Source of the DNA: Hexactinellida sp. DTS-2022 | Lineage: Eukaryota; Porifera; Hexactinellida | Assembly: GCA_028753945.1 (NCBI GenBank) | Contig: JAPNXP010000014.1 | Span: 4,402,001-4,466,000, forward strand | Length of the DNA stretch: 64,000 bases | Reading direction: 5' to 3' | Shown here: one piece after another, positions 1 through 64,000 of the stretch | Layout of the letters: the number at the start of each line of letters is the position of its first letter | Numbering within the stretch: the stretch's first letter is position 1 | The notes under the pieces: generated by a model | Seen by the model: only the letters and a program-made list of their open reading frames with translations | Told to the model about the DNA's origin: nothing | Databases searched by the model: none | Made by a program: the position numbers and the translations under genes

Positions 1-1
1 T

Positions 2-616
2 GGCACAGATCCGACGTTGATTAGCACATCTTCTGTTGAATTCGAAATCCCCAGTAAATATAGTTCTGTGCAGGACTGGGTTGAAGATATCACTAATACT
101 GAGGATCTTGTCAACAGAAGTGTCAATGATAACTTGGAACAATCGAGATGGACCATGAAGAAGAATTACGATGTCGGAAAATCCAATTCGGGGGTCGAAG
201 CCGGAGATTTCGTACTTGTAAGGGATGAGGTCAGGAGTGATTGCCTTGAACCCTTATACAAAGGCCCTTTCTGCGTCGTACAGAGGTCAGGTCCGAATGT
301 CAAGGTCAGGTTCGATAATGGGAAAGAGAAAGTTATACATCTCAATAGGTGCAAGCGATATTCACCTGCGTTTGCGCCTAAAAGCAATTCTACTAAGGGA
401 TTGAACACCCTGGATCTTGAAACCCAGAGTGAAGGGGACGAATACTTCTCAGAGGATGATACGAATAACGTAACTGCAGAAGTGCATACTGAGGGCACAA
501 CAGAAAGTGTGATGGAGCCCGCCATATTAGAAAGTGATATTAGAACCTCAGGCAGGATCAGGAGGATGCCACGATGGTTACAGGATGAACAATGGCCAGA
601 CGACTGGTCTCCCTAG
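2..616 (+). CDS. Ty3/Gypsy-type pol polyprotein, C-terminal end (partial)
   Basis: The frame is open from the left edge of the window, so the start lies outside; it ends at a TAG at 614-616. The segment around GDFVLVRDE, then LEPLYKGPFCVVQ, then VKVRFDNGKEKVIHLNRCKRY is the small beta-barrel-like C-terminal domain that closes integrase in Gypsy-type pol proteins, followed by an acidic tail ending in basic RTSGRIRRMPRWL and a tryptophan-rich end. The protein would insert element cDNA into the host genome. A purine tract and LTR follow directly. There are no internal stops in the visible 200 residues. The superfamily call is from motif recognition; the family is unknown. Confidence 0.8.
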   Translation, partial: GTDPTLISTSSVEFEIPSKYSSVQDWVEDITNTEDLVNRSVNDNLEQSRWTMKKNYDVGKSNSGVEAGDFVLVRDEVRSDCLEPLYKGPFCVVQRSGPNVKVRFDNGKEKVIHLNRCKRYSPAFAPKSNSTKGLNTLDLETQSEGDEYFSEDDTNNVTAEVHTEGTTESVMEPAILESDIRTSGRIRRMPRWLQDEQWPDDWSP

Positions 617-640
617 CGTTCCTTTGAGTTATTTTTTTTT

Positions 641-652
641 AGGGGGAGGTGA
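641..652 (+). other. Polypurine tract of the Gypsy-like element
   Basis: AGGGGGAGGTGA lies directly before the TG that opens the LTR at 653. This is where plus-strand DNA synthesis is primed in LTR retrotransposons. Confidence 0.75.
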
Positions 653-850
653 TGTTATAGATTAATATTAGTCCCTACTCACAGCCTCAAGTAGACCACA
701 CACATAGTAATAACCTAGATATCATATATATACTCATAGACTAATTAGGCGTAATTACACTGTATTTCACTTTGTGTAATTTCTTAGCAAATTGTAATAT
801 TAAAGTTATCTCTGTTTGATATTATCTCAGAACATCATTTAGTCCTAACA
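653..850 (+). repeat. 3' LTR of the Gypsy-like element
   Basis: A 198-bp AT-rich block starts with TGTTATAG and ends with CCTAACA, giving the TG...CA boundaries of an LTR. It follows a polypurine tract and the end of pol. The 5' LTR lies outside the window, so identity between LTRs and the target duplication (which would start GTTA at 851) cannot be checked. An AATATTAAAG stretch near 797 could serve polyadenylation. Confidence 0.75.
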
Positions 851-954
851 GTTAATGTACGAATGAGATGGCAACAATGTTTAATTTAAAATAATTTTTT
901 TGTGTATTTTTGCATTTACTGTTTACATACCTGCAAACCTATTTGAGTCATATC

Positions 955-1364
955 CAGACCTGGGGCTGATTACTAGTGAGTGATTACGATTACGATTACA
1001 GGAAATGTTGTAATCGATTACAATTGATTACAATTTCATTTTCTTTACGATGCAATTACGATCGTTCCGATTAAGCCCCGGAGTTTCATACGCATGAAAA
1101 ATAAGGCCCGTCTGCATGGGGGTAGCCACCAATAATTATTTGTAGCAATGAGATCAGCGAACCCTCAAACTATATCTTTTTTAAAAGTTATTGTGGAAAA
1201 TCTGGGGGGGGGGGGGGCCTGGTGCCATACCTGGAGCTAGTACTATGGGTGATTACGATTACGATTACATCCTTCAAAAAAGCTTGATTATGATTACTAT
1301 TACAGGAAAAGTTGTAATCGATTACAATCGATTACGATTGTAATCGTAATCAGCCCCAAGCCTG
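955..1364. mobile_element. hAT-type MITE, GATTAC word family, copy 1
   Basis: A 410-bp element with near-matching ends CAGACCTGGGGCTGATTAC and, at the right, GTAATCAGCCCCAAGCCTG. It is flanked by a perfect 8-bp duplication GTCATATC (947-954 and 1365-1372), the hallmark of hAT insertion. Inside, runs of the hexamer GATTAC and its complement build the subterminal regions. A tract of more than 10 G sits near 1205. There is no coding potential. A second copy lies at 14026-14504. Confidence 0.9.
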
Positions 1365-2221
1365 GTCATATCCTGTACATACTTGCCAACCGTCCGCTTT
1401 TTGGCAAAGATTTTGTGAATTGTCCCGCGTCCCGCTTTTAGACACGTTGGTCCCGATTTTTTTACCCTGTATTTCATGTTTGTGACAATCTGTATATTAA
1501 AAGCGGAATTGTTGTGTGTGTGTGTGTGTGTGTGTGGGGATGTTTGTCCAGAATTAATTGGAAAGACTACAAGTCCCAGAAAGCTGAAAATTTGCATACA
1601 GGGGTAATTTTGTACTGCGACAACGATCTATTGGTTTTTGAAACAAAATAACGGGATTATGACGTCACAGTTTCGAAAAACAGATATTTTGTACTAGCTT
1701 CCAAATTTTGCTCCGATCTGTAGAAAATTCAAATCATTAGACGTACACTAAATTTCTACACCTGATAGCAGTTCACGAATTCCCATTTTACTTCTGATTG
1801 TGACACAGTTAATCAATTAGTCCCTGCACTAATCAACCATAAATAGTGTATCGTACCAACACAGGTATAGCAAAGTGCAAAATCGTTTTTCGATTGTGTT
1901 CTATTGCAAACAATTCAAGTAAGAGTGATTAACGAAAGTTATTAGTTCAAATGTATCATATTATTCTTAGCACTATGTGGGTGATCTGATTTGTTTGGTT
2001 AACAAGAATGCACTCAAGTAGTTAACTTCTCTGATGCATTGTTTATTTATTATACCTATATTGGCTTCCTATTAATAAGACAATTAATGGAATTACGTAA
2101 TTTCTAACCTATACTGAAATTATGAAATTAATTAAGTAGTTCATCAAGGATTTAGGATCTGTCTAATTATGAGATTGATATGTTTATTATTACTATACGT
2201 TAAATCAAATATTTTACATCA

Positions 2222-2324
2222 CTGGATTTAACCTCTGCATAATAATGGTTTAATGGTGAGAATAAGACCGCGAAGCGGTCTTATTCTCATCTTTAAACCA
2301 TTATTATGCAGAGATTAAATCCAG
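2222..2324. repeat. 103-bp near-perfect palindrome
   Basis: The arm CTGGATTTAACCTCTGCATA reads back as its complement at 2305-2324 with very few mismatches. The centre is GACCGCGAAGCGGTC, which contains the 7-mer GCGAAGC. It would fold into one long hairpin and may be a foldback MITE. No clear target duplication was seen. Confidence 0.85.
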
Positions 2325-2659
2325 GCTAAGTAAATTACTTTGCAATATAATATACTGAAATAAATAATTGCGTATAATTTATCAGCCACGGGTTTCAATT
2401 TATTTGAGCTAACAAGCTAACCTTTTAATGGAGCTGAAATGAGCTACCTTAATTAAGAATTATTGAGCCAATATCATATTTTATTAACTAATAATTAATA
2501 ACTAATAAGTAATGAGAATAACATACATAACACATCATTTCCCAAACAGATTACATTAACGAATCACAACCCAGAATGAATTTAAGCGCGCGTTAAGTAG
2601 TGTGTGTAATATACTAGCCACAGGTTAACTTATTTATTATTAATATTACTGCCTTTTAG

Positions 2660-2787
2660 AGGAGGGAAAGGCCGCAATGCGGCCGTTAATTGCATCGCGT
2701 AGTGTCTAACACGAACGAACAAAGGTCGCGAAGCGACCTTTGTGAGAGAGTGATCCGTCGCGAAGCGACCGAGACCGAAGGGCTCGT
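2660..2787 (+). repeat. GCGAAGC-hairpin repeat, copy 1
   Basis: A 128-bp block with three short hairpins in a row: GGCCGCAATGCGGCC, then AAAGGTCGCGAAGCGACCTTT, then GTCGCGAAGCGAC. It ends GAGACCGAAGGGCTCGT. Almost the same sequence occurs at 17483-17610, and a diverged inverted copy is at 63773-63832. It does not match tRNA, 5S or a hammerhead. It may be a SINE tail or a MITE core. Confidence 0.8.
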
Positions 2788-3130
2788 AACAATAAAATAT
2801 AAAGATCTGAGCATTGCTTCTTCCAATTAGGTAATAAATCTGTAGAATTGACTAGCGTAGCGTCCCGTTTTTTTAGCGGGACGTCTCGTTTTATGCAAAT
2901 GGAGCAAAGTTCCTTCCGTTGAGATAATCAAATTATACAATAACTAGGACTATTTTGAACTCTAATTATAGAATATATAGTATATGAATTATTATTAACT
3001 AGTAATAGTAATACTACTTCACTTATCTATGTACTAATGTTCTTTGTCCCGCCAAACTTCCTTATGTCCCGCCAAAATTCATTCCTCCGTCCCGCCAAAG
3101 ACTTGTTATAGGTTGGCAAGTATGCCTGTA

Positions 3131-3690
3131 CCGAGCTCCAATTTCTCCTCTACATTGGCCAAAACCTTGGATACCCAAAATAATTTTTCTCGCAAGCTGC
3201 TCTCGCTAGTCTAGGGAATCCATGTACACTTATACCAAGATAAATTACACTTACCAACACATTGTATTATGTGGTCAATGAAGAATGCATGGCAAGAGAT
3301 ACTAGTATCATGTTTTTATATTTATTAAGGTTTACATGATAAATCAAATTAAAATCACTTTGGAAAGGGGTAAACATTGTATTATATAGACTGTACAGTG
3401 ACTCCTTGTACGCTTGAATAGGAAATGTTGATCTACACAAAACAGAATGTTACATTTTGTATGTGCAGAAATTTTTAGGTAATATTAGACTCACAATCAG
3501 TAATATTGTCCCACATAAAAATCACTGTACAAATGTAATAAATCCCTGTACGCCTATACAGAACAGGAAAATGGTTAAAATCCCTGTGAGGTTTCAAGGT
3601 ATGTGTTCGGGCTATTAGACATACCTGCCATCCGTACAGTAAGTGTTGCCGGAGAATGTTAATAGAAGAAGTACTACCGATATATTCAAA
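3131..3690. other. Gene-free AT-rich stretch
   Basis: The first ~80 bases (to about 3215) continue an older dispersed repeat that is interrupted by the two elements on the left; inverted homologous sequence is at about 53330-53430. The rest shows no ORF, no RNA gene and no repeat that I can name. Confidence 0.6.
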
Positions 3691-3859
3691 CTACAGTACA
3701 CCCTCGCTAATCCGAACCTCGCTAATCCGAACCCTCGCTAGTCCGAACAGGAGAACCAAAACTATTTTTTGTATAAATTTGGGAAAAGATCTTAAATATA
3801 TTTGTATATTATAATGGAATTATAAAAAGGTAAGTCTCAGACAAGTATTTACGTACTAT

Positions 3860-4161
3860 TGTCATGTAGCGGCATAGTGAGATGCGCTACCATAAGATGA
3901 GTCACTCCCAGGAGGCCTAGGTGCTGCTAGAGTCCGCGAGGGACAGGAGCGAGAGCAGACCTAGAGTGTGCGCTGACGGAGCTGCTAGGCAGCGAGAGAG
4001 GTCAGGCACAACGGTCGCAGTGAGCGTACCGAGGGTAGAGGACTGGACCGTCCTCCTGATGAGGCCTGGAAGGCCGAAACACTTGAGTGGTGGCGACACC
4101 ACTTGGACCGCCCGCAGTCAAGAACTGTGGCAACTTGATGAGGTCCCATAGCTTCCTTACA
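3860..4161 (+). repeat. 5' LTR of the retrozyme
   Basis: TG...CA repeat of 302 bp. It matches the downstream LTR at 300 of 302 positions. A 76-codon frame inside it occurs in both LTRs but is judged fortuitous. Confidence 0.92.
4030..4085 (+). ncRNA. Type III hammerhead ribozyme, 5' LTR copy
   Basis: Stem III 5' strand CGAGGG (4030-4035) leads into the cleavage triplet GUA (4035-4037). Stem I is GAGGAC/GUCCUC (4038-4043 with 4050-4055) closed by a 6-nt loop. The core CUGAUGA (4056-4062) is followed by stem II GGCC/GGCC around UGGAA, then GAAA (4076-4079) and stem III 3' strand CACUUG. One stem III pair is a G-A mismatch at 4081, so this copy may cleave less well than the 3' copy. Confidence 0.9.
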
Positions 4162-4163
4162 TT

Positions 4164-4177
4164 TGGTGCATTGGCCG
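4164..4177 (+). other. Primer-binding site, tRNA-Gly
   Basis: TGGTGCATTGGCCG begins 2 nt after the 5' LTR. It is the exact 14-nt complement of the 3' end of tRNA-Gly(GCC) including CCA, as I recall that tRNA. The following bases continue to resemble the complement of its T-arm, with gaps. This places reverse-transcription priming where LTR elements have it. Confidence 0.85.
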
Positions 4178-4222
4178 CGAACGAGCCGGGGTGAGTCCCG
4201 CGAGATCGGGCGGAAGCTTTGT

Positions 4223-4234
4223 AGGGAAGAGTGA
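4223..4234 (+). other. Polypurine tract of the retrozyme
   Basis: AGGGAAGAGTGA lies directly before the 3' LTR. Its end GTGA|TGT resembles the PPT/LTR junction of the Gypsy-like element at 649-655. Confidence 0.8.
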
Positions 4235-4536
4235 TGTCATGTAGCGGCATAGTGAGATGCGCTACCATAAGATGAGTCACTCCCAGGAGGCCTAGGTGCT
4301 GCTAGAGTCCGCGAGGGACAGGAGCGAGAGCAGGCCTAGAGTGTGCGCTGACGGAGCTGCTAGGCAGCGAGAGAGGTCAGGCACAACGGTCGCAGTGAGC
4401 GTACCGAGGGTAGAGGACTGGACCGTCCTCCTGATGAGGCCTGGAAGGCCGAAACCCTTGAGTGGTGGCGACACCACTTGGACCGCCCGCAGTCAAGAAC
4501 TGTGGCAACTTGATGAGGTCCCATAGCTTCCTTACA
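4235..4536 (+). repeat. 3' LTR of the retrozyme
   Basis: 302-bp direct repeat of 3860-4161, followed by the CTAT target duplication. It contains the better-paired ribozyme copy. Confidence 0.92.
4405..4460 (+). ncRNA. Type III hammerhead ribozyme, 3' LTR copy
   Basis: Same fold as the 5' copy but stem III is fully paired: CGAGGG (4405-4410) with CCCUUG (4455-4460). GUA is at 4410-4412, CUGAUGA at 4431-4437, stem II GGCC/GGCC, and GAAA at 4451-4454. All invariant core bases are present. Confidence 0.93.
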
Positions 4537-4788
4537 CTATACTATATGTTTAGTTTGGATTATTAAAAAGCTTTCGACAAGTTAGGTTCGGATTATCGGG
4601 GTCTATTTTATAGAGACCTATAGAAAATGTATTACTTCACTAATCCGAACAGATTTTTTGAAACAGAATACCTCTGTTTGGATTAGCGAGGGTGTACTGT
4701 ATCGAACAATGACGAAATTTCTGGGCCCCCACAGATTGATTTCCTCGGGCCCCACAATTATAAATCCAGCCCTGTATACGATAAATAC

Positions 4789-4942
4789 CTACAAGTATCA
4801 GAGAGGAAAGACCTTTACGACAATAGATAGTCACAAATATCTTAAGTATAAAGTGAAAGAAAACAAAGCCTACATGAAATGCGTTCTCTTTAGGAATAGA
4901 TGCAAAGCTACTGCTAAACAACGTGATTACCAATTTAATTAA
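4789..4942 (+). pseudogene. FLYWCH zinc-finger fragment of a MULE transposon (relic 1)
   Basis: The frame reads YQRGKTFTTIDSHKYLKYKV, then AYMKCVLFRNRCKATAKQ, matching the spacing of FLYWCH fingers (aromatic strand, then Cys-X6-Cys with basic residues). In animal genomes such fingers commonly stand in front of MULE transposases. It ends at a stop at 4940. The transposase remnant at 7041-7740 is probably the rest of the same element. Weak similarity; moderate confidence. Confidence 0.55.
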
Positions 4943-4949
4943 TCCTATG

Positions 4950-7030
4950 ATAAATCACAATCACACAACATCGAAATACAAATCTGAATCCTATAGCTTA
5001 AGGGTGCTCTGTACTGATATTTTGACACCCGACGACCTAATGTTTTTATTGCGTTTTTGGATAGTACTAATATATCTAAGATATCCCTGAAAATATTAGA
5101 GTTCTACTATGTATATATCCTTAGTTATGAACTAGACAATGTCAATATAGGCCTAATCCATACTAGCCAAATATTAAAAAAAATTTTTTATGTTAGTTTT
5201 TAGCGCGAAACATGTCAATTATAAAATATACCTGAGTCAATACTCAATGTTTTAAATCGAACCGAAATATGCTTTTTCTTTAATCTACTCTATGTTATTG
5301 TCATTTTTGTGAAAATGGTCAAAAATTTCCCACTATTTTTCATTAAAAGTATACTAATTCAATTTTTTTGTATTATATTGCCAAAACTGCCCGCTTTTAA
5401 AACATGCGCCTACATATACTGAGCATTTTTAAAAAAAGTTTGACTTTCTAGAATAAAAATCCTCCTTTTTACATCCATATGCCCAAATGGTCTTTTTTTA
5501 CACCTTCATAATTAGCATTTAATTAATTTGTGTCGAAGTGGCTGAGTCCAGAATATGAAAGTGCGAGGAAAAGGAGTTCCTAAACTGCATAAAATAGATA
5601 ATGTCATTTGAAATTGAATTAGAGTATTTTTAGCAATTTAGAGCTAAGCTCTATCTCATTTGGATCAGAAGTTGGATTTTTGTCAGCTTTTTAACATATT
5701 GCCACTTTGACACCACCATATTTGGGCATTTGAAATCAGAACACATCATTCGAATTATAATATAATCCCAAAAGTTTATCCAATGAGTAAGAAATAGTAT
5801 CATGATGTGACTAGAATTTTAGAGCTAGTCTCTGCTGTCCAGAGATCAAGAGTTACAAAATTTGCTTCGTCATCAAAATTGGGCACATCAAATTACCATA
5901 TATGGTCATGTTAAAAAGTGTGACACCTAGAGTCCTAAAATGTATTATAAAGGTATAGAAAGTCAGGTATTTACAGTATTTTCTAATGCCTATGATCATT
6001 TTATCTCAAAGCGTTTCTGAAATATCAACAGGTGTGAAATGTCAGATTTTTTGCCCCCTTCTGTGGCCCAAAAGTCCATAACTTATCGAATAATGATTGG
6101 ATCGTGTTGTGTAACGTCTCATTTTGTGCGCAAATGCTATTTCCATATTTGTATTACCAAATTGGTGTTTTATATAATACATTATTGTATATTTGAGGGC
6201 CTTGAGGTGTGAAAATATGACAAAACAGACAAAACCATAGTCATAAATTGGTCATAACTCATGATATATTATTGTAAAAGTGTTGAAAACAAATGCTACG
6301 CATAGATAAGAAGCTGGCGCATTTTTATGAAGAATAACAGAATTATTCTGCTGTCCAATTTCCCACAGTAATATATGATCACCGGGTACTTGCATACCCT
6401 TCATATTCTTTTATGCCCCTAATTTCCTAATTTTTGACATATTCCTGAACTTTATGACGTGAACCTGTATATTTTGACCTGTAGATTCCGAAATTTTTAA
6501 TTTTGGGAACAATATATGGCAGTGTAGAATTTTATCACCTCTTTTGATGTTGAAATTCGGAAAAATTCGTGTGCCGCAGCCTTAGAATGCTTATAAAACC
6601 AAAAATAATAATCAGAAAGTCAAAAAATTTCTCTGGGGTAACACATGATCCATCCTCAGACCCTTGAACTAGAATTGAAAATTTTTTCTTCTAACATTTT
6701 ATAACGATAGTTTAGTGCACGACTGCGTTTTATGATTATTTTGAAAAAATGCCCTTTAGCATCGTTTCTTCTGCAAAAATAAATAAAATAAAAATTATTA
6801 CTGAGAGGAAATAGTCTCATAATAATATGTTCAAAAATTCAAAAAGATTCCACAATTTTGAAAAAATGTCATGCCCATATAAGGAAGTCGACGTCCTATT
6901 TTATTAAAAAACACCATCTTGATTGAAAATTAAGAAAAAAAAAATCATAGAAGTCAATCTCTATCTCATCTAGAGTATTCCTAGTAGTAAATTATGCAAT
7001 TCTGAGATTCACCGTGAACGCCCGAATATC
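4950..7030. other. Long AT-rich stretch without recognisable genes
   Basis: Frames are short and closed in all directions. It lies between the FLYWCH piece and the transposase piece of relic 1 and so may be interior or later insertion of that element. I see no RNA gene and no clear inverted repeat pair. Confidence 0.5.
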
Positions 7031-7040
7031 AATACAGATT

Positions 7041-7740
7041 ACCCTTAAAGTCAAAGTGCAAGAGTATTGCAAAGTCATCGCAAGAAATCTCAGGAAAATA
7101 TTTGATGATGTAACAAGTGAAGACCTGCTGCTTGTGAAATACATTTAAAAAATGCGAATCTTCCATGTACAGATTAAGGAGAATATTACAACCAATAATT
7201 CCAAACACTGCTACATAATTTTCGGAGATGTTACCAACTACACCTTTTGGACAATTCCATAAAAGCACGGTTGTAAGTATCAATAATGAAACAGCTGTAA
7301 TTTATTTTCAGATACGATGAATGATTTCTTGACTCGAATCACTGATATTCAGTTTGATGGCACCTCCTTTGTAGTATCGATTTAATTTTATCAACTTTGG
7401 ACACTATTTGTAACAATTGATAATCAGACTCTACCTGCTATCCATTGCCTCATGACTGGGAAAGAAGAACAGCTCTATGTAGCAAAATATGCAGTCTCGT
7501 TCCGCAATTTCAACCCAGAGTATGTCAGTATGTCTGATTGGGAAGCTGCTTCACGCAATGCACTAAGACAAATATATCCAAATGTCAAGCAAGATTAACG
7601 GTTGATGGTTTCATTCACACAGCGTATATGGAGTAAAACAAAAAAACTTGGTCTTGTACAGAGTTTTAAACTAAATCATGAGCTAGCAACTTACATGCTC
7701 ATAAGGTACATAGAGCATGCTCGTATAAAAGTACATCAGT
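7041..7740 (+). pseudogene. MULE transposase remnant (relic 1)
   Basis: Broken frames read KVKVQEYCKVIARNLRKIF near 7050, then ITDIQFDGTSFVVSI, QLWTLFVTI, LPAIHCLMTGKK and SDWEAASRNALRQIYPNVK between 7340 and 7600, then SFTQRIWSKTKKLGLVQSF to about 7670. The order FDGTF-like (catalytic Asp), LMTGK and a conserved DWE/AL..IYP block is the signature of animal FLYWCH-associated MULE transposases. Several stops and frameshifts break it, so it is dead. Confidence 0.75.
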
Positions 7741-7741
7741 G

Positions 7742-8190
7742 CTCGACATATTAGGTGGTTTGGTGGCGTTAGCCACCAAAAATCTTATTTAAGCCACCAA
7801 ATTTTTAACTAACCCACCATAAATTGTGGACTATTTGACTTCGTGTTATTAATATTAGTGTTGTCATAGTGTGTATCAAATTGGAATGTAATTCGTAAGT
7901 AGTAAATATTATACAAGTTTGTGATTATTATACTAGGGTAAAAACCATTGATCTTTGCGATCATGCTCTATGTACTTTTTACGAGCATGCTCTATGTACC
8001 TTGTGAGCTGCTCTGTGTACTTTTTGTTATATGCATTTTACATCATTCAGCCATTTTCCACCATTCAGTCGTTTTCCACCATTTTCCACCTTTCAGTCGA
8101 TTTTTAGAAAATTCCACCACTTTACACCATTCAGACATTTCGACGAAAATTCAGAAATTCCACAATTTTCCACCGTTCAGTCAGACCCTT
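7742..8190. repeat. CCACCATTCAG word-array repeat
   Basis: From about 7750 the sequence is made of variants of GCCACCAAA and from about 8040 of TTCCACCATTCAGTC, repeated at least six times. The inverted word TGACTGAATGGTGGAAAA recurs at 17328-17371. It is probably a MITE or half-MITE, but I could not fix its ends or a duplication. Confidence 0.5.
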
Positions 8191-8199
8191 CATAGGTAG

Positions 8200-8680
8200 C
8201 GCCTTTTGGGACAATTTATCAATATTTTTAATAGAAAATACTGATTCTCTGTAGATTATTGGTAGAGCCATGGCTCTACCAAACCTACCGAAGCCTACGC
8301 ACATGATACATGATCTATTTCACTAATTAGCATAAATATAGAGTGATCAATATTTCATTATTAATGGGCCATAGTAAACATATTAAAATTAATAAATGAT
8401 GATGTCGTTTTCACACATTTCTAGTTGAGTTAGAAAATTTTTGGAATCTACTGAGTCGATTTCCTACCCGTACTAATGCAACTTTTATGCGTACCATTTA
8501 ACGTAAATACCTATTGCCACTTAATCGCCATTTTGGTTCACTGTGCAGATCTATCTTGTACTTGTGTAACCTGAGAATACCAAAGTACGTCAATGGTTGC
8601 TATGGTGATATCTGGAAAGTTGGGGAATTTTTAATGGTTAGAAGTATCTACTGTGACTCTATTAGAATAATCTGGAATTG
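8200..8680. other. Gene-free stretch
   Basis: Only a 20-bp palindrome GGTAGAGCCATGGCTCTACC (8261-8280) stands out. A 67-codon frame near 8514 runs into the MITE on the right and has no support. Confidence 0.5.
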
Positions 8681-8688
8681 TTTGTCTG

Positions 8689-8833
8689 CAGGGGCGGCGC
8701 GTAATGGAGGCTTGTGAGGCTAAGCCTCCCCAAAATTTAATCTTATTGACCTCTAACTGAGGGGCTTTGGAGAAAGGTAATCTCATATAGTGATAATAGC
8801 CTCCCCATACGGAAATCTCACGCGCCGCCTATG
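8689..8833. mobile_element. hAT-type MITE, 145 bp (GGCGGCGCG ends)
   Basis: Ends CAGGGGCGGCGCG and CGCGCCGCCTATG are inverted repeats. They are flanked by 8-bp duplications TTTGTCTG and TTTGTCGG (7 of 8 identical). The word GCCTCCCC is repeated inside in inverted orientation. Elements at 40387-40724 and 52344-52499 share the terminal theme. Confidence 0.8.
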
Positions 8834-9037
8834 TTTGTCGGTTCAAAGTTGTATTCTATAAGTTTTTGAAAACAAATTGAGTCGGCCTGTGCAACCATAA
8901 GAAGCACACTTCCATCCCGTATGTGTGTAGTTTTTTGTCTTAATTTAATCTTTTCATAAAGAATTAAATGAAGACATATTTTTTGTCCTTGTTTGCACTC
9001 AAATCTATTTACATAATTGACATTTTTGTATCGATCT
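8834..9037. other. Short gene-free spacer
   Basis: Nothing recognised between the hAT MITE and the Tigger-like element. Confidence 0.5.
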
Positions 9038-9259
9038 TACAGTATAGCCTCTCTAATTCGAACATCGTTAAACACCTCTCGTATTTGTAGACGGTATATT
9101 TCTATATTGCTATATACTCACTTTTAAAAGCAAATATTGACTCTTCAGAGCTTTCATTGGTGAAAATTTTTCCATGTATAGAAAGTTGATGTTAATTACT
9201 CCTTAATTCTCCAATCATTCATTTTTAATAGAGGATGAAGATATTTAATACTCAAATAT

Positions 9260-10519
9260 CAGGGTTGCCAACCCTCCCGATTTGGCGGGAGTCTCCCGCT
9301 TTTTGCCTTTTTTTCTCCCATCCTCTCGACCTCCCGCCAAACTTTCAAACTCCAGATTTTTTGCAAATTGTTTCTATACGTATTAGTATTTTATGATATA
9401 CGTATAAGTAAATAACTGGATTTTTTTGCTAAAATTAGTCAAGATACGAGTACCAAGGTTTGTTCTACTCATATGTACTGTACTTGTAAGTTTGTTATGA
9501 TTCTTTAGCCACTTATTTTGTAGACTGTACTATTAGGCCACTGTTTGTTGGAATCTTGTTTCGCTCCACCGCCCGCGTCAGATTTCACCCCCGCACGAAT
9601 ATTGTCATTATTTCCATTATTTATTACACCTACATTTCAAAGTAAGGCCACTGTTCGTTGCCAATTTTATGGTAGGACACACTCTAAAATAGCCATAATT
9701 AGCTAGTAACAAAATCAGAACCTATAACAAGCATTATTACCCAACTTTTGCATATTTTATCAATAAGCACTCACAAATTGAATATTTGCTCAGATAATTA
9801 TTAACTTGTCGTCATCAAATAATGAGATAATGATAATGAGATGCCGCCCGCCCGCATCCTCTGATAGACTTCGTGTGGACTCACTGTGGAGCTGAAACAA
9901 TGTTATCATTAACACAGGGCTTATCTCTTAATTCGAATTTGGAAGAAATTCTTAAAAATATCCCGGATTTCCTTGCGCCTACATCCTCCAGAAGTTGTTA
10001 TACTAGATACGATGCTGATTTTTTTTCTCGTTTAGTTTATATGTCGATCTATGCAACCATGGGTGGATTAAGTTTACAACACATTTTACAAATCTGATGG
10101 CCTAATCGTCATGAAATTCCTTGAAATCTCAAGAAAAATGTCCATAAATTACGAGAACTTTCGAAGATATTTAGACTGTTACATCTACATATATCTGATA
10201 AAAAAACATAATTTGTAAAAAATGTATAATTCATTAATCTAGCTATTTCGTTTTTGTTGTATTATTGTATAGATTGGGTGAATACGAGATACTCGGGAAG
10301 AAATTTGATAGATACAACTATCAAAATAAGCGTTTCCTAATTGTAGATATTCAAACATAAAAAATAATCATATTGTATCGTTCTATTCATGATAAATTCA
10401 AAGAAATGGCATATATGTATTTTGTCCGCTTTTCATCTTCGACCTCCGATTTTTTGGTAAAACTCCCGCCAAAATGGCAAAATCTCCCGCTTTTTTGTAT
10501 TCAGAGGTTGGCAACCCTG
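9260..10519. mobile_element. CAGGGTTGCCAACC element nested in the Tigger relic
   Basis: Inverted ends CAGGGTTGCCAACC and GGTTGGCAACCCTG are flanked by CAAATAT (9253-9259 and 10520-10526), a 7-bp duplication. Subterminal words are GGCGGGAGTCTCCCGC and CTCCCGC repeats. It has no convincing coding region; a 74-codon frame at 9873 is in a nested MITE and its flank. Confidence 0.75.
9536..9920. mobile_element. PIF/Harbinger-type MITE, copy 1
   Basis: Ends GGCCACTGTT and AACACAGGGC are imperfect inverted repeats flanked by TTA on both sides (9533-9535 and 9921-9923), the TWA target typical of PIF/Harbinger. An inverted copy occurs at 40374-41060 with the same interior, which confirms the boundaries. 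A second GGCCACTGTTCGTTG end near 9646 suggests a rearranged interior. Confidence 0.75.
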
Positions 10520-11451
10520 CAAATATTCACCTTTCCGAAATATTCTTAAGTGCGCTTTTCAAGTTAGGCGATAATATTCAAGAGATTGAATTACTAGTAT
10601 AATTAAAGCTTTGCCATAAGCGAAAACATGATTATATCTTGGGAAAACTGTCAAAATTATTATTCCAAAGAAATCGAAAGCAGCTTCGACAAAGATCATG
10701 CTTTTGTCGCACAAGAACCATTACGGAGCTAAAGAGCTCGATTTGAATCTAGCCATTCGGTGCATAAACATGATTCTATGAAGGTTAGCTTAGTTGTCAG
10801 TATCGAAATTCAAAATAGCTTACTAGTGGATTTAAGTTACGTACCTATAATTCAGATAGATTGGAACTAGATAACATGACGAATTTCAATAATTAGACAC
10901 GAAGCAGTCAGCTGCTCTGTTGATTATCCTACTAATTCATTACATGTTCAAAAGAAGAGTTAGCGATAATTCCTGATGCATTTGGTAATCAAACTTTATA
11001 TGAAAATTCATCTACTGAACTGCAATCGGAGCAAGCTATGTATCACAGCCTCGTATTCCAAGAAAAGAAAATTTGGAGGGTTACTCGACAAATCTCAAAC
11101 AAATAGTTTGAAGTTTTCAAGAATTGGAAAAAATTAGACCACGATTCGGTGGCCGTCACATATTTGCAGGTAAATTAGACAGGAAGTAGGCACCAAATTA
11201 TCCAGTCTTCGCCTATTACGAACAGTTCAATGAAACCAAAATTATTTGCCGCTAAACATGGAAATTTCAACAATTTACATTTGCAAGCTCTCTTAAGGAA
11301 AATCAAAGCTGAGCATTTATAAATTATCTAGAGAAAGGTATGATTGTGATATGCAGTTAGATGTTATGGGTACCAAGGGAACATATGACGTTAGTATAAA
11401 TGAATGCTAGTATTTTGGATCCCCTCTTCGGACTAGCGAAGGTGTACTGTA

Positions 11452-12144
11452 TTTCTCATTACAGACGGGATTGGAGTGTGCTTCTTCTGGTTGGCACAAG
11501 CCGCACCCAAATTTGGTCCAACCAATCTTTCAATAGTACAAGCTCCTCGTCCGCGCTACGCGCGGCCTTACAACTTGCACTCGGTCCTGCGGCCCTCACT
11601 TGTATTTTTAATCATATTATCCTTGAAAGGAATAAAAATATATTATGAATAAATTATTCTAACATTGACTACCAAGATATAACCCATAACCCAGGGTCGA
11701 CTTGTAGATAATCCACTCAACGGCGCCAAGGTAGGGTATGTCTTAATTTCTGGAATTTTGCGTTATGTAAGGTTCGAACAGGCATAACCATATAGTGATG
11801 AATAGTTTCAGCGTATATCGTAGATTAAAGTTAATCGAAACAGCAGGCTACCATCGAAATAGGTTCTTAATAACCGGAAATTGGTATTAACGGAGTCATT
11901 TGCATGCATTTGTATAAATTGTGGAAATTAAACCTTGCATACTCACTCCTTAATTAACCAATAGTTCGATTTATCTGTACACAACAATCGAGTGTTTTAA
12001 TTAATTATTTATACATAGAACCATACATAAGGTTTATAGCGTTTAATATGTACACTTCTTCAGTCCCCTACAAATAATTTTCAATACAAAACAAATGACA
12101 CCACTGAGGAGAAGAAGAAAGAAAGTATGTGAAGAATGTTGACT
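11452..12144. other. Intergenic stretch with a CGCGCTACGCGCG hairpin
   Basis: Around 11548-11580 a 13-bp hairpin word CCGCGCTACGCGCG is followed by TTACAACTTGCAC. The same hairpin and following bases are at 43018-43045, so a small repeat is present. The remainder up to the 3' end of the SVOP-like gene shows no other feature. Confidence 0.5.
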
Positions 12145-13674
12145 TCACTGAAGCTTCTTTCCCTTAGTTTCATGAGGAAGCAATAAGCTAATAATTGCAG
12201 TAAAGATTCCTAATCCTCCAAATAAACTAATCGCCACAAGGTAATCAGATCGTAATAGCACTTGTGCTGTAAAACTTGTTAGGATGGTGGAAAACCTTGC
12301 GCAAATACTTAATAGGGATAGAATTCGTGCTCTAATGTGAGTTGGGTACACCTCTCCCGTGTAGAGAAAACTTACAACAAAAGCACCTGCTAAGCACGCT
12401 CTTACTATTAACAAGAATCCTGTCTTCACAATGTATTCGTGTGGAATACATAAGTATAACATAAAGAAGAGACCTCCACTTAGGAACTGGATTGCAAAGG
12501 TAAGCTTTCTACCAATTATCTCCACCACAAATACAGTAATGAGAATCCCTGGCAACTCAGCCATTGAAGTGATTATATACTCCAGATAGTCGCTGGGTGT
12601 GAGAGGATTGCAAAAGCGAGTAACATCTTGATTGTCAGCATTATTGCTATGGTTAGAGCTGCCAGTGTGACAGTGATGGTCGTAAGAAAATATATCAGCT
12701 GTGATCAGGACTGCGCCATAGTAGATGAAAGCACTGGTAAACCAGATAATACCTAAGAATAAGGTTGTGATAATGTATTCCTTGCTAAATGCATCCAAGA
12801 TTCCTCCCTTCTCTTCTACAACAAGAACCTGTTTATCAACAGAAGGTTTATCTGCTAACATTTGAGAATCATTCACGGATTCAGTTCCTTTAGTAGAAAC
12901 TAAGTCGCCTTCTGGAAGCTTCCGACAGTTCAGCTTTGCTCCCCATTCCAACACCTGCAAACTATCATCCCTTCTTCCTTTCAAAATTAAGAAACGAGGG
13001 GAGTTAGGCACGATCCAGTAATAGAGCAGCAAGATAGCTAATGGAAGACTGGAAATAAATACGAGATACCTCCAGCCTAATACAGGGATTATGAAATAGC
13101 AGAGTACCACTAAGAGACAACTCCCAAAAGTCCAGTAGATATTCAACAACACTATCGAAGACGATCTGTATCGAACTGGCATAAACTCTACACAATAAGT
13201 TGAACTTTGGTTAGCTGATATTCCAAGAAAACCTAGGATAAACCGCAAAACAATAATCCATTGATAGCTCGGCACGAATGCTGATATCAGAGCAAAATAA
13301 ATCAAAAAGACATTGGCTATATTGACTACATTTCTCCTACCATATCTATCGCACAAAACCCCAATAGGAAATGATCCCATCAAGTTACCGAGAGGATACA
13401 TCGTCGTAACAATGGCTAGTTCTGCATTCGTGAGCTGGAATTCACACTGCCAAGAGGGAGCGAGCAATGCAAACTGGAAAGTTATCAATGATTGTGCTGT
13501 CCATAACAAACCTGAATAAGTAAATACATTCAACTGGAACAAACCTATTCCTATTGTATTTAGAGCATCGTCAACAGTGAAGTTGCATGCATTTCCTCCC
13601 TTATTAATTGTTAGGAGGGGCTCTTCCTCACTTGTTATTGAATGCGAGTTTGGATTCGTCTCAACTTCTGCCAT
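12145..13674 (-). CDS. SVOP-like: SVOP-like major facilitator transporter
   Basis: An uninterrupted 509-residue protein on the minus strand. The N-terminus FTVDDALNTIGIGLFQ matches the entry helix region of SVOP/SV2-type transporters (SLC22-related). The GVLCDRYGRRN loop between membrane segments 2 and 3 is the classic MFS motif, and VVEIIGRKLTF is its counterpart in the second half. Twelve hydrophobic segments can be counted with a hydrophilic central loop (about residues 250-300). An acidic dileucine-like EEEPLL near residue 20 could be a sorting signal. Length fits the family (about 500-550). Start: the ATG at 13672-13674 precedes the conserved block by about 30 residues. The substrate is unknown; SVOP itself has no settled substrate. 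No intron is seen. Confidence 0.85.
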   Translation of the reverse strand: MAEVETNPNSHSITSEEEPLLTINKGGNACNFTVDDALNTIGIGLFQLNVFTYSGLLWTAQSLITFQFALLAPSWQCEFQLTNAELAIVTTMYPLGNLMGSFPIGVLCDRYGRRNVVNIANVFLIYFALISAFVPSYQWIIVLRFILGFLGISANQSSTYCVEFMPVRYRSSSIVLLNIYWTFGSCLLVVLCYFIIPVLGWRYLVFISSLPLAILLLYYWIVPNSPRFLILKGRRDDSLQVLEWGAKLNCRKLPEGDLVSTKGTESVNDSQMLADKPSVDKQVLVVEEKGGILDAFSKEYIITTLFLGIIWFTSAFIYYGAVLITADIFSYDHHCHTGSSNHSNNADNQDVTRFCNPLTPSDYLEYIITSMAELPGILITVFVVEIIGRKLTFAIQFLSGGLFFMLYLCIPHEYIVKTGFLLIVRACLAGAFVVSFLYTGEVYPTHIRARILSLLSICARFSTILTSFTAQVLLRSDYLVAISLFGGLGIFTAIISLLLPHETKGKKLQ

Positions 13675-14017
13675 TCTATCCGTATATTAGTTAATTAATA
13701 AGACGAATGGTCTTTTATAACTTGAATACACCTATTGGATAAGTTGAGCCATATCATTCTACACATAGGGCAATGGCACTCACTCAATTTTATGGACCAG
13801 GAATTGGTTAGTACACTAACCAGCCAAAAATTATTTGAACTATAGAAATTTTTATACAGACACAATATTCCTCTGGAAACTTATACTGCTGTTTAAACTA
13901 CTCTGAAATTACTATAAATATCTTACTATAGTTGTAAATTATAAAATATTTTGATTTCAAGTCATTTTAGCCATATTAATATTCATGAAGTGGCATAAGT
14001 GTCTCTGCAACTTGCCA
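13675..14017. other. Upstream region of the SVOP-like gene
   Basis: AT-rich, about 340 bp, presumably containing the promoter and 5' UTR, but no defined element can be named. Confidence 0.4.
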
Positions 14018-14025
14018 CTTGTGGC

Positions 14026-14504
14026 CAGACCTAGGGCTGATTACTAGTGAGTGATTACGATTACGATTACGATTACATCCTTCAGAAAAAGCTTGATTAT
14101 GATTACGATTACGATTACAGGAAATGTTGTAATCGATTACAATTCATTTTCTTTACGATGCAATTACGATTGTTTCGATTAAGCCCCGGAGTTTCATGCG
14201 CACGAAAAATAATGCCCGTGTGCATGGGGGTAGCCACCAAGAATTATTTGTAGGGGCCGGATATATATTTGGAGGTGCAATGAGATCAGCGAACCCTCAA
14301 ACTATATCCTTATTTAAAGTTATTGTGGAAAATTTGGGGGGGCCTGGTGCCATACCTGGGGCTGATTACTAGGGGGTGATTACGATTACGATTACGATTA
14401 CATCCTTCAAGAAAAGCTTGATTATGATTACGATTACGATTACAGGAAAAGTTGTAATTGATTACAATCGATTACGATTGTAATCGTAATCAGCCCCAAG
14501 CCTG
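14026..14504. mobile_element. hAT-type MITE, GATTAC word family, copy 2
   Basis: Same family as 955-1364. Ends CAGACCTAGGGCTGATTAC and GTAATCAGCCCCAAGCCTG. A perfect 8-bp duplication CTTGTGGC flanks it (14018-14025 and 14505-14512). GATTAC runs extend for up to four units, and the interior has a second GGGGCTGATTACTAGG at about 14358, so the element looks internally duplicated. Confidence 0.92.
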
Positions 14505-14643
14505 CTTGTGGCACAAACGGGAATGTGGCTATATCTCAGTAGAAAATAATCGTAATTATTTGAAATTATGCATTTAGAGTAATTCGACCATGTGGAATTC
14601 TAATCTGCAATCAGAACTTGTATATTCACATTGCATCTTAAAG

Positions 14644-15095
14644 CAGGGTTGCCAATCCAATCCAATCGAGCCAAATTCGGACAATCGGCAATCCAAATTT
14701 CGACAATCGATTATTCGGATGACAATCCAATCGCAATCGACAATCCAAAATATCATCGATTTTTTTGGATTGTTTCTCCGATTTTTTTCGATAGTTTACT
14801 CCTCAAAAAGAGTTATGTTTCATCATACGTTCAAACTTAAAACATATATTATTGGGTTTAATTGACGAGCAATTGTGCATTTAAAATTTTGGCATTATTT
14901 AGATATTGAAAAAACAAACAATCGAAAAAATCGATGAAAATTCATCGATTGCAATCCAATCGATAAAAATCGAAGCAATCCAATCGACAATCCAATCGAT
15001 GAAAAATGCAGCAATCCAACCGATAATCCAATCGATGAAAAATGCAGCAATCGGCAATCGAAAATCTTCTCGATTGGTTTGGATTGGCAACCCTG
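14644..15095. mobile_element. hAT-type MITE, AATCGA word family
   Basis: Ends CAGGGTTGCCAATCC and GGATTGGCAACCCTG with a perfect 8-bp duplication TCTTAAAG (14636-14643 and 15096-15103). Both subterminal zones are arrays of AATCCAATCGAT-like words. Short frames here in all directions are by-products of the array. A right-half copy lies at 38287-38513. Confidence 0.92.
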
Positions 15096-15103
15096 TCTTA
15101 AAG

Positions 15104-15977
15104 TGATGAAACTAAATGCGAAAATTATAAAAATTTGTAGATACCTTGAATACAATATATTTTGCGCGCACATACTTTCAGGGAGGTATAGGAATTTAAT
15201 ATAATGTCAATGGAAGCATCTAATTTAACTAGAGTCAATCCAAAAGAAAATCAATTTTGATAGTGTAGTTGTGATCAGAATAGATAAGGCTTTCGTTGAT
15301 ATAACTATGGATGAGAGGAGATAAATATTCTTTCCCCTATGGTTTTAAGGTTGGGTCGAGCATTAAGCTTGAAAGTCAAAATCAAAGATATATCAAGATT
15401 TTTTTGCATTTTTTAGATTCAATTAATTTCGAAACATTTTTCTGAAAGTCAAATGACAGCTAACTATTCTAATTTAAACCAGAAGTCTTATAACTTCAAT
15501 TTATTGGCTCAAAAATTTCTGACGTGTGCATATTGGAGAGGATCGGCAGGGTGAAACTTTTTGAAAATCTTCAGAATTATATTGGCTTACGTCATCTCCA
15601 GGGTACCATATTAACAAAACTATTTGGAATTTTTGGATGAAATTTACAGGGAATATTACTAACATACGGAGCTTTCGAAATATGCAATAAAACCAGATTA
15701 ATGAACTATGGCCAGAAGGTGTGGGTCGAGCCTTACGTAACTCCAGTTAGTGAGTACAAATTTCGTCTGTATGCACTTAGTTCATATGTTTAAATATTGA
15801 CGTTTCTCATTCATCTATGGCTATTGAGGATGGTGTATCTCCTAATAATTCGCAAAATATAACTTTGCTGTTCTCTAAGGTACAAGGCAGGGACGGCGCC
15901 AAGCGGGTGCAGGGGTGCTATGGCACCTCCTGAAACTGTCAGCATCCCCAGGAGAAAAATCTAGGCAGAAAATATAA
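15104..15977. other. Gene-free stretch
   Basis: No ORF above 60 codons and no RNA gene. A hAT-like end CAGGGACGGCGCC at about 15887 has no partner that I could find. Confidence 0.5.
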
Positions 15978-16584
15978 TTTTCTAGGACTGGAATAAGACC
16001 GAATGGAATAAGACCGAAAAAAATCGGTAATGGAATAAGACCGAATGGAATAAGACCGAAAAAAAATCAGTACTGGAATAAGACCGAATGGAATAAGACC
16101 GAAAGAAAATCAGTACTGGAATAAGACCGAATAACATAAGAGCTACTCTATGCTTAGAAATACGTGTGTATTGGTAGGAATAAAAGAAAAACCTCAACTT
16201 TCTAAGCGTGAACTATGGTTCATTGAGAAAACACCCGACTGTCTAAAGGTGTGTAGTGATTAATGGAGAAAACACTCCCCTTTCTAAGTGTGATGTATTG
16301 ATCATGGAGAAAACACTCGCCACTCTCATTGTCTTTTATGGAGAATGGTTAAAACGCTCGCCTTTCTAAGTGTCTAATATTGATCAGGGTGAAAACCAGC
16401 CCTTATATTTTTCGGTCTTATTCCATTCGGTCTTATTCCAGTATTGATTTTTTTCGGTCTTATTCCATTCGGTCTTATTCCAGTACTGATTTTTTTCGGT
16501 CTTATTCCATTCGGTCTTATTCCAATACTGATTTTTTTTCGGTCTTATTCCATTCGGTCTTATTCCATTCGGTCTTATTCAGGT
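15978..16584. mobile_element. GGAATAAGACCGA foldback element
   Basis: The 13-mer GGAATAAGACCGA is repeated about seven times in the left arm (15985-16135) and about eight times in inverted orientation in the right arm (16405-16582). Frames reading FRSYSIRSYS are translations of this array, not protein. No target duplication was found. Confidence 0.7.
16205..16400 (+). repeat. Four-unit tandem repeat inside the foldback element
   Basis: About 45-60-bp units with the phrase GGAGAAAACACTC...CTTTCTAAGTGT are repeated four times with drift. Spacing and divergence do not fit a CRISPR array. Confidence 0.6.
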
Positions 16585-16673
16585 TTCCCATCCCCAGTGG
16601 GGGTGCTCAGAGAATTCAAGGTGTATTTAGAATATATTGTATTCAAGTTGAATAGCATAACTAGGGGTCTGAC

Positions 16674-17322
16674 CAGAGTGGACCATGGGTCAACATTGGT
16701 GACCCATTACCCATCTGACCCATCGCATTTGTGACCCATAACCCATTGACTAGGGTGACCATTGTCCAATTTTTAGCCTGGACAGTCCAGGTTTTTTACA
16801 ATTATTGTGCGATGTCCAGTAATTTTCTAAATTGTCCAGGTAATTTTAGCAGTTATTTTTTATAATAATCCAATTGTCTCCGATTCGCTCACATTAAACT
16901 AATAGTGTCCAGTTTTTTAGAACCTGTGTCCAGGATTGTCCAGGATTTTTGTCGAAATTTTGAGAAATGTCCAGGTTTTGGCCTAAAATCCTCTGGTCAC
17001 CCTACCATTGACCCATGACCCATCGAGTGACCCATTGACCCATTAAGTAACGCTTTGACCCATCGTGCACCCATTGACCTTTCTAAATATATAACTTTTA
17101 ATATCTAAACATTATGTACACACAATCCGACTTATAATAAATGTATGATGCTTGTCAATCAATTAATTTTGTTAGACTTCTAATACCAAAGAAATACCCT
17201 TTAATGTTTCTGGGTTAATTTGATTCGTACTATAACTGGGATACAACGAAATTCCAAATGGGTCATGGCCCCATGGGTCACAGAGCCATGACCCATGACC
17301 CATCGACCCATGGTCCACTCTG
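16674..17322. mobile_element. hAT-type MITE, GACCCAT word family, copy 1
   Basis: Ends CAGAGTGGACCATGGGTC and GACCCATGGTCCACTCTG are inverted repeats flanked by a perfect 8-bp duplication GGTCTGAC (16666-16673 and 17323-17330). Subterminal arrays consist of GACCCAT/ATGGGTC. The centre is AT-rich. A second copy is at 46167-46571. Confidence 0.92.
16751..17004. mobile_element. hAT-type MITE, GTCCAGG family, nested
   Basis: Ends TAGGGTGACCATTGTCC and GGTCACCCTA are flanked by CCATTGAC (16743-16750 and 17005-17012), an 8-bp duplication. The interior repeats TGTCCAGG words. It sits inside the GACCCAT element and is therefore younger. Confidence 0.88.
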
Positions 17323-17327
17323 GGTCT

Positions 17328-17371
17328 GACTGAATGGTGGAAAACTACTTGACTGAATGGTGGAAAACGAC
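17328..17371. repeat. TGACTGAATGGTGGAAAA doublet
   Basis: Two tandem copies of the word that in the opposite orientation fills 8040-8190. No ends could be fixed. Confidence 0.5.
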
Positions 17372-17482
17372 TTAATGAATTTATTAGTTGACATACTTGT
17401 ATCTCAAATAGCAGCATACTGAATTGAGTACGTGTAACTTACAAGTCACAGGTTTAACATATTTAATATGTGTGATATTTTG

Positions 17483-17610
17483 AGGAGAGTAAGGCCGCGA
17501 AGCGGCCGTTAATTGTGTTGCGTAGTGTCTAGCACGAACGAACAAAGGTCGCGAAGCGACCTTTGTGAGAGAGTGATCCGTCGCGAAGCGACCGAGACCG
17601 AAGGGCTCGT
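17483..17610 (+). repeat. GCGAAGC-hairpin repeat, copy 2
   Basis: Nearly identical to 2660-2787. Here all three hairpins (GGCCGCGAAGCGGCC, GGTCGCGAAGCGACC, GTCGCGAAGCGAC) carry the intact GCGAAGC core. Upstream CACAGGTTTAAC is also shared with copy 1, so the repeat unit is longer than 128 bp. Confidence 0.8.
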
Positions 17611-17830
17611 TTGATTAATTAAGGAATTTTTTGTTATTCCTTTGTATACAATTCAATTTATATTTCACGAATTATTGGTACATCTGTGTCTAAATTTTTG
17701 TATATAGTTTAACTGCTCTTAATCTCTTCAATTGTATTTATGGCAATTGGAATATCAATATTGATGAGTAGGACAGTTATCTATTTACTGTAATATTTGC
17801 GTACTAGTACTGTTACATGAGAAATTGACC

Positions 17831-18495
17831 ATTGGCGCCGAAACTCTCCAGCGCCAGGGGGGGTGTAACTTTACATTTAAATGTGAAAGGTCAAAAAACG
17901 ATTCCTATGGCGCATTGTCGCAAAGTTTACAAGTATAAGATTAAAGTTGGGGCGCGCGGAGCGAGTGTTGCGAGCGATCTTTGGGGGGTTCTGGGGGCAA
18001 GCCCCCCAGAAAAAAATGGACTGCGAGATAGCCAGATATCAATTTGTTATGAATGAATTATACGTATATTTTATTGTACTAAATTATATTGAATATTGTA
18101 TTTTTTATCCAGAGGGAACGGTAATACCCGCACCAATAATGTTGCCCCCTTCAATTTACGGGGGGGGGGGGGGAACGCGCCCCCCCTAGCGCATCCCCCT
18201 GTTTCGCCACTGCTATGGTGGCTGAAAATCATTATGTTGACGGGCATAAATGTATACATATATTAATAATCCAATGTTATTTAGAAGGACTCCTTATGGA
18301 ATTATAATTTTTCAATGGGTTTACGTGTATGTTTTCTACTTTAACAATAAAGAATATGTCTAATATACCCTGCCTGACCAACCAGGAGGGGTATACCCTT
18401 CCTGACTCTTTCCTCAGCCAGGGGGGGTGAAACCCTCCCTGACAAAAACCAGGGAGGGTGTAACCCCCCCTGACCCCCCCACTTTCGGCGCCTAT
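17831..18495. mobile_element. GGCGCCGAAA element nested in the left TIR (MULE-type duplication)
   Basis: Inverted ends GGCGCCGAAA and TTTCGGCGCC sit inside a perfect 10-bp duplication GAAATTGACC (17821-17830 and 18496-18505). A 10-bp duplication fits Mutator-like elements best. The right part is an array of CAGGGAGGGTGTAACCCCCC-like words, and poly-G/C tracts occur near 18160. Short frames are not convincing. Confidence 0.8.
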
Positions 18496-19299
18496 GAAAT
18501 TGACCCCCATGAGAAAATGACCCCCCCCTTCATATGAACCATGGATACCGTTTAGGGAGCATTTTCTCACGGGGGTCATTTCATTATGCAAGCCGGTGCC
18601 AAGCCCCGTGAGAAAATGACCCCCTCATAAATTTTCGCATTGTCATTGTAATAATGTAAAGACTGCTTGAACAAAACATTGATGTAGTGACAATTATACA
18701 AAATGACTTGGTAACTATGTTAACTTGGAGGAATTCCATGTCAAATCATCCAGCCATTTCACCAACATCAATCGATTTCTCTGAAAGTTGGTTAGCTGAA
18801 AGCCCCAGTCTAACCATTATATATGTGTAACTTTTAGATTGTTTGGTCAAGTTGTTGTTGAATTATGGCGGGACAAATTTTCCAATTTTTGTCAAAAATA
18901 ATTATTTAAAAAAAATATTTAATTTAACTGATCAGTAGAAACTCTTGTAAAAATGCCAGTTTATACAATATTGAGATTAAATTCACAGAAACGATAGTTT
19001 ATAATATGCAGAATCCGTCAATCATATCAGCAATCGAATTTAAGCACATTTTGTATCTCAAAATTGAAACTGAAACTATGACGTCACGTGAAACCGGAAC
19101 TATGACATAGCATTCGGGGATATTTTGGGAACCAAATTTTTTTAATTTTTCTAAATTGGTATTAAGGATGTTGCAATATCTAGAAAGTTTGATTTGGTTC
19201 CCATGTATTCCCTTCAAGTTATTTTAAATTTCCGTCATTTTTAACCAATTTCCCAAGTTTTGGTAGCTGTTTATTCTGTTGAATTGCAAAAATCAATTA

Positions 19300-19469
19300 C
19301 AGTGGAGTTGCTTTATTAGCAACTCAGGTTTGGCACTAAATCTGGTTGCTAATAGGCGAATGTTGCTAATAGGGGAATGAAATTAACAGTATTAACACGA
19401 TTGGGATCTGAAAAGTGGTTGTTAATACAGCATTGTTAATAAGGGAGTGCTAATAAAGCAACTCCACTG
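19300..19469. mobile_element. pogo/Tigger-type MITE, 170 bp
   Basis: Ends CAGTGGAGTTGCTTTATTAG and CTAATAAAGCAACTCCACTG flanked by TA (19298-19299 and 19470-19471). The word TTGCTAATA recurs inside. Confidence 0.88.
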
Positions 19470-19730
19470 TAGTAGCTAATTCAATGACTCAACTAGACTA
19501 CTGAAATCTACATTTGCAATGCCTACGCATTAATTTTTATAAATATATATTGGCTTCTATTACTTAACCTCAGACATTCCTCATTATATATATGGTTGTT
19601 ATACCTTGATTCACAAAAACTTGTAATATAGAGAATTTTTCTTATATACTATACTATACTATACAAATTCAGTTACAATTTCAAATTACAATCTACACTT
19701 CTCTATCCTGTAATACTTCGCTCTTGAATA

Positions 19731-22700
19731 ATGGCACTACAGTCCTGTTCAATCGGACGAATTGAAGAATCTGTGTGTCATAATTTGGTACACACCCATG
19801 GAAAAGTCGGGATATTGCCGACTTTAGAGCTCTCAAAGGATGACTTCGAGTTATTAGTCTGGAGAACAGGTATTCGTAAGAATAGTTTAAAAACTATTTG
19901 TCTCCATCATCAAAAGCAGTACATCGACAAGTTTACTTTATTAAACCCTTATTGCTGTGATCCATTGGAACATCACATTGAGAATAAAAGTTACAAAGGT
20001 ATTAAGTTTATTTTATTAAAAGTATACAAACTATGCACATTTCATTCAAATTAATTTTAGGAAAAGTAACAATTACCAAAAGTAAGGCTCTAGACTTAGT
20101 AAGCTTTGATATTTCAATTGTCCCTGGGTGCAAAGTATGTTCACGTTGTTCTTCTGAGCTGTCAGAAATACTAAGTGGCAAAATAGAACATAATCCACCC
20201 TCAATAAAGACTGTAAGTTCCCCTTCAGAATTAAAGACGTTACCTGACTTCATAAGCACTGATATTCAAAGCCTACAGTCAACTCTAACTCAGGTACGTT
20301 TCTTCAAGATTTAAAAACTGTAAAATACAATCTGTAAGTATTTCATCATTTTAATATTCTAGGATATGTTAGAAGATGTAATTAGTGGACTCCCCAAAGC
20401 ACTTGAAATATCTCCAATTAGAACACATGGATCACATATTCAAGCTCGGAGAATACAGATTAAAGAAAAATTAGCAAGATTAGAAGAAAGATTAGAGGTT
20501 GTACTAGTTGGAATTTAAATTTGCTTACTTGTTGTTAATTTGATTAATAATTATTGTATATAGCTCCCCAGAATTGAAGAATCTCGTGAAGAGCTTCTTG
20601 AATCTTCAACAGAGCTTATGAGTATCTCATTATCAGTTGAACAAAAAGCTGAACAGTTTGATATACTAATGGCTTTAATTAGAGAGAAAATTTACCAATG
20701 CAATACTACACAAGAACAATTACACCTCCTTACCCTAGCGCCGCAAATTAGCTCTCGTGAAACTCTGTCAGAATTCTTCGGTGTTTCTGAACACTTAATT
20801 CGTGAGTCTCGCAAGGTATTCAAGAAGACAGGCATACTTGGAGAAATTGACAGTAAAAAAGGTTTAGTTATTGTTAAGATAAAAATGATTATTTAATTTT
20901 TGCAGTTAATTATAAAATATTTCTAAAAATAGGGAAAACATTACCTGATGAAACTATCAGAACAGTTGAGTGTTTTTACCAGGATGATGAATACACACGG
21001 CAAATGCCTGGGATGAAAGACTATGTTAGCATAGCACGCAACGTGCACGTGCAGAAAAGATTGATACTTTGTAATTTAAAAGAACTATATGCAGAGTTCA
21101 AAGAAAAGTACACAGACTTAAAGGTTTAATTAGACTTATTATTTATTGATTATTGAATTCTACCTGCAAATCTAATGTGGGACAATCCTCGAAATTAATT
21201 GATCGAAAGTTTTGTCACCTTAAGGGGAGGAAAATCTAAATATTTTCTTGGATATCAGAATGTATTTTTAAATACAGTATTTCCACCCCCCCGAAAATTT
21301 CAAGTCTGTAGGTCTTACCAGTTCCTCAATAAATTGTGAACAAACAAACAAACAAACAAACAAAAAAAAAACAAATCAGAGCAATTTCATAAATAAGATA
21401 ACTAAAATAATATTCAAATTTACAGATTAAATTTTAGATATCATTTTCAAAGTTTTGCGAACTACGGCCAAAGTGGTGTGTACTTTCAGATTCATGTGGA
21501 ACACATTCTGTATGTGTCTGCTCTATCCATCAAAATGCCATCCTCCTCGTCGATGCTCTTGATACCCAGGAAAACTACAAAGAACTAGTTTCGAAATTGG
21601 TATGTTCAGCTGATAATGCCAACTGTATGATTCATCGATGTGAATATTGTCCAGGGACCGAGAATCTCCGAAACTATCTCAAAACAATCACCAAGAATAG
21701 AAATGATCAGGTAATATATTAGGATATATTATTTTAGTTAGATGTGCCAGTGCCATACAATTGCTGTTATTTGAACATAATATTTTAATACTTTTGAATT
21801 CGTTATTAGGTACATGTTGAATATCGTCAATGGGAAAGTACTGATAAAACGAGTTTAGAGACCCATTCAGCTACCCTCAGCCAATATATCGAAGCATTAA
21901 TCACGTCGATGAATAAACTGACCTCTCACTCATACATTTCACGAGCTCAAACTTCCTATTATAAAAAGCGAAAAGATCAGCTTGATAATCAATCTGCAAT
22001 TGTTTTGCTTGACTTTGCTGAGAATTACTCATTTGTTATCCAGGATGAAGTCCAGGGATTTCATTGGAATAATATTCAAGCAACTGTGCATCCGATCGTC
22101 ATATACTACCGGCAAGATGGTTAGTTAAAGATTATTGTATAACAAAATATATATCGAGTAGCTAGCTAATTATTTAGTCGCTTACATTTAGAAATTCTCT
22201 GCAACCAATCATTCTGTTTCATTTCTGATGAAACAGAGCATGATGTCATAATGGTGCACTTAATCCAACGATTGATCATTCAGCATTTAAGAATCACGCT
22301 TCCACAAATTCGAAAACTTGAGTATTTCAGTGATGGTTGTGCTGGTCAATATAAAAATAGGAAGAATTTGTATAATTTGTGCCAGCATATGAAAGACTTT
22401 GGAATTGAAGGTATTTGGAACTTCTTCGCTACTTCGCACGGGAAATCACCATGTGACGGCATTGGTGGAACAGTGAAGAGAGTTACTGCAAGAGCAAGTC
22501 TACAAAGAACGAAAGACAACCATATAATAACACCATTACAAATGTTTAACTTTTGCTCGTCAACTCCTAGTCTTTCAACTATTAAGTTCTTTTTCATACA
22601 AAAAAAGTCAAGTAACCGAATTGCGGGAAGCAATGAAAACAAGGTAATCTTTTTTATAAATGACATGTGATTTATTGTTCGATTATCAACATTTAAATTA

Positions 22701-23182
22701 TCTATAGATTCACTAATATACAAACTATTCCAGGAACACGTAGCTTCCACCAATTTACTCCATTAAACGAAACTATAATTACAGCCAAGAAAATAAGCGA
22801 ACAAAGAGATAACAGTATTGTATATAATTTCATGAAGAATCGGGAAGAATATTCAACAAAACCTCTTGAAATACCTTACCTCAATTGTGGTGACTATATA
22901 GCCTGCATTTATGATAGTGACTGGTTTATTGGATTAGTTGAAGAAGTGTGCGAGGAAGAGGGTGACGTAAAGGTAAGTTTTCTGCATCCAAAAGGGCCTG
23001 GAAGACCAGAAAATTGTTTCTTCTGGCCATCAACAGAGGATATTTGTTATATTCCTCAAACAGACATCCTGTGTAATATAACAGCTCCAAAACCTTCTTC
23101 AAAAAGTGCACGGAAATACAAAATTTCTTCACTTGATGGAGAATTAATTTCCATGAATATTGAATCTCGAGTATGTAAATAA
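19731..23182 (+). CDS. Putative transposase of the long-TIR element, about nine exons
   Basis: Exons as I read them: 19731-19998, 20061-20293, 20363-20497, 20564-20861, 20933-21123, 21438-21710, 21810-22119, 22192-22643 and about 22734-23182, with GT/AG borders and mostly 60-100-nt introns. Frame is kept through exon 8; the last junction does not keep it, so the gene may be damaged or my acceptor wrong. Exons 1-2 have Cys/His pairs (CLHH, PGCKVCSRC) that suggest zinc binding. Exon 6 has WCVLSDSCGTHSVCVCSIHQN. Exons 7-8 have LLDFAENYSFV, then YFSDGCAGQYKN, then ATSHGKSPCDGIGGTVKR: conserved Asp positions that look like an RNase H-type DDE core. I recall similar uncharacterised proteins in many invertebrates but no family name. 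Function is inferred from the flanking TIRs. Confidence 0.7.
21196..21375 (+). repeat. CAAA-tailed retroposon, copy 1 (inside an intron)
   Basis: About 170 bp starting near GAAAGTTTTGTCACCTTAAG and ending in (CAAA)n. Relatives are at 43988-44145 and, inverted, 27565-27722. The position in the fifth intron of the putative transposase gene is seen directly. It looks like the 3' end of a LINE or a SINE. Confidence 0.75.
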
Positions 23183-23881
23183 AATATTTTATAATTAGTG
23201 AATGAATTGGTGATTAAAAATATGTGAATCTAGTTAAATATAGTGAAATACCAACATCCTTGCCTAAGATTGAGAACATGAGAAACATCATTCCACCTAA
23301 ATAATAGCGAGAAGCGAATAAAGAAGAAAATTAGTAGTTTTCTAAGTTTTCAAAAAAATTTCAAGAGGGGAAAATGACGGTAAATTTAAAATAACTTGAA
23401 GGGAATACATGGGAACCAAATCAAACTTTCTAGATATTGCAACATCCTTAATACCAATTTAGAAAAATTAAAAAAATTTGGTTCCCAAAATATCCCCGAA
23501 TGCTATGTCATAGTTCCGGTTTCACGTGACGTCATGGTTTCAGTTTCAATTTTGAGATACAAAATGTGCTTAAATTCGATTGCTGATATGATTGACGGAT
23601 TCTGCATATTATAAACTATCGTTTCTGTGAATTTAATCTCAATATTGTATAAACTGGCATTTTTACAAGAGTTTCTACTGATCAGTTAAATTAAATATTT
23701 TTTTAAAATAATTATTTTTGACGAAAATTGGAAAATTTGTCCCGCCATAATTCAACAACAACTTGACCAAACAATCTAAAAGTTACACATATATAATGGT
23801 TAGACTGGGGCTTTCAGCTAACCAACTTTCAGAGAAATCGATTGATGTTGGTGAAATGGCTGGATGATTTGACATGGAATT

Positions 23882-24249
23882 CCTCCTTGGTAATCCCATA
23901 TTGCTACCCAGGTTTTCTGCCAAATACTTGGAACTAATATTGAAGGTCTAACTCTTATTTGTCATTAAAATGGTTAATTTCGAATAAGGCTAAATAAAGT
24001 TTACTCAAATCATATTACTAGTATACCAACAAATATAAATACAGGTAAACCTCCCAAAGCGGCACCCATCGGGAGAATGATTTTGTGCCGCTTCTCGGAG
24101 GTTGCCGCTTTGGGAGGTTGCTCGTAAGGTAAAACTCCCAAAGCGGCAACAATCGGGAGAAAGATTTTGTGCCGCTTCTCGGAGGTTGCCGCTACTCGGA
24201 GGTGCCGCTTTGGGAGGTTTACCTGTAGTATATTGCCAGAAGAAGTATT
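23882..24249. other. Insertion in the right TIR
   Basis: The left arm reads continuously GGAGGAATTCC beside AACATAGTTACC, whereas the right arm is split here by about 365 bp that contain the pogo MITE at 24042-24225. Whether the whole block is one insertion is unclear. Confidence 0.6.
24042..24225. mobile_element. pogo/Tigger-type MITE, AAGCGGC family
   Basis: Ends CAGGTAAACCTCCCAAAGCG and CGCTTTGGGAGGTTTACCTG flanked by TA (24040-24041 and 24226-24227). The interior is nearly a head-to-tail dimer of CTCCCAAAGCGGCA...TGCCGCTTCTCGGAGG. Confidence 0.88.
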
Positions 24250-24518
24250 CAGTTAATTAAACATAGTTGCCAAGTCATTTTGTAGAATTGTCACTACATC
24301 ATTGTTTTGTTCAAGTATTCTTTACATTATTGCAATGACAATGCGAAAATTTATGAGGGGGTCATTTTCTCACGGGGCTTGCATAATGAAATGACCCCGT
24401 GAGAAAATGCTCCCTAAACGGTATCCATGGTTCATATGAAGGGGGGGTCATTTTCTCATGGGGCCAATTTCTCATGCAACACGACTATTGTTTGTTGAAT
24501 ACTGATCTGTACAGTATG

Positions 24519-24642
24519 CAGTAGATGCCGGATATAAGAACATTCTACTAAAAAAGGTTGCCATATACCCTATATACTTTATGCCGGTTATAAGAACATT
24601 AAATGCAGTTCCCGACGATGTTCTTATAACCGGCATCCACTG
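24519..24642. mobile_element. pogo/Tigger-type MITE, CCGG-TATAAGAAC family
   Basis: Ends CAGTAGATGCCGG and CCGGCATCCACTG with the word TATAAGAACATT three times, once inverted. The right flank is TA and the left flank TG, so one target base has mutated. Confidence 0.75.
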
Positions 24643-24744
24643 TATTATAGTTTACTTGATCTATTGTAAAATTCGATTGTTAGACTATATACGTAAATCG
24701 ATTTCTATTGGTAATGACCATAGTTTATCACATACTATTATCTG

Positions 24745-25395
24745 ATGTTAGATGGTTATCGAATTATCTTTAGCTATATTATGCAACTTCTAATCATAGC
24801 ATTTTGTTATATGCTCGTAATCCAGCTACACAAATGGTACATCCTAAACAAGTATCCTGTGCGTATGGCACACACACTGCGTACTCTATTGGTGCTTGGG
24901 TCGGGCGGACACACCACTGAAATGCTATACATTCTCTCAGGCTTAGACTTAGCTCGCTACTGGCCGCGTCATTACGTCACGGCTCGAAGCGATGAGGCTA
25001 GTGCCCGTAGATTGGTAGACGTGGGACTAGCTGATGTAGGCGTGGCGGTAGAGACCGTGCCTCGCGCGAGAGAGGTCGGGCAGAGCTATTCCTTATCTCT
25101 GTTTTCCACACTCTACGCATTGCTTTACAGTGTTATTTTGCTCATACGTATCCGGCCTAGAATATTAATTTGCAATGGACCAGGGGCGTGTGTTCCTATC
25201 TGTTTGGCAGCAGTTATTATTCGTAACTTAACCTTGTTCTACATTCAAATAGTGTATATTGAGAGCATTTGCCGAGTGAGAACTCTCTCTCTGTCTGGCA
25301 AGATACTCTACCCTCTGGCTGACCAATTCCTAGTACAATGGCAGGACCTGACTACTAGATACCCTAAAGCCAAGTTTGTTGGGAGAGTTATGTAA
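24745..25395 (+). CDS. ALG14: UDP-GlcNAc transferase subunit ALG14
   Basis: A complete 216-residue frame, the usual size. One N-terminal hydrophobic segment (residues about 10-30) would anchor it in the ER membrane facing the cytosol. It recruits the catalytic partner ALG13, and together they add the second GlcNAc to dolichol-PP-GlcNAc in N-glycan assembly. Diagnostic blocks: LLVLGSGGHTTEML (Gly-rich nucleotide-sugar fold start), RHYVTARSDEASARR, ICNGPGACVPICLAA, IVYIESICRVRTLSLSGKILYPLADQFLVQW, and the C-terminal end after YPKAKFVGRVM. No intron. The GC content is higher than in the flanks. The next gene starts 317 bp downstream in the same direction. Confidence 0.95.
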   Translation: MLDGYRIIFSYIMQLLIIAFCYMLVIQLHKWYILNKYPVRMAHTLRTLLVLGSGGHTTEMLYILSGLDLARYWPRHYVTARSDEASARRLVDVGLADVGVAVETVPRAREVGQSYSLSLFSTLYALLYSVILLIRIRPRILICNGPGACVPICLAAVIIRNLTLFYIQIVYIESICRVRTLSLSGKILYPLADQFLVQWQDLTTRYPKAKFVGRVM

Positions 25396-25712
25396 TATTA
25401 ATACATACTCTTGTATTTATGTTGTAGCTTGAAGATTGTAACAATGGTCACAATTAGCATGTATTTTCATTTTTAACACTGTCCCTAATTTCCTAAGTAA
25501 ATACGCAACTACTTATTTCTTCCAATTTAATTTATATTATACGTTATTTATTCGGACCTTTCAAACGTTACATAACGGAAATTCCTGAAAATTTGACACT
25601 CTTTTTTGGCACAAAGAAATGGTCTACCACACATTGGTTACCCCCTCCCCTTGGAAATGTTACGTCACGTTTGAACTGCCTATTTATATTTACTAGCACT
25701 TAATTAATTAAA

Positions 25713-27290
25713 ATGGATAATTCAAAAACTCCAATTCTATCAGCCAATCCCGTTTATGAGAAATTTGGTACGGAATTTTCAGATGCAAATCTTCACGAGC
25801 CTGACAACACCGCAGTTAACAATAGTGAGCTGTCCCCTTCTGTATCTCGACTGAGACTGACCTACTTCCACTCAGGACGTTTGGAAGCATTCTGTGACGC
25901 TGTACTCTCCATCCTAGCAACCATCCTGATGACTCCCCTAAAGTTCTCTTCTGATCAGATGGCTGAATTTAATCTGAGAGAACTGCTAACCAGATCACAC
26001 AGCGCATTCTTTATTGCTGTTCCACAGTTTATGATTCAATTCCTCTTCTTTGCTTCTGTTTTCTTATTCATTGTATCTGTCTGGTACCGTCACATGAAGA
26101 TATTCTACCTCTACCCTGTGGCGGACAACTTTACCCTTTGGCTAAATATATTGTTTCTCCTCGCATGCAGTTTCTTGCCGCTATCTACTACTTTTCTTAA
26201 CATAGGCACTGTTCCGACTGTTATTGCCTTGCTTTTTCTTTCTACGTTAGTTATTGGGTTAGTTCAGTCAATACAGATAGTGTATGGAAACTGTCTCGGG
26301 TCCTCTCTGCCTTCTCACACCGGCACTGAGGACGTGGGAAAGGCGATTATAGGCTTTCAAATCGCATCCTATTTCTTTACTCCTGTTTTATTATTGATTT
26401 CGCTCTGTTTCTCATTCATCAGTGGTGTAGGTCCCACGATTGCGAGCATTGTTGTGTATATTATGGTTTTTGGCGGAAAAACGATTATCATTTTCGAGAA
26501 GTGCTACGCTCGTTACAGACTTCGAAGAGACCCTTTAGACATATTTCATTTGATTCTTCAAAAGTTTAACAGTGCAGTGTCCAAGTCTCGAGTTGAGTTC
26601 TTCACTGACGGAGTGTTTGCTATCGTGGCTACGATAATTATACTGGATTCTACTTCAGATCTATCTGACAGCATCAACAATTATAATTTCACTGATTTAC
26701 CTAACATGGGTAAGACAGAAAACATATGGGAATTGAATAATTTAGTGAATCATATTTTATACACAACAAGATTTTCAATCTACAGTTACATAATGTGTTT
26801 CCTTATCGTATGTTTATTTTGGTATGTGAATCACTCAATATTTCATTACATCCGTCGAATAAGTAAGCTGATGACTACGGTTAATATGTTGTGTCAAATG
26901 TTTGTTTGCCTTATCCCATTATGTGCGAATATATTAGTTGGATATGGTAATAGGCCAGGAACTGACAATCTCACACTCGCTATCACATTCACTTGTGTCA
27001 CTCTGTTCATTATTAGCATATTACAAATATTTTTATGGTTAATAGTCCGTTTCTGGACCCGAGATGCCCTTACACAAGACTTGGAGTATGTGGCTGATAT
27101 ACAAATGATTTTGCGTTTGTTATTGATGCCAATAGTATCTTTCATATTTTTCTCCGTCAATGCATTTTCTTCTAATGATATATCCCTACTCTGTCTCTTT
27201 TTATTCTTCGCGGGCATCATGCCTGCACTCATTCTAATCGAGTTTCTTTACTTCCTATTCTATCTTATTATGAAAAAGTTGAAGATGTAA
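25713..27290 (+). CDS. TMEM175: TMEM175 endolysosomal potassium channel
   Basis: An uninterrupted 525-residue membrane protein with two homologous six-helix repeats. Each repeat opens with the family signature: GRLEAFCDAVLSILATILM near residue 53 and SRVEFFTDGVFAIVATIII near residue 288. TMEM175 proteins form K+-selective leak channels in late endosomes and lysosomes; two repeats per chain and two chains make the pore. Human TMEM175 is about 504 residues, so the length fits. In the first repeat the usual F-S-D is F-C-D. The N-terminal 45 residues are hydrophilic. No intron. The start is the ATG at 25713, after a run of AT-rich 5' sequence. Confidence 0.9.
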   Translation: MDNSKTPILSANPVYEKFGTEFSDANLHEPDNTAVNNSELSPSVSRLRLTYFHSGRLEAFCDAVLSILATILMTPLKFSSDQMAEFNLRELLTRSHSAFFIAVPQFMIQFLFFASVFLFIVSVWYRHMKIFYLYPVADNFTLWLNILFLLACSFLPLSTTFLNIGTVPTVIALLFLSTLVIGLVQSIQIVYGNCLGSSLPSHTGTEDVGKAIIGFQIASYFFTPVLLLISLCFSFISGVGPTIASIVVYIMVFGGKTIIIFEKCYARYRLRRDPLDIFHLILQKFNSAVSKSRVEFFTDGVFAIVATIIILDSTSDLSDSINNYNFTDLPNMGKTENIWELNNLVNHILYTTRFSIYSYIMCFLIVCLFWYVNHSIFHYIRRISKLMTTVNMLCQMFVCLIPLCANILVGYGNRPGTDNLTLAITFTCVTLFIISILQIFLWLIVRFWTRDALTQDLEYVADIQMILRLLLMPIVSFIFFSVNAFSSNDISLLCLFLFFAGIMPALILIEFLYFLFYLIMKKLKM

Positions 27291-27564
27291 CACATGTAAA
27301 TTTATTATTTTAATTGTTAATACAACAAATTATATTGATTTTTCTCTTTGTCCTTGGTTGGTAATGTTTGATGTGATGTTTGTGAATTGTAATTTAACTA
27401 GCGCGCTTGGCTCGCTAGGTCGCCACGTGACAGGATGCATCCTCACAACAACCGCGGACCAGTTGTTGTGTCCAATGTGCATAGGCGTCTACGCAAATAG
27501 TATTATTGGGGACTTAGTTCCTCAAATCGTTGATAATTCTATCTTATATATTAAATCACAAATA
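27291..27564. other. 3' flank of TMEM175
   Basis: AT-rich. A 30-bp GC patch at about 27398-27430 (GCGCGCTTGGCTCGCTAGG) has no assigned role. Confidence 0.4.
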
Positions 27565-27722
27565 TTTTTTGTGTGTTTGTTTGGAATTGATTGAGGAACT
27601 GATAAGAGCTACAGACTTGAAATTTGCATGGGGTTAGGGAATACACTATCTTAGAAACAATTTCTAATATATAAGAAAAATATTTACATATTCCCTCACA
27701 AAAGATGACAAAACTTTTAACC
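27565..27722 (-). repeat. CAAA-tailed retroposon, copy 2
   Basis: Inverted copy of the 21196-21375 repeat with tail CAAACAAACACACAAAAAA at its end (lower coordinates). About 20-25% diverged by eye. Confidence 0.7.
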
Positions 27723-28033
27723 AAAACACTGGCGTACCTGTATCACTAGCGATTTAGGGACCCCACGACCACAAAACGCTAGCGATATAGGGACCGCACG
27801 ATCACAAAACGCTAGCGATTTGGGGATCCCCGTCCCTATATCGCTAGCGTTTTAGGGACCCAGAGGACCCAAAACGCTAGCGTTTTAGGGATCTCCGTCC
27901 CTAAAACGCTAGCAATATAGGGACGGGGATCCCCAAATCGCTAGCGTTTTGTGATCGTGCGGTCCCTATATCGCTAGCGTTTTGTGGTCGTGGGGTCCCT
28001 AAATCGCTAGTGATACAGGTACGCCAGTGTTTT
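27723..28033. mobile_element. 311-bp palindrome built from CGCTAGCG words
   Basis: Arms start AAAACACTGGCGTACCTG and end with the exact complement. Between them the word CGCTAGCGtttTAGGGAC and variants recur about ten times, symmetric around about 27878. Nearly perfect, so recent. A smaller fragment of the same words is at 28735-28850. No target duplication could be fixed. Confidence 0.85.
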
Positions 28034-28430
28034 GGGTATCCTCGTTTCTGTGCCCTAAATTACTAGAGATTTAGGGACCTAAGTTTACATAAAGTGGGTA
28101 TATCCTAAACTAAAGGTCTAAAGTGATTATGTGACACTTGATGGTATATAAATAGGTAATTATAATTCCTACGGTAACTAACACTACATTTCTTTACAAA
28201 TTTCACACGCCCCCTTATAGTTTGGGTTTGTCCACGCCAGTATCAGGATCCGGCGATCCGCATACATTCTTCGTGAACAATCTGCATATTGTATCATTTT
28301 CCTCCTTCCTGAATACGGCGTTTACAAAATATATCGATCCTCTCTCTATTTTTCACTTAGAAAGATTTTTCACTTTCTATTTTTCTATTTATCACTCAAA
28401 AACTAAAGATAGTGAAGGATTTGGGCAATA
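28034..28430. other. Gene-free spacer
   Basis: An 87-codon frame at 28222 overlaps the next MITE and has no support. Nothing else recognised. Confidence 0.4.
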
Positions 28431-28500
28431 CAATGCAACCTCGATTATCCGGACTCATTTGAGTGTTCCCAAAAAGTCCGGATAATCGAGGTTGCACCTG
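28431..28500. mobile_element. 70-bp pogo-type MITE
   Basis: Ends CAATGCAACCTCGATTATCC and GGATAATCGAGGTTGCACCTG flanked by TA (28429-28430 and 28501-28502). Two 26-bp arms around a short loop: little more than a pair of TIRs. Confidence 0.85.
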
Positions 28501-28734
28501 TATTAGAAGACTATGCCTTGAGCGTATAGGTTTTATTTAGTTGGCCTAGGGCAGGTTTTTTTTAAAGGTTCAGGCCTTGGTGTAACTCAACACTGCAGAG
28601 GCCGCTGCCGACCCGAATCGTGGTGTAATTCCAAAAAATCTTGGTGCAAATTTTACACCAAGATCGGCCTTTTAAAAAACCCTGGCCTAGGGTATGCCTT
28701 GTGACTATAGGTTCTATATGGGTGGCCTTGGGTG

Positions 28735-28850
28735 GGGTCCCTATATCTCTGAATTGATCCCTATATCGCTAGCGTTTTTGGGATCCAAGGGATCCCTAAA
28801 ACGCTAGCGATATAGGGACGGGGATCCCTAAATCGCTGGATACCTAAAAC
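28735..28850. repeat. CGCTAGCG word fragment
   Basis: TATCGCTAGCGTTTTTGGGATCC and its inverse around 28755-28845; partial relative of the 311-bp palindrome. Confidence 0.65.
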
Positions 28851-28859
28851 GCGCTTACA

Positions 28860-29716
28860 CCGGTCTCGAAAATTTGGGCAAACTTTTTTATAGCGACAAA
28901 TTCAAAGGACCATCGCAATCATTTTGAAAATTAAGGCCCCTATCTGAACATTTCATAAATTGAGATTAGTGTTTTTGAACAGTATTCAATAAATTATTAC
29001 TAGCTGCACTGAAAATTTCAACTCAATCGGGACTATACTTTTAGTGTAATAACCTTTTGAAGATTCCTACGTCATTTGTCACCATGGGAGGTCCATTCTT
29101 AAAAAGTTTTTTTAAGGGATTTGAAGCATATCTTATCCTATATACATGCAATATCCTTTTAACTCGCTATGTAGTATGTCTCCATGTAAATCTCGGTAAT
29201 AGACCTAAATTTAGCACTTTTTGACTATACCAAAATTAAAAAATCCAGTCAATTGACGTCAAAATTGTGATAATTATATATATAAAGTGGGCGAATAAAA
29301 CGATTATGGGTCAATTATTTTTGCTTCGTCACCCCCATGTGAGAGCCCCAGAAGAGTCAAAGTGCTAAATTTAGGTCTATTACCGAGATTTACATGGAGA
29401 CATACTACATAGCGAGTTAAAAGGTCATTGCATGTATATAGGATAAGATATGCTTCAAATCCCTTAAAAACACTTTTTAAGAATGGACCTCCCATTGTGA
29501 CAAATGACGTAGATTCTTCAAAAGGTTATTACATTAAAAGTATAGTCCCGATGAGTTGAAATTTTCAGTGCAGCTAGTACTTATTGTATACTGTTCAAAA
29601 ACACTCTAATCTCAATTTCTGAAATGTTCATAGAGGGGCATTAATTTTCAAAATGATTGCCGGAGGCCCTTTTGAATTTGTCGCTATAAAAAGTTTGCCC
29701 AAATTTTCGAGACCGG
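28860..29716. mobile_element. Foldback element, about 370-bp arms
   Basis: The left arm starts CCGGTCTCGAAAATTTGGGC and the right arm ends with the complement. Arms span about 28860-29226 and 29349-29716 with a 120-bp spacer. Similar by eye at about 90%. Frames of about 60 codons occur in the arms on the minus strand but are not supported. Target duplication not found. Confidence 0.8.
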
Positions 29717-30990
29717 CATGGGAGCTTAAATCGCGAATTATACCCTAAAGTATCAGAATCAGGGATAAAACTTAACTTGCCAGAGGTTGGTCACGGAATC
29801 TTATATTTTACCCTACTATCATGTCAGTTATGAATTTTCAGATCTCGCCTTATTTGCTTTTATGGCAATTTGCGCCTTATTTGTATCGGACAGTGACACC
29901 AATTAAACTATCTGTGAGAACCAAGAAGAACCCTCCGATAAGATTCAAAACCATCGAAATCAATATAGATCATATCCTGTGCAAACCTACCGAAGTAGAG
30001 GTAATAATAATAAAATAATACCAGGACAGCATATTGGCCAGGATATTGAAATACAACAAATTAAATCATCGCTTAATTTCATTTTCAAGAATGTCGGAAT
30101 AAATTACAAAGGGCACCAAAGCCGCAACTGGGCAAACTGAATATGAGAGTTATAAAGATTTAATTTCGGCATGCTGGAAAAAAATTGTTAGCCGCTCGCT
30201 TCATGGAGTAAATGTTGCTAATTATATTTTTGAGACAAATCCGCAATTTAAATTCTCTAACTTGAAATTTTTTAAATTAAGTCAATTGTTAAATTTGCTT
30301 ATCCAAAATTCCCATAGACAAATGGATGACTGAACCTTACGTATATATTATGTGTTATTTACTAAATTATACAGCCAAAGTTTGTAGAAGTGGATTTCCA
30401 AGCTGGTGATCGAGTGGATATGTTTCCCTATTTTTGTAAAAAAATATCAATAAATATTCATATTATAAATTTCGAAATGCAAAATTCGTGTTCAGCATAT
30501 TGTTTACCTATTATAACATTTGGAACTTAGTTTATATCTCAATTATAAATGCGGGTTCTTTCCCCCATCACTTTAATACAATCCGGACAAACAAACAAAC
30601 AACAATCGAGTTTTAATTAATAATGATAATTTAGATTATCTAATCGAAAAAGAGCAAGGTCGAATATTCGCAAAAAATTCGTGCAATAGAAAATTCTCTG
30701 TTATGCGAAGCCAACTGATTATGAAACCAAAGCATGTTTAATAGTATTCTAGAGTATTCAACTGACACCTTGTGTATGTGTATTTAACCTGCTTTCCCAG
30801 TTTGTATTGGTTTACTACTATTAGTACTGGATTCCTAACAATTCATTATTAGATATTTATTGGTGTAGTTATAACTTACAGCTATGTATCCTTACTTCAG
30901 CCAAACAATTGAATTAGCGGGTAACTAGAGGTCATCGTTCAGATATAACTTAATACTATATGCAGATAAATATTCTCATCTACATATACT
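29717..30990. other. Gene-free stretch with a CAAA retroposon end
   Basis: AT-rich. CCGGACAAACAAACAAACAA at 30584-30603 looks like another retroposon tail. A 65-codon frame at 29821 has no recognisable motif. Confidence 0.5.
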
Positions 30991-30996
30991 TACATT

Positions 30997-31370
30997 CTGG
31001 GGCGCCGGCGACCCGCCGGAGCAACGGGTACACGAGTAGAAATGATAAACCAAAACCGGGGGGGGGGGGGCAAAGCCCCCCGCACTCCCCTTTCATGCAC
31101 TGTTAAGATAATATATTTAGTATGTTGTTGATTTATATTAATTGTTGATATATTTTGTAGTTTGACAGTAACTAACATGTCCAGCAACTGCGAAATCGTG
31201 GAAATCGGAGATGAATTACCCGTGAAAATCATTGACGATTATGTATTTTCTAATGATTTTTGAGTTGAGTTGGAGTTATTGATTATTCAAGTTAGTTTGT
31301 TAGTTAGTTTTGAGTCAGATTTTTGGGGGAAAGAAAAATTGACCGGAGCAACGTGCCGCCGGCGCCCTAG
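30997..31370. mobile_element. GGGCGCCGGCG-ended element with 5-bp duplication
   Basis: Ends CTGGGGCGCCGGCG and CGCCGGCGCCCTAG are inverted repeats flanked by ACATT (30992-30996 and 31371-31375). A poly-G tract is at about 31059-31070. Non-coding; superfamily unclear. Confidence 0.7.
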
Positions 31371-31861
31371 ACATTTGATTTAGATTAGACTGGAGGGAGG
31401 CATTATATTTTAGCAAAGTAACTCTAAGAGTGACATATTTCAAGCAACGGAGGTTTAGCCTGAGAAGTTAGTCTATTACAACGGTTAATTAAGTAAGTTT
31501 CAATAGTAAAATCGGCTTAATTGGGTTACTTGGTCCAAGGTTAGTTTGACCCAATTCCTGGACAACCGCGAGTTTTAATTAATTTATTAAATTTTAATCG
31601 AGGTTGCAAGGAATGTGAAAGTGAAACAGAAAGTTAATTGAATTTCAATTTAATATGAAAATGGGTTTTTCTATTTATACCTTTGACTCCAAGTCATCCA
31701 CGTATTTGTAATTTATATGCTGACCCAATTAATTACGCGTCTACTATATTTACAATTTATTTAAAAGAAATTATAGGTACTATCCACCTTAGTTAGAGGA
31801 ATTTACTTCGGAAAGTCCTGAAATTATTTAATAATATCACTTCAAGTATCAGCCGTTGAGA
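31371..31861. other. Upstream region of the SLCO gene
   Basis: AT-rich. Bases 31608-31680 (GAAAGTGAAACAGAAAGTTAATTG...AAATGGG) resemble 42797-42858 and may be part of a dispersed repeat. No promoter motif can be named. Confidence 0.4.
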
Positions 31862-33821
31862 ATGACAGAAGTCGAGTTAGTAAATGCCCAACTGGAAAAT
31901 AAAAGCAGCACTAACTCTACTTCAGATTATTCCACAGTTCTAGATGTAAAAAAATCAAAGTTTTATGACGGAAAATGTGGAATTTACAAATGTACCCCGA
32001 AATGGCTCCAAATATTCAATAGCCCTAAAATATTTCTATTTTCTCTTTCTTGTTTCATTGTTCTTCAAGGATCTGTTGCTACAGGATTTATTTCTGTTGG
32101 ACTTTCCAGCATTGAACGTCGTTACAACCTATCTAGTACACTCGCTGCATTCGCTGTCGTTTCGTACGAACTGGGAGTTATACTGACTCTTCCATTCAGC
32201 AGCTACTTTGGTGGAAGAAGCCACAAGCCCAGAGTGTTAGGAATATCTCTTCACATTGGGGGTAGGGAGTTTTATATTCGCGTCTCCTCAATACTTCAGT
32301 GGTGCTTACAGTTTTAATTCTACTTCTTCAACGGAGATATGCACTAACACGTCTATGTTCCAACCTAACTGTGGTTCATCGCTCATATATTTCTATCCTC
32401 TATTCATTATCGGTAACATGATAATTGGATGTGGGGCTAGCACTCTTTATACTGTGGGTACTGGGTTCATTGATGATAGCACTCACCCAAGGTATTCTTC
32501 AATATACCTCAGTATATTTTACACCGTAGCTATTATTGGTCCAGCGCTAGGATTCGGGTTTGGTGGGCTCTTCTTATCCTTCTTCGTAGATCCACTGACA
32601 CCAACTACACTGACTAGCACAGACCCTCAGTGGGTAGGTGCTTGGTGGATTGGATTTGTGATCACAGGGGTTCTGAGCATTATATTGTCGCTACAGTTCT
32701 TCCTCTATCCCAGACGTCTCAAAGGCTCTAATGAGTATGACGAGTTGAGGAAGGAACAGCAACCTACACAGAATCAAGGAGGTTCATTTCAGGATGATCA
32801 CAATATACCAGTTCTCACATTGATCAAGGAGTACCCATTCTACGTGTTCAGGATCCTGAAAAACCTAACCTTTCTATTTGTTACGATTGGTATTGCCGTT
32901 GGTTCGTTTATTGTTGCAGGAATAATAGCCTTTCTTCCCAAATATTTGGAAGTCCAATTTTCAGTATCCCCCAGCATAGCTTCCTACATGCTTGGTGGAA
33001 TTAGCATTCCTGCAGCTTCAATCGGTATATTCTTAGGAGGGATTACTCTATTCTTCTTTAAAAAAATATCAGTTGAGAAATTGGCCCTAATGGTTCTAAT
33101 TCTTAGTCTGGTAGAGATATTCATACCTCCCCTCTTATTAATTTCCTGTGCCAATCCTCGAATCGCTGGGGTCAATGTTAACTATGCAAACTCTACATCA
33201 AGAACAAATTTTGCAATTCGTGATCAGATCATTAATTGCTTTTCCAGCTGTGACTGCAGGTCTAACTTTTTCCAACCAATATGTTCTGAGGGTGTGACGT
33301 ATTTCTCTCCTTGTGTTGCTGGTTGTCCCGAGCAGGCCAATCCAAACGGTACATATTCAGAATGCTCTTGTCTCACCAACGGTTCTCTCGCATCAGATGG
33401 GAAATGCATTGATTTCTGTACTATCTCAGTAATCATCGCTGGTACACTGCTGTTTATTGCAATAGTATTGTTGTTCTATAATGACATTCCATTCCTCAAA
33501 CTAACTCTGAGATGTGTAGCAGACAAAGACCGTACTGTTGCTTTAGGAATCCAATCATTGATAGTCCGAGTATTCGGACAATTGCCTGGCCCGTTAGTCC
33601 TTGGTGGAATTTTCGACTTAAATTGTATCCTTTGGCAAGAAACAGAATGTGGTACCCGTGGATCTTGTTTGGAATATAACACAGAATCTCTGAAGTATTC
33701 ACTGGTTGCTTTTTTGTCTGTTGGAGTTATTATAACAAACGTTTTCTTCTTTTTAGCTTGGATTTCATGGAAGTATGGAAAGACATCAAAAGCCTATGCT
33801 ATTGCTACTTGCAAGGATTAA
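31862..33821 (+). CDS. SLCO-like: Organic anion transporter (SLCO/OATP family), one frameshift
   Basis: Two overlapping frames together make about 652 residues, the family's usual length. The first runs from ATG 31862 through SSIERRYNLSSTLAAF and SYFGGRSHKPRVLGISLHIG; the second continues VGSFIFASPQYFSGAY from about 32256 to the stop at 33819-33821. The break is at a run of five G at about 32260-32264; four G would restore one frame, so a homopolymer error or a real disabling change are both possible. Twelve membrane segments are visible. The large loop near 33230-33410 has Kazal-like cysteines (CDCRSNFFQPICSEGVTYFSPC...), typical of OATPs, which exchange bulky organic anions at the plasma membrane. 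No intron seen. Confidence 0.88.
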
Positions 33822-34739
33822 TGAATTTCTTCATTTATTGTATGCATAGATTATCTGATTTATATTTTCTTGTTCCTTTCTTCATATATTGCGGTGAATC
33901 ATAACTTAATTAAATGCATACTCTCTTGTCCAAAGGATATTTTATTCTTTCACTGTATTTATACAAATTAGTTAGCTTATACTTGTCATAGCATTCTATA
34001 CAGTAAGGAAATTTCGGATTAACAAACAAATTTTAAAGTGATAGAACCACTAGTTACCTATCATTTAAAGGTAGCTATTTTACAATTGAACTTCTCCGTG
34101 TTCGTATTAATGACAGTCTACTGTATTTGCGAATTTATTTTAAATTAGACATCCCTTATCCAAAAATCGATCCGTTGGATAAATTATTAATAATTACCAA
34201 TGACAAATGCATTACAGTATTCGGTTCCAGGATCATAAAATATTGTAAATTCACTCCCCAAGGCCACTATATATTTTTAAGCAATTATTAAATTTCAAAA
34301 AATTATACAAAAAATGAAATTTGGGTTTCAGTATACCATACAATACCTAAAATTCATTACTTTGACACTTGGTTTCTAGTAGTACTACACTTCTAGACAT
34401 TATAGCCTTCTTTCAATAATGCTACAAATTTCCTAAGTAAATATAGAGTACTTTCAATTGAGCAACTTTTTCGTTGCCCGACCTAAACCATTTTGAAAGG
34501 ATTCAAATTCCTCTATTTCCTGAGCAATTATCACGTTTGTCATATATGTCTAGACAAAGTCATGTTGATGTCAAAAATAGTAAACGAATATCCGTTTCAA
34601 TCTAAAATTCGTTCAAACGAATATTCGGTATATTCGGTATTCTTGGGAAAAATTACATAAAATTTAAGTGTACACGTTTGAGCTCTCTAGTTGACAGATG
34701 GGGCTAAGCAATTCGCATTATCTAGAAATGAACTTGCGG
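33822..34739. other. Gene-free AT-rich stretch
   Basis: 3' flank of the SLCO gene. Near 34575-34645 a partial array of ACGAATATTCG words resembles the element at 38672-39034. Confidence 0.5.
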
Positions 34740-35028
34740 CGGGATACCGACATTTCGATGCCGACAATTCGAGCTGTGGACAATTTAATACTCAACAGTT
34801 CGAGATACAACAATCGAGATGGTTATGGAATAATATTTTGCAAATAACCATTGTGTACGATAATGAATAAGATTCAATAACAATGAAATAGTGGCAAATC
34901 GATGGATTAATAGTTAAAGGCTTCTGTTTGTGCCATAACTGCCATTATCGGTGTATAAAAAGGAATACTATGTTCGAAAAATATCATTAGGAAATATTTT
35001 CCAATCCACTCTTAAATAATCCATGGCT

Positions 35029-35252
35029 GAGTTCATTCCACCTCAATTTCGGCTTTTCACTTCAAGTAGCGGAGGCATTAAACTACGTAGTAGAAAACGG
35101 ATTTATGTATGATAACAAAATATCAGGGAACGTTACTTATTGGCAGTGTGGAAGAATGTCTGACTGCAAAGCAAGACTTCAAACTGAGGGTATGCAAATT
35201 ATTAAACACATAAATCAGCACTTTCATGGTCCAGACATACATATTACATACA
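35029..35252 (+). pseudogene. FLYWCH zinc finger (relic 2)
   Basis: The frame reads GFMYDNKISGNVTYWQCGRM, SDCKARLQTEGMQIIKHINQ, HFHGPDIH: Tyr-Trp-X-Cys, Cys and two His in FLYWCH spacing. It is cut by the hAT MITE that begins at 35261. Confidence 0.8.
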
Positions 35253-35260
35253 GTTAGCTG

Positions 35261-35454
35261 CAAGGGCGCCCGCAGGCATACGCACTATACGCACGTGCGT
35301 ATAGCAAATTTTATCTGTTAATTAATTTTAACACTCTTTTGTGCTAAGATTTTTTAAAATTAGTCATAAGACTCATCAGTTCGGAAATTGGATACAGAAA
35401 CTGTCTGAAAAAAGTATTGTGCGTACATCATTTTTTAACCTGCGGGCGCCCCTG
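35261..35454. mobile_element. hAT-type MITE in relic 2
   Basis: Ends CAAGGGCGCCCGCAGG and CCTGCGGGCGCCCCTG flanked by GTTAGCTG and ATTAGCTG (35253-35260 and 35455-35462; 7 of 8 identical). The words ATACGCAC and GTGCGTAT are repeated inside. Confidence 0.85.
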
Positions 35455-35463
35455 ATTAGCTGT

Positions 35464-35692
35464 TTAGAAGTTAAAGCTGAGATCAAACGAAAAACTGTGG
35501 AGACACAGGATAATGATGTGTTCCTGCTCTATGACTCAGGACCACAACTTCGGAAGATCTTAATATTTGTACTCAGAGAAATTTTGTAATGATAAGGTTA
35601 CCTCGCATTTGGTTGGCTGATGGCACATTTAAGACTGCCCCTATACTATTTGAACAAGTTTACCTCATCCATGCATTTAGAGGTGGACCAGA
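35464..35692 (+). pseudogene. MULE transposase fragment (relic 2)
   Basis: LEVKAEIKRKTVETQDN, then after a frameshift RLPRIWLADGTFKTAPILFE and QVYLIHAFRGG. The ADGTFKTAP block contains the first catalytic Asp of the MULE DDE domain. The rest is interrupted by the MITE at 35694. Confidence 0.75.
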
Positions 35693-35693
35693 G

Positions 35694-36020
35694 CAGGCTT
35701 GGACCGGGTCATGATTTCATGACCCGGTGACCCAGTAAGCTCAGGCCCGATTGACCCGGTAAGTAAGTATACAGTGACCAGCGATACCAAAGAAGTTTCA
35801 ATTAAATTACTATGTCTCATAACTATTAATCGCCTTACTATATTAGATGAATCTTTCTAACAAACCAATAAAATCTTTTAGCATTACTATGAAGAACCGG
35901 GTCAAATCAAGATTAAGTGATCCGGTTGACCCGGTGACCCGGTCCAAGCCTGACCCGGTAGTGACAGGGAATTTTAGCGAATAATGTGACCCGGTTGACC
36001 CGTGACCCGGTCCAAGCCTG
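35694..36020. mobile_element. CCGGGTCA word-array MITE
   Basis: Ends CAGGCTTGGACCGGGTCATG and CGTGACCCGGTCCAAGCCTG, with GACCCGGT words in both subterminal regions. Flanking 8-mers GACCAGAG and ATATGGAT do not match, so one side may be rearranged. Confidence 0.75.
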
Positions 36021-36425
36021 ATATGGATGTTTAATTAAAATGATATGTTCAGTATGATAAAAGAGCAATTATTTGTAATTGAATTTTTATAGAGGTGATA
36101 TACTCATTAACTATATAATGAGCTAATTAAATATTTAATTTCGGCTACTTATGAGGCAATTAGAATATACAAATTCAGAAAGTCATTTCAGGATAGTAAC
36201 AATGGCCTTTAATACGCTGTTAGAAGATTATTGTGTTTGCATTACAATTCCTGTTGTTCAACTACTTTTGACCAGGGAGTGTATATTTCAATTTTCTTAT
36301 CTTATTAATTGTATTCAATCATATTATTAAAATTATTCCAGTTCATTAAGCAATAATATTATTCCATAACACGTATTGAATTGTCGTATCTCGAATTGTC
36401 GCGTCTCGAACTGTCGGTATCCCAG

Positions 36426-36979
36426 ATTGGATACAAATTTATTAATGGAGATCTAAACCTTTCATCTATTTTATTGCGGCATGTGGGACAAGACTTCCAG
36501 AACCATTAGTTGTTGGCTGGAACAGTACAAAATGTTGCATGTCTACATGGCATCAAAAGCCATGTTAATATTTGGTTTAACTTGTGACAAAATAGTAAAA
36601 ATGTATTCCAAGAGGACTAGTTCCTAACATCTCTAGAAATTCAATAGCTGTGGAGGAATTGTATGTTGAGAAGTTTTTCTAGCGCGATACATATCTGATT
36701 CACACTCCAAACGAAATATTACGGGCACAAGGATCGTTTCTAGTTATATCATTAAACACGTTCCTGAGGCTTGATGTTTGCATATCTTTCCGTAATCTTA
36801 AATTGGGCATATTTTAAAACCATTGGTAGAAGTAAAACGTTGCCTACACAGTGTTTGTAATTAAACTGTTGTGAACTGTTAAATATAGCTGTGTTGTTAT
36901 CTTTGGAATTGACTATTTAGTATTTATGCATTTGAGATTCAACCAATGTTCACCCACAAAATCAAAAATGTAAAATTTC
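36426..36979. other. Gene-free stretch
   Basis: No supported ORF, RNA or repeat recognised. Confidence 0.4.
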
Positions 36980-37074
36980 AGCTGTGCCGACAGCATGTTC
37001 CTTTGGAGGCACTATATTTTTGTGGTTGGTGGATCGATAGTGCCTCCAAAAGAACATGATGTCGGCACAGCTGT
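36980..37074. repeat. 95-bp palindrome, GTGCCGAC ends
   Basis: AGCTGTGCCGACAGCATGTT and its complement at the right end; arms include GGAGGCACTAT. A second copy, split by a hAT MITE, is at about 41135-41570. Confidence 0.8.
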
Positions 37075-37334
37075 AATTTTAGATTTGTTCGTCATGTCAT
37101 CATCGCTAGAAACGTCTTGAATCAAATATAATAGGTGATGAGTCAACATTTCCCCATTTTTTCATGTTGAGTTCACCCAACGCCAATCAAAACATTCGAA
37201 ATATCGAATTCACAAAATTGTAAAGACTCATTTTTTGACGATGTCATAATCACCTCAAGGTGTTAAGATCCATTTGTAGAGGTGTAGCGTGGCATAAGGA
37301 TCAATGATAAATTGGAAGTAACCAGGGAATTAAA

Positions 37335-37700
37335 GGTTCACGAACTAACTATTGGATTTGAACTAAACTAACTGAACGCAGGATTTTTAAGGATTTATGC
37401 TGAACGAACTGAACGAACGACTTGAATGAACGAACTCAACAAACTCTACTGAAAATCTATTAATTAGAAATACTGAATCATTAATCCATACGTAGAATAA
37501 AATATACGTCACTACTCATATCTGTTCGCCATCCCTAATAACCACCAATCATCTGAACATATCGAGTGTGCTGACTTCAATATTGTGGTCAAATTCATTC
37601 AAATTCCCAGGAAATAAAATGTTCACGAACAGACTGAATTCCCAATTCTGTTCATCTCAAATTGACGCACATTCAGTTCGTTCACGTATTCATTATTGAC
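37335..37700. repeat. GAACGAACT/AGTTCGTTC word repeat
   Basis: GAACGAACTGAACGAACGAC words at 37360-37450 and the inverse TTCAGTTCGTTCACG at 37670-37690 suggest another word-array MITE. Ends not fixed. Confidence 0.5.
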
Positions 37701-38286
37701 ATCATCATCAACTTGTAAAATGTTCCAACTTCCAAGTGTTTTCATAGCACTTGTATGAAAACACATATTCACTTACTAACCAATTAATAACAGTCATTAT
37801 CTAGCAGATAGTATAGGCTTATGTAATATGTTCTATAGTATTCAGTATACTATAGACTAAGAGTAATTACAATATGGAGAAGATGGCTGATTTATGTAAA
37901 CAATCGTTAATAAAACCTAGAGTTGGTTAGCGACCTATTCATTTTAATTTATATATAGAAAGAACATCCTTAGGAGAATACAACCTCTATAATTTCAATT
38001 GATAATTCGAATTATTAAAGAGTCAATGGACCAGAACACAAATTTCGATTTAACTGACGAACGAAAACGAAATTAAGTAATCGTATATAGTGCACATCTC
38101 CAGGAAATTCTCTATCTTCTATCAAAATTTGAAATCTCCATTCCCAATGGTTTAGTCAGGGCATCGCGTACGGCCGGCCGGAAGTCCGACAGAGGTAAAT
38201 TCAATAGTGTGCACTTATAGTATAAAACAATAGTAGGACCCTACTATAACGTTTTTACTAGAAGAAGCACACTAAAAACAGTAATG
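37701..38286. other. Gene-free stretch
   Basis: AT-rich. GTACGGCCGGCCGGAAG near 38169 is a GC-rich palindromic spot of unknown meaning. Confidence 0.4.
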
Positions 38287-38513
38287 TTTCAAACTTCAAA
38301 TATATAATATTGGGTTTAATTGACGAGCAATTGGACATTTTAGAATTTTGGATTATGTAGGGATTTTAAAAACAAACAATCGAAAAAGATCGAAGCAATC
38401 CATTCGACAATCCAATCGATGAAAAATGCAGCAATCCAATCGATAAAAATCGAAGCAATCCAATCGATAAAAAATGCAGCAATCGGCTGGATCGGATTGG
38501 ATTGGCAACCCTG
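38287..38513. mobile_element. Right half of an AATCGA-family hAT MITE
   Basis: Matches the right half of 14644-15095 and ends GGATTGGCAACCCTG. The left half is missing, so it is a truncated copy. Confidence 0.8.
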
Positions 38514-38537
38514 AAATATACTCACATAGCTTGTCGT

Positions 38538-38655
38538 TGTTCGTGTCCGCCCAACTCGCCGAAATACATTTTGCCAAAATATATCTTGCCGAAGGACATT
38601 TTGCCGAAGGACATTTACCCGAACGGACATTTAGCCGAAAGACATCTTGCCGAGA
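38538..38655 (+). repeat. Tandem repeat of 15-21-bp TTGCCGAA units
   Basis: Six or seven variants of GCCGAAGGACATTTT in a row. It translates into low-complexity frames on both strands, which I do not regard as genes. Confidence 0.7.
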
Positions 38656-38671
38656 CAATACATGAGCATTG

Positions 38672-39034
38672 TTAATTTAGGCTGAAACGAATAACCGAAT
38701 ATTCGTTCGAAATTATTGACTTCGTTCGTTTCCAAACGAATATACGTTTGGAGGAATATTAAATTGAAACGGATATTCGTAGACTACTTTTGGACAACAA
38801 CATTACTTTTGTTTAGCTTGGAGTGATCGTAAATATAATTTCCTACCTAAACTAGCTGATTGTTAGCTAACTTGTGTCTAATACACTTTGTAACTATTAT
38901 TAAACCATTGTAACAAAAACTTATTTTTCAATGTATTTTGTGTCTTGAAAATGATTTAATGCTTAGTCATCCAAACGAACGAATACGTATTCGATTTATC
39001 GTTTGTTACATTTCGAATATTCGTTTCAGCCCTA
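38672..39034. mobile_element. GAATATTCG word-array MITE
   Basis: Ends AGGCTGAAACGAATA and TATTCGTTTCAGCCCT are inverted repeats, and AACGAATA/TATTCGTT words fill both flanks. Target duplication is doubtful. Confidence 0.65.
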
Positions 39035-39239
39035 GTTCAACTATAATTGATTTTGTATGGCCGCTTGAGTGTGTAATAAATATGCAGGGTGAAATTGTTT
39101 GAATGAAAAATGTGTGTGTAGTAAACAACTAGGGCGTTTATAAACAATCCACTAGTTATTGTCTATTTACAATTACCATAAATACGTATCAAATAATTTA
39201 TCTCTAAATGTATAATTACGTGAGTATGGAATTGACATC

Positions 39240-40135
39240 AACAATCTTTGGTTGGATGAAACTGATTTATAATGGTCACATTTATATCAATGATAAAGAT
39301 TCAGTTGATGTTACTTACTGGCGTTGCAGAAGAGGGGTATTTGTATAGAAGCAATGGTTCGGTGAAGAGTTTAAACCACCACATTCATGAATCGAATATT
39401 GCAACAGTCGAGGCAGTAAGAGCAGTTGAAGCAATTAAAATAAGAGCAAGTCAAACTGATGAGGTTACTTCTTTGGTCATATAGCATTCAATGGCTACAA
39501 TATCAATTAATGCAGCATTCAAACTTCCTTCGAAAGAAAGTTTGTCCAAATAGTGCGGCGTAAGAGAAAAATTACAGGAGTGGATTTCTCTGGATCTGTG
39601 CATACAACGAGGGGCGAGCCATTTTTGATCTCCGAAAAACCCTGAGCTAGATTTGATTGTACTTGCTCGGTATCCCTATTGGTTTTGTTATGGAACCTTT
39701 GATTCAGCTCCAATTGGATATCTGTTATACACAATCCATGCTTTGTTAAGTGAGACAGTCATAATTCCATTGTATTTTGCATAGCAAAACATAAAAATGA
39801 ACCAACGTATAATGAAATCTTCTCAACTCTAAGACAGCTTAGTCCATCACTATATCCGGAAACAGTATTGAATGATTTCCAAAGAGCTGTATTGGACGCC
39901 TTCCACAAAATTTCCCAACTGCTGAACTACAAGGATGTTTCTTTCATTTTGGTCAGGCAATGTGGAGACAGAATCAGGCTCTAGGAATAGAGCATCGCTA
40001 TAAACAATGACGAAGAATATGCTGTGATCATTAAGCAATTTCGGGCTTTAGCTTTGTACTATCAATTGATGTAATGCCATGCTATCAAGAACTAGTCGAT
40101 TCTTTGAGCGAAAGCTTCTTAATGACTTTAAGAAT
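39240..40135 (+). pseudogene. FLYWCH/MULE transposase remnant (relic 3)
   Basis: Near 39260 the frame KLIYNGHIYINDKDSVDVTY WRCRR (split at about 39335 by a frameshift) is a FLYWCH finger; SLNHHIHESNIATVEAVRAV and IKIRASQT follow. From about 39795 KNEPTYNEIFSTLRQLSPSL and LNDFQRAVLDAFHKI, with a shifted FFHFGQAMWRQ-like block, match the middle of MULE transposases. Multiple frameshifts make it dead. The stretch between these pieces (39490-39790) is eroded. Confidence 0.75.
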
Positions 40136-40373
40136 TAAATTCTCTATCGAATGCATATATATATAAACTGAATTTTGGGTACTATGTATGGTTCATATTG
40201 TGTCATTAAACAGGTGTAAAAATGTGTCCAAAATAATTATATTAAAATCGTGAGCCCAGGTGCACATATATAATTCATCCCATGAGACACCCCCCTATCC
40301 TGAAAATTGGGCTCTTAGTTAATAAATTGATAAATTGAATATTTATTAAAACTAAATAGCTAAATATCATTAA

Positions 40374-41060
40374 GGCCACTGTTAATCAGTGGCGGCGCGA
40401 GGGGGGGCGCGGGGGGGCGGCCGCCCCCCCTGGCTTTTGATCCGCCCCCCCTGTGGGGGGGCGGGAACTCGCTTGTCTGTTATAGGAGTACTTAATGTTA
40501 ATGCGGAAATGCTAAATGCCCTGGACAGGGAGTTCATAATTAGCCGTTTTGCACCACCGTACACTATTATAGGACAGATTATTTAACCAAGTTTGTCATT
40601 AAAAATATCGATTTTGGTTTGAATGTGAATTTTGGAATGTTTACAACTATTGGGTTTGCCCCTCCAGTGCATTGGTCCGCCCCCCTTTCGCCCCCCCACT
40701 GGGGCTGTGCTGGCGCCGCCCCTGCTGTTAATGACAATATTGTTTCAGCTCCACACGAAGTCTATCAGAGGATGCGGGCGGGAGGCATCTCATTATCTTT
40801 ATCTCATTATTTGATGACGACATAGTTAATAATTATATGAGCAAATATTCAATTTGTGAGTGCTTATTGATAAAATATGCAATCGTTGGGTAATAATGCT
40901 TGTTATAGGTTCTGATTTTGTTACTAGCTAATTATGGCTATTTTAGAGTGTGTCTTACTTAAAATGTAGGTGTAATAATTAAAATAATGACAATATTCGT
41001 GCGGGACAGAAATCTGACGCGGGAGGTGGAGCTGAAACAAGATTCCAACAAACAGTGGCC
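40374..41060. mobile_element. PIF/Harbinger-type MITE, copy 2 (inverted relative to copy 1)
   Basis: Ends GGCCACTGTT and AACAGTGGCC flanked by TAA on both sides (40371-40373 and 41061-41063). The interior is the inverse complement of 9536-9920. It is split by the hAT MITE at 40387-40724; removing that insertion leaves about 341 bp. Confidence 0.85.
40387..40724. mobile_element. hAT-type MITE with CCCCCC/GGGGGG words
   Basis: Ends CAGTGGCGGCGCG and GCTGGCGCCGCCCCTG flanked by a perfect CTGTTAAT duplication (40379-40386 and 40725-40732). GC-rich near both ends; frames here are not supported. Confidence 0.9.
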
Positions 41061-41134
41061 TAATCTCAATAATACAAGAAACAAACATGCAATTTATCAA
41101 TTGATCCTTGTAAATACTTACCAATAAAATCTTC

Positions 41135-41570
41135 TTTTGGAGGCACTATCAATCAATCAACCACCAAGTATGGGTCCAAAGCATCTGTTGTCGGTAGGGT
41201 TGCCAGATTTTCATAGGGCCAGACCCGGACAAAAAAATTTCTCTACACTATAAACCATATTTGTTGTTACTAACATATCTACCGTACATCTAAGGCATAT
41301 TGTTAACAATGTATCAAAATGCTAACTACTATACATTGTGTTATTTAATTCTGAAACATAACATAACATAATATTAACTAGTAACTAAGGAATGATAACC
41401 TATAACATTAGGAAAATATGAATTATTGTGCATATTGCTTCATAATAGTGCTAACTTCTCCAAACCCGGACAAAATAGTTCCAAACCCGGACCCCGGACA
41501 AATGGCTCTAAACCCGGACTGTCCGGGTCAAACCCGGACGTCTGGCAACCCTAGTTGTCGGCACAGCTTT
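41135..41570. repeat. GTGCCGAC palindrome copy, split
   Basis: CTTTTGGAGGCACTATC at 41135 and GTTGTCGGCACAGCT at 41554 belong to the 36980-37074 family. The hAT MITE at 41195-41553 lies between them. Confidence 0.65.
41195..41553. mobile_element. hAT-type MITE, CCCGGAC word family
   Basis: Ends TAGGGTTGCCAGA and TCTGGCAACCCTA flanked by a perfect 8-bp GTTGTCGG duplication (41187-41194 and 41554-41561). The right side is an array of AACCCGGAC words; the left has GACCCGGACAAA. Confidence 0.9.
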
Positions 41571-42753
41571 AATTTCAGATTTTTCAGCCATTGTTAATTA
41601 TTGGAACAACACTTTTCATCAATTAATATTCAATAATTGTTAATACATAACTTACATAAGCCCATTTGGACAAATGCAGAACTTACAAAAGTCAATTCGG
41701 ACAAATGCAGCTTCCCCCCTGGCATGGCCGGCACCTTTAAGTGTTAGCAAGGCATCGGTTGAGGTACCAAGGTGTTTGCAGTGTGGTTCGGTTTAGGTGC
41801 CGGGTTGGCACTTACTTTGGTGCTGGCTAGATTTTTCAGAAAATCTGCTAGATTTTCTGACCCAGGATTTCATGGATAAATCCCTATTTGGGTACCTGTA
41901 CAAATTTTATCTCCTTCAAATAATGCCGCATAATGAATTATACAGATCATGTATTATGGCTAGCACCTTTAGGGTGCCTTAAATTTTTACCTCCGTAACA
42001 AAGTACCGGCCAAGAAAATCCCCTAGATAATCCTCTGCTTATCATAAAGGCTGATGCAGATAGCATATTAATAAAATAAGGGACGGCGCCAACAAAACAC
42101 ACTACCCAAGGGTACAGCGTCGGGGGGCAGATTATGAAATTAATTCCAGGGAGCGTGGCTGCGGACCCTCCAGTTTAGGCCCCTACCGGGAACCTTATCC
42201 CCTGCATTGGGAATTCCTGGGCCCTTACTGCACTACTTATTATCTAACTTGAGACTCACCCAATTTAACCGGTGAGTTCCGGTTAAATTTGGGGTCTCGG
42301 TTCTCGGTACCCCATTGGGGCATGGATTCATCCACCCCCAAGAGATCATCACCCCTAGGTATAAATGTAGATTTTCAATCTCGCACCCCTGAGTAATACT
42401 TAATTTTTCGCACCCTTCCACATTCTTCCTATAGATCACGGACATCTGGTGACCAAAAAGTGTGATTTGCCAAACTGCATCCATAGAATATGCTACATCT
42501 TTAATTTCACTAAACGCTAATTTTCCATACAAAAATTTCCTTATTTATTTATTAAATTGAAATCAGATGCTAACATAATAGAAAGTAATGAAGCGCTATA
42601 ATACAGGTTGTAAATATAATATGTTGATAATTATAAACTGTTTAGTATTAAACGTAATTAGATTCATTCTAATTCATATCTTACCCCATGTTTTCGATAA
42701 AGTATATTATTAACTAGTGTGTAATGTGTATCGATATACAATTTGAAATACAG
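41562..42753. other. Gene-free stretch
   Basis: A 61-codon frame at 41797 and a 99-codon frame on the minus strand at 42233-42532 have no recognisable motif. Around 42240-42310 there is an imperfect inverted word CACCCAATTTAACCGG / CCGGTTAAATTTGGGG. Composition near 41710-41830 and 42090-42350 is richer in GC. Confidence 0.45.
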
Positions 42754-42863
42754 TACATCCCATTTTAAATCCTCCGCTTAAAACCTTTCGTTACACACGA
42801 AAGCGAAACTGAAACTTAAAGTTAATTCAATTTGAATGTAAAGTGAAATTAAAATGGGATGTT
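42754..42863. repeat. Inverted-repeat element, CATCCCATTTTAA ends
   Basis: ACATCCCATTTTAA and TTAAAATGGGATGT enclose about 80 bp. Probably a small MITE. Confidence 0.6.
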
Positions 42864-43987
42864 TATATTTCTACTTTTACCTCAAGTGTGTTTAGGGTTT
42901 TAAATTTTAATCTCTTATGTGAATTATTGAAGTTAATTGTGCTGTTTTTAATAATTATTTTCAAATTATTTATTAGCATAAAATATGCCCACCTGACATT
43001 AAATACACAAGCTGCTCATCCGCGCTACGCGCGTTCTTACAACTTGCACACATGCTTTTCAAATTAAATGAACTTTTTTCGGACAGCGCCCCTTGTCAAA
43101 AATTTACCCTCGATACCGCCTCCTTACACAAAGTCTCAATATTAGATTTTTGTTTTGTTTAACAAATCCGTATTTGATTTAATAAATCAGCACTATGGTC
43201 TACATTTCTTTTTACTATTCATTTATTCGATCTAGATTCTAGTTCATCAATTCTATTCGGTTTAGATGTGTTTTATATTGAAATTAAGGAGATCACTGAC
43301 TGTTGTAAAGTTAATATCTGATTGAAAGAACAGGATACTGCTTTATCCAATTAGGAAAGCCAGTGACTGTGTAAAAATGTATTGGTCATTCATTTTTAAA
43401 GGACTGGCATTTGTTAATAATCACCAATGCAATAGAAATTACCACTGTTAATGGCTTTTTGATCCTTGAAGATTTTGTTAGCACCCATTGCTAATTAATA
43501 TTTAGGAATATGTTATCGCTGTTTTTACGTGAGGTTGTATTTCTGTTTCGAATTCTAAAACCCCGTACGCCCTCCCAGCGCCCCTTGCTGCATGGCCGCC
43601 CCCCAACAACCTTCCAGCGCCCCACGGGGGCTCTATGGCCCACTTTGAGAGATACTGGTTTATATTAATAAACTGACTCCAAATAGAAAATAAATATTAC
43701 TAAGGAACTGCACAACTCTGTGGACCCCAAACTTTGGGATGTGGAGAAGTTATTGCATTGATTGGTAATAATTGGATATCAAATAGAGTCACAATAAAAT
43801 GTTAGAAATGTATGGATAGACAGAGGGAACACAATAACTGATTGGATGAATGAACTTCCTCTCGACCAATTAAATCACAGTCTCAGATAGGCATTATATA
43901 ACGCACACTTGACAATTGATAGAGACACTAAAATCCTTTTATACGAATTGAATGCTAGCTGCTACTGGAAAACCCTCGAATTCAATA
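42864..43987. other. Gene-free stretch with CGCGCTACGCGCG hairpin
   Basis: Hairpin word at 43019-43033 shared with 11548-11562. Otherwise AT-rich with CCCCAGCGCCCC-like GC islands at 43560-43640. No supported ORF. Confidence 0.45.
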
Positions 43988-44145
43988 GGATAAAAGTTTT
44001 GTCACCTTTAGGGAGGGAAGATGTAAATATTTTTCTTAGATATTGAACTTGTTTCTAGATACAGTATTTCCTATCCCCCTGCCAAATTTCAAGTCTGTAT
44101 ATCTTACCAGTTCCTAAATCAGTTTTGAACAAACAAACAAAAATC
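43988..44145 (+). repeat. CAAA-tailed retroposon, copy 3
   Basis: AAAAGTTTTGTCACC at the start, TTTCAAGTCTGTATATCTTACC in the middle and AACAAACAAACAAA at the end. Same family as 21196-21375. Confidence 0.75.
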
Positions 44146-45547
44146 TTTGTGATTTAATATATAAGATATATTAACTTGAATAGCTCTTTTGAGAATAATT
44201 CAAGATTGTTCTCTTGCGGATTAACATCTGTTTCTTCCTTAATACAGATTTGTTTGAATTGTTCTGCTGAACGGAGATATAAGATAATAAATAATATCCG
44301 ATTATTATTATGAGTAACAGTACAAAAAGGTTTGATAGAGTAGTTGGGATTATTAACATTGCTATTGCAATACAATTTGGTTTATTAATTTCTTTGAAAT
44401 TGAGTGTTTATATATATATATTGTACTGTATCTACAAGCACCTTAAATACCATATTTTGACTGTTAGAATAACTTGGTTGTTCCACGTATACTACTATCA
44501 AAGAATTAACTCAAGTAATTATACGATGTGGCTCGAAATTCTGATACGAGTACATTTTCACTTTATTTGGAAAATGTTTACGTAGCTAGTTATTATAAAA
44601 AATGGGCTATTATATAAGTTATATTATCATACTAGAGTTCAAATTACAATTATATTTAATTACTTGATCACGTTAATTATTGTATTAAATATAAAAGGGC
44701 TTGACGATTGCTAACATATGTAATTTCTTGCTGCCAGGTTTAAAAAAAATTCTTGTTAAATAATTATTTGATATACGTATTGTAATGTAGATTGTTAGAA
44801 TTATCAGTCATTGAAGTTCAATGTACCTTATATATATTTAGAATGGTAGATGTATAGATATAACATACTCCTTTTTATTTTTTGTGTTTTGTTTTCCAGT
44901 GAGACTCCCCCGAACATATCTGGTAAATATAATTTCTTAAGACTCTCTAAGTGATTTAATTAAACAAAGATATAATTGGATTTGAACTTAGTGGAACAAA
45001 TTGTCAGGTACAATATTTCTCATTGACTCATACTTCGGTTAGTAGATATTTTTTGTTTACCCTCGCAGGTATGTTATCTGTACTATTAGGGAATTAAATA
45101 TATTATATATATATACGTATATACGTATATATACCCCACAAATAGGCATAATATGTAGGAAGCCCCTTTCTAAGGATAAAATTTTTAGGCAAAACAATCG
45201 CGATCTCCAATCCAATCCTTCTGTACAATATTAATCGCCGATCTACATTTTAAAAAAGGTGATGATATGATCTTTGGTCTTACGATCCAAATGTATACTG
45301 GTATTCTTCAATAAAATATTCCATTTTTGTTTTTCTATAATAATATTCGATTTTACATCTGTTACTATTCAGTTTTCACTACAGGTAAACCTCCGAAATG
45401 CGACACGATCGGATTTTCAACGATGTTTCAGAGATTTACTTTATGTGTTCATATATCTGTCTACAATTACAAACAAGCTAAAAAATATTTTAGCTTAACA
45501 CCAATAGCTCAATACCCTGATGCAACTTTAACCGTTTCTGAAGATGA
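44146..45547. other. Gene-free AT-rich stretch
   Basis: Several 60-100-codon frames on both strands (around 44154-44585 and 45274-45632) have no motif and reflect AT-rich codons. A solitary pogo-like end CAGGTAAACCTCCGAAATGC is at 45384 without its partner. (TATACG)n-like tract near 45105-45135. Confidence 0.5.
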
Positions 45548-45555
45548 ATATACAA

Positions 45556-45946
45556 CGGTCCGGAAATTTAATGGACCGGACCGGACATTCATGATTTTTT
45601 TCTCGACGGTCCGGACCGTCCAGACCGTATGATCAAAATATTGGATCGGTCTGGACCGGTCCAGACCGATGTACTGGTCCAGACCGTTATATCCCTTATT
45701 TGGACAGTTACAGACCGCATAGTATAGTGGCTAATTATATCCACTTGTATTTATAAGATACTTATTACTTATGTGCTTGTAAACAATGAGAAATAACGGA
45801 TTGGAGCCTGATAGTTTGTCCAATCTAGGATGAGTCCAGACCTATGAACGGTCCAGACCGATGAACCGGTCCAGACCGTTATATCGTTAATTTGGACCGG
45901 TCCAAACCGCACTTGAATATAAGCGGACCGGACCGCTGCATCTCTG
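45556..45946. mobile_element. hAT-type MITE, GGTCCGGACC word family
   Basis: The right end GGACCGCTGCATCTCTG is a standard hAT-like terminus; the left starts directly with CGGTCCGG and lacks about 11 bp. ATATACAA flanks both sides (45548-45555 and 45947-45954). Arrays of GGTCCAGACCG words fill most of the element. Confidence 0.75.
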
Positions 45947-46166
45947 ATATACAATGAAGTGATTCAGACAAGCGAGAAATGACTGAAAATCGATTCGAAC
46001 AAGTGAAAGTTATATGAATATTCTGACAAAATGATACACTTAATTCCTATTATATGGAAGCCCCTGTAAATTCTAAGAGTTAAGGACACAACATTCTGCC
46101 AAACGGTCTTCAGAATACCAGATCGATTTTAAATCGTGAATACTTATTTATAGTATCTATGGACTG

Positions 46167-46571
46167 CAGAGTGGACCATGGGTCGATGGGTCATGGGTCA
46201 TGGGTCAGATGGGTCACTTAAATTGATGGGTCATGGGTCACGGCTCTGTGACCCATGACCCATGACCCATTTGGAATTTCGATGTTCGTCCAGTTATAGT
46301 ACGAATCAAATTAACCCAGAAACATTACAAGGTATTTCTTTGGTAATGGAACTTAGAAGTCTACCAAAAGTAATTGATTTACATATTAATACATATATTG
46401 TAAGTTGCATTGTGTTACATAATGTTTAGATATTAAAAATAGATATTTAAATAGGTCAATGGGTAACACGATGGGTCAAAGCGTTACTCGATGGGTCAAT
46501 GGGTCATGGGTCACAGATGCGATGGGTCAGATGGGTCATGGGTCACCAATGTTGACCCATGGTCCACTCTG
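46167..46571. mobile_element. hAT-type MITE, GACCCAT word family, copy 2
   Basis: Same ends CAGAGTGGACCATGGGTC / GACCCATGGTCCACTCTG as 16674-17322, in inverted order of the interior. CTATGGA occurs at both sides, but offset by 3 nt on the left, so the duplication is imperfect. It lacks the nested GTCCAGG element and so shows the empty site. Confidence 0.85.
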
Positions 46572-46903
46572 CTATGGAGGCTACAAAATATAGGAAAACT
46601 TTGATAGTATATTTGTATTGAACGAATATATTGTAAATACTATTAAGGAAGCATTACTTGTAAATGGTCAACATATTCGAATTCATAGAATGTTCTCCTA
46701 AACTGTAGTTATTCTTTGCATTAACTTCCAATGTATTATTGTAGGAAGAATCCTGACTCTTTAATTGCCAGACGGTAATTTCAATTGTTATAGCTACTAA
46801 AATACTAAAAGAACCCTTCTAATTACTGAAGGCATTTGGCTTGAGACAAGTATTGCCATTAATAAATAGGGTTGCGAGTAATAGTATTACGAATATATCT
46901 CAC

Positions 46904-47821
46904 ATGGACTCTTTACAATTTGCAGATTATAAAATTAAATTAATATATTTTATCATCTTATTTGCAGTGATTGAAAACTTTATAATATTGTGGACATATC
47001 GGAGTGAATACCCCAGTACATCTGGATGTTCAACTGAAGCACTAAACCGTGTTGGGATTAAAGAAAGTAATATAATTATCCGAGAGGGACCTTACCACTT
47101 GTATATACTAATAGTCAGTGCTCCATCCAATTACGCTCAACGAAGAGCAATTAGGAATACATGGGGAAACACAGTACAGAGCTACAATTTTATGAAGTAC
47201 ACGTTTGTTATCGGAAATATAGGAGTAAAGCAATCAGACTTGGTAGCTATACAAAAAGAAAAGGATACATTTGGAGATATTATAGTGTTGGATGGTGTGG
47301 AAGAAGTGTATACTAAGTTGTCGAGGAAAGTGCTGAAAGCATTCGCCTGGGCAAGTAGGCACATAGATGCTGTCTACTATCTTAAGACGGATGACGATAG
47401 TTATGTCGTTATCGACAACCTATATAAAGTTCTTACTGACGAGAATCTATCAACGAATAGATTGATTTTGGGTAACATCTACAAACGAGCAGGAGTACAC
47501 AAATTGGGAAAATGGGCAGAATTTGGTTGGTTTCTCTGTAAAGTGTATTTACCATTCCCAACTGGTGTTGGATACATACTCACTCAGGATGTTGTGCAGT
47601 ACTTGGAAGTTAACTCAGAAAGGCTAATGCATTATAATAATGAAGATACTTCGTTAGGATCTTGGGTTGCTGCTCTCAAGCTTGAGTATGTACATGATGG
47701 GAGAATATTACCAGTGGGTAACAACTGTAAATCTTCTAACTGGCTGTTACATTATATAAGCCCTGCAATGTTAATAAAGATTCACTCTTCCTGGTTGAAT
47801 GCAAAAAGAACATGCAGTTGA
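46904..47821 (+). CDS. B3GALT6-like: Beta-1,3-galactosyltransferase, B3GALT6-like
   Basis: A 305-residue type II membrane protein: a short cytosolic tail, one hydrophobic segment (about residues 10-32), then a GT31 domain. Motifs in order: ILIVSAPSNYAQRRAIRNTW, YTFVIG, DGVEEVYTKLSRKVLKAFAW, YYLKTDDDSYV with the metal-binding DDD, then KLGKWAEFGWFLCKVYLPFP, GVGYILTQDVVQYL and NEDTSLGSWVA (E-D-x-S-L-G-W). The C-terminal NNCKSSNWLLHYISP and the AEFGWFLCKVYLP block are closest to B3GALT6, the Golgi enzyme that adds the second galactose of the glycosaminoglycan linker. The first ATG at 46904 is preferred; the open frame starts earlier without ATG. No intron. Paralogy within GT31 is not settled. 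Confidence 0.8.
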   Translation: MDSLQFADYKIKLIYFIILFAVIENFIILWTYRSEYPSTSGCSTEALNRVGIKESNIIIREGPYHLYILIVSAPSNYAQRRAIRNTWGNTVQSYNFMKYTFVIGNIGVKQSDLVAIQKEKDTFGDIIVLDGVEEVYTKLSRKVLKAFAWASRHIDAVYYLKTDDDSYVVIDNLYKVLTDENLSTNRLILGNIYKRAGVHKLGKWAEFGWFLCKVYLPFPTGVGYILTQDVVQYLEVNSERLMHYNNEDTSLGSWVAALKLEYVHDGRILPVGNNCKSSNWLLHYISPAMLIKIHSSWLNAKRTCS

Positions 47822-49199
47822 TAGGATCATTCTATTTCTGTAGATATTAAAAAATATGTAACTAAGTTAATTTATAATTGAGCCCTAGACAATTAGGCTG
47901 TATCACATTGGTGATTCGTTAATAGAGGGCAGATGAGACAATATTGCATGTATGTATAACCAGCAGGGGCGTTCCGTGCGGGAGGTATAGGGGGGGGGGG
48001 GGGGGGGGGGGCTGCTGCACAGTGATGTTTTGCCAATTTTAGAAGTGGGGGAACGGTCATGAAAATTTTATTAGGCTGTTCTCTGAGGAAAAACTTGAAT
48101 AATTTAGTTCCTTATACCTAGTAATTAATAGATATACATAACGTGATAATATTTCTTGCCATTCATTCTGATTAAGCACATACACAATGTCTCGTTATTG
48201 TAATTCCTTACATAAAAGCAAAGCTGGGCACTAATCCGTTAATCCGTTAATCGTTAATTAACGGAAGTTAAATTTTTCTTTAACGATTAACTTTTAAGTT
48301 AACTTTGAAATCGTTAACGGACTTAATTAACTACCGTTACATTTACAAGTCCGTTAATAATCCGTTAACGCAATTATGAATTCTTGATAGTTTATATTAC
48401 AATAACCGAACAAATGTTTTTTGAACAACAGGTATTTTACCCCACACACAATATGCTTCTTGTAGCGTATTAATGAGTTTAACACCTCCATAAAATGTAA
48501 ATTAATATTGTTTTGGTAAACTTATCGTTTTATGTAAACATCAATGTTGAAGAATCTACAAATGTTATTATCGTGCTAGAATCTTGAATGTATTAATACA
48601 ATTTATTATTGTTTAAATTCTTTTGACCGTTTAGTGTATTTTTAGATTTTCAATAGCGACACTTATGTGAATTTGAATCTTATATCTATATTAGTCAACA
48701 TCCCTTAAACAACTTATTTCCCTTATTATTCGCTGATTAACGATAGGTTGTGCTTGTAGGGTTTCATTTGGGGGGGTCCCCCCAATTTAGGGAGGGACCC
48801 CCCCAAATCTGCTAATTTTCAAATATATTTGGGGTGTCCCCCCAAATTTGAGGGGACCCCCCCAAATTAGCCAACTTTCGTTTCACTTGGGGGGTCCCCC
48901 CAAATTTGGGGGGGACCCCCCAAGTCTGCGAATTATCAAATTCATTTGGGGGGGACCCCCCCAAGTTTGGGGGTGACTTCCCCAAATCTATCAATTTTTC
49001 CAGTACTTTTGGGACTTCGTATAACCGACGAAATTGCATTTATGATCCTACAAGCTTTCCGACTTGGTACGCAGGGCGTTGACTGTAGATAATATTGTTG
49101 ATGATATTATTTTAAGTCAGTATACTCGATTCACAAGGCAGAATCAAGGGGAACTCAAGGGAAGTTCATTCTCTTTCAAATTGAGAGTACAGGCGAAAT

Positions 49200-49350
49200 C
49201 GTCCCCCCCCTAAATGCATGGGAAAAGAGGCAAAACCCCGATAGGCAAAACAATTCGATTTCAACTGTACGTATATGAATTGTGTTATGGATAAACAAGT
49301 ATGTGCAAGGGGGCAAATAACCGGGGAGGCAAAAACACCCGAATCGACTG
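49200..49350. mobile_element. pogo-type MITE, GGCAAAAC family
   Basis: Ends CAGGCGAAATCG and CGAATCGACTG flanked by TA on each side. GAGGCAAAA words repeated inside. Ends are less well matched than in other copies. Confidence 0.6.
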
Positions 49351-49574
49351 TACCTAAGGATCAAAGCTTTGGTATCAGTCAATGTACATTATTATAGGTA
49401 AATTTATCCCACTCAAAGGCTGAAAGTTCTATGTGAACAACCCAGATAGTGGAAGCAAACGAATTGTGCAAATTGTGTATAAATCCCAGTACCGCTAAAG
49501 AAATGAATGCATACATAGAATGAATATTTATTATTGTTAAGGAATCTCATTATGAATGATTTGTCTCTACTCTC

Positions 49575-50367
49575 TATAACTAAATGAAATGATGATAGAA
49601 TCTACTTTGACATCTCTCTTTTCTCACAACTGATATTATGGGTTCATAATGTGAGGCCTCATTTCCAAGATAAATTGCTTGGTCGCTTGGATTATTTCTT
49701 CCTACTTTGGGGTTAAACCCTTTGAAAGAAAATTTGTCCCATGTATTATTTATGTACACAAATACATCTGTTTTTAGCCATATTGCCATACAAAATATCT
49801 CAACATCACTCCCCCATACGTTGAAATCATAGTATTATTTTGTGTTAGATATTCTTCCATAGATTGATTCGTCTTATTATCAACATATTTTTTACATTGG
49901 GGAGATGATTCCTAAATTGAACAAGTTTGGTCCGAATTAAGCCATGAAAATCCTGTGTATCAGTCAACCACCAACTAAAGGCTCTGTAGAGGCAATTTCC
50001 ATCCGGAATAATTGAAACTTTCATTTTTGGAGAGCAATTTCTTAACTTTATATATGCTGTTTTAACTATTTCTGGTGGATCTTCCAATTTAGTTTTCAGG
50101 AGTAATATGTCTTGATTAATTCTCTGTCGTCACTTGAATGTGATGGGCTTGAACAAATCTTCTGTGTAATTTCTATTATAACAGTCAGTTTTCAATTTCT
50201 TGGTATTTATTTTTTGTGACATGTCTGTTGGTTTCAACGATTCATTTTCATATTTCGGCCGATCGTCTTCCAGAGAATATTGACCATTGTCAGATTGATA
50301 CTCTTGCCCTTGCATGGCTGAGAATAAATCATCATCCACTTCACTCAATGGTACATCTTCTGTAAAT
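49575..50367 (-). pseudogene. OTU-domain protein exon, broken
   Basis: On the minus strand the exon begins after a splice acceptor (TTTCAG at about 50368). An acidic, hydrophilic stretch EVDDDLFSAMQGQEYQSDN precedes a TGA at about 50130; then, in the same frame, KVSIIPDGNCLYRAFSWWLT carries the OTU catalytic D-G-N-C. Two frameshifts follow (near 49890 and 49815) and the end reads MAIWLKTDVFVYINNTWDKF and AIYLGNEASHYEPI with the expected C-terminal His. OTU proteases remove ubiquitin; transposon-encoded OTU domains are known in several groups. One stop plus two shifts say it is not functional. Earlier exons, if any, lie above 50400. Confidence 0.75.
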
Positions 50368-50832
50368 CTGAAATATCATGTTTGTTTTTTAATAGAAATA
50401 TACGTATATAATTAATTCACGCAATACGTAAAATGATATCGAAATATGCAAAGCCATTTAATAGTGTGATAATTACTTGTTCACTTTAGTCATTTACTTC
50501 GAGTCATAATTAATTGAGCAATTAATTGGAAGTGTTGCAAGTCAGATTGACGAAATTATATGAAGTCTTACATAATCTCATGTTAATACAATGTATAACG
50601 ACCCGCTCGCTTGCTCGCGTTAGATAAATAATTAATAACAACAACAAAAATTCACAATATGTTGTCTACAATATCATATTTGGAATCAGCGTACCCGATT
50701 ACTCCAATATAGCTGTTGGAACCACGTTTCTGGGACTATTTTGAAATTTGTAGACTGAGGAATCATGTCACGAATTGTATGTAGTATTCCTAAAGATTTT
50801 TATTAGTAAATAATTATTAGTATCATTTGATA

Positions 50833-51017
50833 CATTTGAGTCTCCCAAAACGGACACTCCGAGAAGCGGACAACCCCTACAACATCCTAGAACGGAATGA
50901 ATAACATCGCGTCGCCATATATACATGTAATACTTAAGTAGTGTCCGAGAAGCCGACAACTCTCCATAACAGACAGATTCCATGCCACATTGTGTCCGTT
51001 ATTTGGAAACTCCACTG
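50833..51017. mobile_element. pogo-type MITE, AACGGAC family
   Basis: Ends CATTTGAGTCTCC and GGAAACTCCACTG flanked by TA (50831-50832 and 51018-51019). Words CGGACACTCCGAGAAGCGGA occur twice, once inverted. Confidence 0.75.
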
Positions 51018-51168
51018 TAGTTATCTAATATTTATAAGAACAACACGACAAGAGTATTAGATATCTAATTTCCATTCTTGAATTGAGTATTACTTGCGTG
51101 AATTATCGACAGACAATACACTTTTTAAATACTGCATCTTTATGAATTTTGGAGCTATGTAGTAAAGA

Positions 51169-51366
51169 CATACTTGCCAACTGCCCCGATTTTTTGGACG
51201 TGTGTTAACTGTTAAGTTCAATGCCCCGCCAAAACTTGGCAAAAACGTGATTTGTCCCGATATATTGTACGTCAGACTAGTGCATATATGCCACATGCGA
51301 AATTATCCTATGTCCCGCTAAACTACAATCGTCCCGCTTTTTTTTTCAGTCAGGTTGGCAAGTATG
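51169..51366. mobile_element. TTGCCAAC-family MITE, CCCCGCC words
   Basis: Ends CATACTTGCCAACTG and AGGTTGGCAAGTATG. Flanks TAAAGA and TAAAGG are a 6-bp duplication with one mismatch. GTCCCG words recur in the arms. Related in ends and words to 1378-3124. Confidence 0.8.
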
Positions 51367-51795
51367 TAAAGGACCAGATGGAATTTGTAGATCACGAAAA
51401 TGTTAGTTACGCAAACAACCTGATTAAAGATTAAATTATTATAAATTCCATAACCAAAGTGAAAATGCATCTTAACAGTTAACACGTATATAAATTGTGA
51501 CAGTTAACACGTATATGAAATCTTTCGAATCTAGTTTTGCTGATTATATAATCAATAGAAAATTTTCTGTAGTTTAAGGTGACATGATTTTGTTTGGATA
51601 AATTTCCCTTAAAGCAACAAGAAAGAGATATTTATGGAATTTAGAAAGTTTAAGTACTTCTGTAGCCATCATATAATAGTTTGTTGTTAATGCACGATGT
51701 GGTAATTTTTCTCTAATTGTTCTATATTTATTTTACACAGGGCAACAAATCTGTTACCACCTTCTAGGCATTTAAACAAAATTTACTTGCATATA

Positions 51796-52295
51796 CAGTG
51801 CAACCTCTATAAGTGGGGTCTCTAAAAATGGGGAACCTCCATAAGTGGGGAATTTTTTTCCCATATTCGTATATATCCATACAAATGAACCTCTATAAGC
51901 GGGGAAGTGGGGAATGGGGGACCATAAATTTCAAGGAGTTTTTATCTCCATACAAAACAACCTCCATAAATGGGGGGAATGGACAAATCCTAACATGATT
52001 CTTATAAAATAATACAATATTTCCAATAAATCGACTCAAAAGTTCTACAGAAAAAATATTTTCGATTGATCTACTCTGATGTTTTTAGAAGAAATCATCT
52101 AGTGTAGATCAGCAGTTAACTAAATTGTCATAATATACAAATAAGAACTAGAACGTGCATTAATGTGTGTGTTATATGAATATTTTGTATAATATAGCAT
52201 ATATAATGTTTTTCCAATTGAATTTTATAACCGGGGAATGGGGGGCAATTGAAATTTTCCCCGTCCCAGCTCCCCCACTTATAGAGGTTCCACTG
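51796..52295. mobile_element. pogo-type MITE, CTCTATAAGTGGGG family (500 bp)
   Basis: Ends CAGTGCAACCTCTATAAGTG and CACTTATAGAGGTTCCACTG flanked by TA (51794-51795 and 52296-52297). The left subterminal region repeats AACCTC(C/T)ATAAGTGGGGAA five times. Confidence 0.9.
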
Positions 52296-52334
52296 TAAAC
52301 AAGAACATCCCTTATTATGAGAGCTTACTAAAGT

Positions 52335-52665
52335 CATAGTTGCCAGAGGCGGCGCGGCTTTTGGGGGCCCCCGGGTGATCGACCTACTAGTCCCCTTTGT
52401 CCAGGGCCCCGTGGGGCCTGAACAAGGGGCCCCCCTTTGTAATCGATTGAGGGGCCCGCGGGTGAATCACCCGTGCGGGGTGCGGCCGCGCCGCCCATGA
52501 TAGTTGCCAACCTGGTGTCTCACTAAGCCGTGAGATTTCTTCTTAAAAGGCGTGAGATTTGGAATTTCTGCATCAAAATGTACTGATGAGTAGTAAAATG
52601 TCGTGAGATTGGATTTTCGAAAAACCATGAGTCTACCAGCTAACCCGTAAGAGTTGGCATCTCTG
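52335..52665. mobile_element. TTGCCAAC-family MITE, CGTGAGATT words
   Basis: Ends CATAGTTGCCAACCTG (split by an insertion) and GAGTTGGCATCTCTG flanked by TAAAGT on both sides (52329-52334 and 52666-52671), a perfect 6-bp duplication. CCGTGAGATTT recurs inside. Confidence 0.8.
52344..52499. mobile_element. hAT-type MITE, GGGGGCCC words (level 5)
   Basis: Ends CAGAGGCGGCGCGGC and GCGGCCGCGCCGCCCATG flanked by a perfect ATAGTTGC duplication (52336-52343 and 52500-52507). It is inserted in the end of the previous MITE. Confidence 0.9.
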
Positions 52666-53298
52666 TAAAGTAATAAACATAAATTTGAAGCAAAATATAG
52701 TAAATGTAAAAAACAACAAGTACAAGTTCATTTATCGAAGCTGGGGTATAATGGAGGGGAACCACCCTCAAATGTAGCTGAGGCTTCATGAAGTCATCCC
52801 AAAAGTACTGGAAAAATTGATAGATTTGGGGAAGTCACCCCCAAACTTGGGGGGGTCCCCCCCAAATGAATTTGATAATTCGCAGACTTGGGGGGTCCCC
52901 CCCAAATTTGGGGGGACCCCCCAAGTGAAACGAAAGTTGGCTAATTTGGGGGGACACCCCAAATATATTTGAAAATTAGCAGATTTGGGGGGGTCCCTCC
53001 CAAAATTGGGGGGACCCCCCCAAATGAAACCCTACAGTGCTAGCATATATCTTAGCTTGAATGACCCAACAAAGGAACATTTTATAGTTAGAGCACTATT
53101 TGAGATGTCTTATAGCAAAAAAACTGATTTTGTTGTTGTTTGTATAATTTAAATTAACTGTAACGGATTAACGTTAACTTCCGTTACATTTTTAACGTAT
53201 TAACGGATTAGCTGTTAACGAAGTTAACTTTTTGGTTAACGGATTAACGATTAACGAAGTTAACTTTTTGATTAACTGTGCCCACCTTTGCATAAAAG

Positions 53299-53720
53299 TG
53301 TACATGGATTCCTCATACGAGCGATTTCAGCTTTCGAGAAAATTTCTGGGTTGTCCATTAATTTTGGCCAATATACATGAGGAAATTGGAGCCTCGTACA
53401 GGGATATGACTCAAATAGGTTGGTAGGTACGGCAATGGTCATGGTATTTATATATACCGTCACAAAATTTAGCGCTCACTAGTTTGTACATTGTTTTTAA
53501 CATTATGTGGGTGATCTGAATTGTCTGGTTAACAATTGATGATACTAATATTTCAAAAACTAATCTATTTCATTCTTGTTAAGTATGTAATTGTTATTAA
53601 CAAATCCTCGTTGAGCCCGTGATTGAAGGTCTCGTCTGATTAAAGAAGACATCAATCAACACGTAAACAAACAGTTGTACAACTGAGTGATCTATTAGGA
53701 GGAACGCCGTTCCCTCCGGG
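53299..53720. repeat. Old dispersed repeat, inverted copy, inside level 1
   Basis: AATTGGAGCCTCGTACAGGG and AAATAGGTTGGTAGGTACGG (53382-53434) are the inverse of sequence split by the elements at 918-3215, and resemble 56120-56158. Around 53500-53530 GTGGGTGATCTGAATTGT resembles 1978-2000. The remainder is featureless. Confidence 0.55.
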
Positions 53721-54036
53721 CTTGAATTTTCTCATGAGGGAACGCCGTTCCCCCAGCAAAAATAGCGGGGGAACGGCGTTCCCCCGCGTTCCCCCTAAAA
53801 AACATCACTGGTGCTGCACCCCCCACTTTTCGCCTATCTGGTCGGTAAATCCTGGGTCGTCGGTAAAACTGATCGATTAACAGTAATTTCGGATATTCTT
53901 GTTGATGAAACCTGTGGGTAAACTGTTATATCTGCCTCCAAGTATAGCACCAATGCATGTTCGTCGGTTAAACCAATAAGTTACACCCCCCCCCCCCCCC
54001 CACTCAGAATGGTCACGGGATGCCCCTGATAACCAG

Positions 54037-54891
54037 GGCTGGCGACATAAATTATGGGGCCCCTGGTGTGATTGATACTGGCCGCCAAAACATTCTGATA
54101 CCTTGTATTCAATGTTAGAAATGAGTGCACCTAAAAACTCTTAGCGCTTGGCATAAATGCCTATAGTGATGATTTAGTACTATGTCTATGAGAAGCGTTT
54201 CAAATTTAATAAGCTCATAATGGCCACAACAGTTTCAATATAGTATCTTTAATATATTGTCAATTCATTTTAGGCCAGGTATGTGATTCATTTCGATAAT
54301 TTCCGGAATTTATTAACCTTTGGGCCTAAGTAGCCCCAGTTTACGGTATTGTAATTGATAATTTTTTAATCATATCAAATCAATCACTACTAAAGGATCC
54401 ATCAATACGACCAAGTTTTTGCGACTAAAAATCACTTGATAATTTCTTTCACAAAAGTTTTAATAGATATCGATATGGAAAAATTCTACAAGTATCAATA
54501 AAATCCAACAGCATTATAAAACAGCATATAACAGCATATAAAAATTTTCGGGAAAAGTTTTAACATTTTCAGATACTATTGATATTTCGGATATTTTTGA
54601 TATTTTTCTTGAATTACCGATATATTGATATCAATCCTTGTTTCACAGGAATAATGATACCACACACAGGCGAAGTCTTTTCGAAAAGTGGTACGGCGGG
54701 GAATTTTACATATTCGGATGTGGTCCGGCGCGCCGGACAAATCAAGTGTTACGGCGGGAATTTATATTTACAACCTGTCTATAATACTATGCTATGTACA
54801 GTTTATATGTATTAAAAAAATAATTAAATTACCAATGAATTGTTTAATTTCGAACAGATATAGTAGTCCAGCGTCATACATAAAATTTCGC
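54037..54891. other. Gene-free AT-rich stretch
   Basis: Runs such as GATATTTTTGATATTTTTC near 54575-54640. Small frames at 54579 and 54688 have no motif. Confidence 0.45.
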
Positions 54892-55687
54892 AAGATTGTT
54901 CATTTTTTTGATAAAAGCACCAAAATTTGTACACATGTACTTTGATGTAGTGCGAACATTTTTGGATATTGAGGCAATTGAAAGAGTGTCTATATCGGCC
55001 ATGACAGCTCGCCAAAGTAACCACGTCCGATAATGTTCGCCGGACGTGTTTCCCATAAAAACTTGTTCAAATTAAGTTATATCGTCTTTTTATTGTTGAA
55101 TTCGGTTTCGAAGTAAAATTTCCGATAATTTGATATATCACATGACCATATTTGGAAGAATTTTTTCCATAGCAACGCTGGAATGTATCAGGAATGTGTC
55201 AAAAATTCCTTTCTCCAATTGTGTCCTTACCCGATCGAGTGACCCCTCTTTCGACTCCACTCAACTACCTGAGTATACTTATGCACATACTACCCTGTAA
55301 AACGTGATTTGATAAAATTATTCGATATTTATGGTAAATCACGGTGAATATTGAATAATTTTATCAAATCACGTTTTTTGACACATTCCTGATACATTCC
55401 AGCGTTGCTATGGAAAAAATTCTTCCAAATATGGTCATGTGATATATCAAATTATCGGAAATTTTACTTCGAAACCGAATTCAACAATAAAAAGACGATA
55501 TAACTTAATTTGAACAAGTTTTTATGGGAAACACGTCCGGCGAACACTATCGGACGTGGTTACTTTGGCGAGCTGTCATGGCCGATATAGACACTCTTTC
55601 AATTGCCTCAATATCCAAAAATGTTTGCACTACATCAAAGTACATATGTACAAATTTTGGTGCTTTTATCAAAAAAATGAACAATTA
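54892..55687. mobile_element. Foldback element, about 310-bp arms
   Basis: The left arm (about 54892-55213) and right arm (about 55373-55687) are near-exact complements, for example CACATGACCATATTTGGAAG and its inverse. The spacer contains a second palindrome (55301-55376, AAAACGTGATTTGATAAAAT and complement). The 60- and 80-codon frames that start MGNTSGEHYRTW in each arm are mirror copies of one another and are not taken as genes. Confidence 0.85.
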
Positions 55688-55712
55688 TATGGTTGTGCCG
55701 CTGCACTATAGG

Positions 55713-56065
55713 CAGGGTTGCCGTGGGAATGGAATTTCCGTTCCCATTCCCATCCCATTCCCATAGGAATCCTGTGGGAATCCCCATGGGAATCCCCATG
55801 GGAATCCCCATAAGGAATCCTCATGGGTTATTCAAACTGAATAGGGGAGTATAATATATACATAAGAACGAATTTAATTACTAGAGGAGATTCGTATCAA
55901 TAGTAATGCCTATATTAATTAAGGATGACCTAATGAAACCATATTCGAATATCCCATGGGGATTCCCACAAGATTCCTATGGGGATTCCCACAGGAGAAA
56001 ATCTGATTCCCATTCCCATGGGTATGGGGATCCCCATGGGGATTCCCATACCCACGGCAACTCTG
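55713..56065. mobile_element. hAT-type MITE, GGGAATCCCCAT word family
   Basis: Ends CAGGGTTGCCGTGGG and CCCACGGCAACTCTG flanked by a perfect ACTATAGG duplication (55705-55712 and 56066-56073). Both ends are arrays of GGGAATCCCCAT and CCCATTCCCAT words. Confidence 0.92.
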
Positions 56066-56073
56066 ACTATAGG

Positions 56074-56523
56074 TGGTAGAGCAAAGCTGGCCATCCTGAA
56101 AAGTGGTACGGTTGAAGCCCTGTACAGGGATATGGCTTAAATAGGTTGGCAGGTATGGAAAAGTGGTACTGGGTATGCCGCCCCTGACATATCAATTAGA
56201 GACAATCCGTTGAGATAGTAATTAAAAGTTTCTGAAGAACAATTGTTTGCTGTTTTTTTGCCAATTACATTTTCCCTTATAGTATAATACCAAGTTGATA
56301 TCTCAACTGCATAGCTCCATTCGCTAAATTTACGGCTAATAATTTGTAGAAAGAGTAGGTTTATCAGCTAATTACAGTACTATAACTTCACTTGAATAAA
56401 TATCAGCTTCATACTTCTATGCATATTCTAAAAGTATTTGATATATTCAATACCTTCAACATTCATTTACTATAACTAACTGCATGTTTTACTGTGCTAT
56501 CCTATCATTTTAGCTACTAATCA
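56074..56523. other. Upstream region of GALNT
   Basis: Includes AGGGATATGGCTTAAATAGG TTGGCAGGTATGG near 56123-56158, a third copy of the old dispersed repeat. The rest is AT-rich 5' flank. Confidence 0.45.
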
Positions 56524-58323
56524 ATGAGATACAAACATCCACGCATTCCACGTCCCTTCATACGTCTCCTGGTCCTGATTATAATTATATCTTGCTGTTT
56601 GTCGGTAGTAATTACATTTGGTCTTTTACTGAATACTGACGCGCGAAATTCGATAAATACCGCGATATACTACGTACAGAGACATTACAACGAGATACCC
56701 TTCCTGCACCCGCCTCCCTACATCCAAGGAGACGGAGGCGTAGTCCCTAAACAAGCTGGAAGGAGACTCAGACCGAATCAACTCAATTACAACTTCGATT
56801 TGAAGAAATATCAACCAAAGAATGAGGAGGAGAGGAAGTTGGAAGAAGAGGGTAAGAAGAAGAATGGTTTCAATGCCTTCCTGAGTGACGGAATCCCTTG
56901 GGACCGTCCTGTGCCCGAGTTGAGAGACCAGTCTTGTTTCTCCCAGGAATACGCCGACAACCTCCCCAACGCTTCTGTCATTATTATATTCCATAACGAA
57001 GTCCTGTCCGCCCTAATGCGCACGATAACCACCGTGCTGCTGCGCTCCCCGGCAGAGCTGCTGCACGAGATTGTACTGGTGGACGACTTCAGCGAGAGGG
57101 AGTACCTCAAGGAGAAACTGGAAGACTCGATTCGCCCCCTCTCCAAAGTGAAGCTAATTCGCCACAAGTCGCGACTCGGTTTGATTCGCGCCCGACTGAC
57201 AGGTGCCCGTGCCGCTACCGGCCAGGTTATAGTAATACTGGACTCTCACTGCGAGTGCTACGAGGGCTGGCTGGAGCCGCTGCTCGACCGCATACACACG
57301 GACCGCACCATTGCAGTGACGCCCGACATCACCACAATCGATTGGGAAACGATGGAACACACCTCCAGGCCCGGGCCCCTAACTAGCCGGGGGTCGATCG
57401 ACTGGTCATTCGCGTTCAAGTGGAAGAAGATACCTCCGTACGAGAACGAGCGGAGGAAGACAGATGGAGACCCGGTGAGATCGCCGACTATGGCTGGGGG
57501 CCTCTTCGGGATGGACAGAGAGTACTTCTTCGAGATAGGAGCGTATGATGAGGATATGATGATATGGGGAGCTGAGAATGTGGAGATTTCGTTCAGACTT
57601 TGGATGTGCGGTGGTTCCCTCGAAATAATCCCTTGTTCAAAAGTGGGACACATATTCAGGGGCGGCGGTAACACCATCTGGACGTTCCCAGAGGGGGCAG
57701 ACAAGACACTCACAAAGAATACCATGCGTCTGATAGAGGTCTGGGTGGACGAGGAGTACAAACATATTTACTACGACAAACGGCCCTGGGCAAAGGACAG
57801 AGACTATGGCGACATATCTTCCCGGCTTGAGTTGAAGAAGCGGTTAAACTGTAAACCTTTCCGATGGTACATGGAGAATATCGTGCCAGAGCTGACTCTC
57901 CCAGGCGATAACATGGTCGCAACTGGTCCCATTCGAAATCTGGGGACTGACCATTGTATTGATACGATGGGGCGGGGCGAGCACGGGGAGGTAGGAATGT
58001 ACCCCTGCATTGACCACTCATTGAATCAGGACATAGGCCTAACTGACATTCATGAGCTGCAATTCGACTCCGACTTCTGTCTGGACGTGTCTGACCATAA
58101 CCCGGGTGCAAAGGTCACGCTCTACAGCTGCCATGCCATGGGTGGAAACCAGAAATGGGACTTTAATTCTGTGTCGAAGCAGCTGAGACATTCCATTTCC
58201 GGGAACTGTCTGGAGTCTAAGGACAAGAACACGCTCGCCATGTATCCGTGTAACAGCACTCCCTCGCAGCAGTGGAGCTTCAGGGCCTATCACTCCCCTC
58301 AGGAGCGCAAGGCAATGCCTTAA
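56524..58323 (+). CDS. GALNT: Polypeptide N-acetylgalactosaminyltransferase
   Basis: A complete 599-residue type II Golgi enzyme in one exon. A hydrophobic anchor (residues about 13-36) follows a basic start. The GT27 catalytic domain shows IIIFHNE, EIVLVDDFSE, RLGLIRARLTGA, LDSHCEC (the metal-binding D-x-H), SPTMAGGLFGMDREYF and WGAENVEISFRLWMCGGSLE, then VGHIFR. The usual WGGEN is WGAEN here. A ricin-type lectin domain (about residues 470-590) has CIDTMGRGEHGEVGMYPC, FCLDV and QKWDF/QQWSF repeats. It transfers GalNAc from UDP-GalNAc to Ser/Thr, starting mucin-type O-glycans. The length is typical. The coding sequence is much richer in GC than its surroundings. The subfamily is not assigned. 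Confidence 0.95.
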   Translation: MRYKHPRIPRPFIRLLVLIIIISCCLSVVITFGLLLNTDARNSINTAIYYVQRHYNEIPFLHPPPYIQGDGGVVPKQAGRRLRPNQLNYNFDLKKYQPKNEEERKLEEEGKKKNGFNAFLSDGIPWDRPVPELRDQSCFSQEYADNLPNASVIIIFHNEVLSALMRTITTVLLRSPAELLHEIVLVDDFSEREYLKEKLEDSIRPLSKVKLIRHKSRLGLIRARLTGARAATGQVIVILDSHCECYEGWLEPLLDRIHTDRTIAVTPDITTIDWETMEHTSRPGPLTSRGSIDWSFAFKWKKIPPYENERRKTDGDPVRSPTMAGGLFGMDREYFFEIGAYDEDMMIWGAENVEISFRLWMCGGSLEIIPCSKVGHIFRGGGNTIWTFPEGADKTLTKNTMRLIEVWVDEEYKHIYYDKRPWAKDRDYGDISSRLELKKRLNCKPFRWYMENIVPELTLPGDNMVATGPIRNLGTDHCIDTMGRGEHGEVGMYPCIDHSLNQDIGLTDIHELQFDSDFCLDVSDHNPGAKVTLYSCHAMGGNQKWDFNSVSKQLRHSISGNCLESKDKNTLAMYPCNSTPSQQWSFRAYHSPQERKAMP

Positions 58324-58733
58324 CAGACATAACTATATGTGAGCTAATTGATCCTCTCAATACATTGTCAATGCTGTCAAATGATATTTCTGTAATTATT
58401 AATTTGGATATTGAAGTATACTAATTAATATATATGTATATATACTTGGGTGAAAGCCGCACATTTTTCATGTGCCGACTATACTTTAGTATAATGGCCC
58501 AGTATTGAAATCACTGCCTTGGTTGGTTGTTTTCTTAATATTATATAAAAAATTTCGTTACTGAATATGGGGCAATTTACCCTCAATTGAGAACCGCAGT
58601 TCTAATAGGTGACAAAATGTCGTATTTGCATATGGTATGCTAATTTGCTATTTGTTGGAAATTAATTTTCTCATTCATTAATAAATTTGAGATTTACCCA
58701 ATAATTTAATATTAATTGTATAGATAAATAATT
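58324..58733. other. Intergenic spacer GALNT-ANAPC2
   Basis: 410 bp, AT-rich, must hold the 3' end of GALNT and the promoter of ANAPC2. No single element recognised. Confidence 0.5.
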
Positions 58734-61700
58734 ATGGTTGAAGATTTTAATTTTAAGGAATTTGCTGATAGAGAGAAGGCAAAGGACGCTGCCTTGGATA
58801 AACTAATTGAGGAGTTTAAGTCTCTCAAAGCAGAGTCTATGAAGCAACAAATCACTTCTTTGTTAGATATTAATTATTTCTTTACTCACCCCTTAGGGAA
58901 ACTCGATAATTTTATCGCACAAAAAATAGAAATTTGTGCTCAAATACTTACTCCCCTAGACTCACTTGACTCACTATATTTCTCTATCGATCACTTTTTT
59001 AAATTATATCATGATTCTATAAACGATTTTCTCACAAAACAGTTTTTTGAATGTTTCAGTGAACAATCATTTTCTCAGAAATTGAATGATTTTTTTCAAG
59101 TTAATCCTCAGGTATCTCTTTCATTCAATGAAGAACCCACGAACGCTCATTCGGTATTAATTCATTTATTCTATCAAAAGCCCTTTCTCCAAGCTATAAA
59201 TACACTAATTGAATCCATCATTAAACTTGAATTTGATAACTATTCTCTTCAATTGCAAGATTATATTCATAAAAAGTTGGAACACATCGTATCTCTTTCA
59301 AGCCATTTACTGTCTTTTGAATTCTCACAAAAATTCGAATCTACCCTATTAGCTACCATTATCCAGCATAAATGTATCAATCATTACACACACAATCTCT
59401 TCGCAATCGTAGTCAGCTATCCGGAGTCCCAGCCGCGCGTGGCGGAACTCAAGTCTCTGCTGAACGCCACAGAGCTCACTCCTTCCTTCGAATACTTCCA
59501 ATACGAGTCCGAGACTCGGCTGCTGCACCCCGGATCCAGCACTACGGATATCCTCACCTATTATCTGTCTGCTATTCAGGTTATTCAGACGCTAGGCAGG
59601 CCCCTGCGAGCTATGGATCTGATCAGTGATAGCATACTGGCCTACCTGAAGGGACGGGAAGACACGTTCCGCTGTATAATCTCCACATTCCTTACTCAGA
59701 AGTACACGCAGCAAGTGCCGATACTGCACGAGGAGAACGCGAGTCCTCTGCTGAGACTGGGCACCAACAGTGACGGGACACACTCGCTGCCTTCTTTCTT
59801 CCGCAGCTCTGAGGCGGGGGAGGCCCCGCCCTCATCGGAAGACATTGTAAGCATATTCACGAACATATACGGGAGCAAGGAGCTCTTCATATCCGAGTAC
59901 AGGACTCTGCTAGCTGACAGAATTATTACAAAGTTCGAATTCGACTTCGAAACAGAGCTATCGAACTTATCAAAACTGGAGGCTAAATTCGGGGAGTCTT
60001 ACTTCACCTACTGCCAAGTGATGCTCAAAGACATAGAATTCTCTCTGGAGTTCCAAGCCAGCATGAGTCGGAAGATATCTGACCCGCCCTACCAGCTAGC
60101 TCCCTATGTTCTCTCCCATAATTTCTGGCCCACCTTTGTAGAGGAGAACCTCACTGTTCCTATCGAACTACAGCCCGTATTCAATGAGTTTAAGCGACAG
60201 TTCGAAGGTCTCAAGTCGAGACGCACTCTTGAGTGGCGGATTAACATAGGACACGTAGAGTTGGAGGTCAGTTTGAAAGGTAGGAAGATTCCATTCTCGG
60301 TTTCTCCGTTACACGCTATCGTTCTGTTGCAGTTCAAACAGCGGAGCTCTTGGGTGTTGAAGGATTTAGCTTCGATGTTGAAGGTAAGTATTTAGAAATA
60401 TTATATCATTCAGGAACTAAAAATGTGTACAATATAACAATTCTTTCTTGGTTTAATACAACTATCATATTCACAAAGTCAGCGCTCCTGCATTTGTATA
60501 CTTCCCAAACAATATCACATTAATTAAATGAAATATTATTAATTGAGTATTTGAGACCATTGCGGCGCCAAATGTGTTATACGTAATACGTATATTGAGC
60601 TGTTTTCAATCAAAACAACAACACAAATCACGGAGTTCTCTTTCTATTAACTAACTTGGGTATCCAATCCTTGAAGTATATAATCAAAGCATGGTAGAGG
60701 GACTAATCTAAATTACTATAGCCAGCTCTACTAATGCTCATTTTGAAACAGAAAACTGAGATTTCTCAGTCCCTGAACTTGAATTTTTAATCTGTGCTAT
60801 TCTAAAGTTTAACTCTATAAAAATTATTTTTATTAATTTACACCACCTCCACTAGGAGCGAGCCTATTTCAGAGGGTACATTTTATACGAAATAGTCTGA
60901 TAAAACTCTTCTTGTTGCATCTAATTTTTCGAAAATAACTAACTTTTAGTCACGTGCCTGCCAGGGTCCACTTGCTTTGGCCAATTCGTAAAGGCTGACA
61001 ATGGAAACACAACTAAATATGTGTACACTCATCATTACATCTAGGAATCCAAGTTCGAATAGATCTCCAAATAATTATGGTGCTGCCACTGATCAAACCA
61101 CAAAAATTATTAACTGCAAGATACTCAATACAAAGTACATTAAAATATTTTAGAAAACATATATTTTATAACAATACGATTCATATCCGTATACATACCA
61201 ACAAACGAATTTACTTAATTTTTTTTTAAGAAAATTGAAGTGCGTTAGCTTTAGTGCAGTATACGTATATTCGTATAATAGTTCTTTTATAATGAACATT
61301 CAAAGGGGTCAAGAATTGTGTTCATAATAAGCAACTCAACTTAATAAGTTGTTAAATTGGGACCATAGGGCTTGTTCATAATAATAATATGTTCATATTA
61401 AAGCAGAAGAAATATTCTTCATAATGGCTGTAAGCTGTATACGGTATTATATTTCTCTGTTTAGGTTCCCATTTCCCGAGTCCGTAAGAAGCTGAACTTC
61501 TGGGTGCTGAAAGGGATCCTGGCCGAGTCTGAGCCAGACGTGTTCGCGCCTAGCAGCGGCTGCGGCGATCAAGCGGAGAGTCTGATGTCTCTGGAGTCCG
61601 TAGAGGAGTCTGACAGAGAGAGCAGCGTCAGACGCGGCTCCGTAGAGGCCTGCTGGACATACATTAAAGGTATTCTCACGGCTAACTCAATGGGAATAGA

Positions 61701-61854
61701 CAGGCTACACTCTCTTCTGGCTCTATCACTCGGCTGCTCTTCCAAAGAGGTAGCGTATATCTCTGTTAAGAGCCTAGAGGGTCTGTTGGAGAGGAAACTT
61801 AAGGAGAGAGAGCTGTGCTATTCGAATGGGATATATAGTCTGTCCCCAAGTTAG
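58734..61854 (+). CDS. ANAPC2: Anaphase-promoting complex subunit 2 (cullin-like)
   Basis: Two exons: 58734-60383 and 61465-61854. The donor AAG|GTAAGT and acceptor TTTAG|GTTCCC keep the frame across MLK/VPISRV; the intron is 1081 nt. The product is about 679 residues (human 822, so the N-terminal half is compact). The scaffold subunit binds APC11 and positions E2 enzymes for mitotic ubiquitination. The cullin homology part shows VFNEFKRQFEGLKSRRTLEW, then HVELEVSLKGRKIPFSVSPL and LLQFKQRSSWVLKDLASMLK. The C-terminal winged helix has ACWTYIKGILTANSMGIDRL and CYSNGIYSLSPS, close to APC2. The first 220 codons are AT-rich, the rest GC-richer. The first ATG is used. Confidence 0.9.
60384..61464 (+). 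other. Intron of ANAPC2
   Basis: 1081 nt, AT-rich. A stretch with TTATAATGAACATTC near 61290 and TGTTCATAATAATAATATGT near 61375 looks like an eroded MITE. No gene inside. Confidence 0.8.
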
Positions 61855-62466
61855 GCATTGTGTTACCTTATGTATAGGAGCTGATTTATATAGCTTAAAG
61901 ATGCTAGCATGTATAGAGATTGCAAGGGCTTCGGCCCGGAAAATATTAAAGCATAGGGCCTGGCCTTTCGAGTTATTTAGTTATAGACATTATAGCAGTG
62001 GCGGGCCCATATCTGTCAGTTCTTGCGAGAAAATATATTTATATTTTATTTACCATCTATTTCAAAAACAAATTAGGAAGGCCATTCTGTATTACGATTA
62101 CTAACACGCTGGCCCTATAGTGTTTGAATAGGTCTTCAGGCCCTAGAATTTGTCTCGCGGAACACGGGTTGCCCTCCACTGCTCCTATACACAATAATAT
62201 TTCAACTAGTAGGTAAATTAAATATTCTTTATTGGTCTGTTAACAGGCATTAACCTTGGTTATTTCGAGACATACTTCCCTGCAATAGTCAGGTAGACGC
62301 AAGCTATATTTGTCTGCTTCGGCTTGGTTGAGAATTCAGGCCCTTTGAGACATCTAACATATATATTTAGATTATAGATTTTGTGTACAGTAAATTCCTG
62401 ATACGTATATCGTATATGTATAATGCCTTGTGTGTAAATAATTTATGAATGTGACAATTTGTATAC
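61855..62466. other. 3' flank of ANAPC2
   Basis: A 92-codon frame (61826-62104) overlaps the gene end in another frame and is not supported. No other feature. Confidence 0.5.
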
Positions 62467-62468
62467 TA

Positions 62469-62639
62469 CAGTAAAACCTCCAAAAGTGAACACCTTCAAG
62501 AAATGAACAACTCCTAAATATGAACACATTTTATCGGTCTCAAAATTTTCCCATTGCATTAGACACATGTTATGATAAATCATGAAAAGTGAACATTTTG
62601 GCTGGTCCCCAGGGTGTTCACTTTCTGAAGGTTTTACTG
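62469..62639. mobile_element. pogo-type MITE, AAAGTGAACA family
   Basis: Ends CAGTAAAACCTCCAAAAGTG and CACTTTCTGAAGGTTTTACTG flanked by TA (62467-62468 and 62640-62641). 171 bp with GTGAACA words. Confidence 0.88.
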
Positions 62640-62958
62640 TACAAGAACATTCATTCAATCATGCCTGGTAATCAGATATTTTTATAAGAGTGTAAACAAA
62701 TTTTAACTTTAGAATACCGCAATATTTGTTAACTGATAAATATAAGATAGTAACCAGTGTATCTTAATAATGTAATCAGTAAGTTCCTCCTTAAAACAGC
62801 CCACTTACTGCATGCGGCAGAATTAGTATCGATAAGTAGGTGTGCATTACTTTATCGTTATGGTTAATTCTCCAACAGATATTTCTGTATCCCCCGATCT
62901 CAACTTAAATTTAAATGTGTACTCAACTAAGGTATAATTAGAACAAAATTAATCAATA
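62640..62958. other. Intergenic spacer before EXOSC1
   Basis: AT-rich; nothing recognised. Confidence 0.4.
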
Positions 62959-63582
62959 TTATTTGACAAATTTAACTTTAGCTACTTTTCTAAATTCTTT
63001 ATTGCCAGTCTTCGGACATTGCATTTCTTCCCAACTAAATGGTACCAGTGGGAATCCAGCTTCTCCTTTCCCGAATATAACTCCCAACTCATTTTCTGCG
63101 GTTGTCAACACATAGTGAAGTGCCTCGCCTAATGATAAGACTCGTGCGCGAATAATATCACACGGCCGATAACACTTATCCATTTCAACTTGATCTTTCT
63201 GAAACGCACGGACATCCTCTTTCCTAACAATTCCGCGAAATGTGTGCTTCAGATATGTATCCTCAACTGCGATTATTGACACCTTACAGGAGCGGGGGTT
63301 AATACTAATAACTCGTGCGTTAACTAAGGACCCACTTTTCGGTATGCATTCTTTCTCCAGCTCATTGAGGGCCACATGTATCTGAGGCAACTGAATCTCT
63401 TCCTCTGCGTTGGATGTGACTTTATCTGTTCGTATGAACCCAGTGAGAGATGCGTATATACTCTCCCCCCTGATGTAGGTGCCAGGCCCGGGGTTGGATT
63501 CTGTCAGGGAGCCTATCTTGTCGCCGGGGACAGCGACGGAGTTGGAGTGCTGGGGACTGGTGGGAGTTCCGTTTGTAGCCAT
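62959..63582 (-). CDS. EXOSC1: Exosome complex component CSL4
   Basis: A complete 207-residue protein on the minus strand; the family is about 195-210. The N-terminal domain (AVPGDKIGSLTESNPGPGTY) is the CSL4 barrel-sandwich start; the S1 RNA-binding domain follows (LVNARVISINPRSCKVSIIA, then HTFRGIVRKEDVRAFQKDQV), and RPCDIIRARVLSLGEALHYV LTTAENELGV closes it. The C-terminal EMQCPKTGNKEFRKVAKV is nearly invariant in eukaryotes, although its zinc-ribbon cysteines are reduced to one, as in other animal copies. It caps the RNA exosome in nucleus and cytosol for 3'-5' decay. No intron. The start ATG is at 63580-63582. Confidence 0.95.
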   Translation of the reverse strand: MATNGTPTSPQHSNSVAVPGDKIGSLTESNPGPGTYIRGESIYASLTGFIRTDKVTSNAEEEIQLPQIHVALNELEKECIPKSGSLVNARVISINPRSCKVSIIAVEDTYLKHTFRGIVRKEDVRAFQKDQVEMDKCYRPCDIIRARVLSLGEALHYVLTTAENELGVIFGKGEAGFPLVPFSWEEMQCPKTGNKEFRKVAKVKFVK

Positions 63583-63772
63583 TCTTACATAAATAGTTTT
63601 GAGTATTATTACAAATATGATTTGTATAATTAAATTTCATTGGCGTAGGCTCCTGTAGGAAAGGCACTACCAAACATTTGCTGAGTAATATTATTTTATA
63701 TTAATACCATGCCAATCCCTATCTCGAGTCTACGCCCCTTATTAATTATATTATTCTATTTAAGAGCCCTTT

Positions 63773-63832
63773 AGTCTCGGTCTCTTCATGACGGATCACT
63801 CCCTCACAAAGACTTTGCTCTATTCTTTCGTG
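63773..63832 (-). repeat. GCGAAGC-hairpin repeat, diverged copy 3
   Basis: GAGCCCTTTAGTCTCGGTCT and ACGGATCACTCCCTCACAAAG are the inverse of the end of the 2660-2787 repeat; the hairpins themselves are eroded here. Confidence 0.65.
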
Positions 63833-64000
63833 TAAGTTACAAGCGAGTCGCGACATTACTCTCTGCAGATAAATATTCATTAGAACAAGTTAGCTTGTGC
63901 TAATGTTTGACGGGGGAATATAGGGCCCTTCAAAGGATTTCAATACAAATGACACAGGTTAATATTATTATGAATTTTGGATAAGGCGAACAAATTTGTC

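Follow-up and report, generated by a model that had tools for sequence, protein, structure and literature searches.

We have found that positions 3860-4536 of the window (the whole stretch of 64,000 nucleotides analysed here) are occupied by a 677-bp element in which two direct 302-bp LTRs, each with a type III hammerhead motif, surround a 73-bp interior. We consider it probable that this element and its relatives are non-autonomous LTR retrozymes of plant-like build in an animal, which is what the original prediction had proposed; the anatomy matches that of the plant elements and the host is an animal, a glass sponge as judged by one protein. Support for this reading comes from the anatomy itself, from 4-bp duplications, empty sites, a primer site that matches a host tRNA, compensatory changes in the ribozyme stems and the presence of other copies and families. 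The features of the element and its surroundings are as follows.

3694..4699, no strand: MITE-like repeat interrupted by the element; its inverted ends are about 25 bp long and TA flanks it left and right
3856..3859, no strand: target-site duplication CTAT, left (sequence; empty-site alignment)
3860..4161, plus strand: 5' LTR, 302 bp, TG...CA (LTR alignment)
4030..4085, plus strand: type III hammerhead in the 5' LTR, GUA site, predicted cut after 4037, G-A mismatch in stem III (RF00008)
4038..4412, plus strand: predicted freed RNA, 375 nt, 59% G+C, fold z -3.18 (two predicted cuts)
4162..4234, plus strand: interior, 73 bp (between the LTRs)
4164..4177, plus strand: putative primer binding site TGGTGCATTGGCCG, 14 nt complementary to the host tRNA-Gly(GCC) 3' end with CCA added
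4223..4234, plus strand: polypurine tract AGGGAAGAGTGA, with one T, abutting the 3' LTR (sequence)
4235..4536, plus strand: 3' LTR, 302 bp, 2 differences from the 5' LTR (LTR alignment)
4405..4460, plus strand: type III hammerhead in the 3' LTR, GUA site, predicted cut after 4412, stems paired (RF00008)
4537..4540, no strand: target-site duplication CTAT, right (sequence)

Both LTRs begin with TGTCATGTAG and end with CTTCCTTACA, and their two differences in 302 bp fall at LTR positions 100 and 222. The interior opens with TT, continues with TGGTGCATTGGCCG 2 nt past the 5' LTR and closes with AGGGAAGAGTGA, which touches the 3' LTR directly. The near-identical TG...CA repeats, the CTAT duplication, the polypurine tract and a 375-nt product delimited by the two cuts had all been anticipated, and each was recovered at the positions given above. 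The suggestion that the element is among the smallest conceivable fits its tiny interior but has to be tempered for the element as a whole, as PMC10886601 reports SMARTs with a total length of 292 bp. The predicted 375-nt unit is richer in G+C than the window (59% versus 37%) and folds better than all of 100 shuffles. A 99-aa open frame on the minus strand spans the interior; we do not regard it as a gene.

The window element is an insertion and more than a chance arrangement of repeats. When its two flanks, joined at a single CTAT, were used as a query, 58 matches were obtained (40 of 842 first-look candidates scored). Forty of these reached at least 251 bits; two of them are the halves from the window itself, which overlap by CTAT plus one adjoining base, and 38 cross the junction. 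A further 18 matches are short and lie at the ends. All 38 of the other scored MITE-like copies are therefore empty sites with no insert at this point, which speaks against an assembly duplication, a concern raised with the original prediction.

The covariance model bore out a hammerhead in each LTR. With RF00008 (type III) run in E-value mode on window positions 3700-4700, the 3' LTR motif scored 39.8 bits (E 6.3e-7) and the 5' LTR motif 35.0 bits (E 1.4e-5). Both are under the Rfam gathering score for this model (48.5) and, because neither hammerhead reaches it, a default gathering-score scan of the whole window came back empty. The 3' hammerhead takes the expected fold (65 nt, -27.5 kcal/mol, z -3.00, equalled by 2 of 200 shuffles), whereas the fold of the 5' hammerhead was not better than shuffles (z -0.82, 36 of 200 as good). 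LTR position 222 is responsible for the G-A mismatch in stem III of the 5' copy and, because of this mismatch, the earlier claim of a complete fold in each LTR is slightly overstated; it stands for the 3' copy. Helix I of the window hammerhead is a plant-like 6 bp with a 6-nt loop.

Hammerheads of this kind are numerous in the genome. A search for the strict core CTGATGAG-N6..24-CGAAAC gave 375 occurrences (188 on one strand, 187 on the other) and none of the reversed pattern. The genome search with RF00008, in which 68 of 12319 first-look candidates were scored, put 64 of these 68 above the gathering score, the best at 64.3 bits; across 14 control genomes the model found matches in 2, none of them above the gathering score. 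For the analysis of stems, 9 of 79 motifs were dropped for lack of a single UH at the two stem-I lengths allowed, and 44 distinct cores were kept; in a separate parsing of 79 motifs, 12 gave no three-stem structure. In the 44 cores, 625 of 660 stem cells are paired. Pairing was observed in 44/44 cores at stem II position 1 (shuffle mean 22.2, maximum 32), 44/44 at stem I position 5 (mean 33.2, maximum 38), 42/44 at stem III position 3 (mean 22.7, maximum 32) and 40/44 at stem III position 4 (mean 30.5, maximum 36), and pairing at stem III position 5 was not beyond shuffles (22/44, mean 20.0); the cores are related sequences, so the shuffles are only a guide. Several stem columns are nearly invariant and thus uninformative on covariation, but some of the variable ones change in step, that is, they show compensatory changes. 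Cleavage sites in the 44 cores are GUC (24) or GUA (20), and that the cleavage position is never G follows by construction from a parsing in which only non-G was allowed.

Within family A, the family of the window element, the ribozyme was not better conserved than the remainder of the LTR (0.866 versus 0.867-0.942 in 13 aligned LTRs, an alignment without copies that are truncated or rearranged, among them L015, L018-L021 and L023), and two copies, L017 and L022, have lost parts of it. Given that there is no excess conservation within the family, the case for ribozyme function rests on its persistence between families. Two simple patterns for RNA polymerase III A/B boxes gave no match in the LTRs of families A, B and C, and viral contigs held no exact match to the family-A ribozyme plus following sequence.

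The primer site proposed originally, a 14-nt tRNA-Gly complement 2 nt past the 5' LTR, matches a host gene. A tRNA-Gly(GCC) gene lies at locus L068 (1452-1522), and its 3' end plus CCA yields the predicted primer site TGGTGCATTGGCCGGGAATCG, whose first 14 nt are matched in the window and 18 nt of which are matched both in L010 and in L067, the latter a member of another LTR family. L009, a family-A copy, has one mismatch within the site. Exact TGGTGCATTGGCC sites number 13 in the genome (reversed control 0) and, where the surroundings were examined (6 of the 13), all six follow the end of a family-A- or C-type LTR. The CTGATGAG core of the ribozyme is present at five of these six sites and the whole three-stem ribozyme at four: the window (with its mismatch), L010, L070 and the plus strand of L071. 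At the L067 site the LTR is shortened, with the core kept and the cleavage side absent, and at the site on the minus strand of L071 there is only the 3' part of the ribozyme.

A genome search for further copies with different 4-bp duplications, one of the checks proposed at the outset, did find them. With the element as query and 40 of 73 candidates scored, at least 44 matching stretches (the window's own included) were obtained on 16 of 18 contigs, which removes the objection that the element has no other copies. As at least 13 of the copies are one old solo LTR carried by a larger repeat, the 44 stretches are not 44 independent insertions. The larger repeat is about 4.7 kb long (L029 1-4769 and copies L026, L030-L039, L043 and L044), and it has spread this hammerhead-bearing solo LTR, with its ACAG duplication, to many contigs. 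We had considered the numerous 78%-identical matches as a second family of free copies and rejected this, as they are mostly this one ACAG solo LTR. Solo LTRs with duplications of their own were found at L011 (AAAG), L012 (CTTC), L013 (GATT), L014 (ATAA), L016 (CTAG) and L022 (ACAG); the flanks of L017 match at 3 of 4 bases and L015 is truncated. The family-A interior was found in three places only, the window, L009 and L010 (3 of 3 candidates scored), and LTR stretches thus outnumber interiors. The flanks of L009 match at 3 of 4 bases (CTTA/CTTC); L009, a full element, and L012, a solo LTR, have common flanks and look like one duplicated locus that is full in one copy and solo in the other.

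In a wider survey of duplications using loose LTR ends (TGT[CGA][AG] ... ACA), at least one matching duplication was found for 31 of 77 hammerheads, 13 of which represent the single ACAG event and are not counted as independent. Of 677 end pairs, at least 35 had a matching duplication (no more than two matches were counted for any one hammerhead), versus 82 of 10832 shifted controls.

Three LTR families were distinguished, with LTRs of 302 bp (A), 325 bp (B) and about 238 bp (C). The family B LTR (L063 1324-1648) has at least 50 matching stretches (40 of 394 candidates scored) and the family C LTR (L070, TGTAGTA...TACTACA) at least 41 (40 of 262 candidates scored); for both, the best matches at other genomic sites share 97-99% identity with the query copy. 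At E <=0.01 the three families match one another solely at the ribozyme (33, 34 and 56 nt). Family C has the tRNA-Gly site immediately after the LTR (L067, L070, L071), so this site is common to A and C, and no primer site was recognised in family B. The family-B insertion L063 has an interior of about 160 bp and contains two 367-bp repeats that are 99.7% alike. At L063 1649-1690 the family-B interior begins with a hairpin, TAATAACT...AGTTATTA, followed by TGTTATG, the end of an inverted LTR; self-priming by such a hairpin is possible.

Three of the insertions are inverted arrangements of LTRs in which the 5' ends of LTRs face outward on both sides, and in each case a single 4-bp duplication encloses the entire structure.

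L062, 1446-1939: palindromic insertion, 494 bp, duplication CGTA
L010, 1989-2718: palindromic insertion, 730 bp, duplication CAGG
L063, 1324-3507: palindromic insertion with five LTRs, duplication CTAT

In L010 the inverted LTR retains the first 5-6 nt of the interior, including the TGG of the primer site. A partial look for the multi-unit arrays that would hint at rolling-circle copying returned L063, whose five LTRs are in mixed orientation. We infer that the palindromes arose by strand switching or snap-back during reverse transcription; assembly error may also be their source.

Seven open frames in the window carry recognisable domains (transporters, ALG14, TMEM175, OATP, galactosyltransferase, a GALNT-like enzyme and cullin/ANAPC2). 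The best named relative of the GALNT-like frame (56524-58323) is from Oopsacas minuta, a hexactinellid (82%). Two entries without a name reach 82 and 92%, and further named organisms are at about 50% or less (best 120 of 2084 matches). By this one protein, the host is a glass sponge. Closer to the element, window positions 2-850 are the tail of another LTR element, with an open frame at 2-616, a polypurine tract at 641-652 and an LTR at 653-850. An integrase match lies shortly outside the window on its left, and we take C6:4394714-4395409, which is split by about 500 bp, as the putative 5' LTR of this neighbour. We infer that it is Gypsy-like; the sole Pfam match near it is to the MLV integrase C-terminal domain (E 0.0046, below Pfam's cut-off). 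At window positions 2236-2324 there is a near-perfect inverted repeat around accgcgaagcggt.

The neighbour was considered as a helper and set aside, as there is no tRNA-Gly site in the roughly 70 bases examined after its putative 5' LTR (L069). Plant LTR retrozymes have end boxes in common with Ty3/Gypsy elements; in this one neighbouring element compared, the polypurine box resembles that of the retrozyme-like element and the primer site does not; the LTR at 653-850 has no hammerhead. Integrases of the LTR-element type are common in the genome (at least 150 matches; 150 of 885 candidates scored). When these 150 were set against the 13 tRNA-Gly sites, no site had an integrase within 10 kb downstream on the same strand, and only the window's site had any within 50 kb, this being the neighbouring element, 4.8 kb away and upstream. 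An autonomous helper with a tRNA-Gly site was thus not found among these 13 sites and 150 scored integrases.

The published record, as far as the portions available to us go, divides retrozymes into LTR elements from plants with type III hammerheads and non-LTR elements from animals with type I hammerheads (PMC7229834, PMC7761336, PMC7936874, PMC11722881), and the statement in the original prediction that animal retrozymes lack LTRs agrees with three of these sources (PMC7229834, PMC7761336, PMC11722881). Among the published open-licence papers listed, titles and the opening lines of abstracts gave no report of an LTR retrozyme in an animal; type III elements in insects are alluded to as work in preparation (PMC7761336). 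The closest likeness is to the plant LTR retrozymes of Cervera et al. 2016 (PMC4918200). According to the parts of that paper available to us, these have (i) LTRs of about 300-350 bp, each of which holds a type III hammerhead; (ii) 4-bp duplications, a primer site, a polypurine tract and a non-coding interior; (iii) G+C above 55%, a value also given in PMC7229834, and many solo LTRs and (iv) sequence likeness mainly in the ribozyme and the end boxes, as in the sponge. The sponge element differs in its animal host, in a tRNA-Gly primer site where the plant elements have tRNA-Met, in an interior of 73 bp as against about 300-700 bp and in a predicted RNA unit of 375 nt as against 600-800 nt; palindromic insertions, present in the sponge, are not mentioned in the same parts of PMC4918200.

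Other known systems share fewer of these traits, again as their available descriptions present them. Metazoan non-LTR retrozymes (Cervera and de la Pena 2020, PMC7229834) are also non-autonomous animal elements with a unit, in their case 170-400 nt, between two hammerheads, but their hammerheads are of type I and lie in tandem repeats that lack an LTR, a primer site and a polypurine tract, their G+C is low and their duplications are longer; the sponge element has neither the type I hammerhead nor the LTR-free tandem repeats that define that class. Penelope-like elements and Terminons (PMC7761336) are animal retroelements with hammerheads in terminal repeats, yet these hammerheads are minimal type I, the repeats are pseudo-LTRs and the enzymes are different. 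Type III hammerheads in animals are known from HDV-like circular RNAs of toad and termite and from dipteran genomes (PMC7936874), but are of another shape, with an atypical long helix I instead of the plant-like 6 bp in the sponge. TRIMs and SMARTs, including Helenus and Ajax (PMC10886601), are likewise under 1000 bp, with a primer site, a polypurine tract and no protein; animal Helenus makes 4-bp duplications, and the TRIMs and SMARTs of that paper have a small-RNA motif within the LTR. Unlike the sponge LTRs, those of the Helenus/Ajax type contain tRNA-like or 5S-like sequence and no ribozyme.

A circle-template model has been put forward for LTR retrozymes (PMC4918200, in the parts available), and by analogy with plants the sponge elements might be copied as follows. 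An LTR promoter would give rise to an RNA that cuts itself in both LTRs, and the freed 375-nt unit would be closed into a circle by a host ligase. tRNA-Gly would then prime reverse transcription of the circle by a helper enzyme (Ty3/Gypsy-like), varying rounds on the circle would produce solo-LTR, one-unit or multi-unit cDNAs and the helper's integrase would insert these with 4-bp duplications. Since cuts in both LTRs remove terminal redundancy, the template is likely to be circular and to comprise one LTR and the interior. The G+C content, the fold of the 375-nt unit and the excess of LTRs over interiors are consistent with this model but do not amount to proof; solo LTRs also arise by LTR recombination, and L009 and L012 look like a duplicated locus that is full in the one and solo in the other.

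Several observations count against the retrozyme reading, namely the mismatched 5' hammerhead, the lack of excess ribozyme conservation within family A and the losses in L017 and L022, and also the failure to find a helper with a tRNA-Gly site among the 13 sites and 150 integrases compared, the mere three family-A interiors, the primer-site mismatch in L009 and the lack of a recognised site in family B. We consider it unlikely that the element is an ordinary TRIM whose hammerhead is a passenger or serves only to trim the RNA, and which is copied by standard linear reverse transcription, with strand transfer through the R region and without any RNA circle. The sponge element does have the features of a TRIM (less than 1000 bp, LTRs, primer site, polypurine tract, no protein), the ribozyme shows no excess conservation within family A and the common flanks of L009 and L012 are explained by a duplicated locus plus LTR recombination. 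However, LTR families that are significantly alike nowhere else keep the ribozyme, with compensatory changes, and a double cut would abolish the terminal redundancy needed for linear strand transfer, an argument made in the available part of PMC4918200. More improbable still, in our estimation, is the scenario in which the LTRs derive from an autonomous hammerhead LTR retrotransposon and the short elements are its internal deletions. The abundance of LTR-element-type integrases and the resemblance of the neighbour's polypurine box would suit such a parent, but the whole interiors are short (73 bp in the window, about 160 bp in L063), the neighbour's LTR lacks a hammerhead and the bases examined after its putative 5' LTR lack a tRNA-Gly site, and 0 of the 13 tRNA-Gly sites have a same-strand integrase within 10 kb downstream (150 of 885 candidates scored).

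Compatible with the reading of these elements as LTR retrozymes, and possible though we are inclined to doubt it, is that they are fossils only, a decayed family that is no longer transcribed or mobile. This would fit the few interiors relative to the many LTR stretches, the broken ribozymes of L017 and L022 and the mismatch in the window's 5' LTR; set against it are the mere 2 differences in 302 sites between the window LTRs, the 99.7% likeness of the 367-bp repeats in L063 and the 97-99% identity of the best family B and C matches to the query copy. To contamination or an assembly artefact we give almost no credence: no supporting point was found, and matches on 16 of 18 contigs, the amplification of one insertion inside a host repeat, the empty sites and the match of the primer site to a host tRNA all argue otherwise.

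For the biology of the group, we would put at roughly even chances the broader proposition that glass sponges are home to a large and varied clan of LTR retrozymes with recent activity that copy via small RNA circles primed by tRNA-Gly, with the palindromes representing strand-switched cDNAs of such circles. If so, the strand-switched route to palindromes would be one that is not mentioned for plant retrozymes in the portions of PMC4918200 available to us, and LTR retrozymes of type III would either go back to an old design of eukaryotes or have come about by convergence of, or transfer between, plants and animals. Hundreds of type III cores in one animal genome, many of them within LTRs, break the split between plant LTR elements with type III and animal non-LTR elements with type I hammerheads that runs through the 2016-2024 literature, as far as the available parts of that literature show. 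The finding is relevant to the question of an ancient, transferred or convergent origin of LTR retrozymes and to the source of viroid-like circles with hammerheads. It also provides a small system in an animal, its units being near 375 nt, for testing circular RNAs as templates of reverse transcription.
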